Assembly: GCF_021032705.1 (NCBI RefSeq)
Contig: NZ_JAHVXI010000004.1
Span: 248,001 to 312,000 of the forward strand
DNA from: Psychroserpens luteolus
GTDB lineage: Bacteria > Bacteroidota > Bacteroidia > Flavobacteriales > Flavobacteriaceae
Length of the DNA stretch: 64,000 nt
Reading direction: 5' to 3'
The position numbers and the translations under genes were made by a program. A model generated the notes under the pieces. That model was given only the letters and a program-made list of their open reading frames with translations, was not told the DNA's origin and did not search any database. Below are positions 1 through 64,000 of this stretch, in pieces; positions within the stretch are counted from its first letter, which is position 1; every line of letters begins with the position of its first letter.

Positions 1-887
1 GTCATATTCCAAAACACAGTAATTGTACCGTCTTCAAAGAAATTGAAATCGTAGCCATCATATACATCATTGTAATCTATATTATCTTGTCTTACTTTAT
101 CCGTATACCAATTTTGGCAACCTGTTAGAAAGTCTTCTAATAATTCTTGAGTGCAGTGATTGCAGTCGTCATCATTATAGTCATAATCATCATCCTCATC
201 ACATGAGTTTTGTTCATTAGTAATTATGTTTTCAAGTTCGGTTAATGAGTTTATTGTCATTTGCGAATCATCAGAAAGCACAACCGAAATCGGAAAATCA
301 ATACTCGTAATATCATCTGGAGTTATAGCTTCAATATAATCATAGAGTTCATTGTCGTTAGTCAATGTTTCTGTAGAAATTAACTCGTTAAGCGGATTGA
401 ATTTTGAAGCCGTAAATGGATACACAAAATCGATACACTCAATATCGTTATCGCTTATATTTTCGCCATTACAATTGCTCGCGTTGGCATTTAATTCACT
501 CATAGAATTAATAGAAACTTCAGTATAATCTGAATTAACTATAGTAATAGGAAAATTAATTTCTAACGCGTCTATGTCATCATAATCCTCATCAAAAATG
601 GTTTCAACTAAATAATAGTCATTCTCATTAGTGATTTCTACGTTTATTGAATTTGCTGTTACGTTAACTGGTAATTTGATATTAAAACAATTAGCGAGAT
701 CTAAAATATTATCGTTAGAACCGTCATTTGAAGCTGTTCGTTGTAACAAATTAGCGACTAAAGAATTTGGTTGTAAAACATCTTCTGGAGGAGTTTCAAT
801 AAACTCCGTCTCTTCTTTTCTACATGATGTTAATGTCATCATTGAAGAAAAAATAAAAACGAATATGAATCTAATTGTTGCTTTCAT
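1..887 (-). CDS. acidic lipoprotein of unknown function, 3' end beyond window
   Basis: The frame opens at ATG 887 and stays open to base 1, giving about 295 visible codons; the C-terminus is missing. The start is a lipoprotein signal: MKATIR, a hydrophobic stretch and the lipobox LTSC (residues 19-22), so the mature protein should be membrane-anchored. The body is rich in Asp, Glu and Asn. It contains a roughly 86-residue repeated module: FPITIV and later FPISVV (near residues 112 and 198) are each preceded by an acidic Asp-Asp-Ile segment and followed by INS[ML][ST]EL. An Asp run with HC and GC motifs follows near residues 225-250, perhaps a metal- or surface-binding part. It faces away from the sigma operon at 1002. 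I recognise no family. Confidence 0.75.
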   Translation of the reverse strand, partial: MKATIRFIFVFIFSSMMTLTSCRKEETEFIETPPEDVLQPNSLVANLLQRTASNDGSNDNILDLANCFNIKLPVNVTANSINVEITNENDYYLVETIFDEDYDDIDALEINFPITIVNSDYTEVSINSMSELNANASNCNGENISDNDIECIDFVYPFTASKFNPLNELISTETLTNDNELYDYIEAITPDDITSIDFPISVVLSDDSQMTINSLTELENIITNEQNSCDEDDDYDYNDDDCNHCTQELLEDFLTGCQNWYTDKVRQDNIDYNDVYDGYDFNFFEDGTITVFWNM

Positions 888-1001
888 AATTTTGCATTTG
901 TATATTTCTAATGCAATTTAATATATAACAACTCAAGTTTGAAAACTCCTGAGATTTTAAAATAAATTTTTATTTACCTTTAAAAACTAAAATAAAACTC
1001 C

Positions 1002-1526
1002 TTGTCTAGAGATCTTAACGAAGACATCTGTGAAGCTAAAGTTTTTGAGTATGTGTATAATACATATTCAAAAGATCTGCATGATTTCTTGTATTATAAA
1101 TATGGAGAACAATTTAATCCAAGTGATAAAGCTCAAGACGCTTTTATTAAACTTTGGGATAACTGTAAAAAGGTAACTCTAAGTAAAGCCAAATCATTTT
1201 TATTTACTGTTGCTAATAATATGGTACTTAATGATATTAAACATCAAAAAGTGGTGCTCAATCATCAAAAAAATGCTCCAAAAGCACATACAAATGAGAC
1301 ACCAGAATTTGTTTTAGAGCAGGAACAATTTCTTCAGCGTTATAAAAAGGTATTGGAAAGTTTAACCGAAGAGCAGCGTGTTGCTTTTTTATTAAATAAA
1401 GTCGAAGGAAAGAAACATAGTGAAATTGCCGATTTTCTCGGTGTTACTAGAAAAGTGGTCGAATATCGTATTTATAGTGCTTTCAATATATTGAAAAAGG
1501 AATTAGAAGGATTTAAAATAAAATAA
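1002..1526 (+). CDS. ECF RNA polymerase sigma factor, FecI-like
   Basis: A 174-residue protein with sigma-70 region 2 (FLYYKYGEQF to AQDAFIKLWDNC, then AKSFLFTVANNMVLNDIKH) and region 4 (LTEEQRVAFLLNKVEGKKHSEIADFLGVTRKVVEYRI). The length fits a minimal ECF factor. It heads an operon with a FecR anti-sigma gene and a TonB-dependent receptor, so it is probably activated by outer-membrane signalling. TTG at 1002 is the first usable start after an in-frame stop at 993; no upstream ATG exists in this frame. I do not see in front of it the TGTAAC-type promoter found at the other ECF genes here, which fits the FecI class being regulated differently. Confidence 0.9.
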   Translation: MSRDLNEDICEAKVFEYVYNTYSKDLHDFLYYKYGEQFNPSDKAQDAFIKLWDNCKKVTLSKAKSFLFTVANNMVLNDIKHQKVVLNHQKNAPKAHTNETPEFVLEQEQFLQRYKKVLESLTEEQRVAFLLNKVEGKKHSEIADFLGVTRKVVEYRIYSAFNILKKELEGFKIK

Positions 1527-1572
1527 TAAGGAAAAATAGAAATGAAGTTGTTATATAAGTGTAAATAGATTT

Positions 1573-2484
1573 ATGAATAAAGAAGACAACATCAAAAAGT
1601 GGTTAAATGATGAATTAACTCCTGCCGAAAGACAAGCTTTTGAGCAAGGAGATGATTTTGCATTGCATCAAGCTATTTTAGATGGTGCGAAACATTTTAA
1701 GGCATCTAACTTTTCGGAACCAGAATCTTTCAATGATTTTAAATCAACTTATGATGCTAAACGTACTAAAACTAAAAAGTTAAATTGGTTTAAACCAATG
1801 TTAAGAATAGCTAGTGTTTTGGTCATTGCTTTTGGTGCTTATTTTACATTTTTTTACAACTATCCTACACGTATACAAACTTTGGCGAGTGAGCAAACTA
1901 TCATAGAGCTTCCAGACCAATCAGAGGTTATATTAAATTCGGGTTCTCAAATAGAATACAATGAAAAAACCTGGAATACTAATAGGCGCTTAACTTTAGA
2001 TGGTGAAGCGTATTTTAAAGTAGCTAAAGGAAAAACATTCGATGTCATTACTTCTCAAGGGCTAGTGACTGTTGTAGGTACAGAGTTTAATGTAAAACAA
2101 CGTTTTAATTATTTTGAAGTGCACTGTTATGAAGGGATTGTTCAAGTTACATCGGGAGATGTGACAAAAAAACTCTTTGCAGGAGACACCTATAGACGAT
2201 TAGGTGATGATTATGCTTCAGATACAACACCATTTTTGAAACCGCAATGGACTCAAAATAAAAGTGCGTTTAAGGCTGTTCCCTTTGATCTGGTTATTGC
2301 TGAAATGGAACGACAATATGATATTAAGATTACAGTAGACAATATAGATGCTAATCGATTATTCACAGGAGGATTTATGCATGATAATATTGAAAATGCC
2401 CTCTTATCTATAACACAGCCAATGGGTCTGAGCTATAAAATTAATGCATCAAATGACGTCGTAATTCATGGCAATAAAAAATAA
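1573..2484 (+). CDS. FecR-family anti-sigma factor
   Basis: This 303-residue inner-membrane regulator follows the FecI-like gene by 46 bp. A short cytoplasmic domain (KKWLNDELTPAERQAFEQ) precedes one membrane segment at about residues 76-95. The periplasmic FecR domain follows, with GEAYFKV near 144-150 and VVGTEFNV near 167-174. The C-terminal part (VIAEMERQYDIKITVD) resembles the STN-like DUF4974 module common in Bacteroidota FecR proteins. By family knowledge it senses the receptor plug and controls the sigma factor. Its end overlaps the receptor start by 17 bp, indicating translational coupling. Confidence 0.92.
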   Translation: MNKEDNIKKWLNDELTPAERQAFEQGDDFALHQAILDGAKHFKASNFSEPESFNDFKSTYDAKRTKTKKLNWFKPMLRIASVLVIAFGAYFTFFYNYPTRIQTLASEQTIIELPDQSEVILNSGSQIEYNEKTWNTNRRLTLDGEAYFKVAKGKTFDVITSQGLVTVVGTEFNVKQRFNYFEVHCYEGIVQVTSGDVTKKLFAGDTYRRLGDDYASDTTPFLKPQWTQNKSAFKAVPFDLVIAEMERQYDIKITVDNIDANRLFTGGFMHDNIENALLSITQPMGLSYKINASNDVVIHGNKK

Positions 2485-4759
2485 GTTATATTTTTTATGG
2501 ATCCTCTTTTTTATATGCTCTTTTGAGATTAATGCTCAAGAGACTAAAGAACAATTGCCATTAACTGATGTGTTTGTTCAGCTTCAAGAGATATACAATA
2601 TTCAATTTAATTATGCCGAATCAGACCTTGAGGGTATAACAATAATACCACCTTCCAAAGAGTTGACCTTAACTCAAGTTTTGTCATATCTCGAAGTCAA
2701 TACTAAATTTTCATTCCAAAACTTAGATGGTACTTTTATTCTGGTACAGTTAAAAGAGTCGCCTTTTGAGTTGCAACAATTATCAGAAATACTAGTATCA
2801 AAATATATCGTTAAGGGAATTAATAAACTGAACAATGGTTCTTATGAAATTGATTTTTCAGAGTTTGATATTCTACCTGGATTGATAGATACCGATGTTT
2901 TACAGGCAGTACAGGCTTTCCCAGGAATCCAGAGTATTAATGAAACCGTGTCAAATATTAATATAAGAGGTGGTGCGCACGATCAAAACTTAATCCTTTG
3001 GGATGGCATAAAAATGTATCAATCTGGGCATTTCTTTGGTTTGATTTCAATGTTTAATCCGCAAATCACGCAACAGGTAAGTGTTTTGAAAAATGGTACT
3101 GAAACGATGCTTACCGATGGTGTTTCGGGTACAATTTCTATGGAAACTGACACTGAAATCAACGATACATTTAAAGGAAGTTTGGGTGTTAATTTTATTG
3201 ATGCTAATGGCTTTGCTGATATACCGTTAGGAGACACATCATCTCTGCAAATTGCTGCTCGAAAATCAACAAGTGATTTCGCAGAAACTCCAACATATAC
3301 CAATTTTTTTGATAGAATCGCTCAGGATACAGAAGTGGAGACTAATGCGAATGATATTTTGAATTCCAATCAGGAATTTGATTTTTATGACATGTCTTTA
3401 CGCTGGTTGTATACGATTTCAGATAAGGATCAGTTACAGCTCAATTTTTTAAATGCCAATAACGAGTTACGATTTAATGAAAACTCTACAATTAGTGGTA
3501 TGGAAACATCTCGCCGAAGTAGTTTGAGACAAAACAGTATTGCAGGAGCTTTGCAGTACAAGAGAATTTGGAACGATGCATGGCAAACCACTTTTGAAGT
3601 TTATGAAACCGACTATAAGTTAAAATCTAATAATGCTAATATCATTGAAGAACAACGATTTCAACAAGAGAATAGCATATCGGAAACAAGCTTGAAATTA
3701 ATGACTAATTACAAGGTACATGATAACTTACAATGGTTGAATGGTTATCATTTTGTAGAGACCAAGGTTACAAACTTAGATGATGTTGATACGCCGCGTT
3801 TTCGATTGTTAGTGTCTGAAGTTGTACGAACTCATGCCTTGTTCTCCCAGTTAAATTATAGATCGTCCGATAGGAAAACAAACTTAAATTTCGGATTACG
3901 ACATAATTATATTGATAAGTTTAGAAAGCATATACTAGAGCCAAGACTGGCATTTAACCATAAGTTTTTAAATAACTTTTCAGTAGAACTTTTGGGTGAA
4001 TTCAAGCATCAAAACACGTCTCAAATTATTAATTTCCAAAATGATTTTTTAGGTATTGAAAAAAGACGTTGGCAATTGTCTAACGATGCTGATATTCCAG
4101 TAATTAGAAGTAAGCAAGTATCACTGGGTTTGAGTTTCAGTAAAAAAGGTTGGTTGCTTAGTGCAGATGCCTATTATAAATATGTAAAAGGCATTACGAC
4201 ACAAAGTCAAGGGTTTCAAAATCAATATGAGTTTATAAAAACTAGAGGTGATTATGACACGTTTGGTGCAGATATTATTTTGAGAAAGCAAATTAAAGAC
4301 TTTACAACATGGCTGAGTTATGCTTATATGGATAGCAATTATAGTTTTGAGTTACTTCCAGAAGATAGGTTTCCAAATAATTTTGATATCACTCATGCTA
4401 TTACTTTTGGAGCTGCTTATACCATGGACCGTTTAAGATTGTCGGCTGGGATCAATTGGCATTCTGGTCGTCCAACAACGCGACCAATAGTTGGTAATGA
4501 AATTAGTGACAACGCGATCAATTTTGAAGATACTAATTCAAGCAGATTGAACGATTATTTGAGAGTGGATGTTTCTGCTTTGTATGATGTTAAGCTATGG
4601 AAAAAGACTAAAGCAGATTTAGGGGTTTCGATATGGAACGTTTTAGACCGAACCAATCAAATCAATAATTTTTATAGAATTACAAATGATAATGTGAGTG
4701 AAACACTGCAAAATTCATTAGGAATAACACCAAATGCTGTGTTGAGGGTTCACTTTTGA
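2468..4759 (+). CDS. TonB-dependent outer-membrane receptor with STN domain
   Basis: A 763-residue protein with a cleavable signal (hydrophobic stretch ending EINAQ). It then has an STN signalling domain (FVQLQEIYNIQFNYAESDLEGI through LSYLEVNTKFSF), a plug (VLQAVQAFPGIQSINETVSNINIRGGAHDQN) and a long beta-barrel ending in Phe (VLRVHF). The STN domain and the sigma/FecR genes upstream mark it as the transducer of a FecI/FecR/FecA-like circuit. The ligand cannot be read from sequence; an iron chelate is only one possibility. ATG 2468 lies inside the end of fecR and begins the signal peptide. The 3' end overlaps the convergent thioesterase by 10 bp. Confidence 0.92.
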   Translation: MAIKNKLYFLWILFFICSFEINAQETKEQLPLTDVFVQLQEIYNIQFNYAESDLEGITIIPPSKELTLTQVLSYLEVNTKFSFQNLDGTFILVQLKESPFELQQLSEILVSKYIVKGINKLNNGSYEIDFSEFDILPGLIDTDVLQAVQAFPGIQSINETVSNINIRGGAHDQNLILWDGIKMYQSGHFFGLISMFNPQITQQVSVLKNGTETMLTDGVSGTISMETDTEINDTFKGSLGVNFIDANGFADIPLGDTSSLQIAARKSTSDFAETPTYTNFFDRIAQDTEVETNANDILNSNQEFDFYDMSLRWLYTISDKDQLQLNFLNANNELRFNENSTISGMETSRRSSLRQNSIAGALQYKRIWNDAWQTTFEVYETDYKLKSNNANIIEEQRFQQENSISETSLKLMTNYKVHDNLQWLNGYHFVETKVTNLDDVDTPRFRLLVSEVVRTHALFSQLNYRSSDRKTNLNFGLRHNYIDKFRKHILEPRLAFNHKFLNNFSVELLGEFKHQNTSQIINFQNDFLGIEKRRWQLSNDADIPVIRSKQVSLGLSFSKKGWLLSADAYYKYVKGITTQSQGFQNQYEFIKTRGDYDTFGADIILRKQIKDFTTWLSYAYMDSNYSFELLPEDRFPNNFDITHAITFGAAYTMDRLRLSAGINWHSGRPTTRPIVGNEISDNAINFEDTNSSRLNDYLRVDVSALYDVKLWKKTKADLGVSIWNVLDRTNQINNFYRITNDNVSETLQNSLGITPNAVLRVHF

Positions 4760-5307
4760 TAATGGTCTGGAAGTTCTATTTTAACACGATACCTTTTTAG
4801 ATCATCTAGGTAATCGATATGCGAAAAGTCTTCACTGTCAAATTCTTTTTGTCGTGAGTGTTTGGTTTCAATTCGTTTAATAGATTTTAGAAACCGTTTT
4901 ACTTCAGTTTTATCATTTACGATTAAGCCTGGAACTTCAATACTGTTGCCATTATCATCTTTGGCCACCATCGTGAAATACGACGAATTACAGTGCTTTA
5001 CATGTCCAGTTCTAATATTCTCGGCTTCCACACGAATCCCAACAACCATTGAAGTGCGTCCAACATAATTTATAGAAGCTTTCATTGTAACAAGCTCACC
5101 AATTTCTATCGGATTTAAAAAATCGACCGTATCTACAGAAGCGGTTACACAGTAAGTTTCAGAATGTTTAGAGGCACAAGCAAAAGCAATTTGGTCCATC
5201 AAGTTCAAAATATAGCCTCCATGAATTTTCCCGCCAAAATTAGAATGTGATGGTTGCATTAATTCGGAAATGCTAATTCGTGAGGAGTCTATCGTTTTGT
5301 ATGTCAT
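4750..5307 (-). CDS. acyl-CoA thioesterase, hotdog fold
   Basis: About 185 residues with the YciA/BFIT-type hotdog signature: FGGKIHGGYILNLMDQIAF, then TASVDTVDFLNPIEIGELV and ASINYVGRTSMVVGIRVEAEN. It should hydrolyse acyl-CoA to free fatty acid and CoA in the cytoplasm; chain length is unknown. I start it at ATG 5307 (MTYKTIDSSR). The longer frame to 5376 would add 23 residues lying inside the end of rmuC. The gap to the rmuC stop at 5315 is only 7 bp, so the two genes are probably cotranscribed. The 10 bp convergent overlap with the TonB receptor leaves no room for a terminator between them. Confidence 0.88.
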   Translation of the reverse strand: MTYKTIDSSRISISELMQPSHSNFGGKIHGGYILNLMDQIAFACASKHSETYCVTASVDTVDFLNPIEIGELVTMKASINYVGRTSMVVGIRVEAENIRTGHVKHCNSSYFTMVAKDDNGNSIEVPGLIVNDKTEVKRFLKSIKRIETKHSRQKEFDSEDFSHIDYLDDLKRYRVKIELPDHYQK

Positions 5308-5314
5308 AATTGTA

Positions 5315-6634
5315 TTATTCGCTACTTTTTGCGCGTTTGACAATGGCTTCGGGTAAAGATTTCTTGGCTTTAGCACCCATTTTTTTTAATTTTTCGACAC
5401 TAGTGATTAGGTTGCCTCGTCCTTCAACTAATTTATTCATAGCCGATGAATAATCACGTTTGGCATCATCAATACGTTTACCAACTCCAGTTAGGTCTTT
5501 TACTAAACCTTCAAATTTGTCATAAAGTGCTCCAGCCTGCCTTGCAATTTCAATCGCATTACGCTGTTGCTTTTCATTATTCCACATGGTATCAATTGTA
5601 CGTAACGTTGCTAAAAGTGTTGCAGGCGTTACGATAACAATATTTTTCTCAAAAGCTTTATTATATAAAGAACTGTCCTCATTTATGGCAACAGCAAAAG
5701 CCGGTTCTATCGGGATGAATAGTAATACGAAATCGGGTGATTCAATATCGTACAAGTCTTGATAGTTCTTTTCAGATAGTTGATCAACATGCTTTCTAAT
5801 GGAACTGATATGCGCTTTTAAATGAAACGTACGTTCATCATCTTCAGCATTTACATAACGTTCGTAATCGGTTAGTGACACTTTACTGTCAATAATCATT
5901 TTCTTATTATCGGGTAAATGCAAAACCACGTCGGGAAGCACTCTTGTACCATCAGGTAAGGTAAAACTTTGCTGAACATAATATTCCCTGTCTTTTTCTA
6001 AACCTGATTTTTCGAGCACACGCTCTAATACCAATTCGCCCCAATTTCCTTGCATCTTACTATCACCTTTTAAGGCCTTTGTTAAATTGGTAGCTTCTTT
6101 AGTCATTTGTTGATTGAGGTCTTTTAAACCTAATAACTGCTCTTTTAATGCCGAATGCATCGAGATACTTTCCTTTTGAGTATCTTCAACTTTTTTCTCG
6201 AATACTTGAATTTTTTCTTGTAACGGATTTAAGATATTCTTGATATTTTCTTTATTCTGAAGGGTGAACTTTTCCGATTTTTCATCAAGGATTTTTGTAG
6301 CGAGCAGTTCAAAATCTTTACGTAATTGTTCTTGACGTTCTTCTAGTTCTTCATCACGCTTTAAGTTTTGCTGCTGAAGGTTCTCATACTCTGTATTTTT
6401 TCTAGCTAATTCGGTATTTAAAAACTCTTTTTCACGTCTTATATCTTCACGTTCACTTTCTAACTTTGATAGATTTTGCTTTAAATCTTCAATAGTTGAA
6501 CTCATCTGATGTTGACGTTCTTCTAAGGTACTCTGCTCACTTTTACTTTTCAGTTTAATAAAAAGCATTCCTAAATACGCACCAATAGCTGCGGAGATAA
6601 CAATAGCTAGAATAAGAATAAGATTGTCGTTCAT
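5315..6634 (-). CDS. rmuC: DNA recombination protein RmuC
   Basis: A 439-residue protein with an N-terminal membrane anchor (about residues 4-26), a long charged coiled coil to about residue 190, and the RmuC nuclease-like domain with GNWGELVLERVLEKSGL, MIIDSKVSLTDYERY and FVLLFIPIEPAFAVAI. In E. coli RmuC limits inversions at short inverted repeats; the biochemical role is still inferred from its restriction-endonuclease-like fold. Length and domain order are typical. It is the first gene of a two-gene unit with the thioesterase. The tail is Lys-rich. Confidence 0.93.
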   Translation of the reverse strand: MNDNLILILAIVISAAIGAYLGMLFIKLKSKSEQSTLEERQHQMSSTIEDLKQNLSKLESEREDIRREKEFLNTELARKNTEYENLQQQNLKRDEELEERQEQLRKDFELLATKILDEKSEKFTLQNKENIKNILNPLQEKIQVFEKKVEDTQKESISMHSALKEQLLGLKDLNQQMTKEATNLTKALKGDSKMQGNWGELVLERVLEKSGLEKDREYYVQQSFTLPDGTRVLPDVVLHLPDNKKMIIDSKVSLTDYERYVNAEDDERTFHLKAHISSIRKHVDQLSEKNYQDLYDIESPDFVLLFIPIEPAFAVAINEDSSLYNKAFEKNIVIVTPATLLATLRTIDTMWNNEKQQRNAIEIARQAGALYDKFEGLVKDLTGVGKRIDDAKRDYSSAMNKLVEGRGNLITSVEKLKKMGAKAKKSLPEAIVKRAKSSE

Positions 6635-6709
6635 AAAGTGAATAGAAATTTACTCAAAGATAAAAGAAAAGGTGTTAAGTGATACTATGGATGAGTGAAA
6701 ACTATCGAC

Positions 6710-7504
6710 TTATTTCTTCACTCTAAAACTTCCCGTTTTTTCATCAAAACCGATAAGATCATCAGGAAATAAAGTTTCAAAAACACCACGTTCTATCAAG
6801 TTACAAGGCGAGTCATAAATAACACCATCATTGGTCATGACAATCATGGTATCGCAGAGTTGAATGGCTAAATCGATTTCATGTGATGAAAAAAGAATAG
6901 TCTTATTGGTGTCTTTAGCTAATTTTTGGAGCAGCTTTAAAATATAAGCCTTGTGATACATATCTAAATGTGTGGTTGGCTCATCCAAAATAATGAGATT
7001 GGTATCTTGAGCTAATGCTCGAGCAATCATCACTTTTTGTAATTGCCCGTCGCTTAATTCAAAACACTTGCGATGTTTCAAGTCTGAAAGATGTGTTTGT
7101 GCAATGGATTGGTTGACGATAGTGATATCTAGATCGCTGAGATTACCAACCCAATTAGTATAGGGTTGACGACCAAGTGCTATAAGTTCAAAAACGGATA
7201 GATTTTTAGACATAAGTTGTTCGGTCAACACCAAGCTCATGGTTTTTGCCAATTCTATTGAAGTATAATCATTAAGTGGTTTTTTACTTAAGGATATAGT
7301 GCCAGATAACGCAGGTTGTATGGATGTTAAGGTTCTCAAAAGCGTAGATTTTCCAATACCATTAGCGCCAACTAACCCAATAAGCTCACCTTGATACAAT
7401 TCGATATTAATGTCACTGGCAATAACAGCTGTTGCTTTCTTAGATTGGTAACCTATAGAAAGATCGTGAGTTTCAAGGATGATATGTTGCGTTTGTTCTG
7501 TCAC
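6710..7504 (-). CDS. btuD: ABC transporter ATP-binding protein, cobalamin/Fe-siderophore type
   Basis: A 264-residue ATPase with Walker A GANGIGKST (46-54), signature LSDGQ (150-154), Walker B LIILDEP (170-176) and an H-loop SSHEID. This is the FecE/BtuD branch that powers BtuCD-type importers at the inner membrane. It is the last gene of the run btuF-btuC-btuD (9684 down to 6710), 8 bp after the permease. The cobalamin assignment comes from the riboswitch-controlled BtuB-like receptor divergent to it; on sequence alone a siderophore importer cannot be excluded. Confidence 0.88.
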   Translation of the reverse strand: MTEQTQHIILETHDLSIGYQSKKATAVIASDINIELYQGELIGLVGANGIGKSTLLRTLTSIQPALSGTISLSKKPLNDYTSIELAKTMSLVLTEQLMSKNLSVFELIALGRQPYTNWVGNLSDLDITIVNQSIAQTHLSDLKHRKCFELSDGQLQKVMIARALAQDTNLIILDEPTTHLDMYHKAYILKLLQKLAKDTNKTILFSSHEIDLAIQLCDTMIVMTNDGVIYDSPCNLIERGVFETLFPDDLIGFDEKTGSFRVKK

Positions 7505-7512
7505 TAGTGTCT

Positions 7513-8535
7513 TTAAAATATCATTTTACGTTTTCTAACTAAGAGCCACACCACTACTGGTGCTCCAATTAAAGAGGTTATGGCATTAATAGGTAGTGTA
7601 TAATCACTGGTAGGTAATTGTGAAATACTATCACAAATAAGCATCACAATCGCTCCAAATAAAAATACAGCAGGTAATAATATCTTATGATTTGAGGTGT
7701 GAAATAATTGACGCGTCATATGCGGAATGGCTAATCCTATAAAAGCAATAGGTCCAGCAAAAGCTGTTATAGTTCCTGCTAATAGACTTGTTGCTAAAAT
7801 AATAACTAATCGACTTTGCTTAATGTTCAATCCTAAACTTTTGGCATAATTTTCTCCCAATAGAAATGTGTTTAGTGCTTTAATAGAAAATATAGTAAGA
7901 AGCATACCTAAGAGGTAAATTCCGAAGAATACAAAGAGTTCATTCCATGATAAATTACCTAAGCTTCCAAATCCCCAAAAAATATACTGTTGCAATTGTT
8001 CTGCTGAACTAAAATAGGAGAGTACACTAACCACTGCAGCTGTAATACTTCCAAACATCAAACCAATAATTAAAATAGCCATGGTATCTCTCACTCTTGC
8101 GGAGACAATCAAGACTGCTAGAAGCACTAGAAAACTTCCAGAAATTGCTGCAATAACAATACTCCATTTTGAGATCAAAACAGTAGCAAAAGCACCTCCA
8201 AATAATCCAGAACCTAAAATAACCAGCGCTACACCTAAGCTTGCACCAGAACTAATCCCTAATACAAATGGCCCAGCTAATGGGTTTCTAAAAAATGTTT
8301 GCATTAATAATCCTGAAATTCCTAAACCAGATCCTACTAAAATAGCCGTTAATGCTTTCGGTAATCTATAATCTTGAATTATATATTGCCAATTTTCGTT
8401 ATCTGAAGTCCCCAAAATACTATTAAATACGTCTTTGATGGGAATACTAACCGAGCCCAAACTAATATTCACAAAGAAGCATAACAATAGCGCTATTGAT
8501 AGGCCTATAAATGAATATGTATATTTGGTTTTCAA
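7513..8535 (-). CDS. btuC: ABC transporter permease, FecCD/BtuC family
   Basis: A 340-residue membrane protein with about nine or ten hydrophobic segments and FecCD hallmarks: PKALTAILVGSGLGISGLLM, NPLAGPFVLGISSGASLG and ITAFAGPIAFIGLAIPH. It forms the transmembrane channel of the importer. It starts one base after the stop of the substrate-binding gene and ends 8 bp before the ATPase gene, so the three are a tight operon. Substrate is assigned from context (cobalamin). Confidence 0.9.
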   Translation of the reverse strand: MKTKYTYSFIGLSIALLLCFFVNISLGSVSIPIKDVFNSILGTSDNENWQYIIQDYRLPKALTAILVGSGLGISGLLMQTFFRNPLAGPFVLGISSGASLGVALVILGSGLFGGAFATVLISKWSIVIAAISGSFLVLLAVLIVSARVRDTMAILIIGLMFGSITAAVVSVLSYFSSAEQLQQYIFWGFGSLGNLSWNELFVFFGIYLLGMLLTIFSIKALNTFLLGENYAKSLGLNIKQSRLVIILATSLLAGTITAFAGPIAFIGLAIPHMTRQLFHTSNHKILLPAVFLFGAIVMLICDSISQLPTSDYTLPINAITSLIGAPVVVWLLVRKRKMIF

Positions 8536-9684
8536 TTAATCTAGTGGCTTAAAAAAAGTCGTTTTATAGTCTGTGAGTAATTCTGGATGACAAATTTTTA
8601 TCATATCCTTGAGTACCAAATCTGGTCGTGCTGCACCTAATTCATAATACAAAACACCTCCTGTTTTTCCTGTTGTATTAGAAAAAGTATAGATTTTTTT
8701 ATTTTGAAATGCATCAAACTGTGTATAATGAGCGTTCGCTTTTTCTAAAGCGTCGTAACTTAAATAATACGAAGGACTCAACCATAATTCTGCTGTTTTA
8801 GCTTTGTTAAAAACGGCTTCAAAATTCAAGGCGATACTGCCAGTTTCTTTGGTTTCGCTCCATAAATAATTAACATTGGCATCATTTAAAAATTGAGCTT
8901 CCGGACTTGTGCCATTTGGTAAATACCAAACATCTTTGTACATGGCTCCGCATAACACTGTAGGTTTTTTACTTGCTTTTGCAGCAATGGACTTGGCTTC
9001 TAAATAATCTTTTTCTATTTGGTCAAAGATGGATTTGGCTTCACTTTCTTTATGATAAAGCGCTCCAAAAAACTTGATCCATTCGGCTTTAGCTAACGGT
9101 GATTTTTCAACCCAATCACCATTGTAAATAACAGTAATTCCAGCTTTTTCAATGGTTTCCATAGTTTTATTGGTGCCATCAACACCAAAGGTTACTACCA
9201 CATCTGGTCGTAATTCTAACAATACTTCGGTATTAATACCTTCATTATTGCCAAGTTCGCGTATGTCACCATTGTCAATTTGAGTCCTCGTTCTTTCCGA
9301 AGAAATATAATCAGTACCAGGAAAGCCTACTAAGGTTTGTTCAACGCCTAATAGTTCCAATGCTGGTATGTGAGTCGTTGAAGTCACAACAATCTTTTGA
9401 ACTGGTGTAACAATCATACCATCAAAATCATCTTTATTTAATGTAATCTTAGATGCATTTTCTTTAGGAATTAATGCATATCTATAGACTTTATCAGCTT
9501 TAGGCCAAGGGTTAGAAATTGTTAATATGCTATAATTGTCATTTTTAATAAGAGTAAACCCTTCTGCATGACTGTTTTTTTGCTGTTCTATTGTTTCAGC
9601 AGGAGGTAATTGTCTTGATAAGCCTTTATCTTCTTTACAAGATACGATGATGAAGACCATTAAAATGTAGATAACTTGTTTCAA
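8536..9684 (-). CDS. btuF: periplasmic substrate-binding lipoprotein, BtuF-like
   Basis: A 382-residue protein with a lipoprotein signal (MKQVIYILMVFIIVSC, lipobox at residues 13-16) and a periplasmic-binding-protein fold of the FecB/BtuF type: MIVTPVQKIVVTSTTHIPALE, VLLELRPDVVVTFG, then GITVIYNGDW and EWIKFFGALYHKE. It should capture cobalamin and hand it to the permease. It is longer than E. coli BtuF, with an extra N-terminal segment before the fold. First gene of the importer operon, with its start 330 bp from btuB on the other strand. Confidence 0.85.
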   Translation of the reverse strand: MKQVIYILMVFIIVSCKEDKGLSRQLPPAETIEQQKNSHAEGFTLIKNDNYSILTISNPWPKADKVYRYALIPKENASKITLNKDDFDGMIVTPVQKIVVTSTTHIPALELLGVEQTLVGFPGTDYISSERTRTQIDNGDIRELGNNEGINTEVLLELRPDVVVTFGVDGTNKTMETIEKAGITVIYNGDWVEKSPLAKAEWIKFFGALYHKESEAKSIFDQIEKDYLEAKSIAAKASKKPTVLCGAMYKDVWYLPNGTSPEAQFLNDANVNYLWSETKETGSIALNFEAVFNKAKTAELWLSPSYYLSYDALEKANAHYTQFDAFQNKKIYTFSNTTGKTGGVLYYELGAARPDLVLKDMIKICHPELLTDYKTTFFKPLD

Positions 9685-9769
9685 AAGCAGTGATTTTATA
9701 TGTCAAAAGTAATATTATTTAAAGTTTTGAGTGAATCATTAAACAAATTGTTTAATTTCGCTGCGAATT

Positions 9770-9942
9770 TAGGTTCTATTTGGTATATCTAAATAGATTA
9801 AAAGGGAATCTGGTGAAAGTCCAGAGCTGTTCCCGCAACTGTAAGCTATTATGCTTGCTATTACCTTCAATGTCACTGGAAATTGTATTTCTGGGAAGAC
9901 CAATAGCAAGACGCAAGTCAGGAGACCTGCCAAATTCAAACA
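9770..9942 (+). promoter_or_regulatory. cobalamin (adenosylcobalamin) riboswitch
   Basis: The conserved core is readable: GGGAATCTGGTGAAAGTCC at 9813-9831, GTTCCCGCAACTGTAAG at 9829-9845 region, and the B12 box GCAAGTCAGGAGACCTGCC at 9913-9931. It lies on the plus strand in the leader of the BtuB-like receptor (start 10015), so vitamin B12 excess should lower receptor expression. Between the aptamer and the gene an inverted pair (CAAACTTT near 9950 and AAAAGTTTTG near 9965) may be part of the expression platform, but no U-tract follows, so translational control is at least as likely as termination. Outer boundaries are approximate. Confidence 0.95.
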
Positions 9943-10014
9943 TTAAAAGTCAAACTTTCGGGATAAAAGTTTTGGTGTGGTAATTCATGCTATTCCGAGT
10001 AATTAAACATTACA

Positions 10015-11946
10015 ATGAACAAAAAAACGATGCTTTTTAGCATGCTAGCTATTAGTTTAGCTACATCTGGTTTTGCGCAACAGCAAACAGACTCTCTAGA
10101 GATAGAGCAATTAGATGAGGTGGTTATTACCGATTCTAAATTTAAATTAAAACGAGAAAACTCAGGTAAGGTCATTACCAAAATCACTCGTAAAGACCTT
10201 CAAAATCTACAAGGCAAATCGATTGCAGAGATTATTAATGCTACTGCAGGTATTGAAATTAACGGAACGAAAAGTAACGCAGGACAAAACCTAAGTTATT
10301 TTATCAGAGGTGGAAGAAATCGTCAAGTATTGGTACTAATTGATGGTATTGCTGTTACTGATGCCTCTCAAATCGCAAACGACTATGATCTTCGTTTATT
10401 AAATGCAGATCAGGTTGAGAGTATCGAAATCTTAAAAGGAGCGTCCAGCTCACTTTATGGTAGTGGCGCTTCTACAGCGGTAATCAATATTAAATTGAAA
10501 GAAGCATCAAGAGATGCCTTTGCTGTTAATTTGAGAAGTACGATTGGAACCAATCAATCTCAGGAGGATAGTAATTATGCTGTTGAGAATTTTGTAAATA
10601 GTGTGTCTGTAAATGGTACATTAGATGATTTTAGTTATCTCGCTAGTTTCGGACATCAATTTACGGATGGTTTATCTGCAATTGCAGTAGGGGACGAATC
10701 CGATCCTTTTAATACCTATAATGGTTATGTGAAGTTAGGTTATCAATTTTCAGAAGCATTTAAAGTACAGACGTATGCTAGTTTTGATTCATTTAAAGCC
10801 GACTTTGATGATGGCTTTGGTTTTGCTGATGCCGATAATCTATCGGTTACAGATCAATACAGAATAGGAATTTCGCCAGAGTTCAAGTACAATAATGGTA
10901 GCATTACATTGAATGTTGCTTACAATAATGTTGAACGCGAGGTAGAATCAAGTTTTCCAACCCAGTTTAGTGCAGAGAGTTTTATAGGAGATCTATATAA
11001 CCGTTACAATTTTAGCGATAAGTTTTATACTGTTTTGGGAGTTAATGCTCAACAAAATGAAATTGAAAGTTTTTCAATTCCGTTTGGAAGTACTGCTTTT
11101 GCTCAAGATATCGACCCAGAAGATGCGACCCATACTATTATTGATCCTTATGCTAATGTCGTATTTGTTTCAGATTTCGGGTTAAATGTAAATGCTGGTC
11201 TACGATTAAACAACCATAGTGAGTATGGTAGTCATTTGGTGTACAGCTTGAATCCATCATTTAAAAAGGAACTTAATTTTGGATATATCAAAGGATTGGC
11301 TAGTTACAGTACATCATATATTGCGCCTTCATTATATCAATTGTTTGAACCTTCCTTCGGAAATAGTGATTTAGAACCAGAAGAAAATACCACTATTGAA
11401 GTAGGAGCAGAGGTTGACATTAAAGACAAGGCTACAGTAAGTGTTGTATATTTTAATCGTTCTGAAGAGAACTTTGTTGACTTTGTAGATCAAGGAAATT
11501 TTATGTTTCAATATACAAATACGGACAATGATTTTACGGCTAGCGGAGTCGAGGTTGTCGCAGATGTGGCTTTGACAAGAACATTAAAACTTAGAGCTAA
11601 TGGAACCTATACCAAAGTAGATGAGGATTTAAATCTTAGAATTCCGGAATTAAAAATAAACGCGGCTTTAAACTATCAATTAAATACACAAACGTTTATG
11701 AGTTTGAGCTATCAGTTTAATGATGATCGTGATGATGCATTTTTTAGCAGTACAACGTTTCAAAGTGAAAGCGTTAATCTAGAATCGTATAGCTTAATCG
11801 ATTTTTATGTAAGTCATAAATTAGTGAAAGATAAGCTTACGGTTTTTGCAAATATGAACAATGTTTTAAACGAAGCGTATGAAGAGTTATTTGGTTATTC
11901 AACCAGAGGGCGAAATATTAATATAGGGTTTACGCTAAGTTTATAA
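10015..11946 (+). CDS. btuB: TonB-dependent outer-membrane receptor, cobalamin (BtuB-like)
   Basis: A 643-residue receptor with signal peptide (ending SGFAQ), a clear TonB box DEVVIT just after it, a plug domain (GKSIAEIINATAGIEINGTK, then FIRGGRNRQVLVLIDGI and IEILKGASSSLYGSGA) and a 22-strand-type barrel ending INIGFTLSL. It has no STN domain, so it is a transport-only receptor. The riboswitch directly upstream and the divergent importer operon support cobalamin as substrate. A strong terminator follows the stop codon within 10 bp. Confidence 0.93.
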   Translation: MNKKTMLFSMLAISLATSGFAQQQTDSLEIEQLDEVVITDSKFKLKRENSGKVITKITRKDLQNLQGKSIAEIINATAGIEINGTKSNAGQNLSYFIRGGRNRQVLVLIDGIAVTDASQIANDYDLRLLNADQVESIEILKGASSSLYGSGASTAVINIKLKEASRDAFAVNLRSTIGTNQSQEDSNYAVENFVNSVSVNGTLDDFSYLASFGHQFTDGLSAIAVGDESDPFNTYNGYVKLGYQFSEAFKVQTYASFDSFKADFDDGFGFADADNLSVTDQYRIGISPEFKYNNGSITLNVAYNNVEREVESSFPTQFSAESFIGDLYNRYNFSDKFYTVLGVNAQQNEIESFSIPFGSTAFAQDIDPEDATHTIIDPYANVVFVSDFGLNVNAGLRLNNHSEYGSHLVYSLNPSFKKELNFGYIKGLASYSTSYIAPSLYQLFEPSFGNSDLEPEENTTIEVGAEVDIKDKATVSVVYFNRSEENFVDFVDQGNFMFQYTNTDNDFTASGVEVVADVALTRTLKLRANGTYTKVDEDLNLRIPELKINAALNYQLNTQTFMSLSYQFNDDRDDAFFSSTTFQSESVNLESYSLIDFYVSHKLVKDKLTVFANMNNVLNEAYEELFGYSTRGRNINIGFTLSL

Positions 11947-11950
11947 ATGA

Positions 11951-11981
11951 AAGAGCCATTCTTTTTGAATGGCTCTTTTTG
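11951..11981 (+). terminator. rho-independent terminator of btuB
   Basis: AAGAGCCATTC and GAATGGCTCTT form an 11 bp stem around a short T loop, followed by a T run. It begins a few bases after the btuB stop, so the PAS gene downstream probably has its own promoter. Confidence 0.9.
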
Positions 11982-12015
11982 TTTAGTATTTATAACTAAT
12001 GAATACCTAGAAGTA

Positions 12016-12582
12016 ATGAAAAATAATTTATCAAATATGATGGCATTAGATCTGTATTTGTCATCTTTAAGTAAAGAAGAGTATGAGGACATTTCTTCAA
12101 AAATTGATTATGACTCATCAAAAAGATTGCCTCTAATGAGCTGGGATATTTATAGTGATGGCTTAATGTTAAAAAGGAAAAAAGCTCAGAGAGAACACGA
12201 TATTCTTAAGGTGAGATCATTGGCTAAAAAATTAAATTGGCAAAATGATATCAATGCTATTTTTAATGAACAGCAATTTGAAGCCATACTTATTACAGAC
12301 ATAGACCAAAAAATAATATGGGTTAATCAAGGTTTTACAGCTATGACCGGATATTCTAAGGTTGATGCTCTTAATAAAACACCGCGTTTTTTACAGGGAC
12401 CAGAAACGTCTAATGACTCTAAAGAAAGAATTAGGGCAAAGCTTAATGCGATTACTCCTTTTACAGAGGTTATTATTAACTATAGGAAAGATAAAACACC
12501 ATACAAATGCGAGGTCAAGATTTTCCCAATAGGTAATGATGAAGCTACACATTTTATAGCTTTAGAGCGACAAGTAAGTTGA
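12016..12582 (+). CDS. PAS-domain protein, LOV-like but lacking the photoactive Cys
   Basis: About 188 residues from ATG 12016. The frame could be read from 11947, but that start lies before the btuB terminator stem and would encode the hairpin, so I reject it. The N-terminal 75 residues are helical and unannotated. A PAS domain follows (FEAILITDIDQKIIWVNQGF, MTGYSKVDAL). Its helix carries KTPRFLQGPETS where light-sensing LOV domains have NCRFLQ, so the adduct-forming Cys is replaced by Pro. A flavin or other small ligand is possible but no covalent photocycle. No output domain is present, so it probably works by protein contact. Confidence 0.8.
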   Translation: MKNNLSNMMALDLYLSSLSKEEYEDISSKIDYDSSKRLPLMSWDIYSDGLMLKRKKAQREHDILKVRSLAKKLNWQNDINAIFNEQQFEAILITDIDQKIIWVNQGFTAMTGYSKVDALNKTPRFLQGPETSNDSKERIRAKLNAITPFTEVIINYRKDKTPYKCEVKIFPIGNDEATHFIALERQVS

Positions 12583-12603
12583 TTTTAGCAATAGAAGTAT
12601 AAT

Positions 12604-12633
12604 AAAAAAGCCGCTTGAAAAGCGGCTTTTTTT
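12604..12633. terminator. bidirectional terminator between PAS gene and S41 gene
   Basis: GCCGCTT / AAGCGGC stem with a GAA loop, flanked by an A run on the left and a T run on the right. It serves both convergent genes (stops at 12582 and 12638). Confidence 0.88.
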
Positions 12634-12637
12634 ATTA

Positions 12638-14074
12638 TTATTTAAATTCGAGACGATTAGTATTCATCTCATATTCAATATACATGTTCTCTTCAAATGG
12701 TTTGATATTGACGCTGGTTTGTATTGGTCTATATTCTGGGAATGCACTAAATCGTCCTAAACCTTGAATGTCGGCAATAGCAGCTGCTAAAAGAGGTTCG
12801 TTGACATCACCTAATATTCCAAAATTTCTTGGCGACTCAATTAAAGAGATATCTGGAACAAGTCCTGTTGGAGGAACTTCGACATCATTTACATTTATAG
12901 AGTTGGCAACTAAGGGTTGCATTGCATAGGTATGGCTAGGATTGATATTAACCGACGTCAAATCTGGTGAGTCATATATTGTTATCGATGCTTGCGTTTT
13001 TCCTGTAGTGGAATCACCAATTTGAACCACATCAATATAAGCACTTAAGCTATTGATAACCAATTCACTCGCAGAAGCAGAGCGATCTGTAGTTAGCACA
13101 TAAACTTTGTTTAAATTTAAACTGTTTATTGTAGTGCCATCAAAACTATTGACAAAATTAAAATTTGTATTTGAACTTTGTTGATCACTGTTAAAAACTA
13201 ATTTAGAATAGATATCTCCATTAAATTGACCAGTGATCATGCTTCCAAGTAATGACGCTGTATTTACAGAACCTCCTGGATTGTATCTTAAATCGAGAAC
13301 CAAGTGTTGTACATTATTAGCTTGAAAATCAGCAAATGCAGCATTTAATTGGTTATTAAAGCTTGAATTAAAGCCATTATAAACCAAATAACCAACATTT
13401 TCTCCATCAACATCGATGATGTCAGCTTGGTGTACTGGATTTTCGGTATAGGTTTGTTTTGTAAGTTCAATGCTATCTGTAGAAGACTCTATAGTATCGT
13501 CATCGACCGTTTCAGTTCCATTATCGTTATAAGTGGCAAAATTCAACGTATACGTGTCTTGATTCAATAAGGTATTTAAATTACTTGTTGATAAAGCATT
13601 ACCATCGACTGCATCAAAAATTTGTCCGCGTTCTAAGCCTAATCCATCAGCAACACTATTATTAAGAACAAGTCTAATAATACCGAAGACCTCAGTTTCA
13701 CTTCCAGGCTTGAGATAGAAGTTAAATTCAAGTCCGTTACTTTTAGAAGTTCCAGCTAATAATTGTTCAAATTCAATGTAGTTAGGAATAATAATACTGA
13801 AGCGATCTACAGTTTCTCTTTCAAAAATCAAGCTTTCAAATAGTGTTTCAGGAGCTGTAAAACTATTAAGATAGTTAGCATACTCTTCATTAGAAGAAAA
13901 ACGATCATTGGCTAAATCTGGGATATCGGCCTTATACAAATAAACGGCATTCATCCCTTTCCAAACAAAATCGTTAATCTCACTTGCCGCTATGGCATTG
14001 TCATCTCTATCTTCAAAACAACTCGTAAAAGAGATGGTAAGTAGTAAGAGTACACTTAGTTTTAATAATTTCAT
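12638..14074 (-). CDS. S41-family peptidase, lipoprotein
   Basis: A 478-residue protein with a lipoprotein signal (lipobox FTSC, residues 16-19) and an N-terminal helical domain (ASEINDFVWKGMNAVYLYKADI) typical of Bacteroidota S41 lipoproteins. A PDZ-like region (GLGLERGQIFDAVDG) and the S41 catalytic domain follow: LVLDLRYNPGGSV, then the nucleophile motif DRSASASELV and a following GKTQAS with the probable catalytic Lys. It should cleave proteins at the cell envelope. It is single, separated from the divergent sigma gene by about 170 bp. Confidence 0.9.
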   Translation of the reverse strand: MKLLKLSVLLLLTISFTSCFEDRDDNAIAASEINDFVWKGMNAVYLYKADIPDLANDRFSSNEEYANYLNSFTAPETLFESLIFERETVDRFSIIIPNYIEFEQLLAGTSKSNGLEFNFYLKPGSETEVFGIIRLVLNNSVADGLGLERGQIFDAVDGNALSTSNLNTLLNQDTYTLNFATYNDNGTETVDDDTIESSTDSIELTKQTYTENPVHQADIIDVDGENVGYLVYNGFNSSFNNQLNAAFADFQANNVQHLVLDLRYNPGGSVNTASLLGSMITGQFNGDIYSKLVFNSDQQSSNTNFNFVNSFDGTTINSLNLNKVYVLTTDRSASASELVINSLSAYIDVVQIGDSTTGKTQASITIYDSPDLTSVNINPSHTYAMQPLVANSINVNDVEVPPTGLVPDISLIESPRNFGILGDVNEPLLAAAIADIQGLGRFSAFPEYRPIQTSVNIKPFEENMYIEYEMNTNRLEFK

Positions 14075-14169
14075 ATTTTTTCTTTTTCAATTTTTATGAG
14101 CTAAACCAATAGTTTATTGGTCTAGTAAACTATAAATTTACTTACATTATTGTAAATTTAAAAATATCA

Positions 14170-14199
14170 TGTAACAAAATTGAAGCATGTTCGTCGTAA
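14170..14199 (+). promoter_or_regulatory. ECF-type promoter, probably autoregulated
   Basis: TGTAAC at 14170-14175, a 16 bp gap, then CGTCGTAA at 14192-14199. The same two-part motif lies in front of the ECF genes at 41062 and (variant) 43473 and 54452. The motif excludes the longer TTG start at 14180. Confidence 0.7.
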
Positions 14200-14245
14200 T
14201 TACAAGAAGCAGAATAATCAACTGTTTTTAACTAACAAACCAAAA

Positions 14246-14755
14246 ATGACACAGACTGATTTTACAAAATTGGTATTACCTTTTAAGGATAAAGTCTTTC
14301 GTTTAGCAAAAAGACTTCTAGTTTCTACGGAAGAAGCTGAAGATGCAACGCAAGAGATTTTAATGAAACTGTGGCACAATAAAGAGAAAATAGCAGACTA
14401 TAAAAATGTAGAAGCATTTTCGATGACAATGACAAAGAATTTTTGCTTAGACCGATTAAAATCGAAACAAGCGCAGAATTTAAAGATTGTTCATAGTAAT
14501 TATCAAGACAATAACACGTCTTTACAGAAACAAGTAGAAAATAAAGATAGTGTTGATTGGGTTTCTAAAATAATTGAAGAGTTACCAGAACAACAAAAAA
14601 TAATATTACAGCTCAGAGATATAGAAGAGTATGACTTTGATGAAATTGCAAAAGTAGTAGATATGAACCCTACAGCCATTAGAGTTGCTTTGTCAAGAGC
14701 TAGGAAAACAATAAGAGAAAAATTAACTAATACACATCGCTATGGTATTAAATAG
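14246..14755 (+). CDS. ECF RNA polymerase sigma factor
   Basis: A 169-residue ECF factor from ATG 14246 (MTQTDFTKLV). Region 2 runs from FKDKVFRLAKRLL through AEDATQEILMKLWHNKEKI and FSMTMTKNFCLDRLK. Region 4 is LPEQQKIILQLRDIEEYDFDEIAKVVDMNPTAIRVALSRARK. The longer frame beginning TTG 14180 runs through the promoter and is unlikely. It overlaps the next gene by 14 bp; that gene has the layout of an anti-sigma factor, so the four-gene unit 14246-16388 is probably a sigma / anti-sigma / envelope-protein operon. Confidence 0.93.
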   Translation: MTQTDFTKLVLPFKDKVFRLAKRLLVSTEEAEDATQEILMKLWHNKEKIADYKNVEAFSMTMTKNFCLDRLKSKQAQNLKIVHSNYQDNNTSLQKQVENKDSVDWVSKIIEELPEQQKIILQLRDIEEYDFDEIAKVVDMNPTAIRVALSRARKTIREKLTNTHRYGIK

Positions 14756-15263
14756 TATAGAAAAATTACTGGAAAAGTATGACAATGGCGAAACAACGCT
14801 AAAAGAAGAGCAACGCTTAAAAGAGTATTTTACTCAAGACGAAGTCGCTCCACATTTAGAGTCATATAAAATGATGTTTCAATACTTTAACAACACAAAA
14901 CAAGAACTTTATACAAAGGACGTTCCATTAAAACCTAGAAAAAGTTATATCTATCAATGGATTTCTGTCGCAGCAGTTGCGGTTCTTATGTTAGGAATTA
15001 TGATTCCGAATATTTTTGGAGGTCAACCAGATACAACAGGTATCGTTCTTACTCAAGAAGAGCAAGAGGTTTATGATCAAACCAAAGAAGCGTTATCGAT
15101 GCTATCATCAAATTTTAACGATGCAGCAAGTAGCGTAAACACACTGAGTCTTGTATCTACCAGTTTTAATAAAGGTGCAGAAAAAGCCAGTCACGTTAGT
15201 GAATTTGGTAAAACAACAAACAGATTAGTAAAAAAGAAAAAAACAAGTAAAAACAAAAACTAG
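14742..15263 (+). CDS. single-pass membrane protein, candidate anti-sigma factor
   Basis: A 173-residue protein: a charged cytoplasmic N-terminus (IEKLLEKYDNGETTLKEEQRL, the kind of helical start seen in Bacteroidota anti-sigma-like proteins), one membrane segment at about 70-90, a 60-residue outer segment, and a Lys-rich tail (VKKKKTSKNKN). Its overlap with the sigma gene supports an anti-sigma role. I see no zinc-binding HxxxCxxC motif, so it is not a ZAS-type factor. Confidence 0.85.
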   Translation: MVLNSIEKLLEKYDNGETTLKEEQRLKEYFTQDEVAPHLESYKMMFQYFNNTKQELYTKDVPLKPRKSYIYQWISVAAVAVLMLGIMIPNIFGGQPDTTGIVLTQEEQEVYDQTKEALSMLSSNFNDAASSVNTLSLVSTSFNKGAEKASHVSEFGKTTNRLVKKKKTSKNKN

Positions 15264-15268
15264 AAATC

Positions 15269-15838
15269 ATGAAGAAATTAATATTAATACTCGCAATTGC
15301 CTTATCATCTAATATAATGTTTGCTCAAAGTGTTTTTGACAAATATGAAGACAAAGATGGTGTAATGACAGTTGTATTGACACAGCGAATGTTTAAAATG
15401 TTAGCCACAGTAGGTGTAGATGTCGATGATCCTGAAATGAAGGCTTATGTTGATATGGCTAAAAACATTACAGGTCTTAAAGTGTTTACAACAGGAGATG
15501 AGAAAATCTCTGCCGATATGAATGCTACTGTAAATGGCTATTTAAAATCATCAAAATTAGACGAATTAATGCGTATCAAAGATGGTGATCAAACTGTGAA
15601 GTTTTATGTAAAAGAAGGTAAGGATGAAAACCATGTAAAAGAACTATTAATGTTCATTAACGGTTTGAAAGAGCTTACTAATGGTCAAGATATTACCATT
15701 AATGGTAAGAAGAGAGAAGTAGAGACTGTATTGTTAACACTTACAGGAGATATCGATCTAAGACAAATCTCTAAGTTGACAAGTCAAATGAATATGCCAG
15801 GAGGAGACCAGTTGAAAAAAGCAAGTAAAAAGAACTAA
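15269..15838 (+). CDS. DUF4252-family secreted protein
   Basis: A 189-residue protein with a signal peptide ending in MFAQ. The mature domain matches DUF4252 as I know it (VMTVVLTQRMFKMLATVGVD, MAKNITGLKVFTT, VKFYVKEGKDENHVKELLMFI). Function is unknown. It follows the putative anti-sigma gene by 5 bp and is paired with a second DUF4252 lipoprotein, an arrangement I associate with Flavobacteriia. Confidence 0.88.
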   Translation: MKKLILILAIALSSNIMFAQSVFDKYEDKDGVMTVVLTQRMFKMLATVGVDVDDPEMKAYVDMAKNITGLKVFTTGDEKISADMNATVNGYLKSSKLDELMRIKDGDQTVKFYVKEGKDENHVKELLMFINGLKELTNGQDITINGKKREVETVLLTLTGDIDLRQISKLTSQMNMPGGDQLKKASKKN

Positions 15839-15842
15839 AACT

Positions 15843-16388
15843 ATGAATACATCAATCAAAACAATAATCACCATGTTAATCTTGGTTGTAACTTTACAGA
15901 GTTGCAACCAGGGTTTAACTTTACAAACGTACTATGTTGATAGTGAGTTAGCACCTGGTTTTACTAGTTTAGATGTGCCAACGAGTATGCTTAAAATTGA
16001 TGAAACAACATTAACTGAAGAGCAAAAAGATGCTTACGAATCTATAGATAAGTTAAGCCTTTTAGCTTTTGTCGCAGACGAAAGTAATAAAGAGGATATG
16101 GATGTAGAAGTCGCTAAAATAAAGACGATTCTTAAAGATCCAAAATATGAAGAGTTGATGCGTGGAGGAAACTCAACAGACGGGAAATTTGTCGTAAAAT
16201 GTATAGGAGGAGAAAATGATGTAGATGAATTTATCCTATTTGGAAATTCTAATGAGCAAGGATTTGTTGTTGTTAGAATTTTAGGAGATGAAATGAACTT
16301 TAATAAAATAATGGAACTGGCGTCAGTTTTCGATGAAAACAATATTGAGGAAACTCAATTTAAAGATATCGCCAAATTTTTTAAATAG
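15843..16388 (+). CDS. DUF4252-family lipoprotein
   Basis: A 181-residue protein with lipobox LQSC (residues 18-21). The body resembles the preceding DUF4252 protein (LDKLSLLAFVAD-like segment, TILKDPKYEELMR, FVVVRILGDEMNFNKIMEL), so the pair is probably an old duplication, one soluble and one lipid-anchored. Last gene of the operon, ending before a terminator. Confidence 0.85.
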   Translation: MNTSIKTIITMLILVVTLQSCNQGLTLQTYYVDSELAPGFTSLDVPTSMLKIDETTLTEEQKDAYESIDKLSLLAFVADESNKEDMDVEVAKIKTILKDPKYEELMRGGNSTDGKFVVKCIGGENDVDEFILFGNSNEQGFVVVRILGDEMNFNKIMELASVFDENNIEETQFKDIAKFFK

Positions 16389-16415
16389 ACCTTAATATTT
16401 AAAATGTTAATAGAA

Positions 16416-16450
16416 AGCCACTTTAAGTCTGACTACTTAAGGTGGTTTTT
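16416..16450 (+). terminator. terminator of the sigma-DUF4252 operon
   Basis: CCACTTTAAG and CTTAAGGTGG pair with one mismatch around an 8-base loop, followed by a T run. The right arm overlaps the last codons of the convergent small membrane gene. Confidence 0.8.
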
Positions 16451-16624
16451 GTTTTCAGAATCTTTTAAAATGATAATGGTCAAATGTACGGCTAGTAGTA
16501 CAAAAGCTGCAAATAATATAGCTTTTACAATCAAGTAATCTAAAATATCTAAAATACCAGATATAAAAAAACCAGCGGCTATAAGTCCGGAGAACACAAG
16601 TGTTAATGTATTTCTATTTGGCAT
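16433..16624 (-). CDS. small two-helix membrane protein
   Basis: A 63-residue frame made almost entirely of two hydrophobic helices (about 8-25 and 31-53) with a polar tail (DSENKNHLK). It follows purB by 10 bp on the same strand, supporting translation. No family recognised; similar small membrane proteins often follow housekeeping genes in this group. Confidence 0.6.
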   Translation of the reverse strand: MPNRNTLTLVFSGLIAAGFFISGILDILDYLIVKAILFAAFVLLAVHLTIIILKDSENKNHLK

Positions 16625-16634
16625 TTGTAGTAGG

Positions 16635-17978
16635 TTAAATCCCAGTATAGTTACTAGGATTGATAGCTTTAAGTTCCGTTTTAATCGTTTCGGAAACCTC
16701 TAAGGTATCAATAAATTCTGAAATGGAGTGTTCATTGATCGTTTCATTAGTTCTAGTTAGGCCTTTTAAGGCTTCGTACGGATTAGGATATGCCTCGCGA
16801 CGTAAGATGGTTTGTATGGCTTCTGCTACCACAGCCCAGTTATTTTCCAAGTCTTGAGCAAACTTTGCTTCATTAAGTAACAACTTGTTTAAACCTTTTA
16901 AAGTTGATTTGAAAGCTATCAATGTATGACCAAACGGAACTCCAACATTTCTAAGTACAGTACTATCTGTTAAATCACGTTGCAATCTCGAAATAGGAAG
17001 CTTAGCTGCTAAATGCTCAAAAATAGCATTGGCAATACCTAAGTTACCTTCAGAGTTCTCAAAATCTATAGGATTTACCTTATGTGGCATAGCGCTACTA
17101 CCAACTTCACCTTTCTTTATTTTTTGCTTAAAGTAGTCCATAGATACATAAGTCCAAATATCGCGATCAAGATCGATAATAATAGTATTGATGCGTTTTA
17201 GTGCATCAAATAAAGCTGCCATATGGTCATAATGCTCAATTTGCGTTGTTGGAAATGAGTGTTGCAAACCCAATTTTTCTTGTACGAAATTGGTACCAAA
17301 AGCTTTCCAGTCTATATTTGGATAAGCCACTTTATGCGCATTGAAGTTTCCAGTAGCACCACCAAATTTAGCAGCGCTAGGAACATCATTTAATAAATTA
17401 AACTGTTCTTCTAAGCGGGTTACAAAAACTTGTATTTCTTTTCCCAGACGAGTTGGAGAAGCAGGTTGCCCATGAGTTCGAGCCAACATTGGAATAGCTT
17501 TCCATTCTTCAGCTAGAGTTTTTAATTTTTTTACAACCTCAAAATATTCTGGAACATACACATCGTTCATAGCATCTTTAATGCTTAACGGAATAGCAGT
17601 ATTGTTAATGTCTTGTGATGTCAATCCGAAATGTATAAACTCCTTATATGCAGATAGGTTAAGCTTGTCAAACTTCTCTTTGATAAAGTATTCAACCGCT
17701 TTTACATCATGATTGGTGATGGCTTCAATATCTTTTATCGCTTGTGCGTCTTCCGAAGAAAACGACTTATAAATAGTTCTTAAATCTTCAAAAACCGAAG
17801 TGTCAATAGTTGCTAATTGTGGGAGTTTTGCCTCGCACAATGCAATGAAATACTCAATTTCTACCAAAACGCGATATTTGATGAGCGCTTCTTCAGAAAA
17901 ATAAGGTGCAAGATTATTTACTTTATTTCTATATCGACCATCTATTGGTGAGATAGCATTGAGAGATGATATTGACAT
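16635..17978 (-). CDS. purB: adenylosuccinate lyase
   Basis: A 447-residue enzyme that forms fumarate from SAICAR and from adenylosuccinate in purine synthesis. The fumarase/lyase signature GSSAMPHKVNP is at residues 293-303, the TSQD motif at 120-123 and the RTHGQ His at 169. PIDGRY at 11-16 is typical of PurB. Full length. The small membrane protein gene directly downstream is probably cotranscribed. Confidence 0.97.
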   Translation of the reverse strand: MSISSLNAISPIDGRYRNKVNNLAPYFSEEALIKYRVLVEIEYFIALCEAKLPQLATIDTSVFEDLRTIYKSFSSEDAQAIKDIEAITNHDVKAVEYFIKEKFDKLNLSAYKEFIHFGLTSQDINNTAIPLSIKDAMNDVYVPEYFEVVKKLKTLAEEWKAIPMLARTHGQPASPTRLGKEIQVFVTRLEEQFNLLNDVPSAAKFGGATGNFNAHKVAYPNIDWKAFGTNFVQEKLGLQHSFPTTQIEHYDHMAALFDALKRINTIIIDLDRDIWTYVSMDYFKQKIKKGEVGSSAMPHKVNPIDFENSEGNLGIANAIFEHLAAKLPISRLQRDLTDSTVLRNVGVPFGHTLIAFKSTLKGLNKLLLNEAKFAQDLENNWAVVAEAIQTILRREAYPNPYEALKGLTRTNETINEHSISEFIDTLEVSETIKTELKAINPSNYTGI

Positions 17979-18066
17979 TGGTTGTGTGTTTAAGGCTGCA
18001 AAGATAGAAAAATCGAACGGTAAATTGAAGATAATTTGGTTATCTTAGAGCATAAAATTTATTGTT

Positions 18067-19047
18067 ATGCATAAGCTGTTTATAGTACTTTTTGTTTTAA
18101 GTTTCCAAACCATGTTCTCACAAGTTTATAAAAAATCCGAACCTCTCACTCATACGTATTCGATTGTTGCAAGAGATTCTGTAACAGGAGATATTGGAGT
18201 CGCTGTGCAATCCCATTGGTTTAGTGTTGGTTCTGTTGTTATTTATGGAAAAGCAGGTGTTGGTGTTGTTGCTACACAATCTTTGGTGAATCCAGCTTAT
18301 GGACCAAAAGGTCTGGCTTTAATGGAGGATGGCATGAGTCCTGAGCAAGCCTTAATCGAACTGGTTAAAAACGATGAAGGTGAAATGTATCGTCAGGTTG
18401 CATTTTTAAATGCAAAAGGAGAAATGGCGACGCATACTGGTCATTTATGTATTGCCGAAGCTGGACATCGACAAGGTCATAATTTCTCAGTACAGGCCAA
18501 TATGATGCTTAATAATACGGTTTGGGATGCGATGGCTAAAGCTTTTGAAACTACAAAAGGCACGCTAAGCGAGCGTATTCTTGCTGCACTTAAAGCTGCC
18601 GAAGGTGAAAAAGGAGACATTAGAGGAAAACAGTCTGCAGCTATTTTGATTGTTAAAGGAAAAGCAACTGGAAATTCTTGGGAAGATACCATTATGGATT
18701 TGCGCATTGAAGATCATGAAAATCCCATAGGTGAGTTAGAGCGATTGATGAAAATTCATAAAGCGTATGATTTTATGAATAAAGGTGATTTAGCTATGGA
18801 AGATGGCGATTCTAAAAAAGCTGAGTCCTTATATTTAAGTGCACAAAAATTATTTCCTGATAATTTGGAAATGCAATATTGGTATGCGATTAACTTATTG
18901 AATAATAAAGAATACAAAAAAGCGCATCCCATTTTAAAATCTATTTTTGAACAAGATGATAATTGGCGAAAACTTATACCTAGATTAGTGAAAAGTAAAT
19001 TATTGGTGATTTCTGAGGAGGAATTAAATACAGTAATAAAGCTCTAA
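18067..19047 (+). CDS. DUF1028-family secreted protein with TPR-like C-terminus
   Basis: A 326-residue protein with signal peptide (ending TMFSQ) followed by the DUF1028 Ntn-hydrolase-like domain: HTYSIVARDSVTGDIGVAVQ, GVVATQSLVNPAYGPKGL and LCIAEAGHRQGHNFSVQANM. The C-terminal 80 residues form helical pairs resembling TPRs (GDLAMEDGDSKKAESLYLSA). Whether DUF1028 is a hydrolase is not settled to my knowledge. The last bases overlap the convergent gene at 19044. Confidence 0.88.
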   Translation: MHKLFIVLFVLSFQTMFSQVYKKSEPLTHTYSIVARDSVTGDIGVAVQSHWFSVGSVVIYGKAGVGVVATQSLVNPAYGPKGLALMEDGMSPEQALIELVKNDEGEMYRQVAFLNAKGEMATHTGHLCIAEAGHRQGHNFSVQANMMLNNTVWDAMAKAFETTKGTLSERILAALKAAEGEKGDIRGKQSAAILIVKGKATGNSWEDTIMDLRIEDHENPIGELERLMKIHKAYDFMNKGDLAMEDGDSKKAESLYLSAQKLFPDNLEMQYWYAINLLNNKEYKKAHPILKSIFEQDDNWRKLIPRLVKSKLLVISEEELNTVIKL

Positions 19048-19610
19048 TTCTTTTTAACCTTTTTTAAAATATGCCTAGCTCTAGCCTTAAATCCAGAACT
19101 TTGCATTTGATAATCGCGTTCTAATATCATAACTAGTTCTGGATGGATCCAATCTTCGTCTTGTCCTAACAAAAAAAGTGTGTTCATGGCATAGGCCTTA
19201 GGAGCAATTTTCTCATCGTTAATCATCCAGTCAAAGCACGCTTCTATAATTTTTTCTTTATGTTTTGGAAGCAAGGCCGATTTTATCTCATTGTCATATT
19301 TCGAATAATAGGCAGTGACTAAGTACTCACAAACTTTGGCAACTGGTCGCACAGCAGAATCTAGATGAACTTTATGAATATTCTCCGTGAATGTATCAAG
19401 ATAAGGAATGCTAGCTTCTAAACGCTCACCACACATAAATTCAAAAACCCAAGCGGCTCGACAAGATATTTTATCATCAACCATGAATAATATATTCAAT
19501 AACTTCGGAATTAAATCTGGATTTCCAATTACCAAATTCGCATAATACAAGCGTTTTTCACGAGAGTGATTCACATAATTTAATTCTTGATAAAGTTCTT
19601 CGGTAGTCAA
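19044..19610 (-). CDS. HEAT-repeat-like helical protein
   Basis: A 188-residue soluble, all-helical protein with HEAT/ARM-like spacing (LIPKLLNILFMVDDKISCRAAWVFEFMCG, then repeated Ala/Leu helices). No catalytic residues are apparent. Relatives in Flavobacteriia are, as I recall, sometimes labelled adenylosuccinate lyase, probably by transfer from a nearby purB; nothing here supports that enzyme. Function unknown, probably protein-protein contact. Confidence 0.8.
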   Translation of the reverse strand: MTTEELYQELNYVNHSREKRLYYANLVIGNPDLIPKLLNILFMVDDKISCRAAWVFEFMCGERLEASIPYLDTFTENIHKVHLDSAVRPVAKVCEYLVTAYYSKYDNEIKSALLPKHKEKIIEACFDWMINDEKIAPKAYAMNTLFLLGQDEDWIHPELVMILERDYQMQSSGFKARARHILKKVKKN

Positions 19611-19658
19611 ATTGATTTTCTTATTTTAATGCTTCTAAATTAGATAAAAATTAGACAC

Positions 19659-20132
19659 ATGAAAATTATAAAAAAAATACTAGTTGCATTACTTATTGTT
19701 TTCGTTATAATGCAATTTTTTGGACCAGATAAAAATGAAGGTGATATGGCATCTATTGATGCATTTATAGCAGATACAAATCCACCTAACGATGTACATG
19801 GTGTTTTAAAGAATGCCTGTTTTGATTGTCATAGTGATGTCACACGATATCCTTGGTATAATAGTATCACACCAGTAAATTATTGGATGGCAGATCATAT
19901 AAAGCACGGAAAAGGACATTTTGATGTGTCGGCTTGGGATTCGTATTCGGTGAAGAAGAAAGACCATAAAATGGATGAACTTATTGAAATGGTTGAAGCC
20001 AAAGAAATGCCACTTCCATCATACACATGGACACATGGAGATGCTAAACTTTCTGAAGAGCAAATTAAAGCTATTATCGATTGGGGAAAAGCGGTTAGAG
20101 CAAAGTATAGCACTCAGATACAACCTGAATAA
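19659..20132 (+). CDS. haem-binding domain protein with CxxCH
   Basis: A 157-residue protein with an N-terminal membrane anchor (about residues 5-21) and one CxxCH haem-attachment motif (C54, C57, H58). It matches the haem-binding family PF14376 by CFDCHSDVTRYPWYNSITPV and IIDWGKAVR. It should sit on the periplasmic face and carry covalent c-type haem. Electron-transfer partners are not apparent nearby. Confidence 0.88.
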   Translation: MKIIKKILVALLIVFVIMQFFGPDKNEGDMASIDAFIADTNPPNDVHGVLKNACFDCHSDVTRYPWYNSITPVNYWMADHIKHGKGHFDVSAWDSYSVKKKDHKMDELIEMVEAKEMPLPSYTWTHGDAKLSEEQIKAIIDWGKAVRAKYSTQIQPE

Positions 20133-20144
20133 TTCTTATTTAGT

Positions 20145-21374
20145 TTGAAAAAAAAGTTGCTCATTATTGGTTTTGTATGGCCAGAACCAAAGAGTTCTGC
20201 AGCTGGAAGTAGAATGATGCAACTCATTTCATTTTTTCAATCTCAAGACTATACGATTACCTTTGCCAGTGCATGCGCTAAAAGTGATAACGCATTTGAT
20301 TTAGAATCGATTGGTGTGAATAGAGTTACTATAGAACTTAACCATTCCAGTTTTGACGATTTTATTTTAAAACTGAAGCCAGATGTTGTGTTATTTGACC
20401 GGTTTATGACCGAAGAGCAATTTGGCTGGCGCGTTTCAGACCATTGTCCTCTAGCCATTAAGTTATTAGATACTGAAGATCTACATTTTTTAAGACGTGC
20501 GCGACAGCAAGCTTTTAAAGCGGCTACTGAAATAACAGAAACTCATTTGCTTAACGACACTGCAAAACGAGAAATAGCAAGCATTTACCGTTGCGATTTA
20601 AGCTTGATTATTTCAAAAGCTGAAATGCAACTACTCAAAACGACCTTTAAGATCGATGAGGCGCTTTTGTTGTATTTACCTTTTTTAATTGATGAGGTTT
20701 CAGAAGAACAAAGGCAAGCGCTTCCAGATTTTGAATCTCGACAGCATTTTATATCTATTGGAAATTTTCTTCACGAGCCCAATTATGATGCCTTACTGCA
20801 TTTAAAGACAACGATTTGGAAAGGCATTAGAAAACAGTTGCCTAAGGCGCAATTACATAATTATGGGGCTTATGCCTCTCAAAAAGTGGCACAGTTGCAT
20901 AATGAAAAAGAAGGGTTTTTAATTAAAGGTTTTGCCAATGATGTTAATGAAGTTATGCAACAAGCAAAAGTGCTGTTGGCACCAATTCGATTTGGAGCAG
21001 GACTAAAAGGGAAGCTGTTTGATGCGATGCAAAACGGAACCCCTTTTGTATCGACATCTGTTGGGGTTGAAGGAATTATTGATGAAGGTTCTCAGGATTT
21101 TATTTGTGATACTACCGAAGATTTTATTCATCATACGGTACGGTTGTATCAAAATGAAACCCTATGGAAAGCTCAACAGTCTTCGGGATTTGAGATATTA
21201 AGTTCTCAGTTTTCGAAAAGCGTATTTGAGTCTCAATTTGCTGAGCGTTTAGAATTAGTATCTAAAGATTTAAGATCACATCGCGCGCAAAACTTTATCG
21301 GACAATTATTACAGCATCATACTATGCAAAGCACAAAGTTTATGAGTAAGTGGATAGAGGCGAAGCATTCGTGA
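20145..21374 (+). CDS. glycosyltransferase, GT4-like
   Basis: A 409-residue two-domain protein starting at TTG 20145, 12 bp after the haem protein. The N-terminal Rossmann part starts LLIIGFVWPEPKSSAAGSRM. The C-terminal half has the GT-B nucleotide-sugar region: LLAPIRFGAGLKGKLFDAM followed by GTPFVSTSVGVEGI. That matches retaining GT4-type transferases. The acceptor is unknown and no polysaccharide cluster surrounds it. The weak start and close spacing suggest cotranscription with the haem protein. Confidence 0.85.
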   Translation: MKKKLLIIGFVWPEPKSSAAGSRMMQLISFFQSQDYTITFASACAKSDNAFDLESIGVNRVTIELNHSSFDDFILKLKPDVVLFDRFMTEEQFGWRVSDHCPLAIKLLDTEDLHFLRRARQQAFKAATEITETHLLNDTAKREIASIYRCDLSLIISKAEMQLLKTTFKIDEALLLYLPFLIDEVSEEQRQALPDFESRQHFISIGNFLHEPNYDALLHLKTTIWKGIRKQLPKAQLHNYGAYASQKVAQLHNEKEGFLIKGFANDVNEVMQQAKVLLAPIRFGAGLKGKLFDAMQNGTPFVSTSVGVEGIIDEGSQDFICDTTEDFIHHTVRLYQNETLWKAQQSSGFEILSSQFSKSVFESQFAERLELVSKDLRSHRAQNFIGQLLQHHTMQSTKFMSKWIEAKHS

Positions 21375-21384
21375 ATCTGAGCAT

Positions 21385-21409
21385 AAAAAAACCCGAAACA
21401 AGTTCAGGT
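21385..21409 (-). terminator. terminator of the YebC gene
   Basis: On the minus strand the stem ACCTGAAC / GTTTCGGGT (one mismatch) at 21391-21409 is followed by a T run. It lies 20 bp after the YebC stop at 21429. Confidence 0.7.
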
Positions 21410-21428
21410 CATTATATTTTATTTATTT

Positions 21429-22151
21429 CTAGTCATCAGTAGACTCTTCCATAGTATGATAGACGTTTTGTACATCATCATCTTCTTCAATCTTTTCTAA
21501 AAGTTTTTCAACATCAGCAGCTTGTTCAGGTGTTAGTTTTTTTGTGACCTGCGGAATACGCTCAAAACCAGATGATAAGATTTCGATATCTCTCGATTCT
21601 AATTCGGCTTGAATTGCTCCAAAGCTTTCAAAAGGTGCATAAATCAATATACCATCGTCATCTGCAAACACTTCTTCGGCGCCATAATCGATAAATTCGA
21701 GTTCAATTTCTTCGGGATCCAGTCCTTCCGCATTAATTCTAAAATTACAGGTATGATCAAACATAAATACCACTGAACCTGAGGTGCCCAAGCTACCATC
21801 GCATTTATTGAAATAACTACGAACATTTGCAACCGTACGTGTATTATTATCGGTCGCTGTTTCAACTAAAATAGCAATACCATGAGGTGCATAACCTTCA
21901 AAAACGACTTCTTTATATTCACCTTGACTTTTATCGGACGCACGTTTTATGGCGCGTTCAATATTATCTTTAGGCATGTTTACAGCTTTCGCATTTTGAA
22001 TTACGGCACGTAAACGGGAATTGGAATCGGGATCAGGTCCTCCTTCTTTTACAGCCATTACAATATCTTTACCAATACGAGTAAAGGCTTTGCTCATTGC
22101 AGACCATCGTTTCATTTTCCTTGCTTTACGAAATTCAAAAGCTCTTCCCAT
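21429..22151 (-). CDS. yebC: YebC/PmpR-family (TACO1-like) protein
   Basis: A 240-residue protein with the family hallmarks near the N-terminus (MGRAFEFRKARKMKRW, then GGPDPDSNSRLRAVIQNAK and MPKDNIERAIKRA), VFEGYAPHGIAILVE and a very acidic C-terminal end. Family members act as transcriptional regulators or as translation factors that relieve ribosome stalling, depending on subtype. Single gene with its own terminator. The 225 bp upstream to the protease gene holds nothing I recognise. Confidence 0.94.
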   Translation of the reverse strand: MGRAFEFRKARKMKRWSAMSKAFTRIGKDIVMAVKEGGPDPDSNSRLRAVIQNAKAVNMPKDNIERAIKRASDKSQGEYKEVVFEGYAPHGIAILVETATDNNTRTVANVRSYFNKCDGSLGTSGSVVFMFDHTCNFRINAEGLDPEEIELEFIDYGAEEVFADDDGILIYAPFESFGAIQAELESRDIEILSSGFERIPQVTKKLTPEQAADVEKLLEKIEEDDDVQNVYHTMEESTDD

Positions 22152-22376
22152 TATTATGTAGTTTTAAAAAAATTATTGAAGCCCAAAATTATCGAAATTA
22201 TATCGAATTGACAATACCAGATATTAGTCTTTGGGAATATGCTTAGATAAAAAGTTGCATTCGTCGCATACAAATCATTGATTATTTTTTGACGTTGCTC
22301 ATTTAAATTGGTATTTACTTTATTGTAGTGATCTGCAGCCTTATTGATGCTTTATTGTTAGTTAAGTGGAGAAGGA

Positions 22377-24434
22377 TTAGTTTAGAGGATTTAAATCAAG
22401 TAAATCTTGAAGTATGGCATAGGCTTCTTCGATATAAATATCTTGTTTGATATCTTTTATAATTGATTCATTTATTGCTTTTTGAGTGTCGGTATAGTTC
22501 ACTAATTTTTTAGTGAATTTTGAATTTTTAACTGTAAACCCAGAGTCGTTTGCATCGATAGGTTTATTGATAATTTCCCATTGTGTACGATAATTTGTCA
22601 TTTCTCTGTGTACATTCTCAAGAGTAAGGAGGTATTCGGTGTCCAGATTGAAATAATTATCAATAATCAACTTATTAAGATCTTTAACAGACTTAAAAGG
22701 AGCATCATTGGTAACCCTTAAGAGGCTCTTTTTTCTTAGTTCCTCAATAGGTAGTGGTTTTAATTTTGGAAATTTTTTTACTGCGGCAATAGAATCATTT
22801 TGAAGTGCAAAAGCTTCATATTGCTCTTGAGTTCTAAAGCCGTCATAGATGCTCGGTAGGATAATATCTGGAATAACACCAATAGACTGATGACTTTTAC
22901 CACTAACTCGATAAAATTTTTCTACAGTTAATTTAGAATAGCCTAAAGATTCATCATTTCCTAATGGCAAAATTGATTGAGCCGAGGCCTTTCCATGAGT
23001 CGTCGCTCCAACGATAATGGCTCTGTTATAATCTTGCATTGTTGCTGCAAAAAACTCTGAAGCAGAAGCGCTATAATTATTCACCAAGATGATAATTGGT
23101 TTTGTAAACAAAGAGCCACGATTAATATCTCTAATGGTATAGGTTTCACCATTGTTATATTTTAAAATAGAAATAGGTCCTCTATTAATAAACATTCCCG
23201 AGAGATCAGCAGCTTCTTTCATAGAACCACCTCCATTAAACCTAAGGTCTATAATTAGGCCTTCAATTTTATCTTTTTGAAGTTTGTATAACTCTTTGGC
23301 AACATCATTGGCTAATCCTAACCCGTTAGGTGATTCAAAATTGGAATAGAAACTCGGAATATTGATATAGCCCAATTTTGATGTACTTTCAATAATGAAA
23401 CCGTCTACTGTGTTTTCTTCAATTTTGGTTTCTGTTTTTGTGAGTTCAACATCTTTTACAATTCCATTTTGCTTTTTGATTTTAAATGTTGCCGTATGAT
23501 GATCTTCATGACTTGTAAACGCCAGAACATCTTCATTTGAAATACAGTATGCCTCTAGAGTTTTTGTATTAGATTTAATTGATTTGATAATATCGTTAAC
23601 TTCAAAACTCCCATTGTTAAAAGCGGCACTTCCAGGTGTGATGTGTGCGATAATAATATCTCCATTATCATTCTTAGCAGTAATTATTCCAAAAGATAAT
23701 TGATTACTGGACAAAGAGTTTTCATAGATATCTTTTTCGGTAGGTGTAAAAAATAACGAATTGGGATCATGATATTGAAGGTAGGCATTTAAAAAGGCTT
23801 CTTTGACAAAATTATCGACATTGCCTAATCTGTTTTTTAATTCTTCAAGTTGACAGATTTCTTTTTGAATGAACTTAGACTTTAACTCGGTTTCAAAAGC
23901 TTTGAAATTGCTCTGAATGTGTTCTAAAACCGAATCGTTTTCTACTAGCGCGTAGAGAATGTTATAGCGCATTCGCTTACTCCAATATTTTTGTATGGCC
24001 AAATCATTTTTAAAATACTTATAGGAGGCTTCAGGTTTAAATCGTAGTGTATCCTTACCAGAATAATCAAATTTTTCATTTTCTAAAGCACGAATCACCA
24101 GTTTTGAGTTTTCAATACGTTGGGTTAATATGGCCACGTATTTATCAATGAAATCACAGGTGCTATTCTTAATATAATCATCGAGGTTGTAGCGATCTTC
24201 TTCAAAGGTATTTACATCATTGTAAGTGAATAAGCGTTTGTCTTCATCTAAACTGTGGAGAAATAAATCAAACACATTAGTCGATAAACTATCATTTATT
24301 ACTTTAGGCGCATAATGATTGTTTTTAACTACATTTTTCAATGCTTGTAATTGATCGCAAAACAGGTTTTTATCTTGGCTAAAACCAAAACAGTAAACAA
24401 GCAAGATTAAAAATGTAGATATATGTTTATGCAT
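22377..24434 (-). CDS. carboxy-terminal processing protease, S41/Prc type
   Basis: A 685-residue protein with signal peptide (ending FGFSQ), the long Prc N-terminal domain (LFLHSLDEDKRLF, YHDPNSLFFTP), a PDZ domain (GIITAKNDNGDIIIAHITPGSAAF), the S41 core (IEGLIIDLRFNGGGSM) and catalytic NNYSASASEFFA with a following GKASAQS Lys. Domain order matches tail-specific proteases that trim or degrade periplasmic proteins. This is one of three S41 peptidases in the window. Confidence 0.92.
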   Translation of the reverse strand: MHKHISTFLILLVYCFGFSQDKNLFCDQLQALKNVVKNNHYAPKVINDSLSTNVFDLFLHSLDEDKRLFTYNDVNTFEEDRYNLDDYIKNSTCDFIDKYVAILTQRIENSKLVIRALENEKFDYSGKDTLRFKPEASYKYFKNDLAIQKYWSKRMRYNILYALVENDSVLEHIQSNFKAFETELKSKFIQKEICQLEELKNRLGNVDNFVKEAFLNAYLQYHDPNSLFFTPTEKDIYENSLSSNQLSFGIITAKNDNGDIIIAHITPGSAAFNNGSFEVNDIIKSIKSNTKTLEAYCISNEDVLAFTSHEDHHTATFKIKKQNGIVKDVELTKTETKIEENTVDGFIIESTSKLGYINIPSFYSNFESPNGLGLANDVAKELYKLQKDKIEGLIIDLRFNGGGSMKEAADLSGMFINRGPISILKYNNGETYTIRDINRGSLFTKPIIILVNNYSASASEFFAATMQDYNRAIIVGATTHGKASAQSILPLGNDESLGYSKLTVEKFYRVSGKSHQSIGVIPDIILPSIYDGFRTQEQYEAFALQNDSIAAVKKFPKLKPLPIEELRKKSLLRVTNDAPFKSVKDLNKLIIDNYFNLDTEYLLTLENVHREMTNYRTQWEIINKPIDANDSGFTVKNSKFTKKLVNYTDTQKAINESIIKDIKQDIYIEEAYAILQDLLDLNPLN

Positions 24435-24481
24435 AAACCGTGTTTTGATAAGAAAAAATGAATCAAAAACCGAACCAATTA

Positions 24482-24772
24482 TTAGTCTTGGACTTCAACA
24501 ATAGCTTCAATAGCTTCAGCTAATTTGAAATCTTTTTCGGTAACACCATTTTCGTCATGAGTTGATAGTGAGATTTTTAGAACATTATAGACATTTGTCC
24601 ATTCAGGATGATGGTTTTGAATTTCACATTCAAATGCAATTCTGCTCATTGCACTAAAACAATCTTTGAAATTATCAAACTCAAATTCGGCATATAAGGC
24701 ATTATTTCTATGTTCCCAATCAGGAAAACGAAGTAATCTTTTTTCAATATTCTCATCTTTCATCAAACCCAT
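24482..24772 (-). CDS. phhB: 4a-hydroxytetrahydrobiopterin dehydratase (PCD/DCoH)
   Basis: A 96-residue protein with the pterin-binding motif NHHPEWTNVYN (His54, His55) and the fold signature FDNFKDCFSAMSRIAFECE. It recycles pterin cofactor after aromatic amino acid hydroxylation. No hydroxylase gene is in the window. An alternative start at M4 (MKDENIE) is possible. Confidence 0.92.
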   Translation of the reverse strand: MGLMKDENIEKRLLRFPDWEHRNNALYAEFEFDNFKDCFSAMSRIAFECEIQNHHPEWTNVYNVLKISLSTHDENGVTEKDFKLAEAIEAIVEVQD

Positions 24773-24887
24773 AGTGTAGATTATTTAATTAAAGGTACTA
24801 TAATTTGATCTAAAATAAGAGGAATAAGCGGTAGAAGCTATTAAAAAAGACGAAGCGAATACTTTTTACTGTAAACTGTAATTTTTA

Positions 24888-25721
24888 TTACTTTAATAGT
24901 TCTTTTAAAACCTCAGAGCTAGTAATTTCTAAGTGTTTTGGCAGTTTGTTGAATTTAGGTAAAACAGCGAGATAACGATCTTCATTTGTGGTATAAACAT
25001 GCTTATAGACAACTCCATTTTTAGAGGATAATTGGTTGATAATGTCTTTAATATATTCGTCATGATGCACAAGATCTGTACTTCCTAAGTGAAAAACACC
25101 ATACTTATTTCGGTTGATTATATAATGAATTTGTTGTGTTACTTTGGAGTCTGTTGTCACATTCATAATAATATTTGGAAAAATCTCAATAGCAGTTTTT
25201 TCTTGTAAATGTTGTTTTAACTCCTTTAATCTAGGCGATTGAGAACCAAGTACCATTGGTAACCTAACAATAGCTACTTTTTTCTTTGGTAGCCGTAAAA
25301 GCATATTTTCAATCTTTATTTTAAAGTGGCCATAAATACTATCGCTTAGAGTTTTATCAAGTTCGTAGCTGGGATATTTACTGTAAGCATCAAAGACATT
25401 AGCAGACGATAAGAAGATAATTCTACAATCGTTATCTCTAAGATATTCTGTCATATGCTGATGTGCAATAGTTTGCGCTCTAAAATCGCCACGTAGACAA
25501 GATATTATAATGGAAGGTTTTGTAGCCTCTAAGATCTCATAAACATCATCTTCTTCGACATTATATGGAAAGAAATGATGATTATCTTCGTATATTTTCT
25601 TTGGGACACGATAGGTTCCGAAAGTTTTAAAATATGCACATAGTTCTTTATAGATAGCATTACCTATAAAGCCACTAGCACCTAAAACTAAAATTCGATG
25701 TTTACTCTCAAATTCCTTCAT
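24888..25721 (-). CDS. NAD(P)-dependent sugar-nucleotide reductase/epimerase-like (RmlD type)
   Basis: A 277-residue SDR-fold protein with the nucleotide motif GASGFIG near residues 15-21, FLSSANVFD as the Ser-containing strand, and VAIVRLPMVLGSQSPRLKEL. It resembles dTDP-4-dehydrorhamnose reductase in length and order. The usual YxxxK is hard to place (SYELDKTLSDSIYGHFKIK is the candidate). Substrate unknown. It ends upstream of PCD and begins 22 bp after gcvT. Confidence 0.8.
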   Translation of the reverse strand: MKEFESKHRILVLGASGFIGNAIYKELCAYFKTFGTYRVPKKIYEDNHHFFPYNVEEDDVYEILEATKPSIIISCLRGDFRAQTIAHQHMTEYLRDNDCRIIFLSSANVFDAYSKYPSYELDKTLSDSIYGHFKIKIENMLLRLPKKKVAIVRLPMVLGSQSPRLKELKQHLQEKTAIEIFPNIIMNVTTDSKVTQQIHYIINRNKYGVFHLGSTDLVHHDEYIKDIINQLSSKNGVVYKHVYTTNEDRYLAVLPKFNKLPKHLEITSSEVLKELLK

Positions 25722-25743
25722 TAATCCCTCTTCAATATATAAA

Positions 25744-26814
25744 CTATCCTTTGTAAAAAGGTAACTTTACCACAGTAGCTGGTACTGCATTTTTACGAAT
25801 TTGAATATTAATTTTACTACCAATTTTGGTGAAGATTGTCGGTACATAACCCAAGCCTATACCTTTTCCTAAGCTTGGAGACATGGTACCTGAGGTTACA
25901 TTTCCTATAGTTTTACCACTTGAATCAACAATGTCATAACCTTGACGCGGAATACCACGTTCATCTAATTCGAAAGCCACTAACTTACGTTCTGGTCCAC
26001 GACGTTTTTCATCTTCTAAAGCCTCAGAGTTCGTAAATTCTTTAGTGAATTTTGTGATCCATCCTAATCCAGCTTCAATAGGTGATGTTGTGTCGTCTAT
26101 ATCATTTCCGTAAAGACAATAACCCATTTCCAAACGCAGCGTGTCACGAGCGGCCAATCCTATTGGTTTGGCACCAGCTGCAACCACTTTATCCCAGATT
26201 TGCTTTACCTCACTATTCTTACAGTAAATTTCAAATCCACCGCTTCCTGTATAACCAGTTGCAGAAATAATCACATGTTCGATACCTGCAAAATCACCAA
26301 CAACAAAGTTATAGAATTTGATTTCTGAAAGATCATGACTTGATAAACTCTGCATCGCTTCAACAGCCTTTGGACCTTGAATAGCAAGTAATGAATAGGC
26401 TTCACTTAGGTCTCGCATTTCGGCACCAACATCGTTCTTTGCTGAGATCCAATTCCAGTCCTTCTCAATATTACTTGCGTTAACGACTAATAAATAGGTG
26501 TCTTCTTTTACTCGGTAAATAATTAAATCGTCAACAATACCACCATCATCATTTGGTAAGCAACTATATTGTGCCTTTCCAACTGTTAACTTTGATGCAT
26601 CGTTGCTACACACTTTTTGAATTAAAGCCAATGCGTTAGGTCCTTCGATTAAAAATTCACCCATATGTGAGACATCAAATACACCAACACCAGTTCTTAC
26701 GGCTTCATGTTCTACATTTACTCCGTCATATTGAACAGGCATATTATATCCTGCAAAAGGAACCATTTTGGCACCAAGAGCTTTGTGAGTTTCAGTTAAG
26801 GCTGTGTTTTTCAT
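25744..26814 (-). CDS. gcvT: aminomethyltransferase, glycine cleavage T protein
   Basis: About 356 residues from ATG 26814 ([10 protein letters not shown]). The extra 19 residues of the longer frame lack conservation. T-protein motifs are present: [55 protein letters not shown] and GLGWITKF. It transfers the aminomethyl carbon to tetrahydrofolate in the glycine cleavage system. Other system genes are not in the window. Confidence 0.95.
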
Positions 26815-27004
26815 ATTCAATTGATTTTTCAGCAACGATTGGACGTTAGTATTCTTTTTTTGTACAGGCAAATGTATCGAAAAATATCTGTTTCTTAAGT
26901 TTAGATTCCGAAGAAAATAGCATTAAAAATATGTTAATATTAAAGTCTTTTCTTCTGAAGAAGTGAATAATTATTAATTTTCAAAAACATTAAACATCAT
27001 CATT

Positions 27005-28483
27005 ATGAAAGCTCAATTTGCATTTGTTTTATCATGTCTTGCTTGTCTGATGACATTTGCACAAGATGGATTACCAGAAGATTACCTTAGTAAAGAATTT
27101 CATAAAGGTAGGAGAGAGGCGTTGCGAAAAAACATGCCAGACAATAGTGTGGCCGTATTTTTTGCTAATCCAGTTCGTAATCGAGCTAATGATGTAGAGT
27201 ATATATATCATCAAGACCCTAATTTTTATTATCTCACAGGATACAAAGAACCTCATGCTGTGTTAGTTATTTTTTCTGATAATCAAACAGATATTAATGG
27301 AAACACCTACAATGAAAGATTGTATGTACAAGAACGTAATGCTAGAGCAGAGCAGTGGACAGGACGTCGATTGGGTGTTGAAGGAGCTATAGAGAGATTA
27401 GGTTTTGAAAATGCCTTTGTTGGACGTGATTTTTTAAATTCTGGTATTGATTTTACGACTTTTGATAATGTTATGTATTTCAGTTTTAAAGACGATTACA
27501 GGGATACACGAAATAGTGCCGATTTGTATGATTTGATACAATCGTTTAAATCGCAAATTAAACTTATTAACAACTATACGATAGAAAATAAAACGGAAGA
27601 TATTGAAGTCGATGCAAATGCTAATGTTGAGGCTGAAAGTGTAAAGAGAGACACAAGAACCTTATCGCGATTAATGGCTGGATTAAGGGAGATTAAAACA
27701 CCTGAAGAATTGGTATTGCTAAAAAAAGCAGTTCGTATTTCTGCCATGGGACAACGAGAGATTATGAAAGCGATGCATCCTGGAATGTCTGAAACTGAAG
27801 TACAAGGTGTACACGAATATATCTATAAAAAATATGGTAGCGAATATGAAGGCTATCCTAGTATCGTTGGTGCAGGAAATAATGGATGTGTTCTACATTA
27901 CATCGAAAATAACAAAATGAAAGTGGAAAATGATCTCGTGCTTATGGATTTAGGTGCAGAATATCATGGCTATACAGCAGATGTTACCAGAACGATTCCT
28001 GCCAATGGAAAATTTAGTAAGGAACAGAAACTTATCTATGATATCGTTTATGAAGCACAAGAAGCAGGAATTGCTGCGACTGTTATTGGTAATTATATGC
28101 AATCTCCAGATGCAGCCGCTAGACAAGTTGTTTATAAAGGATTGATTGATTTAGGAATCGCAAAGGATGACACTGACGCACGACAATATTTTCCTCATGG
28201 GACTTCACATCATATTGGTTTGGATGTGCATGACCCAGGCCTTTATGGCATGCTTGAAGCTAATATGGTAATTACGGTAGAGCCTGGAATTTATATTCCT
28301 GAAGGAAGTGATTGTGATCCAAAATGGTATGGGATTGCTGTTCGAATAGAGGATGATATTTTAATTACTGAAAATGGACCTGTTAATCTTTCTGCTGAGG
28401 CACCAAGAACATCTCGCGACATCGAGAAGTTGATGAAAGAAAAAAGTGTCTTAGGGCAATTGAAATTACCTAAGTTGGATTGA
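27005..28483 (+). CDS. Xaa-Pro aminopeptidase, M24B family, exported
   Basis: A 492-residue enzyme with signal peptide (ending LMTFAQ), an aminopeptidase-P N-terminal domain (NSVAVFFANPVRNRANDVEY, YHQDPNFYYLTGY) and the pita-bread metallopeptidase domain. Metal ligands are visible: two Asp in VLMDLGAEYHGYTADVTRT, His in PHGTSHHIGLDVHD, Glu in ITVEPGIYIP and Glu in AVRIEDDI. It should remove N-terminal residues before proline, in the periplasm or outside the cell. Single gene. Confidence 0.94.
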   Translation: MKAQFAFVLSCLACLMTFAQDGLPEDYLSKEFHKGRREALRKNMPDNSVAVFFANPVRNRANDVEYIYHQDPNFYYLTGYKEPHAVLVIFSDNQTDINGNTYNERLYVQERNARAEQWTGRRLGVEGAIERLGFENAFVGRDFLNSGIDFTTFDNVMYFSFKDDYRDTRNSADLYDLIQSFKSQIKLINNYTIENKTEDIEVDANANVEAESVKRDTRTLSRLMAGLREIKTPEELVLLKKAVRISAMGQREIMKAMHPGMSETEVQGVHEYIYKKYGSEYEGYPSIVGAGNNGCVLHYIENNKMKVENDLVLMDLGAEYHGYTADVTRTIPANGKFSKEQKLIYDIVYEAQEAGIAATVIGNYMQSPDAAARQVVYKGLIDLGIAKDDTDARQYFPHGTSHHIGLDVHDPGLYGMLEANMVITVEPGIYIPEGSDCDPKWYGIAVRIEDDILITENGPVNLSAEAPRTSRDIEKLMKEKSVLGQLKLPKLD

Positions 28484-28489
28484 TGTCAT

Positions 28490-28996
28490 TTAGTGATGTG
28501 TTAACCGAGTGATAATAGTTGCCTTATCTGGAAATAGAGCCATCAGTTCCGTTCTGGATTTAAGCTCAAAATCTTCAAAACTAAAACCAGGGGATACAGT
28601 GCAACCAACTAATGAATAGGCGTTTTTATCTATAACTTCTGCTGCAAACCAACAACCACCAGGAACAATATATTGTGGGACTTCACCTTTATTTAGGTCT
28701 TTACCAATAAGGTGTTCTGTATGTATTCCCGATTCGGATATGACATGTAAACGAATAGGAGAACCATCATAAAAATGCCAGATCTCATCTTGTTTAATTC
28801 TATGTAATGCCGAAAAATTATCAGAAGTGAGAAGAAAGTAAATGCAGGTCGAATAGTTGCGCTGTCCATTATAATTGTCTCCCAAACTGTCATTTTTAAT
28901 TTCACCAGAACTTCTATAAGTTTCTTTAAAATAACCGCCTTCAGGATGTGGTTGTAGTTCTAGTTGTTTTATAATTTGTTGAATTTTGTTGACCAT
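28490..28996 (-). CDS. cupin protein, DUF985 family
   Basis: About 168 residues from ATG 28996 (MVNKIQQIIKQL). The longer frame to 29119 overlaps the SnoaL gene and is unlikely. DUF985 marks: LELQPHPEGGYFKETYR near the start, FSALHRIKQDEIWHFYDGSP and GGCWFAAEV, then SLVGCTVSPGFSFEDFEL. The cupin His residues for metal binding are present. Function unknown. Confidence 0.88.
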   Translation of the reverse strand: MVNKIQQIIKQLELQPHPEGGYFKETYRSSGEIKNDSLGDNYNGQRNYSTCIYFLLTSDNFSALHRIKQDEIWHFYDGSPIRLHVISESGIHTEHLIGKDLNKGEVPQYIVPGGCWFAAEVIDKNAYSLVGCTVSPGFSFEDFELKSRTELMALFPDKATIITRLTHH

Positions 28997-29043
28997 GTGT
29001 CGTATAGTAAAGATGAATGATTTAGTTAATGGATTTGTAATGA

Positions 29044-29499
29044 TTATACAAAATCCTGATCTTTTTGTTTTGATGTGAGATCTTGATAGAGTTCGTAAGC
29101 ACTCCGTTCTACCCAACATTCTGAAAGTCGATTATCTCTAATTGTCCAAATGGCAATGCCAGTAAATGAAATAAAGCGCTTATCAGGTTTAAGTCCGAAA
29201 AGACCATTATTTCTGCCAGAGCATATCCATCGTGAAACGACACTGTCTTTCTTTTCATTGTAGAACAAAGCGACGTTTTCAGTTTTTGCATCTAGGAGTT
29301 GTTTTTGAAATTCTCCAACCCAAGATTTGAAGAGTTCACGTCCTTTTACCATTTTTCCAGCTGTTGTAATACAGTAATCTTCAGTCATTAATTCATCAAT
29401 AGCATCTAGATCATGCGGATGATGCCATACGCGTTCAAAAAAATCTAATACCAATGTTTCGGGAGTGTCTTTTGTTGTATCTCGAGGTGGTGTTTTCAT
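29044..29499 (-). CDS. SnoaL/NTF2-like protein
   Basis: About 151 residues from ATG 29499 (MKTPPRDTTK); a GTG at 29532 in the same frame would add 11 residues. The cone-fold family is shown by LDFFERVWHHPHDLDAIDEL, DYCITTAGKMVKGRELF, VSRWICSGRNNG and FTGIAIWTIRDNRLSECWVE. Such proteins are often small-molecule cyclases or binding proteins of unknown substrate. It precedes the cupin gene on the same strand. Confidence 0.82.
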   Translation of the reverse strand: MKTPPRDTTKDTPETLVLDFFERVWHHPHDLDAIDELMTEDYCITTAGKMVKGRELFKSWVGEFQKQLLDAKTENVALFYNEKKDSVVSRWICSGRNNGLFGLKPDKRFISFTGIAIWTIRDNRLSECWVERSAYELYQDLTSKQKDQDFV

Positions 29500-29658
29500 A
29501 AGTTGTTTGTCTTGTTCTTCAATTAGAGACACTTATTTAAGTCTACTAAGATAGCAAATCATAAGCAACCTATTTCTAAGTGTATGGATTTTATAACATA
29601 AAATTGAAGACGTCAATGGATACGAAAAATTCTGCTGCTATGCATAGACCTTTAACAT

Positions 29659-29685
29659 AAAAAAGGGATCACATAAAGTGACCCC
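29659..29685 (-). terminator. terminator of the S41/MarR unit
   Basis: On the minus strand GGGGTCAC and GTGATCCC form a stem with one mismatch, followed by six T. It lies 35 bp after the S41 stop at 29720. Confidence 0.8.
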
Positions 29686-29719
29686 ATTTAGGGTTATTAG
29701 TAAGTTAAATAAAGAAAAG

Positions 29720-31057
29720 CTAATCGTTTTGTTTTATGTTTTTATCTGTGCGACCATTGTCATATAAGCCTTGCAGAGCAGTTGTAATGCCTCCTTCACT
29801 CAAAAAGCGTATTCTAAAGCTATCGAGACCATTTAGCATGAACTCATTATCAGTATAAGGGATTAATTCATATTTTGTTCCTTTTCCTCTCTGATAGAAT
29901 AATTTACCATTATCGAAGGTTACAACACGAGGACCATAAACTCCAGCGTAGGATTTTAAAGTTTTAGCGTCTAAAGTTATTGGATCGGTTTTTAGGCGTA
30001 ATTCTGCGAGTGGCCATTCGTAGAAAGCCTGTAGACCTTTGTCTTTGTTATTTTTCATGAGTGTTTCCAAAGCATTCTTATAAGCAATATCCAAGGCATC
30101 TGCAGCAGGTGTCTCAATATGCGGACTAACACCAGTGCCTTCCCAATTGGTATTGGTAATAGGGTTAATAGCTCTACCAGTTGGGACCCAAACCATAAAT
30201 CGATCTGTCGCTACAACCGAACCGCCTGGATGTGCTCCACCACCAGTAGTTTGACCAACAAGTGTTGCACGCTCTAAATGCTTTAAATTATAACTAAACT
30301 CTTCAGCTGCAGAAAATGTGCTTCCACTAGTTAATACATAAACTGGAGTATCAGGACTGCGTTTTCCATTGACATGTGGTAACGTCCAAGTTTGAGAGTT
30401 TCGGTCTGTCGGGCGCCAATAGAAATTATTTAAATGCACAGGAGCGCTTTCAAAGAGGTAGCTTGTTATGAGTTGGATCATTGCTGGGCTTCCGCCTCCG
30501 TTATTTCTAAGGTCAATAATAATAGCATCGGTATTACTTAAAAAATTCATGGCAGAAACCGCAGTTTCTCCTGCGTATTCTACATTAGAAAAACTTCGAA
30601 GGTCTAAATAGCCAATATTACCAGCCATAATCTTCACCTCCTTAAAACCAAAGTTATTGCGTTTCAGGTTGTTGATATAGCGATTTAAAAAAGCGATACT
30701 ATCTTCGGCAGTAACTGTTTGTTGTCGTTCGGCTATTTGCTCTGGAGCAAAAGAAACCCTTAAATGTTTATCCTTACTGATTGCTTGAAGATCTGTGGTT
30801 AAAGTAGAGGCAAACTCTTGAGGATCTAGAATGGACTTGTAGTTTCCGTTTTTAAGTTTTGATTTGATATGTGTTACCATTTTTGTGGCCACATCTGGGA
30901 AGACATAATTAGTGTTTAATTTACTACTTATAGAATCAACAACTGTTTGCTGTTCTTTAAGTGTTAATGGTTCTGTTCTTTGCTGTGCGTACATTGGTGA
31001 GACGAGTAGCATTAAACCTATAACTGTGATTAGAGTAAGTTTGATTGTGATTTTCAT
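29720..31057 (-). CDS. S41-family peptidase, exported
   Basis: About 445 residues from ATG 31057 (MKITIKLTLI), 4 bp after the MarR stop, so the pair is an operon. The signal peptide ends PMYAQ. The N-terminal helical domain (VVDSISSKLNTNYVFPDVATKM) and S41 core (IGYLDLRSFSN, AIIIDLRNNGGGSPAM, nucleophile region SGSTFSAAEEFSY) match the retinol-binding-protein-like/S41 group. The usual SASAS is here TFSAAEE. A C-terminal domain (YAGVYGPRVVTFDNGKLFYQ) resembles the DUF3471-type beta domain fused to such peptidases. Confidence 0.88.
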   Translation of the reverse strand: MKITIKLTLITVIGLMLLVSPMYAQQRTEPLTLKEQQTVVDSISSKLNTNYVFPDVATKMVTHIKSKLKNGNYKSILDPQEFASTLTTDLQAISKDKHLRVSFAPEQIAERQQTVTAEDSIAFLNRYINNLKRNNFGFKEVKIMAGNIGYLDLRSFSNVEYAGETAVSAMNFLSNTDAIIIDLRNNGGGSPAMIQLITSYLFESAPVHLNNFYWRPTDRNSQTWTLPHVNGKRSPDTPVYVLTSGSTFSAAEEFSYNLKHLERATLVGQTTGGGAHPGGSVVATDRFMVWVPTGRAINPITNTNWEGTGVSPHIETPAADALDIAYKNALETLMKNNKDKGLQAFYEWPLAELRLKTDPITLDAKTLKSYAGVYGPRVVTFDNGKLFYQRGKGTKYELIPYTDNEFMLNGLDSFRIRFLSEGGITTALQGLYDNGRTDKNIKQND

Positions 31058-31061
31058 AATG

Positions 31062-31502
31062 TCATGTTTTTGCACAATTGGTTCTTATTTTATTAAGAAT
31101 GATTTCCAATTGATTGAGTTCGTTTTTTGTGATTCCTTTTAATGATGAATTTCTATTTTGATGAATAATTGGAGGAAGGGTTTTCAAGACGTCCTTTCCT
31201 TTATCGGTAATTTCAATTATATAACGCCTTCTGTCTTTTGAGTTTATGGAGCGTTTTAAGTGTTTCTTCTGAACCATTGTATTGATCATTCGCGTCATAG
31301 ATGCATTGTCTTTAAACACCAATTCGGCAATTTCTTTCTGTGTTAGTTCTGGGTGTTCATTTAGAAAGAGAAGTACCATACCTTGATCGATGGTCATATC
31401 TTTTATTTTTTCTGAAATATTTTTCTGTGCAAATTTTCGATAGTCCTTTATAGTACTTTCGATGGCATGAAATATGGTTTCAGATGGCAGAGATAGGTTC
31501 AT
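31062..31502 (-). CDS. MarR-family transcriptional regulator
   Basis: A 146-residue winged-helix protein with MARHGMVLLFLNEHP-like helix (DQGMVLLFLNEHPELTQKEI), recognition helix region AELVFKDNASMTRMINTMV, and wing KKHLKRSINSKDRRRYIIEIT. It probably controls itself and the cotranscribed S41 peptidase, as MarR genes usually regulate neighbours. No operator is clear; the AT-rich start region has an ATTGATATATCAATTAT dyad at about 31527-31544 that could be its site. Confidence 0.9.
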   Translation of the reverse strand: MNLSLPSETIFHAIESTIKDYRKFAQKNISEKIKDMTIDQGMVLLFLNEHPELTQKEIAELVFKDNASMTRMINTMVQKKHLKRSINSKDRRRYIIEITDKGKDVLKTLPPIIHQNRNSSLKGITKNELNQLEIILNKIRTNCAKT

Positions 31503-31590
31503 TTGAAATTTATTTGATACAAATATAATTGATATATCAATTATATATAAAAAAATTAACTTTTAATTTAGATTGATCTGAAGCCATACA

Positions 31591-32190
31591 TTACTGTATC
31601 CAGCCCACTGTTTTTTTCCAATGTTCAATCTCTTGTTTCCTCTTTTCAAAATCGGTTGGAGCAGATTCGTTTTCATTTTTAGCTTGTGCTCTCATGATTT
31701 GTATCTGTTCATCAAGTGTGTTAAGTCCTAATGCTTTTCGTCTTTGGTTTACCTTGCTCAAACTATCAAAAGGGTATGGGCTTAATTCTCCATTTTTATC
31801 CCAATCAAACTGAGTACCGTAATGCTGTGGCTTGTTTTCAAATACCGCTATTCGGTCGGTTAGGTATGCTAAACTTATTTGGGATGCTTTTTTCTCGTTA
31901 ACTGCTTTTTCCAATATAATTTGGCACTTCTTCATAAATTCTGGTTGTTCTATTGAATGTTGAATGATAAGCCAAGTCGCTTCATTAGCTTCTTTTCCTA
32001 CTTTATCAATTGTAGGATAGCCAATCAGGTCTATAATCTCATCTAGTGTCTTCGCGTTTTGGTTATGTAGTTTCTTCATTTCTTCGTTATAACCCTCACT
32101 CAGTTTTCCATCTTGGATAAGTTTGTTTCGAAGTGTTAAATCTGCATTTTTCAGATCAATTATTCGTTTAGCGATGTCTTTATAATTCAT
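31591..32190 (-). CDS. DUF6624-like protein
   Basis: A 199-residue soluble protein with the features I associate with DUF6624: VGKEANEATWLIIQHS, LTDRIAVFENKPQHYGTQ, and NQRRKALGLNTLDEQI. Function unknown. It is the first gene of the all-minus accessory stretch. Confidence 0.75.
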   Translation of the reverse strand: MNYKDIAKRIIDLKNADLTLRNKLIQDGKLSEGYNEEMKKLHNQNAKTLDEIIDLIGYPTIDKVGKEANEATWLIIQHSIEQPEFMKKCQIILEKAVNEKKASQISLAYLTDRIAVFENKPQHYGTQFDWDKNGELSPYPFDSLSKVNQRRKALGLNTLDEQIQIMRAQAKNENESAPTDFEKRKQEIEHWKKTVGWIQ

Positions 32191-32264
32191 TTTTTTATTT
32201 GCGCTGTTTAATATGAATGCTTGGTGTCTAACTAGATAAAGAACCAGTAGTACTAATTGTTATA

Positions 32265-32789
32265 CTAATTACTATAGTTGGTTTTGAAAATCATCATCAT
32301 TTTATGGTCGTAATACAGGTTTTCAATTTTTAAAAAATTTTTGTGTAATCCAAACATTTCAAAACCTATATTTTTGTATAGTTTTTCGGCTTTTTCATTA
32401 ATCGCTATTACACCTATTTCAACTTGTTCGATACCATCAATTTTAAATGCTTCATCTAAGGTATGTTTTATAAGATCTGTGCCAATGTTTTTGCCTTGAA
32501 ACTTAGAGTTTACATATACTTGAATTATAATACCTGCATGATTTACTTTTTTTCTTTCATGTCTTTTAAATCCTGAAATACCAATAAGACTATTGCTGTG
32601 AAAAGCTCCAATCACGAAATTACTTTTATGCGCTTGTTCAATGTAGGGTTGAAAGAATAGTTTTTCCTTTGTTTTTTCATCTTGATAATTTGTAGTAAAG
32701 TACTCTGGGTAATGTTTCAAACATTGAAGTCGAATTTCCCTATAAGATGCAGATTCGCTTGGAAGAAGCTTTCGAATTTGAATGTTCAT
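32265..32789 (-). CDS. GNAT-family N-acetyltransferase
   Basis: A 174-residue acetyltransferase. The acetyl-CoA loop is VYVNSKFQGKNIGTDLIKH (Q/RxxGxG-type) and a second motif is VEIGVIAINEKAEKLYKNIGF. Substrate unknown; accessory GNATs often modify small molecules or protein N-termini. It is separated from the next gene by about 75 bp in a minus-strand array. Confidence 0.88.
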   Translation of the reverse strand: MNIQIRKLLPSESASYREIRLQCLKHYPEYFTTNYQDEKTKEKLFFQPYIEQAHKSNFVIGAFHSNSLIGISGFKRHERKKVNHAGIIIQVYVNSKFQGKNIGTDLIKHTLDEAFKIDGIEQVEIGVIAINEKAEKLYKNIGFEMFGLHKNFLKIENLYYDHKMMMIFKTNYSN

Positions 32790-32810
32790 GGTGCTTATTA
32801 GTAATGGCTT

Positions 32811-33161
32811 TCAACTATTTTGTCCGAAAGTAAGTAAGTTATTATCCGGATCTAACAAAGAAAATTCCTTTTGTCCCCAAGGTCTTATTCCTAATTGTCC
32901 GTTCGGGTGAATTTCGATTTTATTATCAAGCATAGACTTGTACAAACCTTCGATATCGTTTGTTCGTATATATACTTGTCCGTAATTTTCTTTCGGATCT
33001 AATTCTTTAAATTCAAAGAAATGAATTTCTATTTTATCTTTTTTAACCATTAAATACCCATCATAATCACCTATGTCTTGAAAACCTAATTGGTTCATAT
33101 AATACTGTCTTGTGACCGACTTATTACGCATTGGTAACTTTGGGTGTATTTCTGTTAACAT
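32811..33161 (-). CDS. VOC-family (glyoxalase/bleomycin-resistance-like) protein
   Basis: A 116-residue protein with LPMRNKSVTRQYYMNQLGF, LMVKKDKIEIHFFEF and WGQKEFSLLDPDNNLLTF, the last being the typical C-terminal VOC strand. These fold as dimers and bind metals or drugs; this subtype resembles bleomycin-binding proteins, but activity is unproved. Confidence 0.85.
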   Translation of the reverse strand: MLTEIHPKLPMRNKSVTRQYYMNQLGFQDIGDYDGYLMVKKDKIEIHFFEFKELDPKENYGQVYIRTNDIEGLYKSMLDNKIEIHPNGQLGIRPWGQKEFSLLDPDNNLLTFGQNS

Positions 33162-33200
33162 CCTTTCATTTTTAATTTTGCTCCACCATTAGTACAGTTT

Positions 33201-33578
33201 TTATTTCTTTTCTTGTCGTAAAATTTTCTCCATTTTACGACCTCTTGCCAATTCATCAATCAGCTTTTCCATCTGTCTACATTGTTTATACACTTCAAAT
33301 TCATCCTCTATGTCTTCAATTCGATAACCACAAACCACGCCTTTAATTAGGTGGGCATTTGGATGTAAGTTGGCTTGCTGAAAAAATGTTTCAAATGTCA
33401 CTTTATCGTCAATAAGTTCCTGCAGTTTATCTTCATTAAATCCGGTTAACCATTCTATGACTTGGTTGAGTTCTTCTTTGGTTCTTCCATTTTTCTCTAG
33501 CCTATTTAGGTAAAGCGGATAAATAGATGCAAATATCATGTTTGCAACTTTTTCATTTTTTTCGGCGGTAACTTTCAT
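33201..33578 (-). CDS. DUF2200-family protein
   Basis: A 125-residue protein with MIFASIYPLYLNRLEKNGRT, VIEWLTGFNEDKL and FFQQANLHPNAHLIKGVVCG, the segments I associate with DUF2200. No function known. Part of the accessory array. Confidence 0.82.
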   Translation of the reverse strand: MKVTAEKNEKVANMIFASIYPLYLNRLEKNGRTKEELNQVIEWLTGFNEDKLQELIDDKVTFETFFQQANLHPNAHLIKGVVCGYRIEDIEDEFEVYKQCRQMEKLIDELARGRKMEKILRQEKK

Positions 33579-33766
33579 TTAGATACTTTTTAGTTTTTAT
33601 GACTTAAATTTATAACACTTTTGTTTTGTTTCAAAGGTGTTTGTACATGTTTACTTGGGTAGACTAGTAGGCAAGTTAATTAATTCAAGTGAATTTCAGG
33701 AGAGAAAATTGAGCGACACTAAATTATGGGTATTGTTGTGTGTTTGAGCAAGTACAAGAAAAGTGA

Positions 33767-34492
33767 TCAGTTATAATTGGTGTTGGGTAGCGTTTCTAAT
33801 TCATTATTTATAATGTCGTATAATTCATTTTCCCAATCTATTCTTGTAATTTCTGGATAGTTGGAATTGACTCTAAAATCTCTAGGGCTTATAATTACTT
33901 TAACGGTATTATGCATTGCCTTTTGTGTTAATAAGAATACTTCTTCTATAGCTTCATCACCAATTGGGATGCAGCCAATAGTTACCGATTTTCCATGTAT
34001 AAAAATGTCTCCACCCATATCGGATATAGTTGCCAATTCAGTTTTTGATTTGTCAAATGCATTAGGGTAGCTCACTTTAATCGATAGATAATAGGAACTG
34101 TTAGGATTTAGATATTCTACATTATAAACGCCTTCGGGTATTTGTTTATCGCCTTCTTTCAATTTAGGACCTAATTGCCCACTATAAGCTGTAAATGTAT
34201 ATTCTTTAATTAACTTAATTCCATTATAATCTTTTGCATAAACTTGGAGTATTCTCTCTTCTTTAAAAGCAGCAATAATAATCTCTTTAGGAAAGTCCAT
34301 TTTATAACCAGCTAGGCCCAAGTTTTTTTCAAGTCGATGCCATACACTTTCTTCAATAGAATCAATTCTTGATTCGACCGTTTGCTTCCCTTTTAATTTA
34401 TTTACCAAAGGCATATACATTGACCTTCCATAATTTAGAAAGACAATTACTATAATTATTAATCCTACTATTAAAATCAGTTTTTTTGTCAT
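33767..34492 (-). CDS. L,D-transpeptidase, YafK-like
   Basis: A 241-residue protein anchored by an N-terminal membrane helix (about 4-22) with a YkuD catalytic motif: IFIHGKSVTIGCIPIG contains the His and Cys. It should form 3-3 or protein-peptidoglycan crosslinks, or cleave them as some YafK members do. Domain starts with LQVYAKDYNGIKLIKEY and GPKLKEGDKQIPEGVY. Gene sits between inverted-repeat spacers in the accessory array. Confidence 0.88.
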   Translation of the reverse strand: MTKKLILIVGLIIIVIVFLNYGRSMYMPLVNKLKGKQTVESRIDSIEESVWHRLEKNLGLAGYKMDFPKEIIIAAFKEERILQVYAKDYNGIKLIKEYTFTAYSGQLGPKLKEGDKQIPEGVYNVEYLNPNSSYYLSIKVSYPNAFDKSKTELATISDMGGDIFIHGKSVTIGCIPIGDEAIEEVFLLTQKAMHNTVKVIISPRDFRVNSNYPEITRIDWENELYDIINNELETLPNTNYN

Positions 34493-34583
34493 TTTTTTCT
34501 AATGCTAATCTGTTTGTGTAATGCTTACCTTTGGCGGTCGTTTTACAAGTGCACACAGAACAAGTAATCGACTATATCCACTG

Positions 34584-34901
34584 TTAAGAGACGTTTTCTA
34601 TAACTTCTTTTCTTCCGCTTAAATTAATTCTATGAATTTTCCCTTTCAGCTTCGGATTCCAACTATTTTTAAGGGAATACACAATTGTTTTTCTTACTGT
34701 TTCAGGAGTGATTTGTGTGCTATGACTTTGACTAAATCCGATTCCTTTAGGCTCATAATCAAAGCTTACAACAAGTCTTTGTCCATTAGTTTCATCAGAT
34801 TCAATAATTAGGTCTATATGCCCATCATTACCTGAAACCATATATCGGTATTGATGATTGTCAATTACTATTCTTCGACTTCCTTTTTTAGGGATTCCCA
34901 T
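34584..34901 (-). CDS. hypothetical protein, 105 residues
   Basis: A small soluble beta-rich protein (RRIVIDNHQYRYMVSGNDGH, then RLVVSFDYEPKGIGFSQSHS and ITPETVRKTIVYSLKNSWNP). I do not recognise a family. Well-formed frame with an A-rich start region and lying between two spacer repeats, consistent with a cassette gene. Confidence 0.65.
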   Translation of the reverse strand: MGIPKKGSRRIVIDNHQYRYMVSGNDGHIDLIIESDETNGQRLVVSFDYEPKGIGFSQSHSTQITPETVRKTIVYSLKNSWNPKLKGKIHRINLSGRKEVIENVS

Positions 34902-34921
34902 AATTATTTTTAAGTGATATT

Positions 34922-35058
34922 TAGTGTGCTTATGTATTATTTATGCGATTTTTAATCTGTAGGATTTTCAGTCGTTGCAAATTAGATGATTAAAGATAGA
35001 ATTTTTCTTTGGAGTAGAGAAGGAGTATGAATTATACACGTTGTGTTGCGTTCATTTT
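34922..35058 (-). repeat. attC-like inverted spacer repeat
   Basis: A 137 bp non-coding spacer between two minus-strand genes. Its left part (34934-34968) matches the spacer at 37321-37355 in about 29 of 35 positions by hand count. Its right end carries TATACACGTTGTGTTGCG, a motif repeated at other spacers. The ends form an imperfect inverted repeat, as expected of an integron-type recombination site. Confidence 0.6.
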
Positions 35059-35553
35059 TTAAACTCCTAATTCATCAGCTAAATCATAATATTTGTCCAA
35101 ATATTCTGGTGTTGAACGATGATTAGATAATCGTACAGTATCAAATTCGTCAGTTTTTTTTCCGCGTTTTACTCCTAAGTATTTTAATGCTTGATTGATT
35201 GTTTTAATTTCAAAATCGGCAATTTTATCTTTTAGGTAAACATTTGCAGACTGAATTCCGTTTCCACCGAAATAATCAGTTGAGATTATAGCAAATACTG
35301 GATTCTTGTCTGATGATATGTTTGTCATTAATTCAGAGAGTGCAAATTCAGATGGGTATAGCATATATTCTGCGTTGTTGGTATTCAGAAATCCTTGAGT
35401 TTCAAGTTTAGCTTGCCAATAAGCTGAATAGTAATGGTCAATGTGAAACATGGTTAAATTAAAACCTAAATAAATACCAATGAGGTCAAAACGTTCTGCT
35501 TTATCTTTCTCATATTTACCTTTTAATATTATGGCTGAAATATTATGTCCCAT
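35059..35553 (-). CDS. hypothetical protein, 164 residues
   Basis: A soluble alpha/beta protein with no signal peptide (MGHNISAIILKGKYEKDKAE; FAIISTDYFGGNGIQSANVY; INQALKYLGVKRGKKTDEFD). Family not recognised. It starts shortly after a GTTGTGCGTCATTTGAG spacer end, again resembling a cassette gene. Confidence 0.65.
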   Translation of the reverse strand: MGHNISAIILKGKYEKDKAERFDLIGIYLGFNLTMFHIDHYYSAYWQAKLETQGFLNTNNAEYMLYPSEFALSELMTNISSDKNPVFAIISTDYFGGNGIQSANVYLKDKIADFEIKTINQALKYLGVKRGKKTDEFDTVRLSNHRSTPEYLDKYYDLADELGV

Positions 35554-35631
35554 ATTTTTTTTCTCAAATGACGCACAACGCTCTTGTGTATGTTAGTTGT
35601 AGAACATTTTTATATTTTCTGTTTTAAATAA

Positions 35632-36759
35632 CTAGTCTTTCCTACTTTTTGCATCGATAAGCCCCTCTTTCATTTGCTTTTCAAACCTCGTATTTGGATA
35701 TTTGGTAAGGCCTACATTAAAATGTTTAATAGCATTTTGATAGTCTTTATGTTTCAAGTAGAATTGTCCAAAACGATTTTGCCAATATGCCGAAGCATAT
35801 CTTTTTGTAGTCAAAACATCTTTGAATTCAGTCATGAACAGATTAAAATATTCAAAATTATCTCTGTTCCATGCTAACCAAATTAATCCGTTTTTTGTGC
35901 TATTATCAATAGTCTCGTCACCTCCAAATCGTTGTGCTCGTTCTTTAAAATATCTAGTTAAGTAATCCATTCCGCCCAAATCAATGTACTCTTGTATACT
36001 TTCAAAAACTAATGAATTATAGTTGTGATAATAGAATTTCAGTCCCTTATATAGTGCCAAGTGCGCCAGGCTTTCATGTATTTCATCATTGTACAAATCA
36101 TATTTCCAAACAAGGTTTTTGGGACTGTGTTCTTTCAAAATCTCATTGAATTCTTCGGTATAACTTATGTTATAAATGTCTTTTTTTGAGTTAGCCATAT
36201 ATAGATAAGTGGCTTTGTTTGTATAGAAATCCTTGACTATTTCTTTAGAAGCATAGCCTCCATTACTTAAGATTGCTCCATTAAAAACCTCAGGATGTTT
36301 TAAAATCAATTCACTGGCATAATAAGCAGCCCCTTCCCAGCCAAAAATGACATGTTCTTCATTCGTTTTATAGTTAGAGTTTATAAAAGGGATAACTTCA
36401 TCAATTAAGAAACTTGAAAATTTCTCTTTTTCATCTCCAAACCACGTCCATCTTGATGATTCTTTATCTGTAATGCCTACTACAATCATTTTTGGGATAG
36501 CACGTGGTCTGCGTAAGGCTTTTTGAATACTTACACCACTTAAAAAGTATTGTTGGCCATCCAATATGTACAGTACAGGATATTTTTGCTCTGATTCTGA
36601 GTATCCATCGGGTGTATAGATCTGAATCGCTCTTTCTTCATTTAAGTTGAATGATTTAATATTATGGTTAACTCCAATAGTAATTTGAGAATTGCTTTCT
36701 TGCGCTGGACATATAGTAGTTAGAAAAGAGCAAGTGATAAAAACGAATAATAGCTTCAT
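35632..36759 (-). CDS. exported esterase-like alpha/beta hydrolase, nucleophile replaced
   Basis: A 375-residue protein with signal peptide (ending TICPAQ) and an esterase-D/Fes-like fold: IYTPDGYSESEQKYPVLYIL, FLIDEVIPFINSNYKTNEEH and LILKHPEVFNGAILSNGG. The nucleophile elbow, normally GxSxGG, reads GWEGAA, so Ser is replaced by Glu and hydrolysis is doubtful. A TPR-like C-terminus follows (FGQFYLKHKDYQNAIKHFNV). It may act as a binding protein. Located in the accessory array. Confidence 0.82.
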   Translation of the reverse strand: MKLLFVFITCSFLTTICPAQESNSQITIGVNHNIKSFNLNEERAIQIYTPDGYSESEQKYPVLYILDGQQYFLSGVSIQKALRRPRAIPKMIVVGITDKESSRWTWFGDEKEKFSSFLIDEVIPFINSNYKTNEEHVIFGWEGAAYYASELILKHPEVFNGAILSNGGYASKEIVKDFYTNKATYLYMANSKKDIYNISYTEEFNEILKEHSPKNLVWKYDLYNDEIHESLAHLALYKGLKFYYHNYNSLVFESIQEYIDLGGMDYLTRYFKERAQRFGGDETIDNSTKNGLIWLAWNRDNFEYFNLFMTEFKDVLTTKRYASAYWQNRFGQFYLKHKDYQNAIKHFNVGLTKYPNTRFEKQMKEGLIDAKSRKD

Positions 36760-36806
36760 AGTTTTAGATTTAGTATCAATGTTGTGTGCTGGCTTTTCTA
36801 TTTATA

Positions 36807-37220
36807 TTAATTCCAAGGATTGTATGAACCAAAACTCCAAATATGGTCTTCAATATCCTTACATGTATAGCCACGACCACCATACGCCTCATCCTTAATT
36901 TCTATGAGTATTTTTACACCTTTGGCAACAGCATTTTTGTAGTGTTCATCGATTTTCTCAACAATTATATAAGGCGCTTGAGTGTTTATTCCGTTCAAAC
37001 TATTGGGTGTTTTTATCAATTTGCCATATTCGTTATTGTTTTCTGAACTTAACATAATCATTGAATTGCCATATGTTAGTTGAGCATGTATAATTGTATT
37101 ATCGTCTCCTTGGACTACAAGGTGCTTTTCAAATCCGAATGATTCACATATCCATTCGATAGCTACTTTTGCATTTTTATATTGTATTACAGGAATAATA
37201 CATGCTTTAGTTGTTGTCAT
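36807..37220 (-). CDS. VOC-family protein, PhnB/glyoxalase-like
   Basis: A 137-residue protein with KACIIPVIQYKNAKVAIEW, FEKHLVVQGDDNTIIHAQLT, NSMIMLSSENNNEYG and EDHIWSFGSYNPWN, a typical PhnB-type end. Activity unknown. A second VOC gene in the array, not closely similar to the one at 32811. Confidence 0.85.
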   Translation of the reverse strand: MTTTKACIIPVIQYKNAKVAIEWICESFGFEKHLVVQGDDNTIIHAQLTYGNSMIMLSSENNNEYGKLIKTPNSLNGINTQAPYIIVEKIDEHYKNAVAKGVKILIEIKDEAYGGRGYTCKDIEDHIWSFGSYNPWN

Positions 37221-37303
37221 AATTTTATGGATTATTAGTCTCTAAGGTACTAAAAACAATTGTTTTTTAGTAGGCTTGATTCTGGTAAGTTTGGTTTATT
37301 TGG

Positions 37304-37422
37304 CTTGTACACGCGTACGTGTATGGTTTATGCGATTGAGAATCCGTAGGATTTTGCTAATGCCAGTTTGCTTCGCCCATGTCCAAGTATAGATAGACCA
37401 AGCAATTGGCTATACACGCCGT
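37304..37422 (-). repeat. attC-like inverted spacer repeat
   Basis: The spacer runs from GTACACGCGTACGTGTATGG to GGCTATACACGCCGTTC. The two ends form an imperfect inverted repeat with a short extra segment in one arm. The stop codon of the membrane gene lies inside the right end. The left part is shared with 34934-34968. Confidence 0.62.
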
Positions 37423-37976
37423 TCTAGCATGTTCTTGATGTTTCTTCTAAAAAGAATCATTCCGAAAGCTATAAAAGTGAAAGAATACCCAAAGATTAGT
37501 CTGTGAGGTGTTGGTATAATATGCCATAAAATCAATGTTGCAATAAATAAAATTCCTATTCCGATTTTTTCATTCTTCAGATAATTTAAACTCAAAATTA
37601 GCAGTCCGAGATTGAACACTTTAGAACTTGACCCAATAGTCATAAACGTTTTCCAAATCGATGGGAATTTTGATATATGGTTTGCGAATTCATTACGAAG
37701 TTCATCATTTGGGTAACTCCAAAATATAAAATCAATAACACACATTCCAATCATACAAGTTATTCCAATTATAGTAAGAGGTATTCCTATGAAACTGAAG
37801 GGTTTCTTAGGGAAAGAAATGACTTGAGGAATTAATAAAACGACACCAATCAGCATAAACCAGTGGGCAAAATCGATTGGTTTTAAATTGTATACAAACT
37901 CATTACCTTTAGATAGAATTATTTGCCCTACTAAAATGAATCCAATTCCTATTTGAAATAAAATTTTATAAGTCAT
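37410..37976 (-). CDS. integral membrane protein, about six helices
   Basis: A 188-residue protein with hydrophobic segments throughout and charged links (FPKKPFSF; SYPNDELRNEFANHISKF). No family recognised. The last codons, RRV and the TAG stop, lie in the spacer repeat, showing how tightly gene and spacer are joined. Confidence 0.7.
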   Translation of the reverse strand: MTYKILFQIGIGFILVGQIILSKGNEFVYNLKPIDFAHWFMLIGVVLLIPQVISFPKKPFSFIGIPLTIIGITCMIGMCVIDFIFWSYPNDELRNEFANHISKFPSIWKTFMTIGSSSKVFNLGLLILSLNYLKNEKIGIGILFIATLILWHIIPTPHRLIFGYSFTFIAFGMILFRRNIKNMLERRV

Positions 37977-38109
37977 ATTTTGTTGATTAGTTTTCAGCTT
38001 TAAATACTAGACAAAAACATTTTATGAATGTTACATTTTAAATCAAAAAAATAGAGAAGTATATAATTTCTAAAATTATGTAGCCTTTATTCAGGACGGG
38101 TCAAAATTG

Positions 38110-38242
38110 CACACAACGTGTTCGTGTATGGATAGTAGTGTTGGAGCAGTAAGTTAGCAAAAAAGAACGAAGAGTGCGGAATTTGGCAGAATTTCGTGAA
38201 CTACTATTAAACACTATTGACTATACACGTTGTTGTACAACG
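38110..38242 (-). repeat. attC-like inverted spacer repeat, copy A
   Basis: Left arm ACAACGTGTTCGTGTATGG and right arm CTATACACGTTGTTGTACAA pair as an imperfect palindrome in which the left arm has a 6-base insertion. The block 38117-38177 is nearly identical to 38594-38654. Together with copy B it brackets exactly one gene. Confidence 0.72.
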
Positions 38243-38575
38243 TTATTTAAATCCAATTTTTTCCTCAATCCAATTATGGAAAAATATTACTGGTGCCGCT
38301 GTTAGGTGTAATATTGTCAAAACCCAATTTCCGATCCCAGGTGTATGAGAAAAATATATCAATCCAATAACTATTTGGTATGCAGCAATAAATAGTAATC
38401 CTAATTTTTTGTTTTCTGTAAATAGAAAGCAAAAAAATAATCCGATATAAATAAAGTCTTTGTACTCATACTTAATTACGAAGGTCTCATTATCAGAATT
38501 CACGTAAAATACCAAATACAATTCAAGAACGACTAATGAGATAATTGTAATGATTAGAATAATGTTCTTCTTCAT
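38243..38575 (-). CDS. small membrane protein in a repeat-flanked cassette
   Basis: A 110-residue protein with three or four hydrophobic helices (IILIITIISLVVLELYLVFY; FIYIGLFFCFLF; LLFIAAYQIVIGLIYFS). No family recognised. It is the only gene between repeat copies A and B, and starts about 9 bp after copy B, exactly the layout of an integron cassette. Confidence 0.72.
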   Translation of the reverse strand: MKKNIILIITIISLVVLELYLVFYVNSDNETFVIKYEYKDFIYIGLFFCFLFTENKKLGLLFIAAYQIVIGLIYFSHTPGIGNWVLTILHLTAAPVIFFHNWIEEKIGFK

Positions 38576-38583
38576 TTTTTTAA

Positions 38584-38716
38584 TGTTGCCCTGCGTGTTC
38601 GTGAATGGTTAGTAGTGTTGGAGCAGTAAGTTAGGAAAAAAGAACGAAGAGTTCAGAAATTCGATAGAATTTTCTAAACCATTTTTAACACTCTTGATAA
38701 GAAGCCTTGTTGCATG
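38584..38716 (-). repeat. attC-like inverted spacer repeat, copy B
   Basis: Shares about 57 of 61 bases (hand count) with copy A in 38594-38654, including TAGTAGTGTTGGAGCAGT. The rest diverges but keeps a similar end (GCCTTGTTGCAT). It separates the small membrane gene from the zinc-ribbon gene. Confidence 0.72.
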
Positions 38717-38722
38717 ATGATT

Positions 38723-39058
38723 TTAACGATTTAGAAAGTCAAGCTGACCTTTATATTTTTTGACAAACTCTTTCGCTTCTCTCATGTTTTCTGGGTAATT
38801 CACGTAACCTTGGAGGCATACTATTCCGTCAACTGAATAAATTTTATCATATACATGATGATAATTCATACCATTTTCTATCAAGTATTTTGCAACCTTC
38901 CATTTTTCTATTTCTCTGTGCTTGGGAGGTCTGAAACGATGAGAAACGTGTACCATCATTTCACGACATACGGGGCACTCTTTTTCTGACATTTGAGTGA
39001 AATCAGTACCTTGATTAAAAGATCTTCGACAATTGAAACAAACTTTTTTGTAGCCCAT
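38723..39058 (-). CDS. zinc-ribbon-like protein, 111 residues
   Basis: Two CxxC pairs, C7-C10 and C28-C31, make a rubredoxin-like zinc ribbon. The C-terminal part (KWKVAKYLIENGMNYHHVYD, YVNYPENMREAKEFVKKYK) is helical. Function unknown; the fold suggests nucleic-acid or protein binding. Last gene of the repeat-spaced array at this end. Confidence 0.75.
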   Translation of the reverse strand: MGYKKVCFNCRRSFNQGTDFTQMSEKECPVCREMMVHVSHRFRPPKHREIEKWKVAKYLIENGMNYHHVYDKIYSVDGIVCLQGYVNYPENMREAKEFVKKYKGQLDFLNR

Positions 39059-39135
39059 ACAATTAGTTAATGATAACTGGTTATATAAATATACACGTTT
39101 TTAAGTTCTATGTTCCCGAAAGCCATTTGCTATTT

Positions 39136-39489
39136 TCACAAATACCACCAAGCCCAATACATTAACCCAAATTGTAAAGGCAGTCGCAATACCAATATCC
39201 ATTTTGGGAATCCAGCCGCAGCTTTATCACTTGAGAGCATATAAACATGTACGAGTAAAAAGACTACGAGCATAGCAATAATGCCATAAATGGCAATAGC
39301 CTTTAATGCAGGAATGCACAAGCCAATACCAAGTGCAATTTCAGCAAGACCACTTGCATACACCAATTGCTTATGATTTGGTAAATAACGCGGCATGATA
39401 CGCATGTATAACTTTGGTTTTACAAAATGCATGAGGCCTGCAATACCATACATGCCAGCCATAAGATAGAGATGCCAAGGGCTATTCAT
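39136..39489 (-). CDS. DoxX-like membrane protein
   Basis: About 117 residues from ATG 39489 (MNSPWHLYLM), four helices, with MYGIAGLMHFVKPKLYMRIM and ASGLAEIALGIGLCIPAL as in the DoxX superfamily. The longer frame to 39564 overlaps the previous gene deeply and is less likely. An 8 bp overlap with the upstream gene suggests coupling. Role unknown. Confidence 0.82.
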   Translation of the reverse strand: MNSPWHLYLMAGMYGIAGLMHFVKPKLYMRIMPRYLPNHKQLVYASGLAEIALGIGLCIPALKAIAIYGIIAMLVVFLLVHVYMLSSDKAAAGFPKWILVLRLPLQFGLMYWAWWYL

Positions 39490-40462
39490 CTTTATAGGCG
39501 TTGTAGTTAATACCAACACCATAATTATTGAGATTGGTACGTAATAAACTAGACTCAATACCATTTCCTTTTTTAAACTGTACCCAATTATTTCCGCTTA
39601 TAAACACACGTCTAATAAAAGTGTTATGTGCATCAATTTCGTCTGTGAATGGGAGTAGTGGCCTAAAGTTAGTTGGTATTTTAACGGTTCCGTTTTTGCC
39701 TTTGATCTCTTTGTATTTCTTATTTGGCAGAAGTTTTCCGTTTTGATCGGTGTAACCTAGTACTTGTATAGAGACAAAGAAACCATTATCTGGTATAAAC
39801 AAATTGTGCTCGGAGACATCTAGTTCAAATTCATCGCCATTTTTTTCGGTTGCTCTAAATACAATATTGGTATAAGTCATCACCTCACCTGGGAAGCCAT
39901 TATCATTTTTGTAGAATTTCACCTTAAATAGCGTAGAGAACTTGCGCTTGTCTGCATTGGCACGCTTGCGTTTTTTCCAATCTCGCGATTCTAAAGTAAT
40001 AGGAAATAAAACAGCCGTAATTTTCTTAAGTTTCTCATTTCCGTTAGGGAAAAATACAGCAATCTCACTTTCTATAGTCGGTAACCAACATTTGTAGTAG
40101 TCGTCATCGAGATAGGGTTTTATGGTTTCTTTTTTAAATTTCCTGTCAATCTTTGCGTTTACAACCACTTCATCCAATTTATCGGCTTCTATCTGCATTG
40201 TGATGGTTTGCGGCAAATCTTTAGTTGCCAAAGACAGGTCTTTATACCCTAAAGCCGAAATGTACAACGAATCGACATCTGGATAGAGTTTCTTGGTAAA
40301 AATAAACATGCCATCGTCATCGGCAAACAGGCCTTGTCCATTTCCGAAGGATACCGTTGCATAAGACACAGGATATTTGGTCTCCTCATCGATAATCTTG
40401 GTTTGCGAATGACTAGAAAAGACACTAACGAAAAGCAGTAGGTTGCATAATACGTATTTCAT
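39482..40462 (-). CDS. exported protein with carboxypeptidase-regulatory-like domain
   Basis: About 326 residues from ATG 40462 (MKYVLCNLLL), with a signal peptide ending FSSHSQ. The N-terminal part is a CarboxypepD_reg-like beta domain (IIDEETKYPVSYATVSFGNG, VDSLYISALGYKDLSLATK) with the linker LDEVVVNAK that resembles a TonB-box-like segment. The C-terminal 200 residues (ITAVLFPITLESRDWKKRKR, YKNDNGFPGEVMTYTNIVF) are beta-rich and are found in many Bacteroidota without known function. Confidence 0.82.
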   Translation of the reverse strand: MKYVLCNLLLFVSVFSSHSQTKIIDEETKYPVSYATVSFGNGQGLFADDDGMFIFTKKLYPDVDSLYISALGYKDLSLATKDLPQTITMQIEADKLDEVVVNAKIDRKFKKETIKPYLDDDYYKCWLPTIESEIAVFFPNGNEKLKKITAVLFPITLESRDWKKRKRANADKRKFSTLFKVKFYKNDNGFPGEVMTYTNIVFRATEKNGDEFELDVSEHNLFIPDNGFFVSIQVLGYTDQNGKLLPNKKYKEIKGKNGTVKIPTNFRPLLPFTDEIDAHNTFIRRVFISGNNWVQFKKGNGIESSLLRTNLNNYGVGINYNAYKDE

Positions 40463-40527
40463 ATGGTTTATGTGTAGAATTGAGTTCATTATGGCTAAAT
40501 ATACACATTAAGTCGATGCAAATAAAA

Positions 40528-40553
40528 AAACCACTGCGCATTAACAGTGGTTT
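40528..40553 (-). terminator. terminator of the DUF6249 gene
   Basis: On the minus strand AAACCACTG and CAGTGGTTT form a 9 bp stem around an 8-base loop, followed by a T run. It lies 24 bp past the stop at 40577. Confidence 0.82.
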
Positions 40554-40576
40554 AAGATTGATTGGTTAGATGTTAC

Positions 40577-40921
40577 TTATTCTTTATCTAAATTTTTGGT
40601 CATTGTAAATCCTACAAATAATCCAACACCTGCCATTAGGAAAATAGTACCAGGGAATGCTACTTCTTCTTCAACACCTAAGTTATAATGTAGAAGAGAT
40701 GCGATAAAAATACCTATACCAACACCCATTAGTAATACTGCAAGGTTAAGAATGAGCACTTTCCAAATAGGAGCGGTGTGTCGCTTACCTTTCATAAATA
40801 TTGTGGCATCTGCACCTTTTTCGATAAGTGCTAAACGCTCTTTGTTTCTTGTCGATAGGTATAAATAAGCGATACCGAATACTGCTATAAACAAAGAGAT
40901 TGGGATTAAAATAGCTTCCAT
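40577..40921 (-). CDS. DUF6249-family membrane protein
   Basis: A 114-residue protein with three helices (ILIPISLFIAVFGIAYLYLS; WKVLILNLAVLLMGVGIGIF; GTIFLMAGVGLFVGFTM) and ERLALIEKGADATIFM between the first two, as I recall for DUF6249. Divergent from the ECF sigma gene at 41062 and preceded by an ECF-type promoter on its own strand, so it is probably in that regulon. Confidence 0.85.
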   Translation of the reverse strand: MEAILIPISLFIAVFGIAYLYLSTRNKERLALIEKGADATIFMKGKRHTAPIWKVLILNLAVLLMGVGIGIFIASLLHYNLGVEEEVAFPGTIFLMAGVGLFVGFTMTKNLDKE

Positions 40922-40967
40922 AGTGTTTCGTTTTTTAATTGATTAATTTTAAATGTTCTGAGCTTAT

Positions 40968-40994
40968 GACGACAGGTTCTGAATTTAGGTTACA
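40968..40994 (-). promoter_or_regulatory. ECF-type promoter facing the DUF6249 gene
   Basis: On the minus strand TGTAAC (40994-40989), 17 bp, then CGTC (40971-40968) followed by ATAA. It is the same motif as the divergent one at 41025-41055; the two -35 elements are near-inverted copies about 30 bp apart. Confidence 0.68.
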
Positions 40995-41024
40995 TATTTT
41001 TTTAATTTTTTTTCTTCAGAAATG

Positions 41025-41055
41025 TGTAACCTTAAGGTTAATGATGTCGTCTTAA
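41025..41055 (+). promoter_or_regulatory. ECF-type promoter of the sigma gene at 41062
   Basis: TGTAAC at 41025-41030, 17 bp, CGTCTTAA at 41048-41055, ending just before the ATG at 41062. The leader is therefore almost absent if this is the start site region. Confidence 0.68.
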
Positions 41056-41061
41056 TAAAAA

Positions 41062-41652
41062 ATGACCACCAACAACGATCAAATACTCATCAATCAAATC
41101 ATCGATGGCGATACGAATGCCTTTGCGACATTGGTTGATATGTATAAGGATTTGGTGTTTACATTGGCATTGCGAATGCTTAAAAACAGGGAAGAAGCAG
41201 AAGAAGTCGCTCAAGACACGTTTATAAAGACCTACAAGTCTTTGGACAAGTTTAAAGGGGATTCAAAGTTTTCGACATGGATTTATAGAGTGGCTTACAA
41301 TACTTGTTTGGACAGAATTAAAAAGAATAAAAAGCACTTAAATGACGTTGAAATAAATGAGTTTACAGCACATCAAGTGAAAACCATAGACAACGCATTA
41401 GATAAGATTGAAGCACAAGAGCGAGAAGAAGCAATACAGCGTTGTATTGATAAGTTACCAAGCGAAGATAGCTTTTTATTGACCTTATATTATTTTGATG
41501 ACTTATCTTTAGATGAAATTTCTAAAATTGTAGGTATCACAGCAAATTCTATTAAAGTGAAATTGTTTAGATGCCGAAAAAAGTTAGCCACGATATTAAA
41601 GTCGCAATTAGAACCAGAAATAATTGAACATTATGAACGAGAACGCAGATAA
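41062..41652 (+). CDS. ECF RNA polymerase sigma factor, RpoE/SigX-like
   Basis: A 196-residue ECF factor. Region 2: FATLVDMYKDLVFTLALRML, AEEVAQDTFIKTYKSLDKF, WIYRVAYNTCLDRIKK. Region 4: LPSEDSFLLTLYYFDDLSL with DEISKIVGITANSIKVKLFR. It overlaps the following membrane-protein gene by 20 bp. The motif upstream suggests it transcribes its own gene. Confidence 0.94.
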   Translation: MTTNNDQILINQIIDGDTNAFATLVDMYKDLVFTLALRMLKNREEAEEVAQDTFIKTYKSLDKFKGDSKFSTWIYRVAYNTCLDRIKKNKKHLNDVEINEFTAHQVKTIDNALDKIEAQEREEAIQRCIDKLPSEDSFLLTLYYFDDLSLDEISKIVGITANSIKVKLFRCRKKLATILKSQLEPEIIEHYERERR

Positions 41653-42046
41653 ACATTTAGACCATCTATCACGAAAAGTGATAGGCAAATCCGCGATTGA
41701 ACGTCCGTCGTTAGATTTCACCAAAGACGTGATGTCTCATATTAAAGGTTTGAGTACCTCTAAGGTGACAACTTATGTGCCTTTAATATCTAAGCGTGTG
41801 TGGTCAATGATTGCTATCATATGTGTTGGTGTTATTGGGTATGTGGTTTTTGGAACATCTGATTCAGAAACTACGATATTCTCTAGCTTAGGATTAGAGC
41901 GTTTTACTACTTTTGAGATAAACAATCCTCTAGCATCTGTAGAGTTTTCACAAACACTTATTTATGCCGTTCTTTTATTTGCTGTTATGATGTGTGTGCA
42001 AATTCCAATATTAAAACGATATTTCGATAAACGTTATGAGGCTTAA
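41633..42046 (+). CDS. two-helix membrane protein, candidate anti-sigma factor
   Basis: About 137 residues from ATG 41633 (MNENADKHLD); the TTG at 41624 is an alternative. A charged N-terminus (LDHLSRKVIGKSAIERPSLDFTKDVM) is followed by one helix near 60-78 and a second near 113-130. Position directly after, and overlapping, the sigma gene suggests it restrains that factor. It overlaps the convergent gene by 4 bp. Confidence 0.82.
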   Translation: MNENADKHLDHLSRKVIGKSAIERPSLDFTKDVMSHIKGLSTSKVTTYVPLISKRVWSMIAIICVGVIGYVVFGTSDSETTIFSSLGLERFTTFEINNPLASVEFSQTLIYAVLLFAVMMCVQIPILKRYFDKRYEA

Positions 42047-43362
42047 TCTTTAAAATGCCAAAACGGGATTCTACTTACAATCCAATTGATCGTATCACCT
42101 TTTCTAACTCGTAAACGATTCACATGCAGTAAATGTTTACCTTCGGCGATACTGTCTAAATTTAGATAGGTTTCAAAACCGAGTTCTTCCTTTAAGTTTT
42201 CTGATAATATGAATTCGGATTTGTATGCTGTCGAATCAATTTTAATAGAATAGATATAATTGAACATCTTTAAATACTCTCGTCTTAGGCTATCGCGCTT
42301 CGAACTTGAAGAATTACCTATTCTAATAATATTATTTCGCATTCCTCTCACATCTTCTTCCGGTTTTAACGACGGATTGAAGTAAAACACACGATTTTCT
42401 ATAGATTCCGTATAAGGGATAAATACTTTTAAATAAGAATCAGAGATCACTTTTGATGGGATCACAGCATTACCAACAAATTTATCAGAATCTTTAAGCT
42501 GATCTTCATAATTCTCGACATTAGCCATGATATCACTCGAATTTATATTACTGTGAATGTAGTTTGAACTTTGGTAATAAAAAGACGATAGTACTAATAC
42601 CAAAATATAAAACGGAACTAAAACGAGGCTCAAACGTCTTCCAAATTTATGATCTAAGAAATTATAAACTAAAGGGCGATATAAAAAGGAAAGGGTAATA
42701 AAACTAAATAACCAATAGATAGGGAAATATAATTTAGAAATCCACTTTTTCTTTTTTAGCCAGCCTAATGTGGCAAAATCTATAAAGGTGATAATCATTC
42801 CAAAGCAAACAAATACCATTAACGGAATCCCAATACCTTTAGAAATCCAACCCGGAAGCCAATCGCTAGACAAAATATAGTTGCCGATAAATGCTATGGT
42901 GAGAATAGTAAACGTGATGGCCAATACATAGAATATGAGCAAAAAGGAAATCGCAAATATGATACTACAATAGTTTTCAAGCGTTGCAATATACTTATCG
43001 AAAGAACCAACTCTTTTTTTTAAGTGCTTGGTAAATTTTTCACTGTATTTTAATTTGTCATATTCTATTTCTCCCGAAACGTATCGCAGACCTAAAGCGC
43101 CAATCCAAAGTCCTCTGAGTAGTACGTGTAGTACCAAATTAAAAATAAGTATAGCACAAGACATTACTGCAACCAAAGATAGAATCAATTTGTATAGCAG
43201 TTGATTGTTTTGAGCATCTGCTAAACTTTGTGTAAGCGGTTCGTAGATGGTAAATAAACCAAAAATGGCGAAACCAGAAATAATGAGTTCTAATTGCCAA
43301 CTCTCTTCTTGGAGCTTTTGAAGTAGTTTTTTAAATGCAGGATTATTGTAATCTTGACTCAT
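42043..43362 (-). CDS. multi-pass membrane protein of unknown function
   Basis: A 439-residue protein with about six hydrophobic helices in the first 270 residues (LELIISGFAIFGLFTIYEPL; LYKLILSLVAVMSCAILIFN; CSIIFAISFLLIFYVLAITF; SLVLVPFYILVLVLSSFYY) and a soluble C-terminal domain of about 170 residues. I do not recognise a family. It lies between two sigma operons on the opposite strand. Confidence 0.78.
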   Translation of the reverse strand: MSQDYNNPAFKKLLQKLQEESWQLELIISGFAIFGLFTIYEPLTQSLADAQNNQLLYKLILSLVAVMSCAILIFNLVLHVLLRGLWIGALGLRYVSGEIEYDKLKYSEKFTKHLKKRVGSFDKYIATLENYCSIIFAISFLLIFYVLAITFTILTIAFIGNYILSSDWLPGWISKGIGIPLMVFVCFGMIITFIDFATLGWLKKKKWISKLYFPIYWLFSFITLSFLYRPLVYNFLDHKFGRRLSLVLVPFYILVLVLSSFYYQSSNYIHSNINSSDIMANVENYEDQLKDSDKFVGNAVIPSKVISDSYLKVFIPYTESIENRVFYFNPSLKPEEDVRGMRNNIIRIGNSSSSKRDSLRREYLKMFNYIYSIKIDSTAYKSEFILSENLKEELGFETYLNLDSIAEGKHLLHVNRLRVRKGDTINWIVSRIPFWHFKD

Positions 43363-43418
43363 TTGGTTGGGTTTAGAGTTTAAATATACAGACTTTTATA
43401 AAAATTTTTTAAGAATTT

Positions 43419-43449
43419 TGAAACCCTAAGGTATTTCTTTCGTTTTTAA
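43419..43449 (+). promoter_or_regulatory. ECF-type promoter, variant, of the sigma gene at 43473
   Basis: TGAAAC at 43419-43424, 16 bp, then CGTTTTTAA at 43441-43449. It is a variant of the TGTAAC-CGTC motif seen at the other sigma genes; the two specificities may differ. Confidence 0.55.
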
Positions 43450-43472
43450 TACTGAACACTAACCAAAACTAA

Positions 43473-44021
43473 ATGTCTAAAGCACATACCATTTTAATTA
43501 ATCGCTGTAAGAAAGGAGATGAAAAGGCAATGCTACAGATTTATGATCTCTATTGTGATGCGATGTTTCATGTTGCTTGTCGATATTTAAATGAAGAAGA
43601 CGCTAAAGATGCGATGCAAGACAGCTTTTTAAAGGCCTTTGCAAAGCTAGAAAGCTTTACAGAAGATTATACGTTTGGGGCATGGTTAAAACGCATTGTT
43701 GTAAATCAGTGTATTGACCAATTAAAAAAGAAACGATTAGAATTTGTAGCATCTGAGATTAGCGATTTATCAATTGAAGACGATGATACGAATTGGGATT
43801 TTGATTCGGAAATAACGAAGCAACACATACTTGATGCTGTTGAAAAATTACCGAGTAAGCATCAGATTGTAGTGAAACTCTATCTTATTGAAGGCTATGA
43901 TCACGAGGAAATATCTAGCATTGTTGATATTCCTATTAAAACATCAAGAACACATTTGCGACGCGGAAAATTGCAGCTTCAAAAACTTTTAAAAACACAT
44001 TACAATGAAACAGGATATTAG
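43473..44021 (+). CDS. ECF RNA polymerase sigma factor
   Basis: A 182-residue ECF factor. Region 2: MLQIYDLYCDAMFHVACRYL, DAKDAMQDSFLKAFAKLESF, WLKRIVVNQCIDQLKKK. Region 4: LPSKHQIVVKLYLIEGYDHE with EISSIVDIPIKTSRTHLRRG. It is the first gene of a four-gene operon to 46333 and overlaps the next by 17 bp. Confidence 0.94.
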   Translation: MSKAHTILINRCKKGDEKAMLQIYDLYCDAMFHVACRYLNEEDAKDAMQDSFLKAFAKLESFTEDYTFGAWLKRIVVNQCIDQLKKKRLEFVASEISDLSIEDDDTNWDFDSEITKQHILDAVEKLPSKHQIVVKLYLIEGYDHEEISSIVDIPIKTSRTHLRRGKLQLQKLLKTHYNETGY

Positions 44022-44550
44022 AGACTTATTTGGAAAGGATGAGGTTTCAGGTAAAACCTTACCCGATAATCACAGACAAGAGTTTTATGATAAACTAAAA
44101 GCATCGCGACCTAGACGAAAATCAGGATTTAAGCGCAACTACTTGCTTAGAATTGCTGCAATTGCAATACTGTTTTTGGCAATGACAGTTGTAGTACTAA
44201 AAACTGCAACTACTACAGTGACAAATAAAGTGGTTGAGGAGTCGTCTATTGAAACCCAAATTGAAGTGATTGAAAAGGAGTATTTAGCGAGTATTGATAA
44301 AGAATGGCAAAATTTTATAAGCCTTGCTACCGACGAAAAACTAGTAAAGCGCTACAAAGATAAATTGGATAATTTGGATAAGGATTATCAGGAGATCTCC
44401 AAACAATTTAAAGCCGACAATAATAATATCTTGGTTATAGAGGCTTTAGTCGACAATCTCAAAACACGCCTTCAGCTTTTAAAAGATATACAGCAACATA
44501 TCCATCTATTAAATCAAAAAACAGAACAATATGAAACGATCAACATTTAA
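44005..44550 (+). CDS. single-pass membrane protein, candidate anti-sigma factor
   Basis: A 181-residue protein: a basic N-terminus (FYDKLKASRPRRKSGFKRNY), one helix at about 48-66, then a long coiled-coil-rich outer part (YKDKLDNLDKDYQEISKQFK; VDNLKTRLQLLKDIQQHI). It overlaps the sigma gene by 17 bp and the next gene by 20 bp, supporting coupled expression and an anti-sigma role. Confidence 0.83.
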   Translation: MKQDIRDLFGKDEVSGKTLPDNHRQEFYDKLKASRPRRKSGFKRNYLLRIAAIAILFLAMTVVVLKTATTTVTNKVVEESSIETQIEVIEKEYLASIDKEWQNFISLATDEKLVKRYKDKLDNLDKDYQEISKQFKADNNNILVIEALVDNLKTRLQLLKDIQQHIHLLNQKTEQYETINI

Positions 44551-45709
44551 AATTTGCATTCTGATGCTCATCACATCAGTAAGCATGTACGCTCAAAGGA
44601 AAACGGTGTATTCCGAGAGCTTTTCCGTAGATAAACAGACAACAGCAATTTTTAATCTCGAGAATACCACAGTGGCTATCGAAGAATCTAGAGATGGTAA
44701 AATTCATTTTGATTACACCTTAGAGTTTGATGGCTATTCTAAGAAAGATATTAAAAACAAATTGGATGAACTTGACATTAGAGCTATAATGTTTGATAAC
44801 CACGTCACTTTAGCGGCTAAAAGTGAATCACAATTGTCTAAAGTAAATTATGTCTATGATGTTAATGAATTGGTCATCGAGTACGATGGGTTTTCAAAAT
44901 CTAAAGATTCTATAATGAGAAAATCAAAGGATTCTATTATAAGAGAAATACAATCCAATGGTAGATTTGGGAAATTCGCCAATGCGATGCAATATGTAGA
45001 TAATCGCTTTAAAGTTAAAGATAAGGATGGTAAACTAAGGAAAATTAGAAAAGGCGATGTGAAGATTATGAGAAACCATTTTGTGATTAGAATTCCATCA
45101 TTTTTAAAATTGAAGATTAATGGTAAAAATGCTCAAATCACCATGCTAGAAAATACAATCAACGAATTATCCGTAGAACTCAAAAGAGGTTATTTTAACG
45201 CTAAAGAATTATTAAATGATTACAATTCATTTAAGATTAACGATGCTAATTTTAAATCTGAAGGTCTTGTAGGAGGGAATTATGAGTTTAACAATGTAAG
45301 TCAGGGTTTAATTGGGAGCATTCAAGAGGTGAAAATTACTTCCGAATTTTCTAAAATTGAAATAGGAGAGATTCGTGAGAAGGCATTTATCACTGACTTT
45401 AATAGTGAATACTGGTTTTACAATTGGAGTAAAGATTTTAAACGCTTTGACTTGCTTTCAGAGTATTCTAAAATTCACTTTTTCTACCCAGAAACCTATG
45501 ATTTTAGTATGAAATTTATTGGTAATAATACCGTAAATCATTTCGACAATATTGCAGTGACCATGCAACCCACAAAAAATGGTGAAAAATTCAATATGGT
45601 CGAACGAAAAGCGAAAGGCGAAGGCCATTTTTCGGGAGCTATAAACTTCGATATTGTACACGGCATTATTTATACTGCAAACGACACATTCATCAAACCA
45701 AAACAATAA
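44531..45709 (+). CDS. exported beta-rich protein of unknown function
   Basis: A 392-residue protein with signal peptide (ending SMYAQ). The pattern FSVDKQTTAIFNLENTTVAI at the start and the regularly spaced beta strands later (FNAKELLNDYNSFKINDANF; VKITSEFSKIEIGEIREKAF) resemble the beta-helical DUF4097-like adhesin fold. Function unknown; placed after a candidate anti-sigma factor, as envelope-stress genes often are. Confidence 0.78.
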   Translation: MKRSTFKICILMLITSVSMYAQRKTVYSESFSVDKQTTAIFNLENTTVAIEESRDGKIHFDYTLEFDGYSKKDIKNKLDELDIRAIMFDNHVTLAAKSESQLSKVNYVYDVNELVIEYDGFSKSKDSIMRKSKDSIIREIQSNGRFGKFANAMQYVDNRFKVKDKDGKLRKIRKGDVKIMRNHFVIRIPSFLKLKINGKNAQITMLENTINELSVELKRGYFNAKELLNDYNSFKINDANFKSEGLVGGNYEFNNVSQGLIGSIQEVKITSEFSKIEIGEIREKAFITDFNSEYWFYNWSKDFKRFDLLSEYSKIHFFYPETYDFSMKFIGNNTVNHFDNIAVTMQPTKNGEKFNMVERKAKGEGHFSGAINFDIVHGIIYTANDTFIKPKQ

Positions 45710-45715
45710 AATAAC

Positions 45716-46333
45716 ATGAGACATTTTATCATTTTAGCTGTGGCATTAATTTGCTTCAGCACATTAAACGCGCAAAAAAGTGACATCAAACTGCAAACCA
45801 AATATGGATCAGATCATAAGGATTTACAAGATATGTTGAGGTTTCAGGACATAGAAACTATACGATTAACATTTACTGGAGAAGATTTAAAAGGCAAAAA
45901 CTATAAGCTTTTTGTAAAAGAGTATACCAATGGCAGCTTATCTAAAACAGACACCATTATGGATAGCGCCAGATTTGACTACATACCAGCCATTAACGAT
46001 TCGGTATTTGAATTTAAGTATTATGTCAAAACACAAATCGACAATACGATTAAAATGAACTTTATGTTCGAACGTTTTTCAACGCCTAGATTGTATGATA
46101 TTAAAGCTGCAAAAGACAAATATGCATTGCATGATTTCTTAAAAACCAGTGATCCAATGCCTATTGCATTAGAGACAAAAACATTAATAATGGGATACTT
46201 TTTGCCATATATAGATAAGGAAACGGGTTGGAAAAAGTATTGTGATGTTACAGGAAGTCAACACAAACCAGAAGATTGGGGAACTGTTTTTAACATCCCC
46301 AATTATTATCTCATTGAAATTATTTTCGAGTAA
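45716..46333 (+). CDS. exported protein of unknown function
   Basis: A 205-residue protein with signal peptide (ending TLNAQ), then mixed alpha/beta sequence (DLQDMLRFQDIETIRLTFTG; FEFKYYVKTQIDNTIKMNFM). No family recognised. It starts 6 bp after the previous gene and ends before a terminator, so it closes the sigma operon. Confidence 0.75.
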   Translation: MRHFIILAVALICFSTLNAQKSDIKLQTKYGSDHKDLQDMLRFQDIETIRLTFTGEDLKGKNYKLFVKEYTNGSLSKTDTIMDSARFDYIPAINDSVFEFKYYVKTQIDNTIKMNFMFERFSTPRLYDIKAAKDKYALHDFLKTSDPMPIALETKTLIMGYFLPYIDKETGWKKYCDVTGSQHKPEDWGTVFNIPNYYLIEIIFE

Positions 46334-46350
46334 CTATTTTAAATTAATAA

Positions 46351-46384
46351 AAAAGCACAAGTGAAAATTACTTGTGCTTTTTTG
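46351..46384. terminator. bidirectional terminator
   Basis: AAAAGCACAAGT and ACTTGTGCTTTT form a strong stem with a T run on one side and an A run on the other. It serves the convergent genes ending at 46333 and 46403. Confidence 0.88.
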
Positions 46385-46402
46385 TGTATTTGATTTGAAT
46401 TA

Positions 46403-46759
46403 TTAATCGGTGAAATACTCAGGTTTATGCAAACTTACGACTGTAATGACTGCAATTCCATTGATCCAATAATAGTAGGCATCAATACCTTCAAACGAAA
46501 AAATAAAAGGCGCTGTGATAAATACTATTGCAACTAGAAAGTCGACAATAAGATGATACTTATATGGAATTACACGAAACACACCTAAGTGATGATCTGT
46601 GAGTAATGTTAAGATCAATGCGGCTATTCCTGTTGCTACAGACAATTGCAAAGCTAGTGCGTTAGAACTACCTAAACTGAGCAAAAAGGGAAGTGCGATT
46701 AGTGCTACTGCTACTGGATAATCCAAAAAAGCATGTATACGTTTTGTTATAAATTTCAT
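46403..46759 (-). CDS. SPW-repeat-like membrane protein
   Basis: A 118-residue protein with four hydrophobic helices and the paired pattern HAFLDYPVAVALIALPFLL / YHLIVDFLVAIVFITAPFIF, which resembles the SPW-type duplicated helix pair. Function unknown. It follows the YHS-domain gene by 29 bp. Confidence 0.75.
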   Translation of the reverse strand: MKFITKRIHAFLDYPVAVALIALPFLLSLGSSNALALQLSVATGIAALILTLLTDHHLGVFRVIPYKYHLIVDFLVAIVFITAPFIFSFEGIDAYYYWINGIAVITVVSLHKPEYFTD

Positions 46760-46788
46760 GATTCTTAGTATTAAATGATTGTCTCAAA

Positions 46789-47253
46789 TTAATTATGAGT
46801 CTTTCTTAATTTGCTCCAGTTCTTGTCTGCGGTACTTTTTAACTTTCCATGATTTTTTTCTGCTAACCATAATTGTTTAGCATCCAACTCTACATCGTTT
46901 AAGAATAAATAGTACTTATTATCTTTTACAAGAAATTTATTTGGATCTACTCTAAACTTTGCTCCTGCATAAGTTCCAAAAGCACAGAACCCACCATACT
47001 GAGGTAAATACTTACTTGGATTTTTATCAAACGTTGTTTTTTGATCTTTAGATGTGAAGTAATAGTTCACATTTTTGTACGTAGATTTAAAGTTTTTGTT
47101 CCCTTTTTGAGCAAGACCAAGATCTAAATACGAGACTGGACTATAACCTTGAAGGGCGATGTTACTGTTATCGATGTTGTTTGCCATCTTATCTTGTGCA
47201 GATATAGATGTTGAAATTAATAATACTGCTATAAGTGTTTTTAAAGTTTTCAT
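46789..47253 (-). CDS. exported YHS-domain protein
   Basis: A 154-residue protein with signal peptide (ending SISAQ). The YHS-like domain contains NIALQGYSPVSYLDLGLAQK, YYFTSKDQKTTFDKNPSKYL and PQYGGFCAFGTYAGAKF. YHS domains occur in metal-handling proteins; the single Cys in GGFCAFG is a candidate ligand. It lies between the SnoaL and membrane protein genes, downstream of an AraC regulator. Confidence 0.87.
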   Translation of the reverse strand: MKTLKTLIAVLLISTSISAQDKMANNIDNSNIALQGYSPVSYLDLGLAQKGNKNFKSTYKNVNYYFTSKDQKTTFDKNPSKYLPQYGGFCAFGTYAGAKFRVDPNKFLVKDNKYYLFLNDVELDAKQLWLAEKNHGKLKSTADKNWSKLRKTHN

Positions 47254-47280
47254 TTTATTTATGTCTTTTAATTATTGTTA

Positions 47281-47634
47281 TTATGCTGCGTTAAAGTATT
47301 CCTCTTGAATAACTTGTCCTTGTTCGTTCCAAACTCTACGAATAATCTCGTGCCAGTAAATTTTACTGCCATCTTTCATGTCGAAATCGAATGTAAATTC
47401 TGAAGCCGAAACATTTCCGTCTACAATGGAGTGGTGGTGCGTTATTCCATTAACCTTGGCAATAGCTCCTGCAAATCCTTGCATTTTAGCTATCATTTCT
47501 GGTTTACCATTGGTACCACCATTTCCATAATCTGATGTTGTAGCATCTTCTGCGAAGAATTGTTGTACAGCATCCACAATAGCGCCTTGGCTAACTATTG
47601 CATCCATTTTTGTTACTTGATTTTTAATATTCAT
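47281..47634 (-). CDS. SnoaL/NTF2-like protein
   Basis: A 117-residue cone-fold protein (MDAIVSQGAIVDAVQQFFAE, ITHHHSIVDGNVSASEFTFD, IIRRVWNEQGQVIQEEYF). No catalytic residues are certain. With the YHS and SPW-like genes it forms a minus-strand group next to an AraC-type regulator, which may control it. Confidence 0.82.
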   Translation of the reverse strand: MNIKNQVTKMDAIVSQGAIVDAVQQFFAEDATTSDYGNGGTNGKPEMIAKMQGFAGAIAKVNGITHHHSIVDGNVSASEFTFDFDMKDGSKIYWHEIIRRVWNEQGQVIQEEYFNAA

Positions 47635-47709
47635 CTTTTTTGTTTTTTAGTGAATTAATACACTGCAAAGATGACGTGAAATGCGAGTTGGCTTGCTACA
47701 AAAAACGGA

Positions 47710-48765
47710 CTAAGAATTGTACTTTTTTAATTTGAAGTCGGAGGGAGTCTGCCCAGAATAATGTTTAAAGAATCTAGAAAAGTGATTGGGTTCTTCAAAG
47801 CCTAATCGGCTTGAAATTGATGTTATCGATGCATTATCAAGAATCATCAACTTAGCAGTATTTATGAGCTCTAACCTGATGAGTTGCCCAAGTGAGATGT
47901 TCATTTTAGACTGCACTTTTTTTGATAAGGTCTTTATTGAAACATTCATTTTATCGGCATAAAACCCCAAGGTTCTTTCTTGGGTGTGATATTTACTTAA
48001 AAGTTCTAAGAGGTCTTGCGTGAATTGATCTCGATTTTGAAAATCAAAATTAGCTCTAAATTCTTTAGGTGTTTGTCCTACAGTTGTTTTGAACACACGA
48101 TTAAAATAAGCATCGTCTTTAAAGCCTAAATCATAAGAAATCTCTTGAATTGTTTTATCTGTAAAAGCTACTTCTTTTAAACTCTCCTTGTGTCGTTTAG
48201 AACTCATAAGATTTTTAACAGATAAACCGACTTTGTTTTTTACCAAAGCCTGTGCATTATAACCACGATCATTAATCAAACTTACGAGATCATTGGTCGT
48301 AAGTTGGTTGGCGTATTCTTTGTCAATAATGGCCTTAGTGTCAAATATAACTTGATACTCTTCTTTGCTGGCTTGAAATGGGTTTTGCCAAAACCATTGT
48401 TTTGATGAAATGTCTATAATATCTGCAGAATTGTCTGCTAGAACCGATTCAGATAAAAACGTTTCACAGTCACTACATTCTATAAGATCTATATATCCCA
48501 AAGAAATGAGATGCTTAAATAATACACGAACTTCTGGATCATGAAATTTGGAATCATTTGAAAACTCAATTCGTCTTACGGTAAAATCATCTGAAAGAAA
48601 TTTGATGTATTGTCCTTTTTCCAAAAAGATGGCTTTCTCCTGCCAATCGAAATAGTTTTTAAAATCAACCTGAATACTTCCTTTACCAGATAGAATATGA
48701 ATAAGTGTATGACTTTCTATAAAGTATACTTTGTTGATTTCAGGATTGAATTTTTCAACTTTCAA
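47710..48765 (-). CDS. AraC-family regulator with two AraC DNA-binding domains
   Basis: A 351-residue protein. After an N-terminal cupin-like sensor (VYFIESHTLIHILSGKGSIQ) there are two AraC-type HTH units. The first is about 150-243 with FTDKTIQEISYDLGFKDDAY and FNRVFKTTVGQTPKEF. The second is about 250-350 with NASITSISSRLGFEEPNHFS and RFFKHYSGQTPSDFK. Most AraC proteins have a single such unit. It faces away from the helicase gene; the SnoaL/YHS genes beyond are the likely targets. Confidence 0.88.
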   Translation of the reverse strand: MKVEKFNPEINKVYFIESHTLIHILSGKGSIQVDFKNYFDWQEKAIFLEKGQYIKFLSDDFTVRRIEFSNDSKFHDPEVRVLFKHLISLGYIDLIECSDCETFLSESVLADNSADIIDISSKQWFWQNPFQASKEEYQVIFDTKAIIDKEYANQLTTNDLVSLINDRGYNAQALVKNKVGLSVKNLMSSKRHKESLKEVAFTDKTIQEISYDLGFKDDAYFNRVFKTTVGQTPKEFRANFDFQNRDQFTQDLLELLSKYHTQERTLGFYADKMNVSIKTLSKKVQSKMNISLGQLIRLELINTAKLMILDNASITSISSRLGFEEPNHFSRFFKHYSGQTPSDFKLKKYNS

Positions 48766-48777
48766 TGTTAAAACTAT

Positions 48778-50013
48778 TTAATACCAGCGCTTCTTTTTCT
48801 TTTTAGACGCTTCACTTTTACGACCTTTTTTGTATTTACTACCTTTCTTTTTATGAACGATAGGCTTTGCTTTTGGGTCTAGAGGGTAGGGATGATGCTC
48901 TTCAATAGGAATTTGTACATTAATCAGTTGTTGAATCGTTTTGATGTACGCTTTTTCATCTGCAGAGCAAAGCGAATACGACTGTCCCATATGTCCAGCA
49001 CGTCCTGTTCGACCAATACGATGCACATAAGTTTCAGGAACATTAGGAAGATCAAAATTAATCACAGCATCCAATTCATTGATATCTATACCTCTCGCTG
49101 CTACATCTGTCGCAATTAAAATATTGACCTTACCACGTTTAAAATCGGCTAATGCATTCTGACGTTCATTCTGACTTCTATCGCCATGCAAGCGTTCAGC
49201 TTTGTAACCATTTTTTGTAAGTGTTTGATGTAATTTGTCAACTCCAAATTTAGTACGCCTAAATATGAGGATACTTCCTTTAATCTCATTTCGTAATAAA
49301 TGTAAGCACAATTCTATCTTATTGCGTTTTGGAACGTAATACAATACCTGACTTACATTTTTTGCTGCGGAAGATGTAGGTGTAACTTCAATACGTTCGG
49401 GTGCTTTTAGTATCGAATTTGCTAATTGCTCTACTTTAAATGGCATTGTTGCAGAGAACAATAACGTTTGTTTGCTTTCGGGACACAGTCGTTCTATTTT
49501 TTTAACATCATCAATAAAGCCCATATCTAGCATAAGATCGGCTTCATCTAAAACAAATGTTTCTACATAATCCAGATTTAGAAGGTCTTGTTTATGAAGA
49601 TCTAGCAAACGGCCTGGTGTCGCAACTAAAATATCGATACCTTTTGCTAAAATATCTTTTTGCGGCTCGATGGATGTACCACCAAAAATTACTGCAGATC
49701 TCAAATTGGTATACGTAGCGTAGGTAGTAAAGTTTTTAGCAATTTGAATGGCTAATTCACGTGTCGGACTAACAACTAATGCTTTTATTTTTTTTCCCTT
49801 TTTAGGCGCATCTTGTTTGTCGAACAACAATTGTAAAATGGGTAAAGCAAATGCTGCAGTTTTACCTGTTCCAGTTTGAGCAGAGGTAATCACATCTTTG
49901 CGTTCTAAAACTGCAGGAATCGTTCTCTCTTGCACTAGGGTTGGATCATTGTAACCTGCTTCGGCAATGGCTCTAAGAATAGGCTTGTTTAGTTTTAAGT
50001 CTTTAAATGACAT
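48778..50013 (-). CDS. DEAD-box ATP-dependent RNA helicase, RhlE-like
   Basis: A 411-residue helicase: Q motif (FKDLKLNKPILRAIAEAGY), motif I AQTGTGKT (45-52), DEAD (156-159), SAT (187-189), and HRIGRTGRAG. A Lys-rich tail (VHKKKGSKYKKGRKSEASKK) provides nonspecific RNA binding. It should remodel structured RNA or ribosome intermediates. The end lies 12 bp from the AraC gene start on the same strand. Confidence 0.95.
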   Translation of the reverse strand: MSFKDLKLNKPILRAIAEAGYNDPTLVQERTIPAVLERKDVITSAQTGTGKTAAFALPILQLLFDKQDAPKKGKKIKALVVSPTRELAIQIAKNFTTYATYTNLRSAVIFGGTSIEPQKDILAKGIDILVATPGRLLDLHKQDLLNLDYVETFVLDEADLMLDMGFIDDVKKIERLCPESKQTLLFSATMPFKVEQLANSILKAPERIEVTPTSSAAKNVSQVLYYVPKRNKIELCLHLLRNEIKGSILIFRRTKFGVDKLHQTLTKNGYKAERLHGDRSQNERQNALADFKRGKVNILIATDVAARGIDINELDAVINFDLPNVPETYVHRIGRTGRAGHMGQSYSLCSADEKAYIKTIQQLINVQIPIEEHHPYPLDPKAKPIVHKKKGSKYKKGRKSEASKKKKKRWY

Positions 50014-50118
50014 GCATTAAAATTTGATGCAAAGGTAGATATTATTTTAATGGTATCTTTTTTCATTAATTTCCATTTATTAAGAACACTAAGGTTATTA
50101 TAAATTTGCTTCAACGCA

Positions 50119-50751
50119 TTATAAAAAGCGTTTTAGTCGCTCTCTTTTTCGTTGAGGTAATGCATCATTATCTATTATAGACTTGATATGCGCTTTGTTT
50201 TTGTTTTCTGCATATAGTAGCTGAAAAAAATCATAAGTTGAAATACTGTTTTTTGCTTTTTTTATCAGTTCAAATGTATCGTTAATCGTTACAGTGCCTT
50301 CTTCAAGAACGCTTATATAAGTTCCTGGGTAACCATGTGATATGAATTGATTTAGAACCTCCGATGATTTAAATTTTGCAGCAAATTTAAAACAGGGCTC
50401 TCTAGGTTGAGTGATTTGAACCAAAGCGTTACCTACTTTATAAATATCACCTATATGAAGTTCTTTTTCGTCTAAACCTTTAACAGTGAGATTTTCGCCA
50501 AGCATTCCATAAGTCCATTCTAAATGTGGATATAGATTTTTCCAATACGGATAATGATCTGCTGAAAATAAATAACAAGCTTTAAATATACCACCATGTA
50601 CTTTTCTATCGGAAACTTCATCGCCTTTTACGTCTTCTTTTCCCAAGAAAATGGGTTGTGAGATTGGTTTTTTGTAGATACCTGTTGTCACGTTTTGCCC
50701 ATTCCAGACAAATGTGGTAGGCTTTGCTATATTGGTTGAAATGATTTTCAT
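50119..50751 (-). CDS. MOSC-domain protein, YiiM-like
   Basis: A 210-residue protein with the MOSC core: VHGGIFKACYLFSADHYPYW, YGMLGENLTVKGLDEKELHI and ITQPREPCFKFAAKF, the last with the conserved Cys. YiiM-type proteins reduce N-hydroxylated compounds with a molybdenum cofactor; activity here is inferred. It ends one base from the next gene. Confidence 0.9.
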   Translation of the reverse strand: MKIISTNIAKPTTFVWNGQNVTTGIYKKPISQPIFLGKEDVKGDEVSDRKVHGGIFKACYLFSADHYPYWKNLYPHLEWTYGMLGENLTVKGLDEKELHIGDIYKVGNALVQITQPREPCFKFAAKFKSSEVLNQFISHGYPGTYISVLEEGTVTINDTFELIKKAKNSISTYDFFQLLYAENKNKAHIKSIIDNDALPQRKRERLKRFL

Positions 50752-50752
50752 A

Positions 50753-51280
50753 CTATTCTTTTAAAAACTTCTCAAAGTCATCGATAGCATGGGCTTTTTG
50801 ATAAGCCTTTTCATCAATGGTGTTAGACTCATTTGAATCATAATCCATGGTGATTTTCCATACACCGTTTTCTTTGGCGAATATCACATGAAACTGTCCG
50901 TAATATGCTTGCTCATTGGGTTTGTTTTTATTTCTTATCAATTTATAGACGCCTCTCTCACTTGCTTGCGATTCATTATTGATACGCTCAAAAAAGCGTA
51001 ATGAAATCGTACTAGTGTCGCCGTTATTAGCATCTCTTTTAAATCCTGATTTATAATTATTGATGTACGTTTCATAATCGATAATGCGATTTCCTCCAGA
51101 AATTCTAACGAGCTCCTTAGAGTGAATCTCTGCCATTAGCTTATAATCTAACGTCTCAAATGCTTTGTAGAATTTTCCCCAAACCAAATTGATTTCTTTC
51201 AGATTATCAATGGATTGCGCGTTGACTGCTGATACTGAGACTAACAAAAAAATAACTAAGAGTAGTGATGTTTTTTTCAT
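50753..51280 (-). CDS. exported NTF2/SnoaL-like protein
   Basis: A 175-residue protein with signal peptide (ending AVNAQ) and a cone-fold domain (WGKFYKAFETLDYKLMAEIH, YYGQFHVIFAKENGVWKITM). Resembles the DUF4440-like group of secreted NTF2-fold proteins. Separated by 1 bp from the MOSC gene and by 8 bp from the methyltransferase-like gene, so all three are probably one transcript. Confidence 0.82.
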   Translation of the reverse strand: MKKTSLLLVIFLLVSVSAVNAQSIDNLKEINLVWGKFYKAFETLDYKLMAEIHSKELVRISGGNRIIDYETYINNYKSGFKRDANNGDTSTISLRFFERINNESQASERGVYKLIRNKNKPNEQAYYGQFHVIFAKENGVWKITMDYDSNESNTIDEKAYQKAHAIDDFEKFLKE

Positions 51281-51288
51281 GATGATTG

Positions 51289-52059
51289 TTATTTAGGTGT
51301 GCCCAGAAGATAGAGTACTACTCCAGGACCAGATTTTACTTTATTGATATCCCAATTGAACTGTTCTTTATCTTGTAATTGGCTTACTAGTGTTTCCATT
51401 TCTTTAACTGAATAGGTTCTTAAGCAGGACACAATACCATCCCAAAGTACAAATAATGGAACAATAGGAATAAGATATGTGAAAATGATTCGTCCAATTT
51501 TAAACGGACGAATAAAAGGTGTTGTTAACCAAACACTTATTGGAGAAAAAAGCATGGCTAAAATACTTGGGACACTTCGTTCCTGAGCTTCGAAAATAGC
51601 AATAGCATTTTTATCGTCTACAGCATTTTGTAAAATTTGTAAAGCCTCTTTCGGTCTAAAATGATGCAATGACAAAAACTGAGTTCTAAGGCCGTCCAAG
51701 GATTTAGGAACATCCTTAGCATCTATAGATGTGGCTATATAATCAATGTTGTCAGTTTTTTGTTTGGTATACTCAAAAGCAGGAATATTTGGATAATAGT
51801 CTGTTAGAATAATCCTAAGATCAGGTAAACTTTTCTTTAATTCAGAATTCAACCATAATAAACTGCCTCCTCCTCCCGAAGCTAAATCTATAATTTGATA
51901 TGTTGCACTAGCTTTTAATCCTCTTTCAAGTACTGGAATAATAGGTTTGTAAATTTTTGCTTTGTTTGATAAGAACTGCAAAAAATCTGTTCCGTAATTT
52001 CTTAGAAATGTAGGAAACCATTGTTGATCTTCAAATTCGAATAGATGAATTCGCCCCAT
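51289..52059 (-). CDS. SAM-dependent methyltransferase-like protein with membrane segments
   Basis: A 256-residue protein with a Rossmann start similar to methyltransferase motif I (YQIIDLASGGGGSLLWLNSE) and motif II (LRIILTDYYPNIPAFEY). From about residue 165 it has hydrophobic helices (SILAMLFSPISVWLTTPFIR; IIFTYLIPIVPLFVLWDGIV). The Gly-rich loop supports SAM binding; the substrate is unknown. Confidence 0.78.
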   Translation of the reverse strand: MGRIHLFEFEDQQWFPTFLRNYGTDFLQFLSNKAKIYKPIIPVLERGLKASATYQIIDLASGGGGSLLWLNSELKKSLPDLRIILTDYYPNIPAFEYTKQKTDNIDYIATSIDAKDVPKSLDGLRTQFLSLHHFRPKEALQILQNAVDDKNAIAIFEAQERSVPSILAMLFSPISVWLTTPFIRPFKIGRIIFTYLIPIVPLFVLWDGIVSCLRTYSVKEMETLVSQLQDKEQFNWDINKVKSGPGVVLYLLGTPK

Positions 52060-52124
52060 TTTAATTTGGATTAATACACCTCTAATTTAAAGCTTTAATT
52101 TTATTTGAGGTATAAATTTGCACC

Positions 52125-52484
52125 TTAATCGAGTGAAACGATTTTATGTAAATAGATATAAGACGTTATGGTGAAACCAATTAAAACTAAATTGATCAAA
52201 TTGATGATTATTGGATCTTTATGTGCCATATGTGCTATAATAGCAGTGATAAAGAATAGAATAATACCAACATAAGCCCATTGTTTAATCTGAAGTGATA
52301 CTCCTGGAATAAGAATAATCAATACAGCCAGTAATTTTAAGATGGCCAATTGGATTCTGAAAAAATCAGGAAACCCTAAGTCTTTTATACCTTTAATGGT
52401 AGATGTACTAAAGATATAACTATAGCTACTCCATAATAAAAATAGTGACAGTATAAGTGTTGTAATCCAGTAGGTGATTTTCAT
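52125..52484 (-). CDS. DoxX-like membrane protein
   Basis: A 119-residue protein with four helices and the DoxX_2-type order (LFLLWSSYSYIFSTSTIKGI, IQLAILKLLAVLIILIPGVS, WAYVGIILFFITAIIAHMAH). Role unknown; often near redox or regulator genes. Confidence 0.83.
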   Translation of the reverse strand: MKITYWITTLILSLFLLWSSYSYIFSTSTIKGIKDLGFPDFFRIQLAILKLLAVLIILIPGVSLQIKQWAYVGIILFFITAIIAHMAHKDPIIINLINLVLIGFTITSYIYLHKIVSLD

Positions 52485-52551
52485 AAGTGTATTGCAATAC
52501 TATTAATCTAACTAATGTAATGGTTTTATATTAAATGAATAATGTGATTGA

Positions 52552-53244
52552 TTATTTCGCATCATAAGGGCATGACTGAAAATAGCTTAATATATCAAAT
52601 TTACGATCCTTGAAGGTTTCGGTTAGGATTTTAAAATTTTGTACACGATCTACTCTAAAGGCACGATAATCATTACGCAAGTGACACCATGCAATTAAAA
52701 TCCATTTGTTTTGGGTGACATAGAAAGCGTAAGGTTCTATTTTTCTGAAGGTGATATTTGGGTCGTTTGCTTTACGATAGTAGATCTCTACATAGTTGAA
52801 ATTGGTAATGGCAAGTTGAATTTCAGAAAGCGCATTACTAGAGATGTTTTCATAGTTAGAATCAAAAACATATATCTTGCTGTTAAGCAGTTCGCTTTTT
52901 TCTTGAATTGAGGTTCTAAATACAGATTTGATTTTGGTGAGCGCTTCCTTAAAGTCTTTTGTAAATGAGGAGTCATTGGTTTGATTGACTAAATGTTCGG
53001 CAGTGATTAAGGCATTAGCTTGCTTTTCGGTAAATTGAACAGGAGCAATAGTATAGCCTTCCATAAGTGAATACCCTTTACCTTCAATGGTCATTACAGG
53101 TACACCAGCTTCTTCTAGTTTTCTTATATCTCTATAGATGGTTCTCACGCTAACGTTAAACTTATCGGCAAGTTCACTGGCTGTTAGCAATCGCTTAGAT
53201 CGTAACAATGTTAATATTGATATGAGTCTTGATAATTGAGACAT
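52552..53244 (-). CDS. YafY-type transcriptional regulator with HTH and WYL domain
   Basis: About 230 residues from ATG 53244 (MSQLSRLISI). The HTH (LLTASELADKFNVSVRTIYR) is followed by LEEAGVPVMTIEGKGYSLM, and the WYL domain contains VEIYYRKANDP and WILIAWCHLRNDYRAFRVDR. WYL proteins bind nucleic-acid-like ligands and regulate stress or defence genes. The neighbouring DoxX or VOC gene is a likely target. Confidence 0.9.
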   Translation of the reverse strand: MSQLSRLISILTLLRSKRLLTASELADKFNVSVRTIYRDIRKLEEAGVPVMTIEGKGYSLMEGYTIAPVQFTEKQANALITAEHLVNQTNDSSFTKDFKEALTKIKSVFRTSIQEKSELLNSKIYVFDSNYENISSNALSEIQLAITNFNYVEIYYRKANDPNITFRKIEPYAFYVTQNKWILIAWCHLRNDYRAFRVDRVQNFKILTETFKDRKFDILSYFQSCPYDAK

Positions 53245-53317
53245 AAGCACAAAGATAGCGAACCGCATTGCAATCCGCTATCACTTTGTTTTTTGATTGA
53301 TTAAGCTGACAACAGGT

Positions 53318-53695
53318 TTACAGAATAGAATGTAATGCTACACGATTTCCCTCTGTATCTAAAAACTGAGCTATAAAACCAAATTGACCAATATCGGTTT
53401 TTGGCATCATTATTTTTCCGCCATTAGCTTCGACCTTATTTAAGGCGATGTCTAGATTTTCGCCACCATTCAAATAAATAGTTGCGCCATCGGTTGTTGG
53501 GTTTTGACCTTCGCCTTCAATAATAGCTCCACCAACGCCATTGTTGTCTTCATCATACTCAAATACGCCATACTTCATATTATCTTCGGGCATTGGAAGA
53601 TCGGTAATTTTAGAGCCCATAACTGTGGCGTAAAATTGCTTAGCTCTGTTGTAATCTTTTACTGGAATTTCAAACCAGTTCACTGCATTTTTCAT
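53318..53695 (-). CDS. VOC-family protein
   Basis: A 125-residue protein with MKNAVNWFEIPVKDYNRAKQ, NNGVGGAIIEGEG, ATIYLNGGENLDIALNKVEA and AQFLDTEGNRVALHSIL, the usual VOC repeat of two beta-alpha-beta-beta-beta units. Activity unknown. Lies between the WYL regulator and the ECF sigma gene. Confidence 0.88.
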   Translation of the reverse strand: MKNAVNWFEIPVKDYNRAKQFYATVMGSKITDLPMPEDNMKYGVFEYDEDNNGVGGAIIEGEGQNPTTDGATIYLNGGENLDIALNKVEANGGKIMMPKTDIGQFGFIAQFLDTEGNRVALHSIL

Positions 53696-53774
53696 TTTAT
53701 AATTGATTTAATTGTTAAACGTAATGCAAAGATATTTGAGCTAGTGACAGATTATGTCAAGGGTGTTTTTTATT

Positions 53775-54452
53775 TTAATTTTTTAAAATAATTGACATGA
53801 TTTTTTCGGTTAGATCATCACATTTACTGAAACCAAATTCAAAAATATCGACATTTGCAGTGACCTCAAATAGTTTTTCTTTGAGCATATGTTTTGCTCT
53901 ATAAAGCCTAACCTTTGTATTAGCAGTTGAAATATTTAAACAGTTAGAAATGTCTTTTATACTCATTTCTTCAACTTCTTTTAAGATATAAACAGTCTTG
54001 TATTTAGTGTCTAGACTATCAATAGTTTTCTCTAAGAGTTGTTTGGCTTCTTTTCTAATGATTTTACTTTCAGGATTCAATTGGGATGTGTCTGGTTTTT
54101 CTAAAATCGAATTGCTATCCAAGTGTTGTGTGGTATTTAAATGGAATACTTTAGATTTTGTTTTCAATCGCGCAAGCGCTTCATTAATTCCAATCCTAAT
54201 CAGCCATGTCGAGTAACTCGAATGATGCTTAAACTGATGTAGTTTTTCGTAAGACTTTAAATACGTGTTTTGCATGATGTCTTCAATTTCAGCAGTATCA
54301 TTTATGTAACTTCGTATGACTCTGTATAGCTTTTGGTTGTTTCGCCTTAATAGGATTTCATATAGTTCTTTTTCTCCTGAAAGAATTCGTTTTATAATGT
54401 TTGATTCTGATAAAGTATGATCATTAAAATCATTGATCTTGATGACTTCCAT
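53775..54452 (-). CDS. ECF RNA polymerase sigma factor
   Basis: About 225 residues from ATG 54452 (MEVIKINDFN). Region 2: YEILLRRNNQKLYRVIRSYI, DTAEIEDIMQNTYLKSYEKL, WLIRIGINEALARLK. Region 4: LDTKYKTVYILKEVEEMSIK with DISNCLNISTANTKVRLYRA. The longer frame from 54545 would run through the divergent promoter region and is unlikely. No anti-sigma gene follows; the frame ends after a short extra C-terminal tail (FGFSKCDDLTEKIMSIIL), perhaps a built-in regulatory tail. Confidence 0.92.
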   Translation of the reverse strand: MEVIKINDFNDHTLSESNIIKRILSGEKELYEILLRRNNQKLYRVIRSYINDTAEIEDIMQNTYLKSYEKLHQFKHHSSYSTWLIRIGINEALARLKTKSKVFHLNTTQHLDSNSILEKPDTSQLNPESKIIRKEAKQLLEKTIDSLDTKYKTVYILKEVEEMSIKDISNCLNISTANTKVRLYRAKHMLKEKLFEVTANVDIFEFGFSKCDDLTEKIMSIILKN

Positions 54453-54468
54453 AGAATTGCCTTTTGTC

Positions 54469-54498
54469 TTTAGATAGAAATTTAAAGAAATAGTTACA
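54469..54498 (-). promoter_or_regulatory. ECF-type promoter facing the sigma gene
   Basis: On the minus strand TGTAAC (54498-54493), 17 bp, then ATCTAAA (54475-54469). It is identical in both elements and spacing to the motif facing the DoxX gene. Confidence 0.7.
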
Positions 54499-54504
54499 AA
54501 ACTT

Positions 54505-54534
54505 TGTAACCTTTTTAATGATCTCTTATCTAAA
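54505..54534 (+). promoter_or_regulatory. ECF-type promoter facing the DoxX gene
   Basis: TGTAAC (54505-54510), 17 bp, then ATCTAAA (54528-54534). Its -35 element forms, with the opposite one, the inverted repeat GTTACAAAACTTTGTAAC at 54493-54510, so the two promoters abut back to back. Confidence 0.7.
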
Positions 54535-54572
54535 ACCTGAAACAAATTTAAAAATAATTAAATCGAGAAATT

Positions 54573-54956
54573 ATGAATTCAAATGTTCAGTTAGTAAAAA
54601 CCGTATTGAAATACACTTTTGGTTTAGTGCCAATTATAGCAGGGTTTGACAAGTTTATAAATTTATTAACCGATTGGAGTCAATATGTGTCTACAGGGTT
54701 TTCAGAATTATTACCTTTTGAAGCTGGTACTTTTATGGTTATTGTTGGAATTATTGAAATTGTTGCAGGTGGATTGGTGTTTTTAAAACCCAAAATAGGA
54801 GCCTTTGTGGTTATGGCTTGGCTTATAGCTATTGCGTTAACATTAGTTTTTAGTGGGCATTATATAGATGTAGCAGTAAGAGATTTAGTCATGGCTGTAG
54901 GTGCTTTTTCATTAGCTAAACTTTCAGAAGATAAAATAGAAAATTCCAGAGCTTGA
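54573..54956 (+). CDS. DoxX-family membrane protein
   Basis: A 127-residue protein with four helices and DoxX features (VLKYTFGLVPIIAGFDKFIN, FMVIVGIIEIVAGGLVFLKP, AWLIAIALTLVFSGHYIDVA). It is transcribed divergently from an ECF sigma gene through a shared-motif promoter, so it is the best candidate target of that sigma factor. DoxX proteins have been linked to redox or thiol stress in other bacteria, not tested here. Confidence 0.87.
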   Translation: MNSNVQLVKTVLKYTFGLVPIIAGFDKFINLLTDWSQYVSTGFSELLPFEAGTFMVIVGIIEIVAGGLVFLKPKIGAFVVMAWLIAIALTLVFSGHYIDVAVRDLVMAVGAFSLAKLSEDKIENSRA

Positions 54957-54979
54957 TATATTAGTTAGTATTAAGTAGA

Positions 54980-55012
54980 AAACCACCTATGTGTTTTTGC
55001 TAGGTGGTTTTT
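54980..55012 (+). terminator. terminator of the DoxX gene
   Basis: AAACCACCTA and TAGGTGGTTT pair around an 11-base loop, followed by a T run. Confidence 0.85.
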
Positions 55013-55037
55013 AATTTATTTTTTTTAAAAGACTGCA

Positions 55038-56222
55038 TCAATCTTTTATTAATTGCCGTTGTTTCCATTTGGAAAGAACTTCTTTTTCTTTAGATATTAG
55101 CATGTTGGGATCATTGTTATATTGCTGTCTTCTTTCTTCGGTAACAGCATCAGAATACCACCAGTCATGGGTGTCTTTTACAGTCACTTTTAGATCTCTA
55201 TAAGTTAATCCTGCATTCATAGCTTTTTGATGAGCGATTCTTGCCGAACCATAATGATCACCTTCAGGCATTACCCAAGGTATTTGATAATAGATATCGT
55301 TTTCTTTTAGAAATTCATAATCGTCTACATATATAAACGATGACTTCACGTCAAAGGTGTTTGCTGCTTCATCTATGAACTGCATTACTGTTTGTGTGTC
55401 TTTTGGTCCAACAGCGTTATAGGTACCGTGTTGTTTGTTTTCAGCTAAACGAATATACCACTCAGCAACATCTCGTACGTCGACATACTGTACTAGATCC
55501 TCTTGTTTTCCTGGAACTAGAGTATCACCTCCTTTAGCAAGTCGTATTGGCCAATGTATAAAACGATTGGTTCTGTCTGCAGGTCCAACCATGTAAGTAG
55601 GCCTTACAATAATAGAACGTTCTTTGCCAAAGGCTTTAATGGCTTCTAGCTCAGAATTTCCTTTCATAATACCATAATCTTGTTCGTATTCTTGATCCTC
55701 AGTAAGACCTTCTGGCATGTCTAAAACGAGTTTGGTGTCTTCTTTTATATTGCTGCCTTTGTAAGGGTAATAAACACCAGTAGAAGAAGTGTACATGTAT
55801 ATGCCTACATTGTCTTTTAAAAGGTTAGCAGTGTCCTTAGTCCATTGTACTTTACGACCAGAATTATCAATAACCACGTCCCATTTTCTATTTTCAAGGG
55901 TTTTAAGATTGTCTTCACGATCTCCAATAAGTTGCTCTACATTTTTAAACACCTCCTTATGCACTGTTGGTATTGTTTTTCCTCTGGTAAATGTTGATAC
56001 CTTGTGCCCACGTGAGACAGCATAAGCTATTTGATGAGGCCCTAAAAAACTTGTGCCTCCAAGTATTAAAATACTCAGTTTTTTTGGTGATTCTTTAGAT
56101 GTTTCTACCTCCTTTTTCTTTTCAGGATTGCAGTTTAGCAAGTTAATACCTAATACCGGAACAGCGATACTAGCTAGAGCTCCTTTTTTAATAAATAGTC
56201 GTCTTGATTTTGATGTTTTCAT
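55038..56222 (-). CDS. exported NAD-dependent epimerase/dehydratase-like protein with Tat-type signal
   Basis: About 394 residues from ATG 56222 (MKTSKSRRLF). The start has the Tat-like SRRLFIKKG followed by a hydrophobic stretch and LLNC, a loose lipobox with Asn before the Cys. The body is an SDR: LSILILGGTSFLGPHQIAYA, VVIDNSGRKVQW, IYMYTSSTGVYYPYKGSN and IIVRPTYMVGPADRTNRF, with a probable YGIMKG catalytic YxxxK. NAD-loaded Tat export would explain a folded Rossmann protein outside the cytoplasm. Substrate unknown. Confidence 0.87.
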   Translation of the reverse strand: MKTSKSRRLFIKKGALASIAVPVLGINLLNCNPEKKKEVETSKESPKKLSILILGGTSFLGPHQIAYAVSRGHKVSTFTRGKTIPTVHKEVFKNVEQLIGDREDNLKTLENRKWDVVIDNSGRKVQWTKDTANLLKDNVGIYMYTSSTGVYYPYKGSNIKEDTKLVLDMPEGLTEDQEYEQDYGIMKGNSELEAIKAFGKERSIIVRPTYMVGPADRTNRFIHWPIRLAKGGDTLVPGKQEDLVQYVDVRDVAEWYIRLAENKQHGTYNAVGPKDTQTVMQFIDEAANTFDVKSSFIYVDDYEFLKENDIYYQIPWVMPEGDHYGSARIAHQKAMNAGLTYRDLKVTVKDTHDWWYSDAVTEERRQQYNNDPNMLISKEKEVLSKWKQRQLIKD

Positions 56223-56268
56223 TCTAGCTGTTTTTATAGTGTTGTCAAATGGAGGCAATTAAAGGTAT

Positions 56269-56299
56269 AAAAAAAGCGCAAGTATATCATACCTGCGCT
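56269..56299 (-). terminator. probable terminator of the Crp/Fnr gene
   Basis: AGCGCA and TGCGCT pair at 56275-56299 with an inner GTAT/ATAC extension; an A run on the left gives a T run on the minus strand. It is about 110 bp after the Crp/Fnr stop, so the assignment is less certain. Confidence 0.65.
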
Positions 56300-56409
56300 T
56301 TCATAGCTATTAATCATAGGGATTTACAATAGTGTTATGTCAATCTTACTATTAGGCGCAAAAGTATGAGGATAAATCAATAAAAAAATTGATGTATGGT
56401 AATAAATTA

Positions 56410-56994
56410 TTAGATAGCAGATAATTCTTTTCTAATTCGGCTTAAACTTTCAGTAGTAATACCAAGGTAGGAGGCAATATGATAATTTTTTACACTTTTT
56501 TCAATATTGGGATAGGTATTAATAAAAGATGTGTAACGTTCTGCAGCTGTTTGAGAGAGATTTGATAAGATGCGTTTTTGGAAAGCTGCAAATGCGCGCT
56601 CTAATTTTTTTCTAAAAAAGGATTCTATATGTGGGATTTGAGCGTATAAATATTCTTTATCATCCTTGGATAATCGATATAATATTGCATCTCGTAGGAC
56701 TTCAATATTCATAATGGATTTAGACGTAGAAAAGTAAGCTGTATAATCACTTATCCACCAGTCTTTAATAGCAAACTGGACGGTGTGCTCTTTTCCGTGT
56801 GTATCTATATGATATGACCTAAGACAACCACTATAAATGTAATATTGCTTATCTACTATGTCATCTGCTCTTAGAAGTACTGTTCCTTTGCTGTGTTCCA
56901 CTTTGTGAAATACAGATTCTATGATCTTAATTTCTGCTTTAGAAAATGTAAGACCTTTAAAAATCTCCTTTATTTTGGAGTTGTCAGAGCGCAT
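56410..56994 (-). CDS. Crp/Fnr-family regulator
   Basis: A 194-residue protein with a cNMP-binding-type beta domain (VEHSKGTVLLRADDIVDKQYYIYSGCLRSY) and a C-terminal helix-turn-helix (YHIASYLGITTESLSRIRKE). No iron-sulfur Cys cluster as in Fnr is visible, so the ligand is unknown. Confidence 0.88.
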   Translation of the reverse strand: MRSDNSKIKEIFKGLTFSKAEIKIIESVFHKVEHSKGTVLLRADDIVDKQYYIYSGCLRSYHIDTHGKEHTVQFAIKDWWISDYTAYFSTSKSIMNIEVLRDAILYRLSKDDKEYLYAQIPHIESFFRKKLERAFAAFQKRILSNLSQTAAERYTSFINTYPNIEKSVKNYHIASYLGITTESLSRIRKELSAI

Positions 56995-57003
56995 TATAGT
57001 TTA

Positions 57004-57346
57004 ATTGGTATTATTAAGTTAAGTAAACTTTTTGAAAATAGACTTAAGCTTCGGTATTCTCTAAAAAAATCGGATGATTGACAATTATTAACAAGAAAAA
57101 CTCTTTTAAGCATGATTAATACGTATTGTTTATTCATTAAAAAAACAAGTAGTTTTCAAATACTAACCACGTATATTTTCAAAGCATAGGTGTTTGTACT
57201 TGTTTAAAGAAGAGGTGATTGCGCTCTAAAAGGTATTGTGCTAATTTCAGAAATTTGAATTGTATTCATTGATGCTTTTATCATTTAATACTGGCGCAAA
57301 CCGAAAAGCCAACAGAAAAGAGTAGGTAACTCTAAAATATTATATT
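57004..57346 (+). other. intergenic region upstream of the 118-residue gene
   Basis: This 343 bp AT-rich stretch separates the Crp/Fnr gene from the small gene at 57347. I see no coding frame and no confident promoter or RNA. A leader before the ATG (GTAGGTAACTCTAAAATATT) is A/T-rich as usual here. I see nothing further in it. Confidence 0.45.
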
Positions 57347-57703
57347 ATGGGATTTTATAAGAAACAACCTGTTGATGCAAGTAAGACAACAGCGACGTAT
57401 TTATGGACTGGTTTACGTACACCTGGAATTTTTGTTATTGAAGTGGAAGGTGACGCACAAAACTATTCATATGGATTTAGTTTAACACGAGATGCTCACT
57501 TTGTAGGAGGATTAAAAATAGACTCTATGGGATGGACTGGTCCATTAGGACAAGGAACAACACCTTACAAAGTTAAAGGCTCATTTCCAGGACAGTTTAC
57601 TCCAAAGATTGTCATCTCTGGTGCTAATGGTGATTTTATAGTTGATGTAAAAGAAATACCATCAGATCAAGTAGAGGACTATGTTAAATCTAAAGTTGGT
57701 TAA
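57347..57703 (+). CDS. hypothetical protein, 118 residues
   Basis: A soluble beta-rich protein (TYLWTGLRTPGIFVIEVEG, YSYGFSLTRDAHFVGGLKID, FPGQFTPKIVISGANGDFIV) with no signal peptide. Gly- and aromatic-rich strands suggest a compact sandwich. No family recognised. It has its own terminator and lies beside the boundary of the inserted segment. Confidence 0.72.
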   Translation: MGFYKKQPVDASKTTATYLWTGLRTPGIFVIEVEGDAQNYSYGFSLTRDAHFVGGLKIDSMGWTGPLGQGTTPYKVKGSFPGQFTPKIVISGANGDFIVDVKEIPSDQVEDYVKSKVG

Positions 57704-57726
57704 TATAACTTTGGAGTATTTGCACG

Positions 57727-57757
57727 AAAAAGCCAAAACATTCGTTTTGGCTTTTTT
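57727..57757 (+). terminator. terminator of the 118-residue gene
   Basis: AAAAAGCCAAAAC and GTTTTGGCTTTTT make a 13 bp stem with an ATTC loop, then T. Before the insertion at the htpG end it would have been the convergent terminator for htpG as well. Confidence 0.88.
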
Positions 57758-57786
57758 AATTATAAATTTTTAAGTAATCATAAAGT

Positions 57787-57820
57787 TTACTTAATCATAT
57801 CATAGCTACGCTTGATAAAG
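57787..57820. repeat. 34 bp direct repeat, distal copy of the htpG 3' end
   Basis: Exact copy of 61194-61227, which is the last ten codons plus stop of htpG. Beyond it, with a one-base gap, 9 of the next 12 positions also agree with htpG. It contains TATCA (57798-57802) and TGATA (57813-57817) flanking a 10-base spacer, the sort of arm arrangement seen in tyrosine-recombinase sites. Confidence 0.9.
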
Positions 57821-57845
57821 CTTTTTTAGCTCTATGTAAATTAGA

Positions 57846-60800
57846 CTATTTAAATATTTTAACTCTAAATTCTTTAATTATTGCCGTCCAAAAAGCGTCC
57901 TTTTCTTCATCTTTTAATGCTTTTATTGCCCCATTCATTATTTTATCATTGTCTAGTGATACTATTTTACCTCTCTGAGCAGCTTGATACTTTCCAATTT
58001 TAGAATTTTCCCAATCACAAGACTTTATTATTATTGGTATTATTATTTTATTTTGTGCAATCGCTTTTTCAATTTCGATATACTTTATGTACTTTGTATT
58101 AAGAAACTTGACACTAACTAGGCATACCATTATATCACATTCATCAATCTCTCTTTTTATAGTTTCATCCCACTCATTACCAAATTCAATCTCTCTACAA
58201 TCAAAAGTAACAAGACCCTCATCTTTCAATGTAACTAAATGATCTTGAAAGTCTTTTAAATAATCCAAATCAAATTTGGAATATGAAATAAATATTTTTT
58301 TTGGTGGATTCATTATTTTTTTAGTTTTTAAATTTTGTAAATTATTTATTTCAGAAGTTGATTTTAAAACTCCTGCCAAACCTACATTATATAATAATTG
58401 TTTAATCAAAATTCTTTCATTGCTCTCATTACAAGTAACCGATGAGTTTTCACCTTTTTGGGACCATTCTATTAGTTTATGATATTTGAATTTAGTTATT
58501 TCTATCGATTCTTTGCATATGGAACATATACATGGGACCTCAATTATGGCCTCGACACCTTTATATTCATCGGTAATGTTTTCTAATGCATCGTTAATTA
58601 ATATTATCAAACCTCGTGCATCTGTCCCTTTCGCTTTAATCGAAATTTTTCTATTATAAAAGTCTTCTTCTACCTGTGCAATTGCAGTATTGTTTTTAAA
58701 CTTAAAGTTAACAGCATTATTCCATACCTTATTATCATTCTCAATGTATTTACTGAGTTCCGCACTAAGTTGATTGACCATTCCTCTTGGCATGAAATCA
58801 AATATGTACTCAATACATAAACAATTTTCATCATTTTTCCACTTTTCTTCTACTGGCATTGATATTAGACGAGCAGGTATAATATAACTTTGCTTTTTAT
58901 GTTTTTTTGCAAATGATATTTTAAATATTTCGAGCATTTTTTTTAATATGAAATGCTTGTCATTGTACATTTTTTCATGCCATAACCTCTTAAAGTCTTC
59001 AGGTTTAATATGACCATGCCTTGATTGAATTTGTTTATCGTCAATGATAAGATAAACAGCATTCATTGCCCATTGCGGTTCTAATATTACCCAGTTCACC
59101 AATTCCTCGTTGTTAGAATACCATAACACAACGCCAATATCATGAAGAAATCGACAACAATCTCCAAAATCATCTGGCTCTGAAAAACTGTCAGGACTAA
59201 TTTCAGAACAGATTTTAATAAATGATTCGAAAGAAATGCATGATTGTTTTTTTGACTCTTTGGCAAGCTGGTCTCTTACAAGTGACCAAGATTTTGGAAC
59301 TTCTCTGCCGTAGTGTGGTAATGATATTATTTGATTTACTATAGTTTTTTTTACTTTTTCTAAACCTTCATTATTGTTTGGTAGATTGATTTCATAATAA
59401 GGTTTTAACTGAGTCTTTATAATATTAAAATTATCATTTGCGATGAAATTACCTAAATCGTTCCATGGAGATTTATTTCCATCATGACATGTTTGTCCAA
59501 TAATGATTGGACTATTACCCCCAAACTGATATATAGTTGGAATCCAATAATCAAAATTATGATGAGCTAATCTAGTTGTTGCCAGTAAAACGAAAACAGA
59601 ATTTTCAGTAATAAAAAATCTGTGTACTGGATAGTATACGTCCTGACCTCCGAAATCCCAAATATGAGCTATGTGTTTTTTTTTATTTTTCTCAATGAAA
59701 TTCCAATCATTTATTTCTATTCCTCTAGTTCTTTTATCTTTTCTGGGTAAACTTGATTTTTCATTTATCAATCTTCTTTGTAAAGAAGTTTTACCAGCGC
59801 TCCCTTCACCTACCATAGTCAATTTTACCTCATATATATAATCGATGCCTTCTTTTTCAATCTTTTCAAAATATCTATGGATTGCTTTCTTTCCTTGACT
59901 AACTATTTCAATCGGTGGACTTTTTAAAGGATTATTATGTAGTGTGATTGTGTTATCCTTATAACCAAATTGATCCCATGAAATATTCATGTCAAAATCT
60001 AAGACCCACTTGGGTAATGTCTCAATAGGATTTTCTTGAAGTTGAAGTTGATTCAATTGTTTCAAATCCTTCAAACTTTCTATGTTTTGAATCCTATTAT
60101 TACTCAAATTGAGTTGTGTTAGATGTTTGTGAGTGTCTAGTGCATTAATATCTATAATACTATTATCCTGTAAGTCTAATCTATATGAGAAATTTAGACC
60201 TTTAAGAAAGTCAATGTTACTTATACCACAGTTCCCCAAACTCAAAGAATCCAATTTTGCAATATACTTTATTGGAGAAAAGTCCTTAATCTGATCATTT
60301 GATATTAGCCAGAGAGTTGACAGATTTTCTAATTTTGGTAGATGACGAATGTCCGTTATATCGTTTGACCCTAAATTTATTGTTTCCAACTTTTTTAGGT
60401 TGGATAAATTACTTATTTCTTTAACATTGTTATTATGTAATGAAATTCTTCTGGCATTTTTGAAGCCTTTCAAAAAAGAAATATCAACAATACTGTTTCC
60501 ATTAAGCTCTAACTCGACAATACTGTCTTTAAAAGAGGCAGAAGCAAGTGCTATAAAGTCTACTGTCGGACAAGCATGAATTCCTAAAAATTGTAACTTT
60601 AGTAGTTTTAAAATTGGTTTGATATTTATCAACTCCAGCTTTACAAGTGATAACTTTATCAAATTCTTCAAATTTTTCAAAAAATCAATACTTTCGATTT
60701 TACAATGAGATATTTCTAGGTGTTCTAAAGAAGTAAATTTGCCTAATGAATCACTATCTTCAAGATCGCAATTGTCTAATTCCAGTTCCTTTAAAAAATG

Positions 60801-61043
60801 GAAATTCTTTAGACTATTAGATTTCGAAATTTGAATGTTGGAAATGCTCAAATATTTTAAATTACTAAAAAGTAAAAGTTCTTGAGGAAAAGGTTCTTTA
60901 ATATTATTTATGATAGAAAGTGAAATGACTTCCCTTTTTTCATTTAAAGAATATGAATATGTAGATTTTCTTTTTTCAAATTGAACTTCAGTCAATTTTG
61001 TGTCTAATTTTTCTTGTATTTTTTCAATCAGGGATATGTCCAT
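57846..61043 (-). CDS. LRR-Roc-COR-TIR protein (Roco GTPase with TIR domain), candidate defence protein
   Basis: A 1065-residue protein. Residues about 55-345 are leucine-rich repeats (for example LNLSNNRIQNIESLKDLKQL), with an LRR cap (ETLPKWVLD). The Roc GTPase domain spans about 403-575 with P-loop GEGSAGKTS (412-420) and switch II DFGGQ (463-467). The COR dimerisation domain spans about 576-830, followed by a Cys-rich zinc-like patch (CICSIC, 838-843, and C871). A C-terminal TIR domain (about 915-1060) begins KKIFISYSKFDLDYLKDF; Glu990 in YIKYIEIEKAI aligns with the NADase catalytic Glu of bacterial TIR proteins. Predicted role: LRR sensing, GTPase switch, TIR-mediated NAD loss. It is the sole gene of a segment inserted at the htpG end. 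Substrate or trigger is unproved. Confidence 0.9.
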   Translation of the reverse strand: MDISLIEKIQEKLDTKLTEVQFEKRKSTYSYSLNEKREVISLSIINNIKEPFPQELLLFSNLKYLSISNIQISKSNSLKNFHFLKELELDNCDLEDSDSLGKFTSLEHLEISHCKIESIDFLKNLKNLIKLSLVKLELINIKPILKLLKLQFLGIHACPTVDFIALASASFKDSIVELELNGNSIVDISFLKGFKNARRISLHNNNVKEISNLSNLKKLETINLGSNDITDIRHLPKLENLSTLWLISNDQIKDFSPIKYIAKLDSLSLGNCGISNIDFLKGLNFSYRLDLQDNSIIDINALDTHKHLTQLNLSNNRIQNIESLKDLKQLNQLQLQENPIETLPKWVLDFDMNISWDQFGYKDNTITLHNNPLKSPPIEIVSQGKKAIHRYFEKIEKEGIDYIYEVKLTMVGEGSAGKTSLQRRLINEKSSLPRKDKRTRGIEINDWNFIEKNKKKHIAHIWDFGGQDVYYPVHRFFITENSVFVLLATTRLAHHNFDYWIPTIYQFGGNSPIIIGQTCHDGNKSPWNDLGNFIANDNFNIIKTQLKPYYEINLPNNNEGLEKVKKTIVNQIISLPHYGREVPKSWSLVRDQLAKESKKQSCISFESFIKICSEISPDSFSEPDDFGDCCRFLHDIGVVLWYSNNEELVNWVILEPQWAMNAVYLIIDDKQIQSRHGHIKPEDFKRLWHEKMYNDKHFILKKMLEIFKISFAKKHKKQSYIIPARLISMPVEEKWKNDENCLCIEYIFDFMPRGMVNQLSAELSKYIENDNKVWNNAVNFKFKNNTAIAQVEEDFYNRKISIKAKGTDARGLIILINDALENITDEYKGVEAIIEVPCICSICKESIEITKFKYHKLIEWSQKGENSSVTCNESNERILIKQLLYNVGLAGVLKSTSEINNLQNLKTKKIMNPPKKIFISYSKFDLDYLKDFQDHLVTLKDEGLVTFDCREIEFGNEWDETIKREIDECDIMVCLVSVKFLNTKYIKYIEIEKAIAQNKIIIPIIIKSCDWENSKIGKYQAAQRGKIVSLDNDKIMNGAIKALKDEEKDAFWTAIIKEFRVKIFK

Positions 61044-61118
61044 TATAATAATATTAATTTAGTAAAAAAATGGTCTATTTTGAATGCTAAATTAACGTTT
61101 TCAACTGTGCGATAAAAT

Positions 61119-61132
61119 ACGTAGTTCTACGT
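61119..61132. repeat. palindrome upstream of the Roco-TIR gene
   Basis: ACGTAG and CTACGT flank TT (ACGTAGTTCTACGT). It lies about 76-90 bp before the ATG on the minus strand, in the promoter zone, and could be an operator. No second copy is visible in the spacer. Confidence 0.5.
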
Positions 61133-61140
61133 AAAAAATA

Positions 61141-61166
61141 AAACCACCTCGATTATGAAGTGGTTT
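61141..61166 (-). terminator. terminator of htpG
   Basis: On the minus strand AAACCAC and GTGGTTT pair with an internal mismatch, followed by a T run. It lies 28 bp after the htpG stop, on the inserted side of the repeat, so insertion has supplied a new terminator for htpG. Confidence 0.78.
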
Positions 61167-61193
61167 TAAATTATTTAGGTGTTTGAGTAATTA

Positions 61194-61227
61194 TTACTTA
61201 ATCATATCATAGCTACGCTTGATAAAG
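61194..61227. repeat. 34 bp direct repeat, intact copy at the htpG stop
   Basis: Begins exactly at the htpG stop codon and runs into the coding region. Identical to 57787-57820. Confidence 0.9.
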
Positions 61228-63083
61228 TTTGTCAACTCTTCACCTTTAAGTAAACCTTGAGATAAACGCGCTAAGTCTAAACTTTGATTAATCAAACGTT
61301 CTTGTTTCTTTTTGGTTTTGGTATTGAGTATGTCACCAACCAATTCTGAGTTGGTATTGACCACAAGATTATACATCTCTGGCATATTACCCATACCAAA
61401 CATACCACCGCCTCCGCCAGTTTGTTGCATCTCTTTCATACGACGCATAAACTCGGGTTGTGTGATGATAAATGGTGATGCATCACTGTCCATTGCCTCT
61501 AATTGTACAGAAAATTTTTCCGCAGGAATAACTTCTTTTAATAACTCATCCAATTTCGTTTTTTCTTCTTCAGATAATTTTGAAATAGACGTGTCTTCTT
61601 TCTTGATTAAGTTATCTATATGATCTCCATCGACACGAGCAAAAGAAATATTCTCTTTGGTCGTTTCTAGTTTCTGAATCAAGTGTGAAACAATTGGTGA
61701 ATCTAATAATAACACTTCGTAACCTTTAGCTTTTGCAGCTTCAATATAAGAATGCTGTGCATCTGTATCAGACGCATATAAGATTACCAATTTATCATCT
61801 TTATTGGTTTGTTTGGCTTTAATCTTATTATATAATTCTTCATAAGTGTAGTACGTGCCATCAACTGTTGGATATAAAGCAAATGCATCGGCTTTATCAA
61901 AGAATTTTTCTTCGGAAAGCATTCCGTATTCAATAACGATTTTGATATCATCCCATTTCTTCTCGAAATCTTCACGATTAGCATTGAATAAAGATTTCAA
62001 CTTATCTGCCACTTTACGTGTGATATATGATGAAATTTTCTTTACAGCACCATCAGCTTGTAAATAACTACGAGAAACATTTAACGGAATATCTGGTGAA
62101 TCGATCACACCTCGAAGCATGGTTAAAAACTCAGGAACGATTCCCTCAACATTATCGGTAACAAATACTTGATTTTGATATAATTGAATGCGATCTTTTT
62201 GAATGTTTAGATCGTTCGTCATTTTTGGGAAATATAAAATCCCAGTTAAATTGAAGGGGTAATCAACATTAAGATGAATGTTAAATAAAGGCTCTTCAAA
62301 TTGCATTGGATACAACTCTCTGTAGAAATTTTTATAATCATCCTCTTCCAAATCTGTTGGTTGTTTTGTCCAAGCCGGATTTGGATTGTTGATGATGTTG
62401 TCTATTTCTTGAGTAGGCGCTGGGTCTTCCTCTTTTGCACCTTCTGGTTTTGGAAGCGTTTCAGTTTTCATTCCAAATTTGATTGGAATAGGCATAAACT
62501 TATTATACTTTGACAGCAGTTCACCAATACGACCTTCTTCTAAAAACTCTGTAGAGTCTTCAGCAATATGAAGGATAATCTCAGTTCCTCTTTCAGTTTT
62601 ATCCGATTCTTCTAGAGTAAATTCAGGAGATCCATCGCAGGTCCAATGTGCAGCAGGTTCATCTTTATGCGACTTAGTAATAATTTCTACTTTTTCAGCA
62701 ACCATAAAAGCAGAGTAGAACCCGAGTCCGAAATGACCAATAATTCCAGAGTCCTTTGCAGCATCTTTATACTTGTCTAAGAATTCTTCGGCTCCAGAAA
62801 ATGCTACTTGGTTAATGTATTTCTCAACCTCTTCTGCTGTCATTCCTAAACCTTGATCTATAATATGAAGTTTTTTAGCATCCTTATCGATTTTAACTTC
62901 AATTTGCGGATTCCCATATTCACTTTTCGAATCACCAATACTGGTGAGATGTTTTAGCTTAAGTGTAGCATCTGTAGCATTACTTATCAACTCACGTAAA
63001 AAGATTTCGTGGTCGCTATACAAGAATTTTTTAATGAGCGGAAAAATATTTTCTACCGATACATTAATGTTTCCTTTTGTCAT
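61194..63083 (-). CDS. htpG: molecular chaperone HtpG (Hsp90)
   Basis: A 629-residue Hsp90. The ATP-binding domain has IFLRELISNATDATLKLKHL, IIDQGLGMTAEEVEKYI and GHFGLGFYSAFMVAEKVEI. The middle domain has LPLNVSRSYLQADGAVKKIS, and the C-terminal dimer domain ends with a Gly-rich MQQTGGGGGMFGMGNMP. Full length and normal. Its last ten codons and stop (from 61194) are the intact member of a 34 bp direct repeat whose second copy lies beyond the Roco-TIR gene, so the gene end has been used as an insertion site without being damaged. Confidence 0.96.
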   Translation of the reverse strand: MTKGNINVSVENIFPLIKKFLYSDHEIFLRELISNATDATLKLKHLTSIGDSKSEYGNPQIEVKIDKDAKKLHIIDQGLGMTAEEVEKYINQVAFSGAEEFLDKYKDAAKDSGIIGHFGLGFYSAFMVAEKVEIITKSHKDEPAAHWTCDGSPEFTLEESDKTERGTEIILHIAEDSTEFLEEGRIGELLSKYNKFMPIPIKFGMKTETLPKPEGAKEEDPAPTQEIDNIINNPNPAWTKQPTDLEEDDYKNFYRELYPMQFEEPLFNIHLNVDYPFNLTGILYFPKMTNDLNIQKDRIQLYQNQVFVTDNVEGIVPEFLTMLRGVIDSPDIPLNVSRSYLQADGAVKKISSYITRKVADKLKSLFNANREDFEKKWDDIKIVIEYGMLSEEKFFDKADAFALYPTVDGTYYTYEELYNKIKAKQTNKDDKLVILYASDTDAQHSYIEAAKAKGYEVLLLDSPIVSHLIQKLETTKENISFARVDGDHIDNLIKKEDTSISKLSEEEKTKLDELLKEVIPAEKFSVQLEAMDSDASPFIITQPEFMRRMKEMQQTGGGGGMFGMGNMPEMYNLVVNTNSELVGDILNTKTKKKQERLINQSLDLARLSQGLLKGEELTNFIKRSYDMIK

Positions 63084-63168
63084 GATATATCTATTTTATT
63101 ATAATTAATTTGAATATTAACAAGTAGGCAAATAAAATACCAATAGATAGATTATGACAAGATGACAT

Positions 63169-63199
63169 AAAAAAAGCCATTCAAGATAGAATGGCTTTT
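63169..63199 (-). terminator. terminator of the S9 peptidase gene
   Basis: AAAGCCATTC and GAATGGCTTT form a 10 bp stem around AAGATA. On the minus strand a T run follows, giving a terminator 18 bp after the stop at 63216. Confidence 0.87.
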
Positions 63200-63215
63200 A
63201 TGTTATAACTAAGTC

Positions 63216-64000
63216 TTAGTTTTTTATTTTCGATTCGGTAGTGCTTATTGGCTCTTCCTCTTCGCCTTTATTTTTCACATGCTTTTCTAACCATTGATCT
63301 TGTTCCCAAAGCATATGCATTATGGATTCTTTCGCAGCATAACCATGACTTTCTTTTGGTAACATGACTAGACGTACTGTCGCACCTAATCCTTTTAAAG
63401 CATTAAAATAGCGTTCACTTTGCAACGGATAGGTGCCAGAGTTATTGTCGGCCACACCATGAATAAGTAAAAGAGGTGTTTTCATTTTGTCGGCATGCAT
63501 AAATGGTGACATATTGTAGTAAACTTCTGGAGATTCCCAGTAACTGCGTTCTTCACTTTGAAAGCCAAAAGGTGTTAATGTTCTATTATATGCGCCACTT
63601 CTAGCAATCCCAGCAGCAAAAAGATCGGAATGGGATAAAAGATTTGCCGTCATAAAAGCGCCATAGCTATGTCCGCCAACTGCCACTTTATCTCTATCGA
63701 TATAACCTAAATTATCAACAGCGTCAATAGCTGCTTTTCCGTTAGCGACGAGCTGTGTTCTAAATGAATCATTAGGCTCTTCAGTGCCTTCACCAACAAT
63801 TGGAAATGCTGCATCATCTAACACAACATAGCCTCTAGTAACCCAATAGATTGGTGAACCCCAATATGGATATACAAATTCATTCGGATTTGCCGTGCTT
63901 TGAGAAGCGCTTGATTTGTCTTTATATTCACGAGGATAAGCCCATAAAATCATTGGATATTTTTTACCTTCCTCGTAATCTAGCGGCAAATACAGGGTTC
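63216..64000 (-). CDS. prolyl-oligopeptidase-family (S9) glutamyl endopeptidase-like protein, 5' end beyond window
   Basis: The frame is open to base 64000, so the start lies outside; reading upstream gives TLYLPLDYEEGK and no convincing start. The alpha/beta-hydrolase domain is complete: VAVGGHSYGAFMTANLL with the catalytic Ser, GIARSGAYNRTLTPFGFQSE, IHGVADNNSGTYPLQSERYF with the Asp, and LPKESHGYAAKESIM with the His. The set of motifs resembles the S9D glutamyl endopeptidase CGEP. A signal peptide cannot be judged. The C-terminus (KGEEEEPISTTESKIKN) is acidic and ends before a terminator. Confidence 0.9.
   Translation of the reverse strand, partial: TLYLPLDYEEGKKYPMILWAYPREYKDKSSASQSTANPNEFVYPYWGSPIYWVTRGYVVLDDAAFPIVGEGTEEPNDSFRTQLVANGKAAIDAVDNLGYIDRDKVAVGGHSYGAFMTANLLSHSDLFAAGIARSGAYNRTLTPFGFQSEERSYWESPEVYYNMSPFMHADKMKTPLLLIHGVADNNSGTYPLQSERYFNALKGLGATVRLVMLPKESHGYAAKESIMHMLWEQDQWLEKHVKNKGEEEEPISTTESKIKN

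What the first reader, a model, noticed from the sequence alone, without database searches (positions are those of the whole stretch)
57787..61227. An LRR-Roc-COR-TIR gene sits in a 3.37 kb segment inserted at the 3' end of htpG, bounded by exact 34 bp repeats
The stretch 61194-61227 (htpG stop codon and last codons) recurs identically at 57787-57820. Between the copies lies one gene for a Roco-TIR protein and nothing else. htpG stays intact and gains a terminator at 61141-61166, while the older terminator at 57727-57757 would have served it before. Site-specific integrases use gene ends this way, but no integrase is present, so this looks like a minimal cargo moved in trans or an element that lost its mobility gene. 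I did not find an earlier description of the htpG end as such a site, and cannot check.
Basis: partly seen in the sequence, partly recalled or inferred. Interest (0 to 1): 0.9.

Follow-up and report, generated by a model that had tools for sequence, protein, structure and literature searches.

The report
Defence-like gene inserted behind htpG
A marine Psychroserpens bacterium has gained a single immune-type gene by an insertion that copied the last 34 letters of the chaperone gene htpG, and some related bacteria show similar copied htpG ends with other genes or none between them, so this gene end looks like a recurring landing place whose enzyme is unknown.

Summary
57787-57820 and 61194-61227 are identical (34 bp). 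The 3,373 bp between them hold one long gene, LRR-Roc-COR-TIR (1,065 aa). The genome is a Psychroserpens (Flavobacteriaceae). The nearest relative held (G006, htpG 97% identical) has a clean empty site: one copy, running directly into the 57727-57757 terminator. None of the 22 other Psychroserpens genomes has a second copy. The segment contains the lowest-GC 3.2-kb window of its contig. So it is a recent insertion.

It is not unique. Second copies of the htpG end, 34 to about 145 nt long, occur in four more of 286 Flavobacteriaceae with a matched htpG end and in two of 80 named loci, with other cargo or none. 0 of 1,317 other gene ends show this at a fixed threshold (565 of them from two homologous contigs). 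In Winogradskyella thalassocola the distal copy carries the native context, so there the proximal end and terminator came with the insert.

No integrase lies in any of these segments, and searches for an htpG tail on viruses, phages and plasmids gave no mobile carrier. Recombination between htpG tails is likely. Whether an unlinked integrase or general homologous recombination did it is open.

The parts
61194..63083 (-). htpG (HSP90 chaperone), intact; its last 34 bp are the proximal repeat copy
61194..61227 (-). proximal copy of the 34-bp repeat (last 10 codons plus stop of htpG)
57787..57820 (-). distal copy of the 34-bp repeat; resumes the native downstream sequence seen in G006
57821..61193 (.). 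inserted segment, 3,373 bp, 28.8% GC (contig 33.8%)
57846..61043 (-). LRR-Roc-COR-TIR (Roco-TIR) gene, 1,065 aa
61141..61166 (-). proximal terminator hairpin AAACCAC..GTGGTTT, of the type usual behind htpG in relatives
61118..61133 (.). palindrome TACGTAG-TT-CTACGTA behind that terminator; an intergenic palindrome of the genus, role unknown
57727..57757 (.). native terminator shared with the convergent gene 57347-57703; directly follows htpG in G006 and, in similar form, in G004
57347..57703 (+). convergent 118-aa gene, native neighbour (100% identical in G006, 86% in G004, 94% in L090/G010)

Best explanation
A recent, clean insertion of a one-gene cassette. Incoming DNA carried the end of an htpG gene from a relative, the terminator that followed it, and the Roco-TIR gene. 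Recombination between the htpG tail on that DNA and the resident htpG tail inserted the whole. htpG was refitted with an equivalent 3' end and terminator, and the resident tail with the old terminator was pushed 3.4 kb away. Shown: the insertion, the empty site, the single gene, and the recurrence of copied htpG ends in other genera. Inferred: tail-to-tail recombination, preferably of an excised circle, by a recombinase encoded elsewhere (a tyrosine recombinase acting in trans or since lost is my slight favourite over RecA). The cargo is most likely an immune protein: LRRs sense, the Roc GTPase with COR switches, the TIR acts on NAD+ (family knowledge, untested).
For: Empty site in G006 with one copy and a contiguous right flank. 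Differences to G006 are spread evenly over htpG (0-6 per 100 bp), so no long imported tract. 1 of 23 Psychroserpens has a second copy. The lowest-GC 3.2-kb window of 910 in the contig lies in the segment. Two or more copies in 5 of 286 Flavobacteriaceae with a matched end, this genome included (details), and in 2 of 80 named loci. Against this 0 of 1,317 other gene ends. Fisher p 0.0004 without the discovery genome, or 0.003 against only the 752 ends. L131: the distal copy has the context that directly follows the single htpG in two sister species; its two tails differ at 5 sites in the last 49 nt, all silent or in the stop codon, so the new tail comes from a working htpG. The htpG-type terminator is in 69 of 109 htpG downstreams but at five places in the 367-kb contig, the insert's own included. 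The order stop, terminator, palindrome also stands directly behind htpG in L132 and G440.
Against: No integrase in any of the seven duplications; no tail copy beside any of the four tyrosine recombinases of this genome. No exact htpG-tail pattern in IMG/VR. Phage and plasmid hits of the peptide search: one opened record holds a whole htpG, two opened records have no annotation, three more are labelled htpG, one has no label, and 15 weak hits in Lak phages (E 0.9-2) were not opened. Repeat lengths vary. In G264 and G215 the copies share host-specific wording and terminators, which fits local duplication. No strain with Roco-TIR behind htpG was found.
Confidence: 0.6

Rival explanations
1. General homologous recombination: DNA from a relative with htpG followed by Roco-TIR entered (transformation, conjugation) and recombined by RecA in the htpG tail, as a circle by single crossover or by one homologous and one illegitimate joint. 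No dedicated recombinase.
For: Variable repeat length; htpG-type terminator beside both copies in L131, G215 and G264; no integrase in the segments; copies in G215 and G264 share wording found in none of 109 other tails.
Against: No imported tract in htpG beyond the last ~50 nt in G000 or L131; 34 bp is short for RecA (recalled); bias to htpG over other gene ends; no strain found with the gene behind htpG and no distal tail.
Confidence: 0.35
2. The segment is ancestral and G006 and G004 lost it by recombination between the repeats.
For: Deletion between 34-bp repeats would leave the same scar.
Against: G004, more distant (htpG 81%), has the same uninterrupted htpG-terminator-gene order; 22 of 22 other Psychroserpens lack the second tail; low GC of the segment.
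Confidence: 0.05
3. Transposon or IS-type insertion with an unusually long target duplication.
For: Direct repeats at both ends, clean empty site.
Against: No transposase, no long terminal inverted repeats; the repeat ends exactly at the htpG stop codon; tail copies of other lengths at the same gene end elsewhere.
Confidence: 0.04
4. The other htpG-end duplications are unrelated local tandem duplications, and only G000 and L131 are insertions of foreign DNA.
For: G264 (units of 261 and 264 bp) and G201 (95 bp) hold no gene over 60 aa; no clean empty site was found for G215, and none was sought for G081 or L109.
Against: G201 shares the distal native context with the cargo-bearing L131; G215, G081 and L109 have genes between the copies; the bias to htpG needs explaining in any case.
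Confidence: 0.2

Closest known systems
Additive flexible genomic islands bounded by repeated tRNA 3' ends (Methylopumilus fGI-2, PMC10872708, passages seen)
   Same: Repeats of a gene's 3' end in varying number, cargo of very variable size (330 bp to 42 kb there), same site in several strains
   Different: There the last 20 nt of tRNA-Lys; here a protein gene, longer and unequal tails, 0.1-3.4 kb with none to three genes in the cases seen
Integrase-type genomic islands in protein-coding genes, e.g. dusA (PMC4482086, search listing only)
   Same: Site in a conserved protein-coding gene, cargo of various kinds
   Different: No integrase in the segment here; dusA is used within its 5' end; htpG was not found as such a site in the two searches made
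Prokaryotic Roco proteins such as the Chlorobium-type chains 6hlu and 3dpu (the Chlorobium label is recalled)
   Same: LRR-Roc-COR order, phmmer E 1e-95 to 6hlu
   Different: C-terminal TIR domain; single-gene cargo of an insertion
Thoeris ThsB TIR (PADLOC PDLC00420)
   Same: TIR stretch matches at 3.5e-17
   Different: Fused to LRR-Roc-COR; no second gene in the segment

Membership tests
Tyrosine-recombinase genomic island at a gene 3' end | direct repeats, gene end restored, clean empty site | tested here: met
Tyrosine-recombinase genomic island at a gene 3' end | integrase gene in the element | tested here: not met
   one long ORF in the segment
Tyrosine-recombinase genomic island at a gene 3' end | same site used by other elements | tested here: met
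   4 further of 286 genomes, 2 of 80 named loci; two of these six hold no gene
Tyrosine-recombinase genomic island at a gene 3' end | constant core repeat | tested here: not met
   tails of 34 to about 145 nt, (all include the last ~34 nt)
Tyrosine-recombinase genomic island at a gene 3' end | excised circle | not testable with these tools
   needs reads or PCR
IS or transposon | transposase and terminal inverted repeats | tested here: not met
Integron cassette | attC site | not tested
   no attC model was run; integron-type integrases lie within 10 kb behind htpG in 3 of 80 loci (motif search)
Roco protein family | Roc followed by COR | tested here: met
   PF08477 74.0 bits, PF16095 115.7, PF25497 80.7
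Thoeris | ThsA partner beside a ThsB-type TIR | tested here: not met
   one gene only in the segment; ThsA was not sought elsewhere in the genome
TIR NADase | catalytic glutamate and NAD+ cleavage | not testable with these tools
   TIR_2 47.1 bits; the fold model was too poor to use

The most novel reading that the evidence does not exclude
Flavobacteriaceae exchange single genes as minimal cassettes, each made of an htpG tail, a terminator and cargo, with the htpG 3' end as a family-wide landing site. The cassettes carry no recombinase and are moved either by an unlinked enzyme or by the host's own recombination, the conserved tail serving as the shared handle.
Probability: 0.22. Interest if true: 0.8.

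Novelty: new variant of a known kind. Interest (0 to 1): 0.55.

Why it matters
Immune-type genes spread fast between bacteria, often without a visible vehicle. A housekeeping gene end that recurrently carries copies of its own tail around otherwise unrelated cargo, with a clean empty site to compare, gives a place where integrase-free gene gain can be tested directly. It also gives a simple search handle (a lone htpG tail) for finding such cargo.

Tried and rejected
Rejected. An integron origin: integron-type integrases lie 137, 944 and 4,786 bp behind htpG in 3 of 80 loci, with no tail copy in the blast that I kept (L149 has one weak row). The 424-aa tyrosine recombinase, the only one of four here without an evident counterpart in G006 (judged from the listed sizes and scores), sits beside metal-efflux-like genes and has no tail-like sequence above shuffled scores in the 36 kb around it. 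The short gut 'phage' record MT837238.1 with an htpG-like tail is unverified and unannotated; set aside. A third terminator copy in G215 is not a tail copy. Long imported htpG tract: not seen. A 12-bp likeness of the insert's left end to L131: score 16 against 15 for the next locus, not pursued (which stopped on a script error before its control).

Retracted by my own check: I first read the palindrome before Roco-TIR as an operator of a response regulator. One search shows that of 56 occurrences 35 lie between convergent genes, 16 between genes in one direction, 3 between divergent genes and 2 at a locus edge; the clusters stand behind the 3' end of that regulator gene. So it behaves as an intergenic palindrome and says nothing about regulation.

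Inconclusive: which copy in G000, G215 or G264 is native from tail sequence alone. AlphaFold of the TIR part alone: mean pLDDT 45, not used. TIR part against PDB by sequence: no hit.

Rows dropped and limits: one search also listed eight loci with weak downstream rows (E 0.001-0.009: L104, L112, L120, L147, L149, L158, L159, L162) and five with weak upstream control rows (L105, L114, L130, L132, L148); I counted only L131 (5e-23) and L109 (4e-13). Degenerate tails are missed by the pattern search; its list of places was cut, its table of counts was not. The 397-genome and 80-locus samples overlap in part. The 565 control ends come from two homologous contigs. One search shows repeats only as overlaps of blast blocks; gaps with unaligned bases on both sides were not searched for edge repeats, and one contig-end overlap of about 3 kb was left out. 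G440 is no clean empty site for G215, since the genes behind differ. For Roco-like matches in the family, distance to htpG is known to me for G412, G292 and G024 only; in the genus all four other genomes have theirs on another contig or far from htpG.
Full report
What is there. The proximal copy is the last ten codons and stop of htpG. Between the copies lie 3,373 bp with one long gene, 57846-61043 (-), 1,065 aa. Pfam finds LRRs, Roc (74.0 bits), COR-A (115.7), COR-B (80.7) and TIR_2 (47.1), all over cut-off. By sequence the nearest solved proteins are bacterial Roco chains (6hlu, E 1e-95), and the TIR stretch matches PADLOC's ThsB profile (3.5e-17). The gene has 29.0% GC; 3.2-kb windows of its 367-kb contig average 33.7% (sd 1.6), and the lowest of 910 windows lies in the segment (a second dip near 58.4 kb of the contig is close behind). 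The ORF list shows no second long gene in the segment, and ARAGORN finds no tRNA in the window.

Insertion, not ancestral repeats. In all 22 other genus genomes the htpG end was read, and none has a second copy of it (up to 2 mismatches). G006, whose htpG is 97% identical, has one copy that runs straight into the 57727-57757 terminator and the 118-aa convergent gene. A blast of G006 against the window gives two blocks that overlap in G006 by 37 bp, the repeat. G004 (81%) has the same gene order without the segment. Of 23 gaps listed over the 367-kb contig against G006 (one contig-end overlap left out), this is the only one whose blocks overlap by more than 13 bp. Differences between G000 and G006 are spread evenly over htpG (0-6 per 100 bp), so no long htpG tract came with the insert.

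Recurrence. A degenerate pattern for the htpG end was matched in 286 of 397 Flavobacteriaceae genomes; five have more than one match: G000, G081, G201, G215 (two each) and G264 (three). A further order-wide draw of 395 genomes, 39 with a match, gave no new case, nor did 10 genomes of G215's genus, 6 with a match. The copies lie in one orientation just behind htpG. G215: 2,334 bp apart, about 145 nt of tail plus terminator, ORFs of 154, 239 and 250 aa between, the last a weak trypsin-like match (Pfam E 0.004, below cut-off) that also hits defence-associated profiles (RT-Protease_XI 4e-9). G081: 2,384 bp, degraded tail, a 603-aa protein with a type IX secretion tail. G201: 95 bp, no gene. G264: units of 261 and 264 bp, no ORF of 60 aa or more. 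Among 80 named loci with up to 10 kb downstream, two have one: L131 (Winogradskyella thalassocola, ORFs of 167 and 440 aa) and L109 (degraded tail, ORF of 213 aa). As control, 752 other gene ends in the same loci and 565 in the contigs of G000 and G006 gave none at up to 7 of 34 mismatches within 4 kb; htpG in the same loci gave 1 of 73. Leaving out the discovery genome, 5 of 358 against 0 of 1,317 has Fisher p 0.0004, and against the 752 alone 0.003. The htpG samples overlap in part, the pattern search uses another threshold, and the two contigs are homologous, so these values are approximate.

Which copy is new. In L131 the distal tail is followed by a stretch that, in W. ludwigii (L134) and W. 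sediminis (L128), directly follows the single htpG; G201's distal copy has the same context. The distal copy of L131 ends about 185 bp before the match to the Crp-type gene; in the rows with nothing between, that distance from the htpG stop is 154-193 bp in eight and 215-279 bp in three, two genomes appearing twice. So in L131 the distal copy is the native end, and the proximal tail and terminator came with the insert. Its two tails differ at five sites in the last 49 nt, all silent or in the stop codon, as expected if the new tail came from a working htpG of a relative. Against that, the nearest sisters do not agree on which tail is closer, and upstream of the differences both copies share a word present in 3 of 109 tails, L131 included. 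In G000 the same reading is favoured by the terminator type: AA[AG]CCAC..GTGG[CT]TT occurs in 69 of 109 htpG downstreams but at five places in the contig, the insert's own included; the similarity scores themselves only just single it out (26.6 against 25.6 for the next place).

How it works. The pieces fit recombination between an htpG tail on incoming DNA and the resident tail. A site-specific enzyme in trans explains the exact ends, the restored gene and the bias to htpG. It does not explain the unequal tails, nor the absence of an htpG tail beside any of the four tyrosine recombinases here or in IMG/VR. RecA-type recombination explains the unequal tails and the htpG-type terminators, but 34 bp is short for it, and L131 shows a switch within about 50 nt of the stop. 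I keep both open, with a slight lean to an unlinked enzyme. The cargo's role as an immune switch (LRR sensor, Roc-COR GTPase, TIR effector) is inferred from its families.

The palindrome. TACGTAG-NN-CTACGTA stands 74 bp before the Roco-TIR start and directly behind the proximal terminator. Its 18-bp form is found in 21 of 23 Psychroserpens, with no hit for the reversed control pattern. Where I could place it (56 occurrences of the 16-bp form in two contigs and 21 loci), none is inside an ORF and 35 lie between convergent genes, often in clusters of two to four behind a 211-aa response-regulator gene. I had taken it for an operator; the positions do not support that. The order htpG stop, terminator, palindrome also occurs in Bizionia echini (L132) and in G440, which fits the view that the left end of the insert comes from behind an htpG.

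Novelty. Gene-end islands with repeated tRNA tails, including very small ones, are in print (PMC10872708, passages). I found no paper naming the htpG end as such a site in two searches of the held library; the one hit mentions htpG for another reason (passages). Subscription papers are mostly not held. A search for Roc-COR, TIR and anti-phage together gave no paper.

Noticed in passing
window 61118-61133; also G000:C11:1158464-1159073: Intergenic palindrome TACGTAG-NN-CTACGTA, its 18-bp form in 21 of 23 Psychroserpens, mostly between convergent genes and clustered 2-4 times behind a 211-aa response-regulator gene. Role unknown.
   Followed up: partly
G006:C2 about 498900-502500 (behind secA): The sister genome G006 has a different 1,208-aa gene behind secA with LRR-like and TIR stretches matching Roco-TIR, the same palindrome between secA and it, and no secA tail copy.
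   Followed up: partly
L114 10338-11405; L149; L152 11133-12200: Integron-type tyrosine recombinases behind htpG in 3 of 80 loci (Wocania and two Psychroserpens); in Wocania small genes with repeated attC-like sequences follow.
   Followed up: partly
window 57727-57757: The loop of the shared terminator hairpin is inverted between G000 and G006 (GAAT against ATTC on the same strand) while the stem is unchanged.
   Followed up: no
window 57291-57328 (+): Rfam DUF805b RNA motif (38.4 bits, over gathering) just before the 118-aa gene, which has no Pfam match.
   Followed up: no
htpG-crp interval in Winogradskyella/Psychroserpens loci: The stretch between htpG and a Crp-type regulator varies from about 150 bp to 7.8 kb, mostly by presence or absence of genes without tail copies.
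   Followed up: partly
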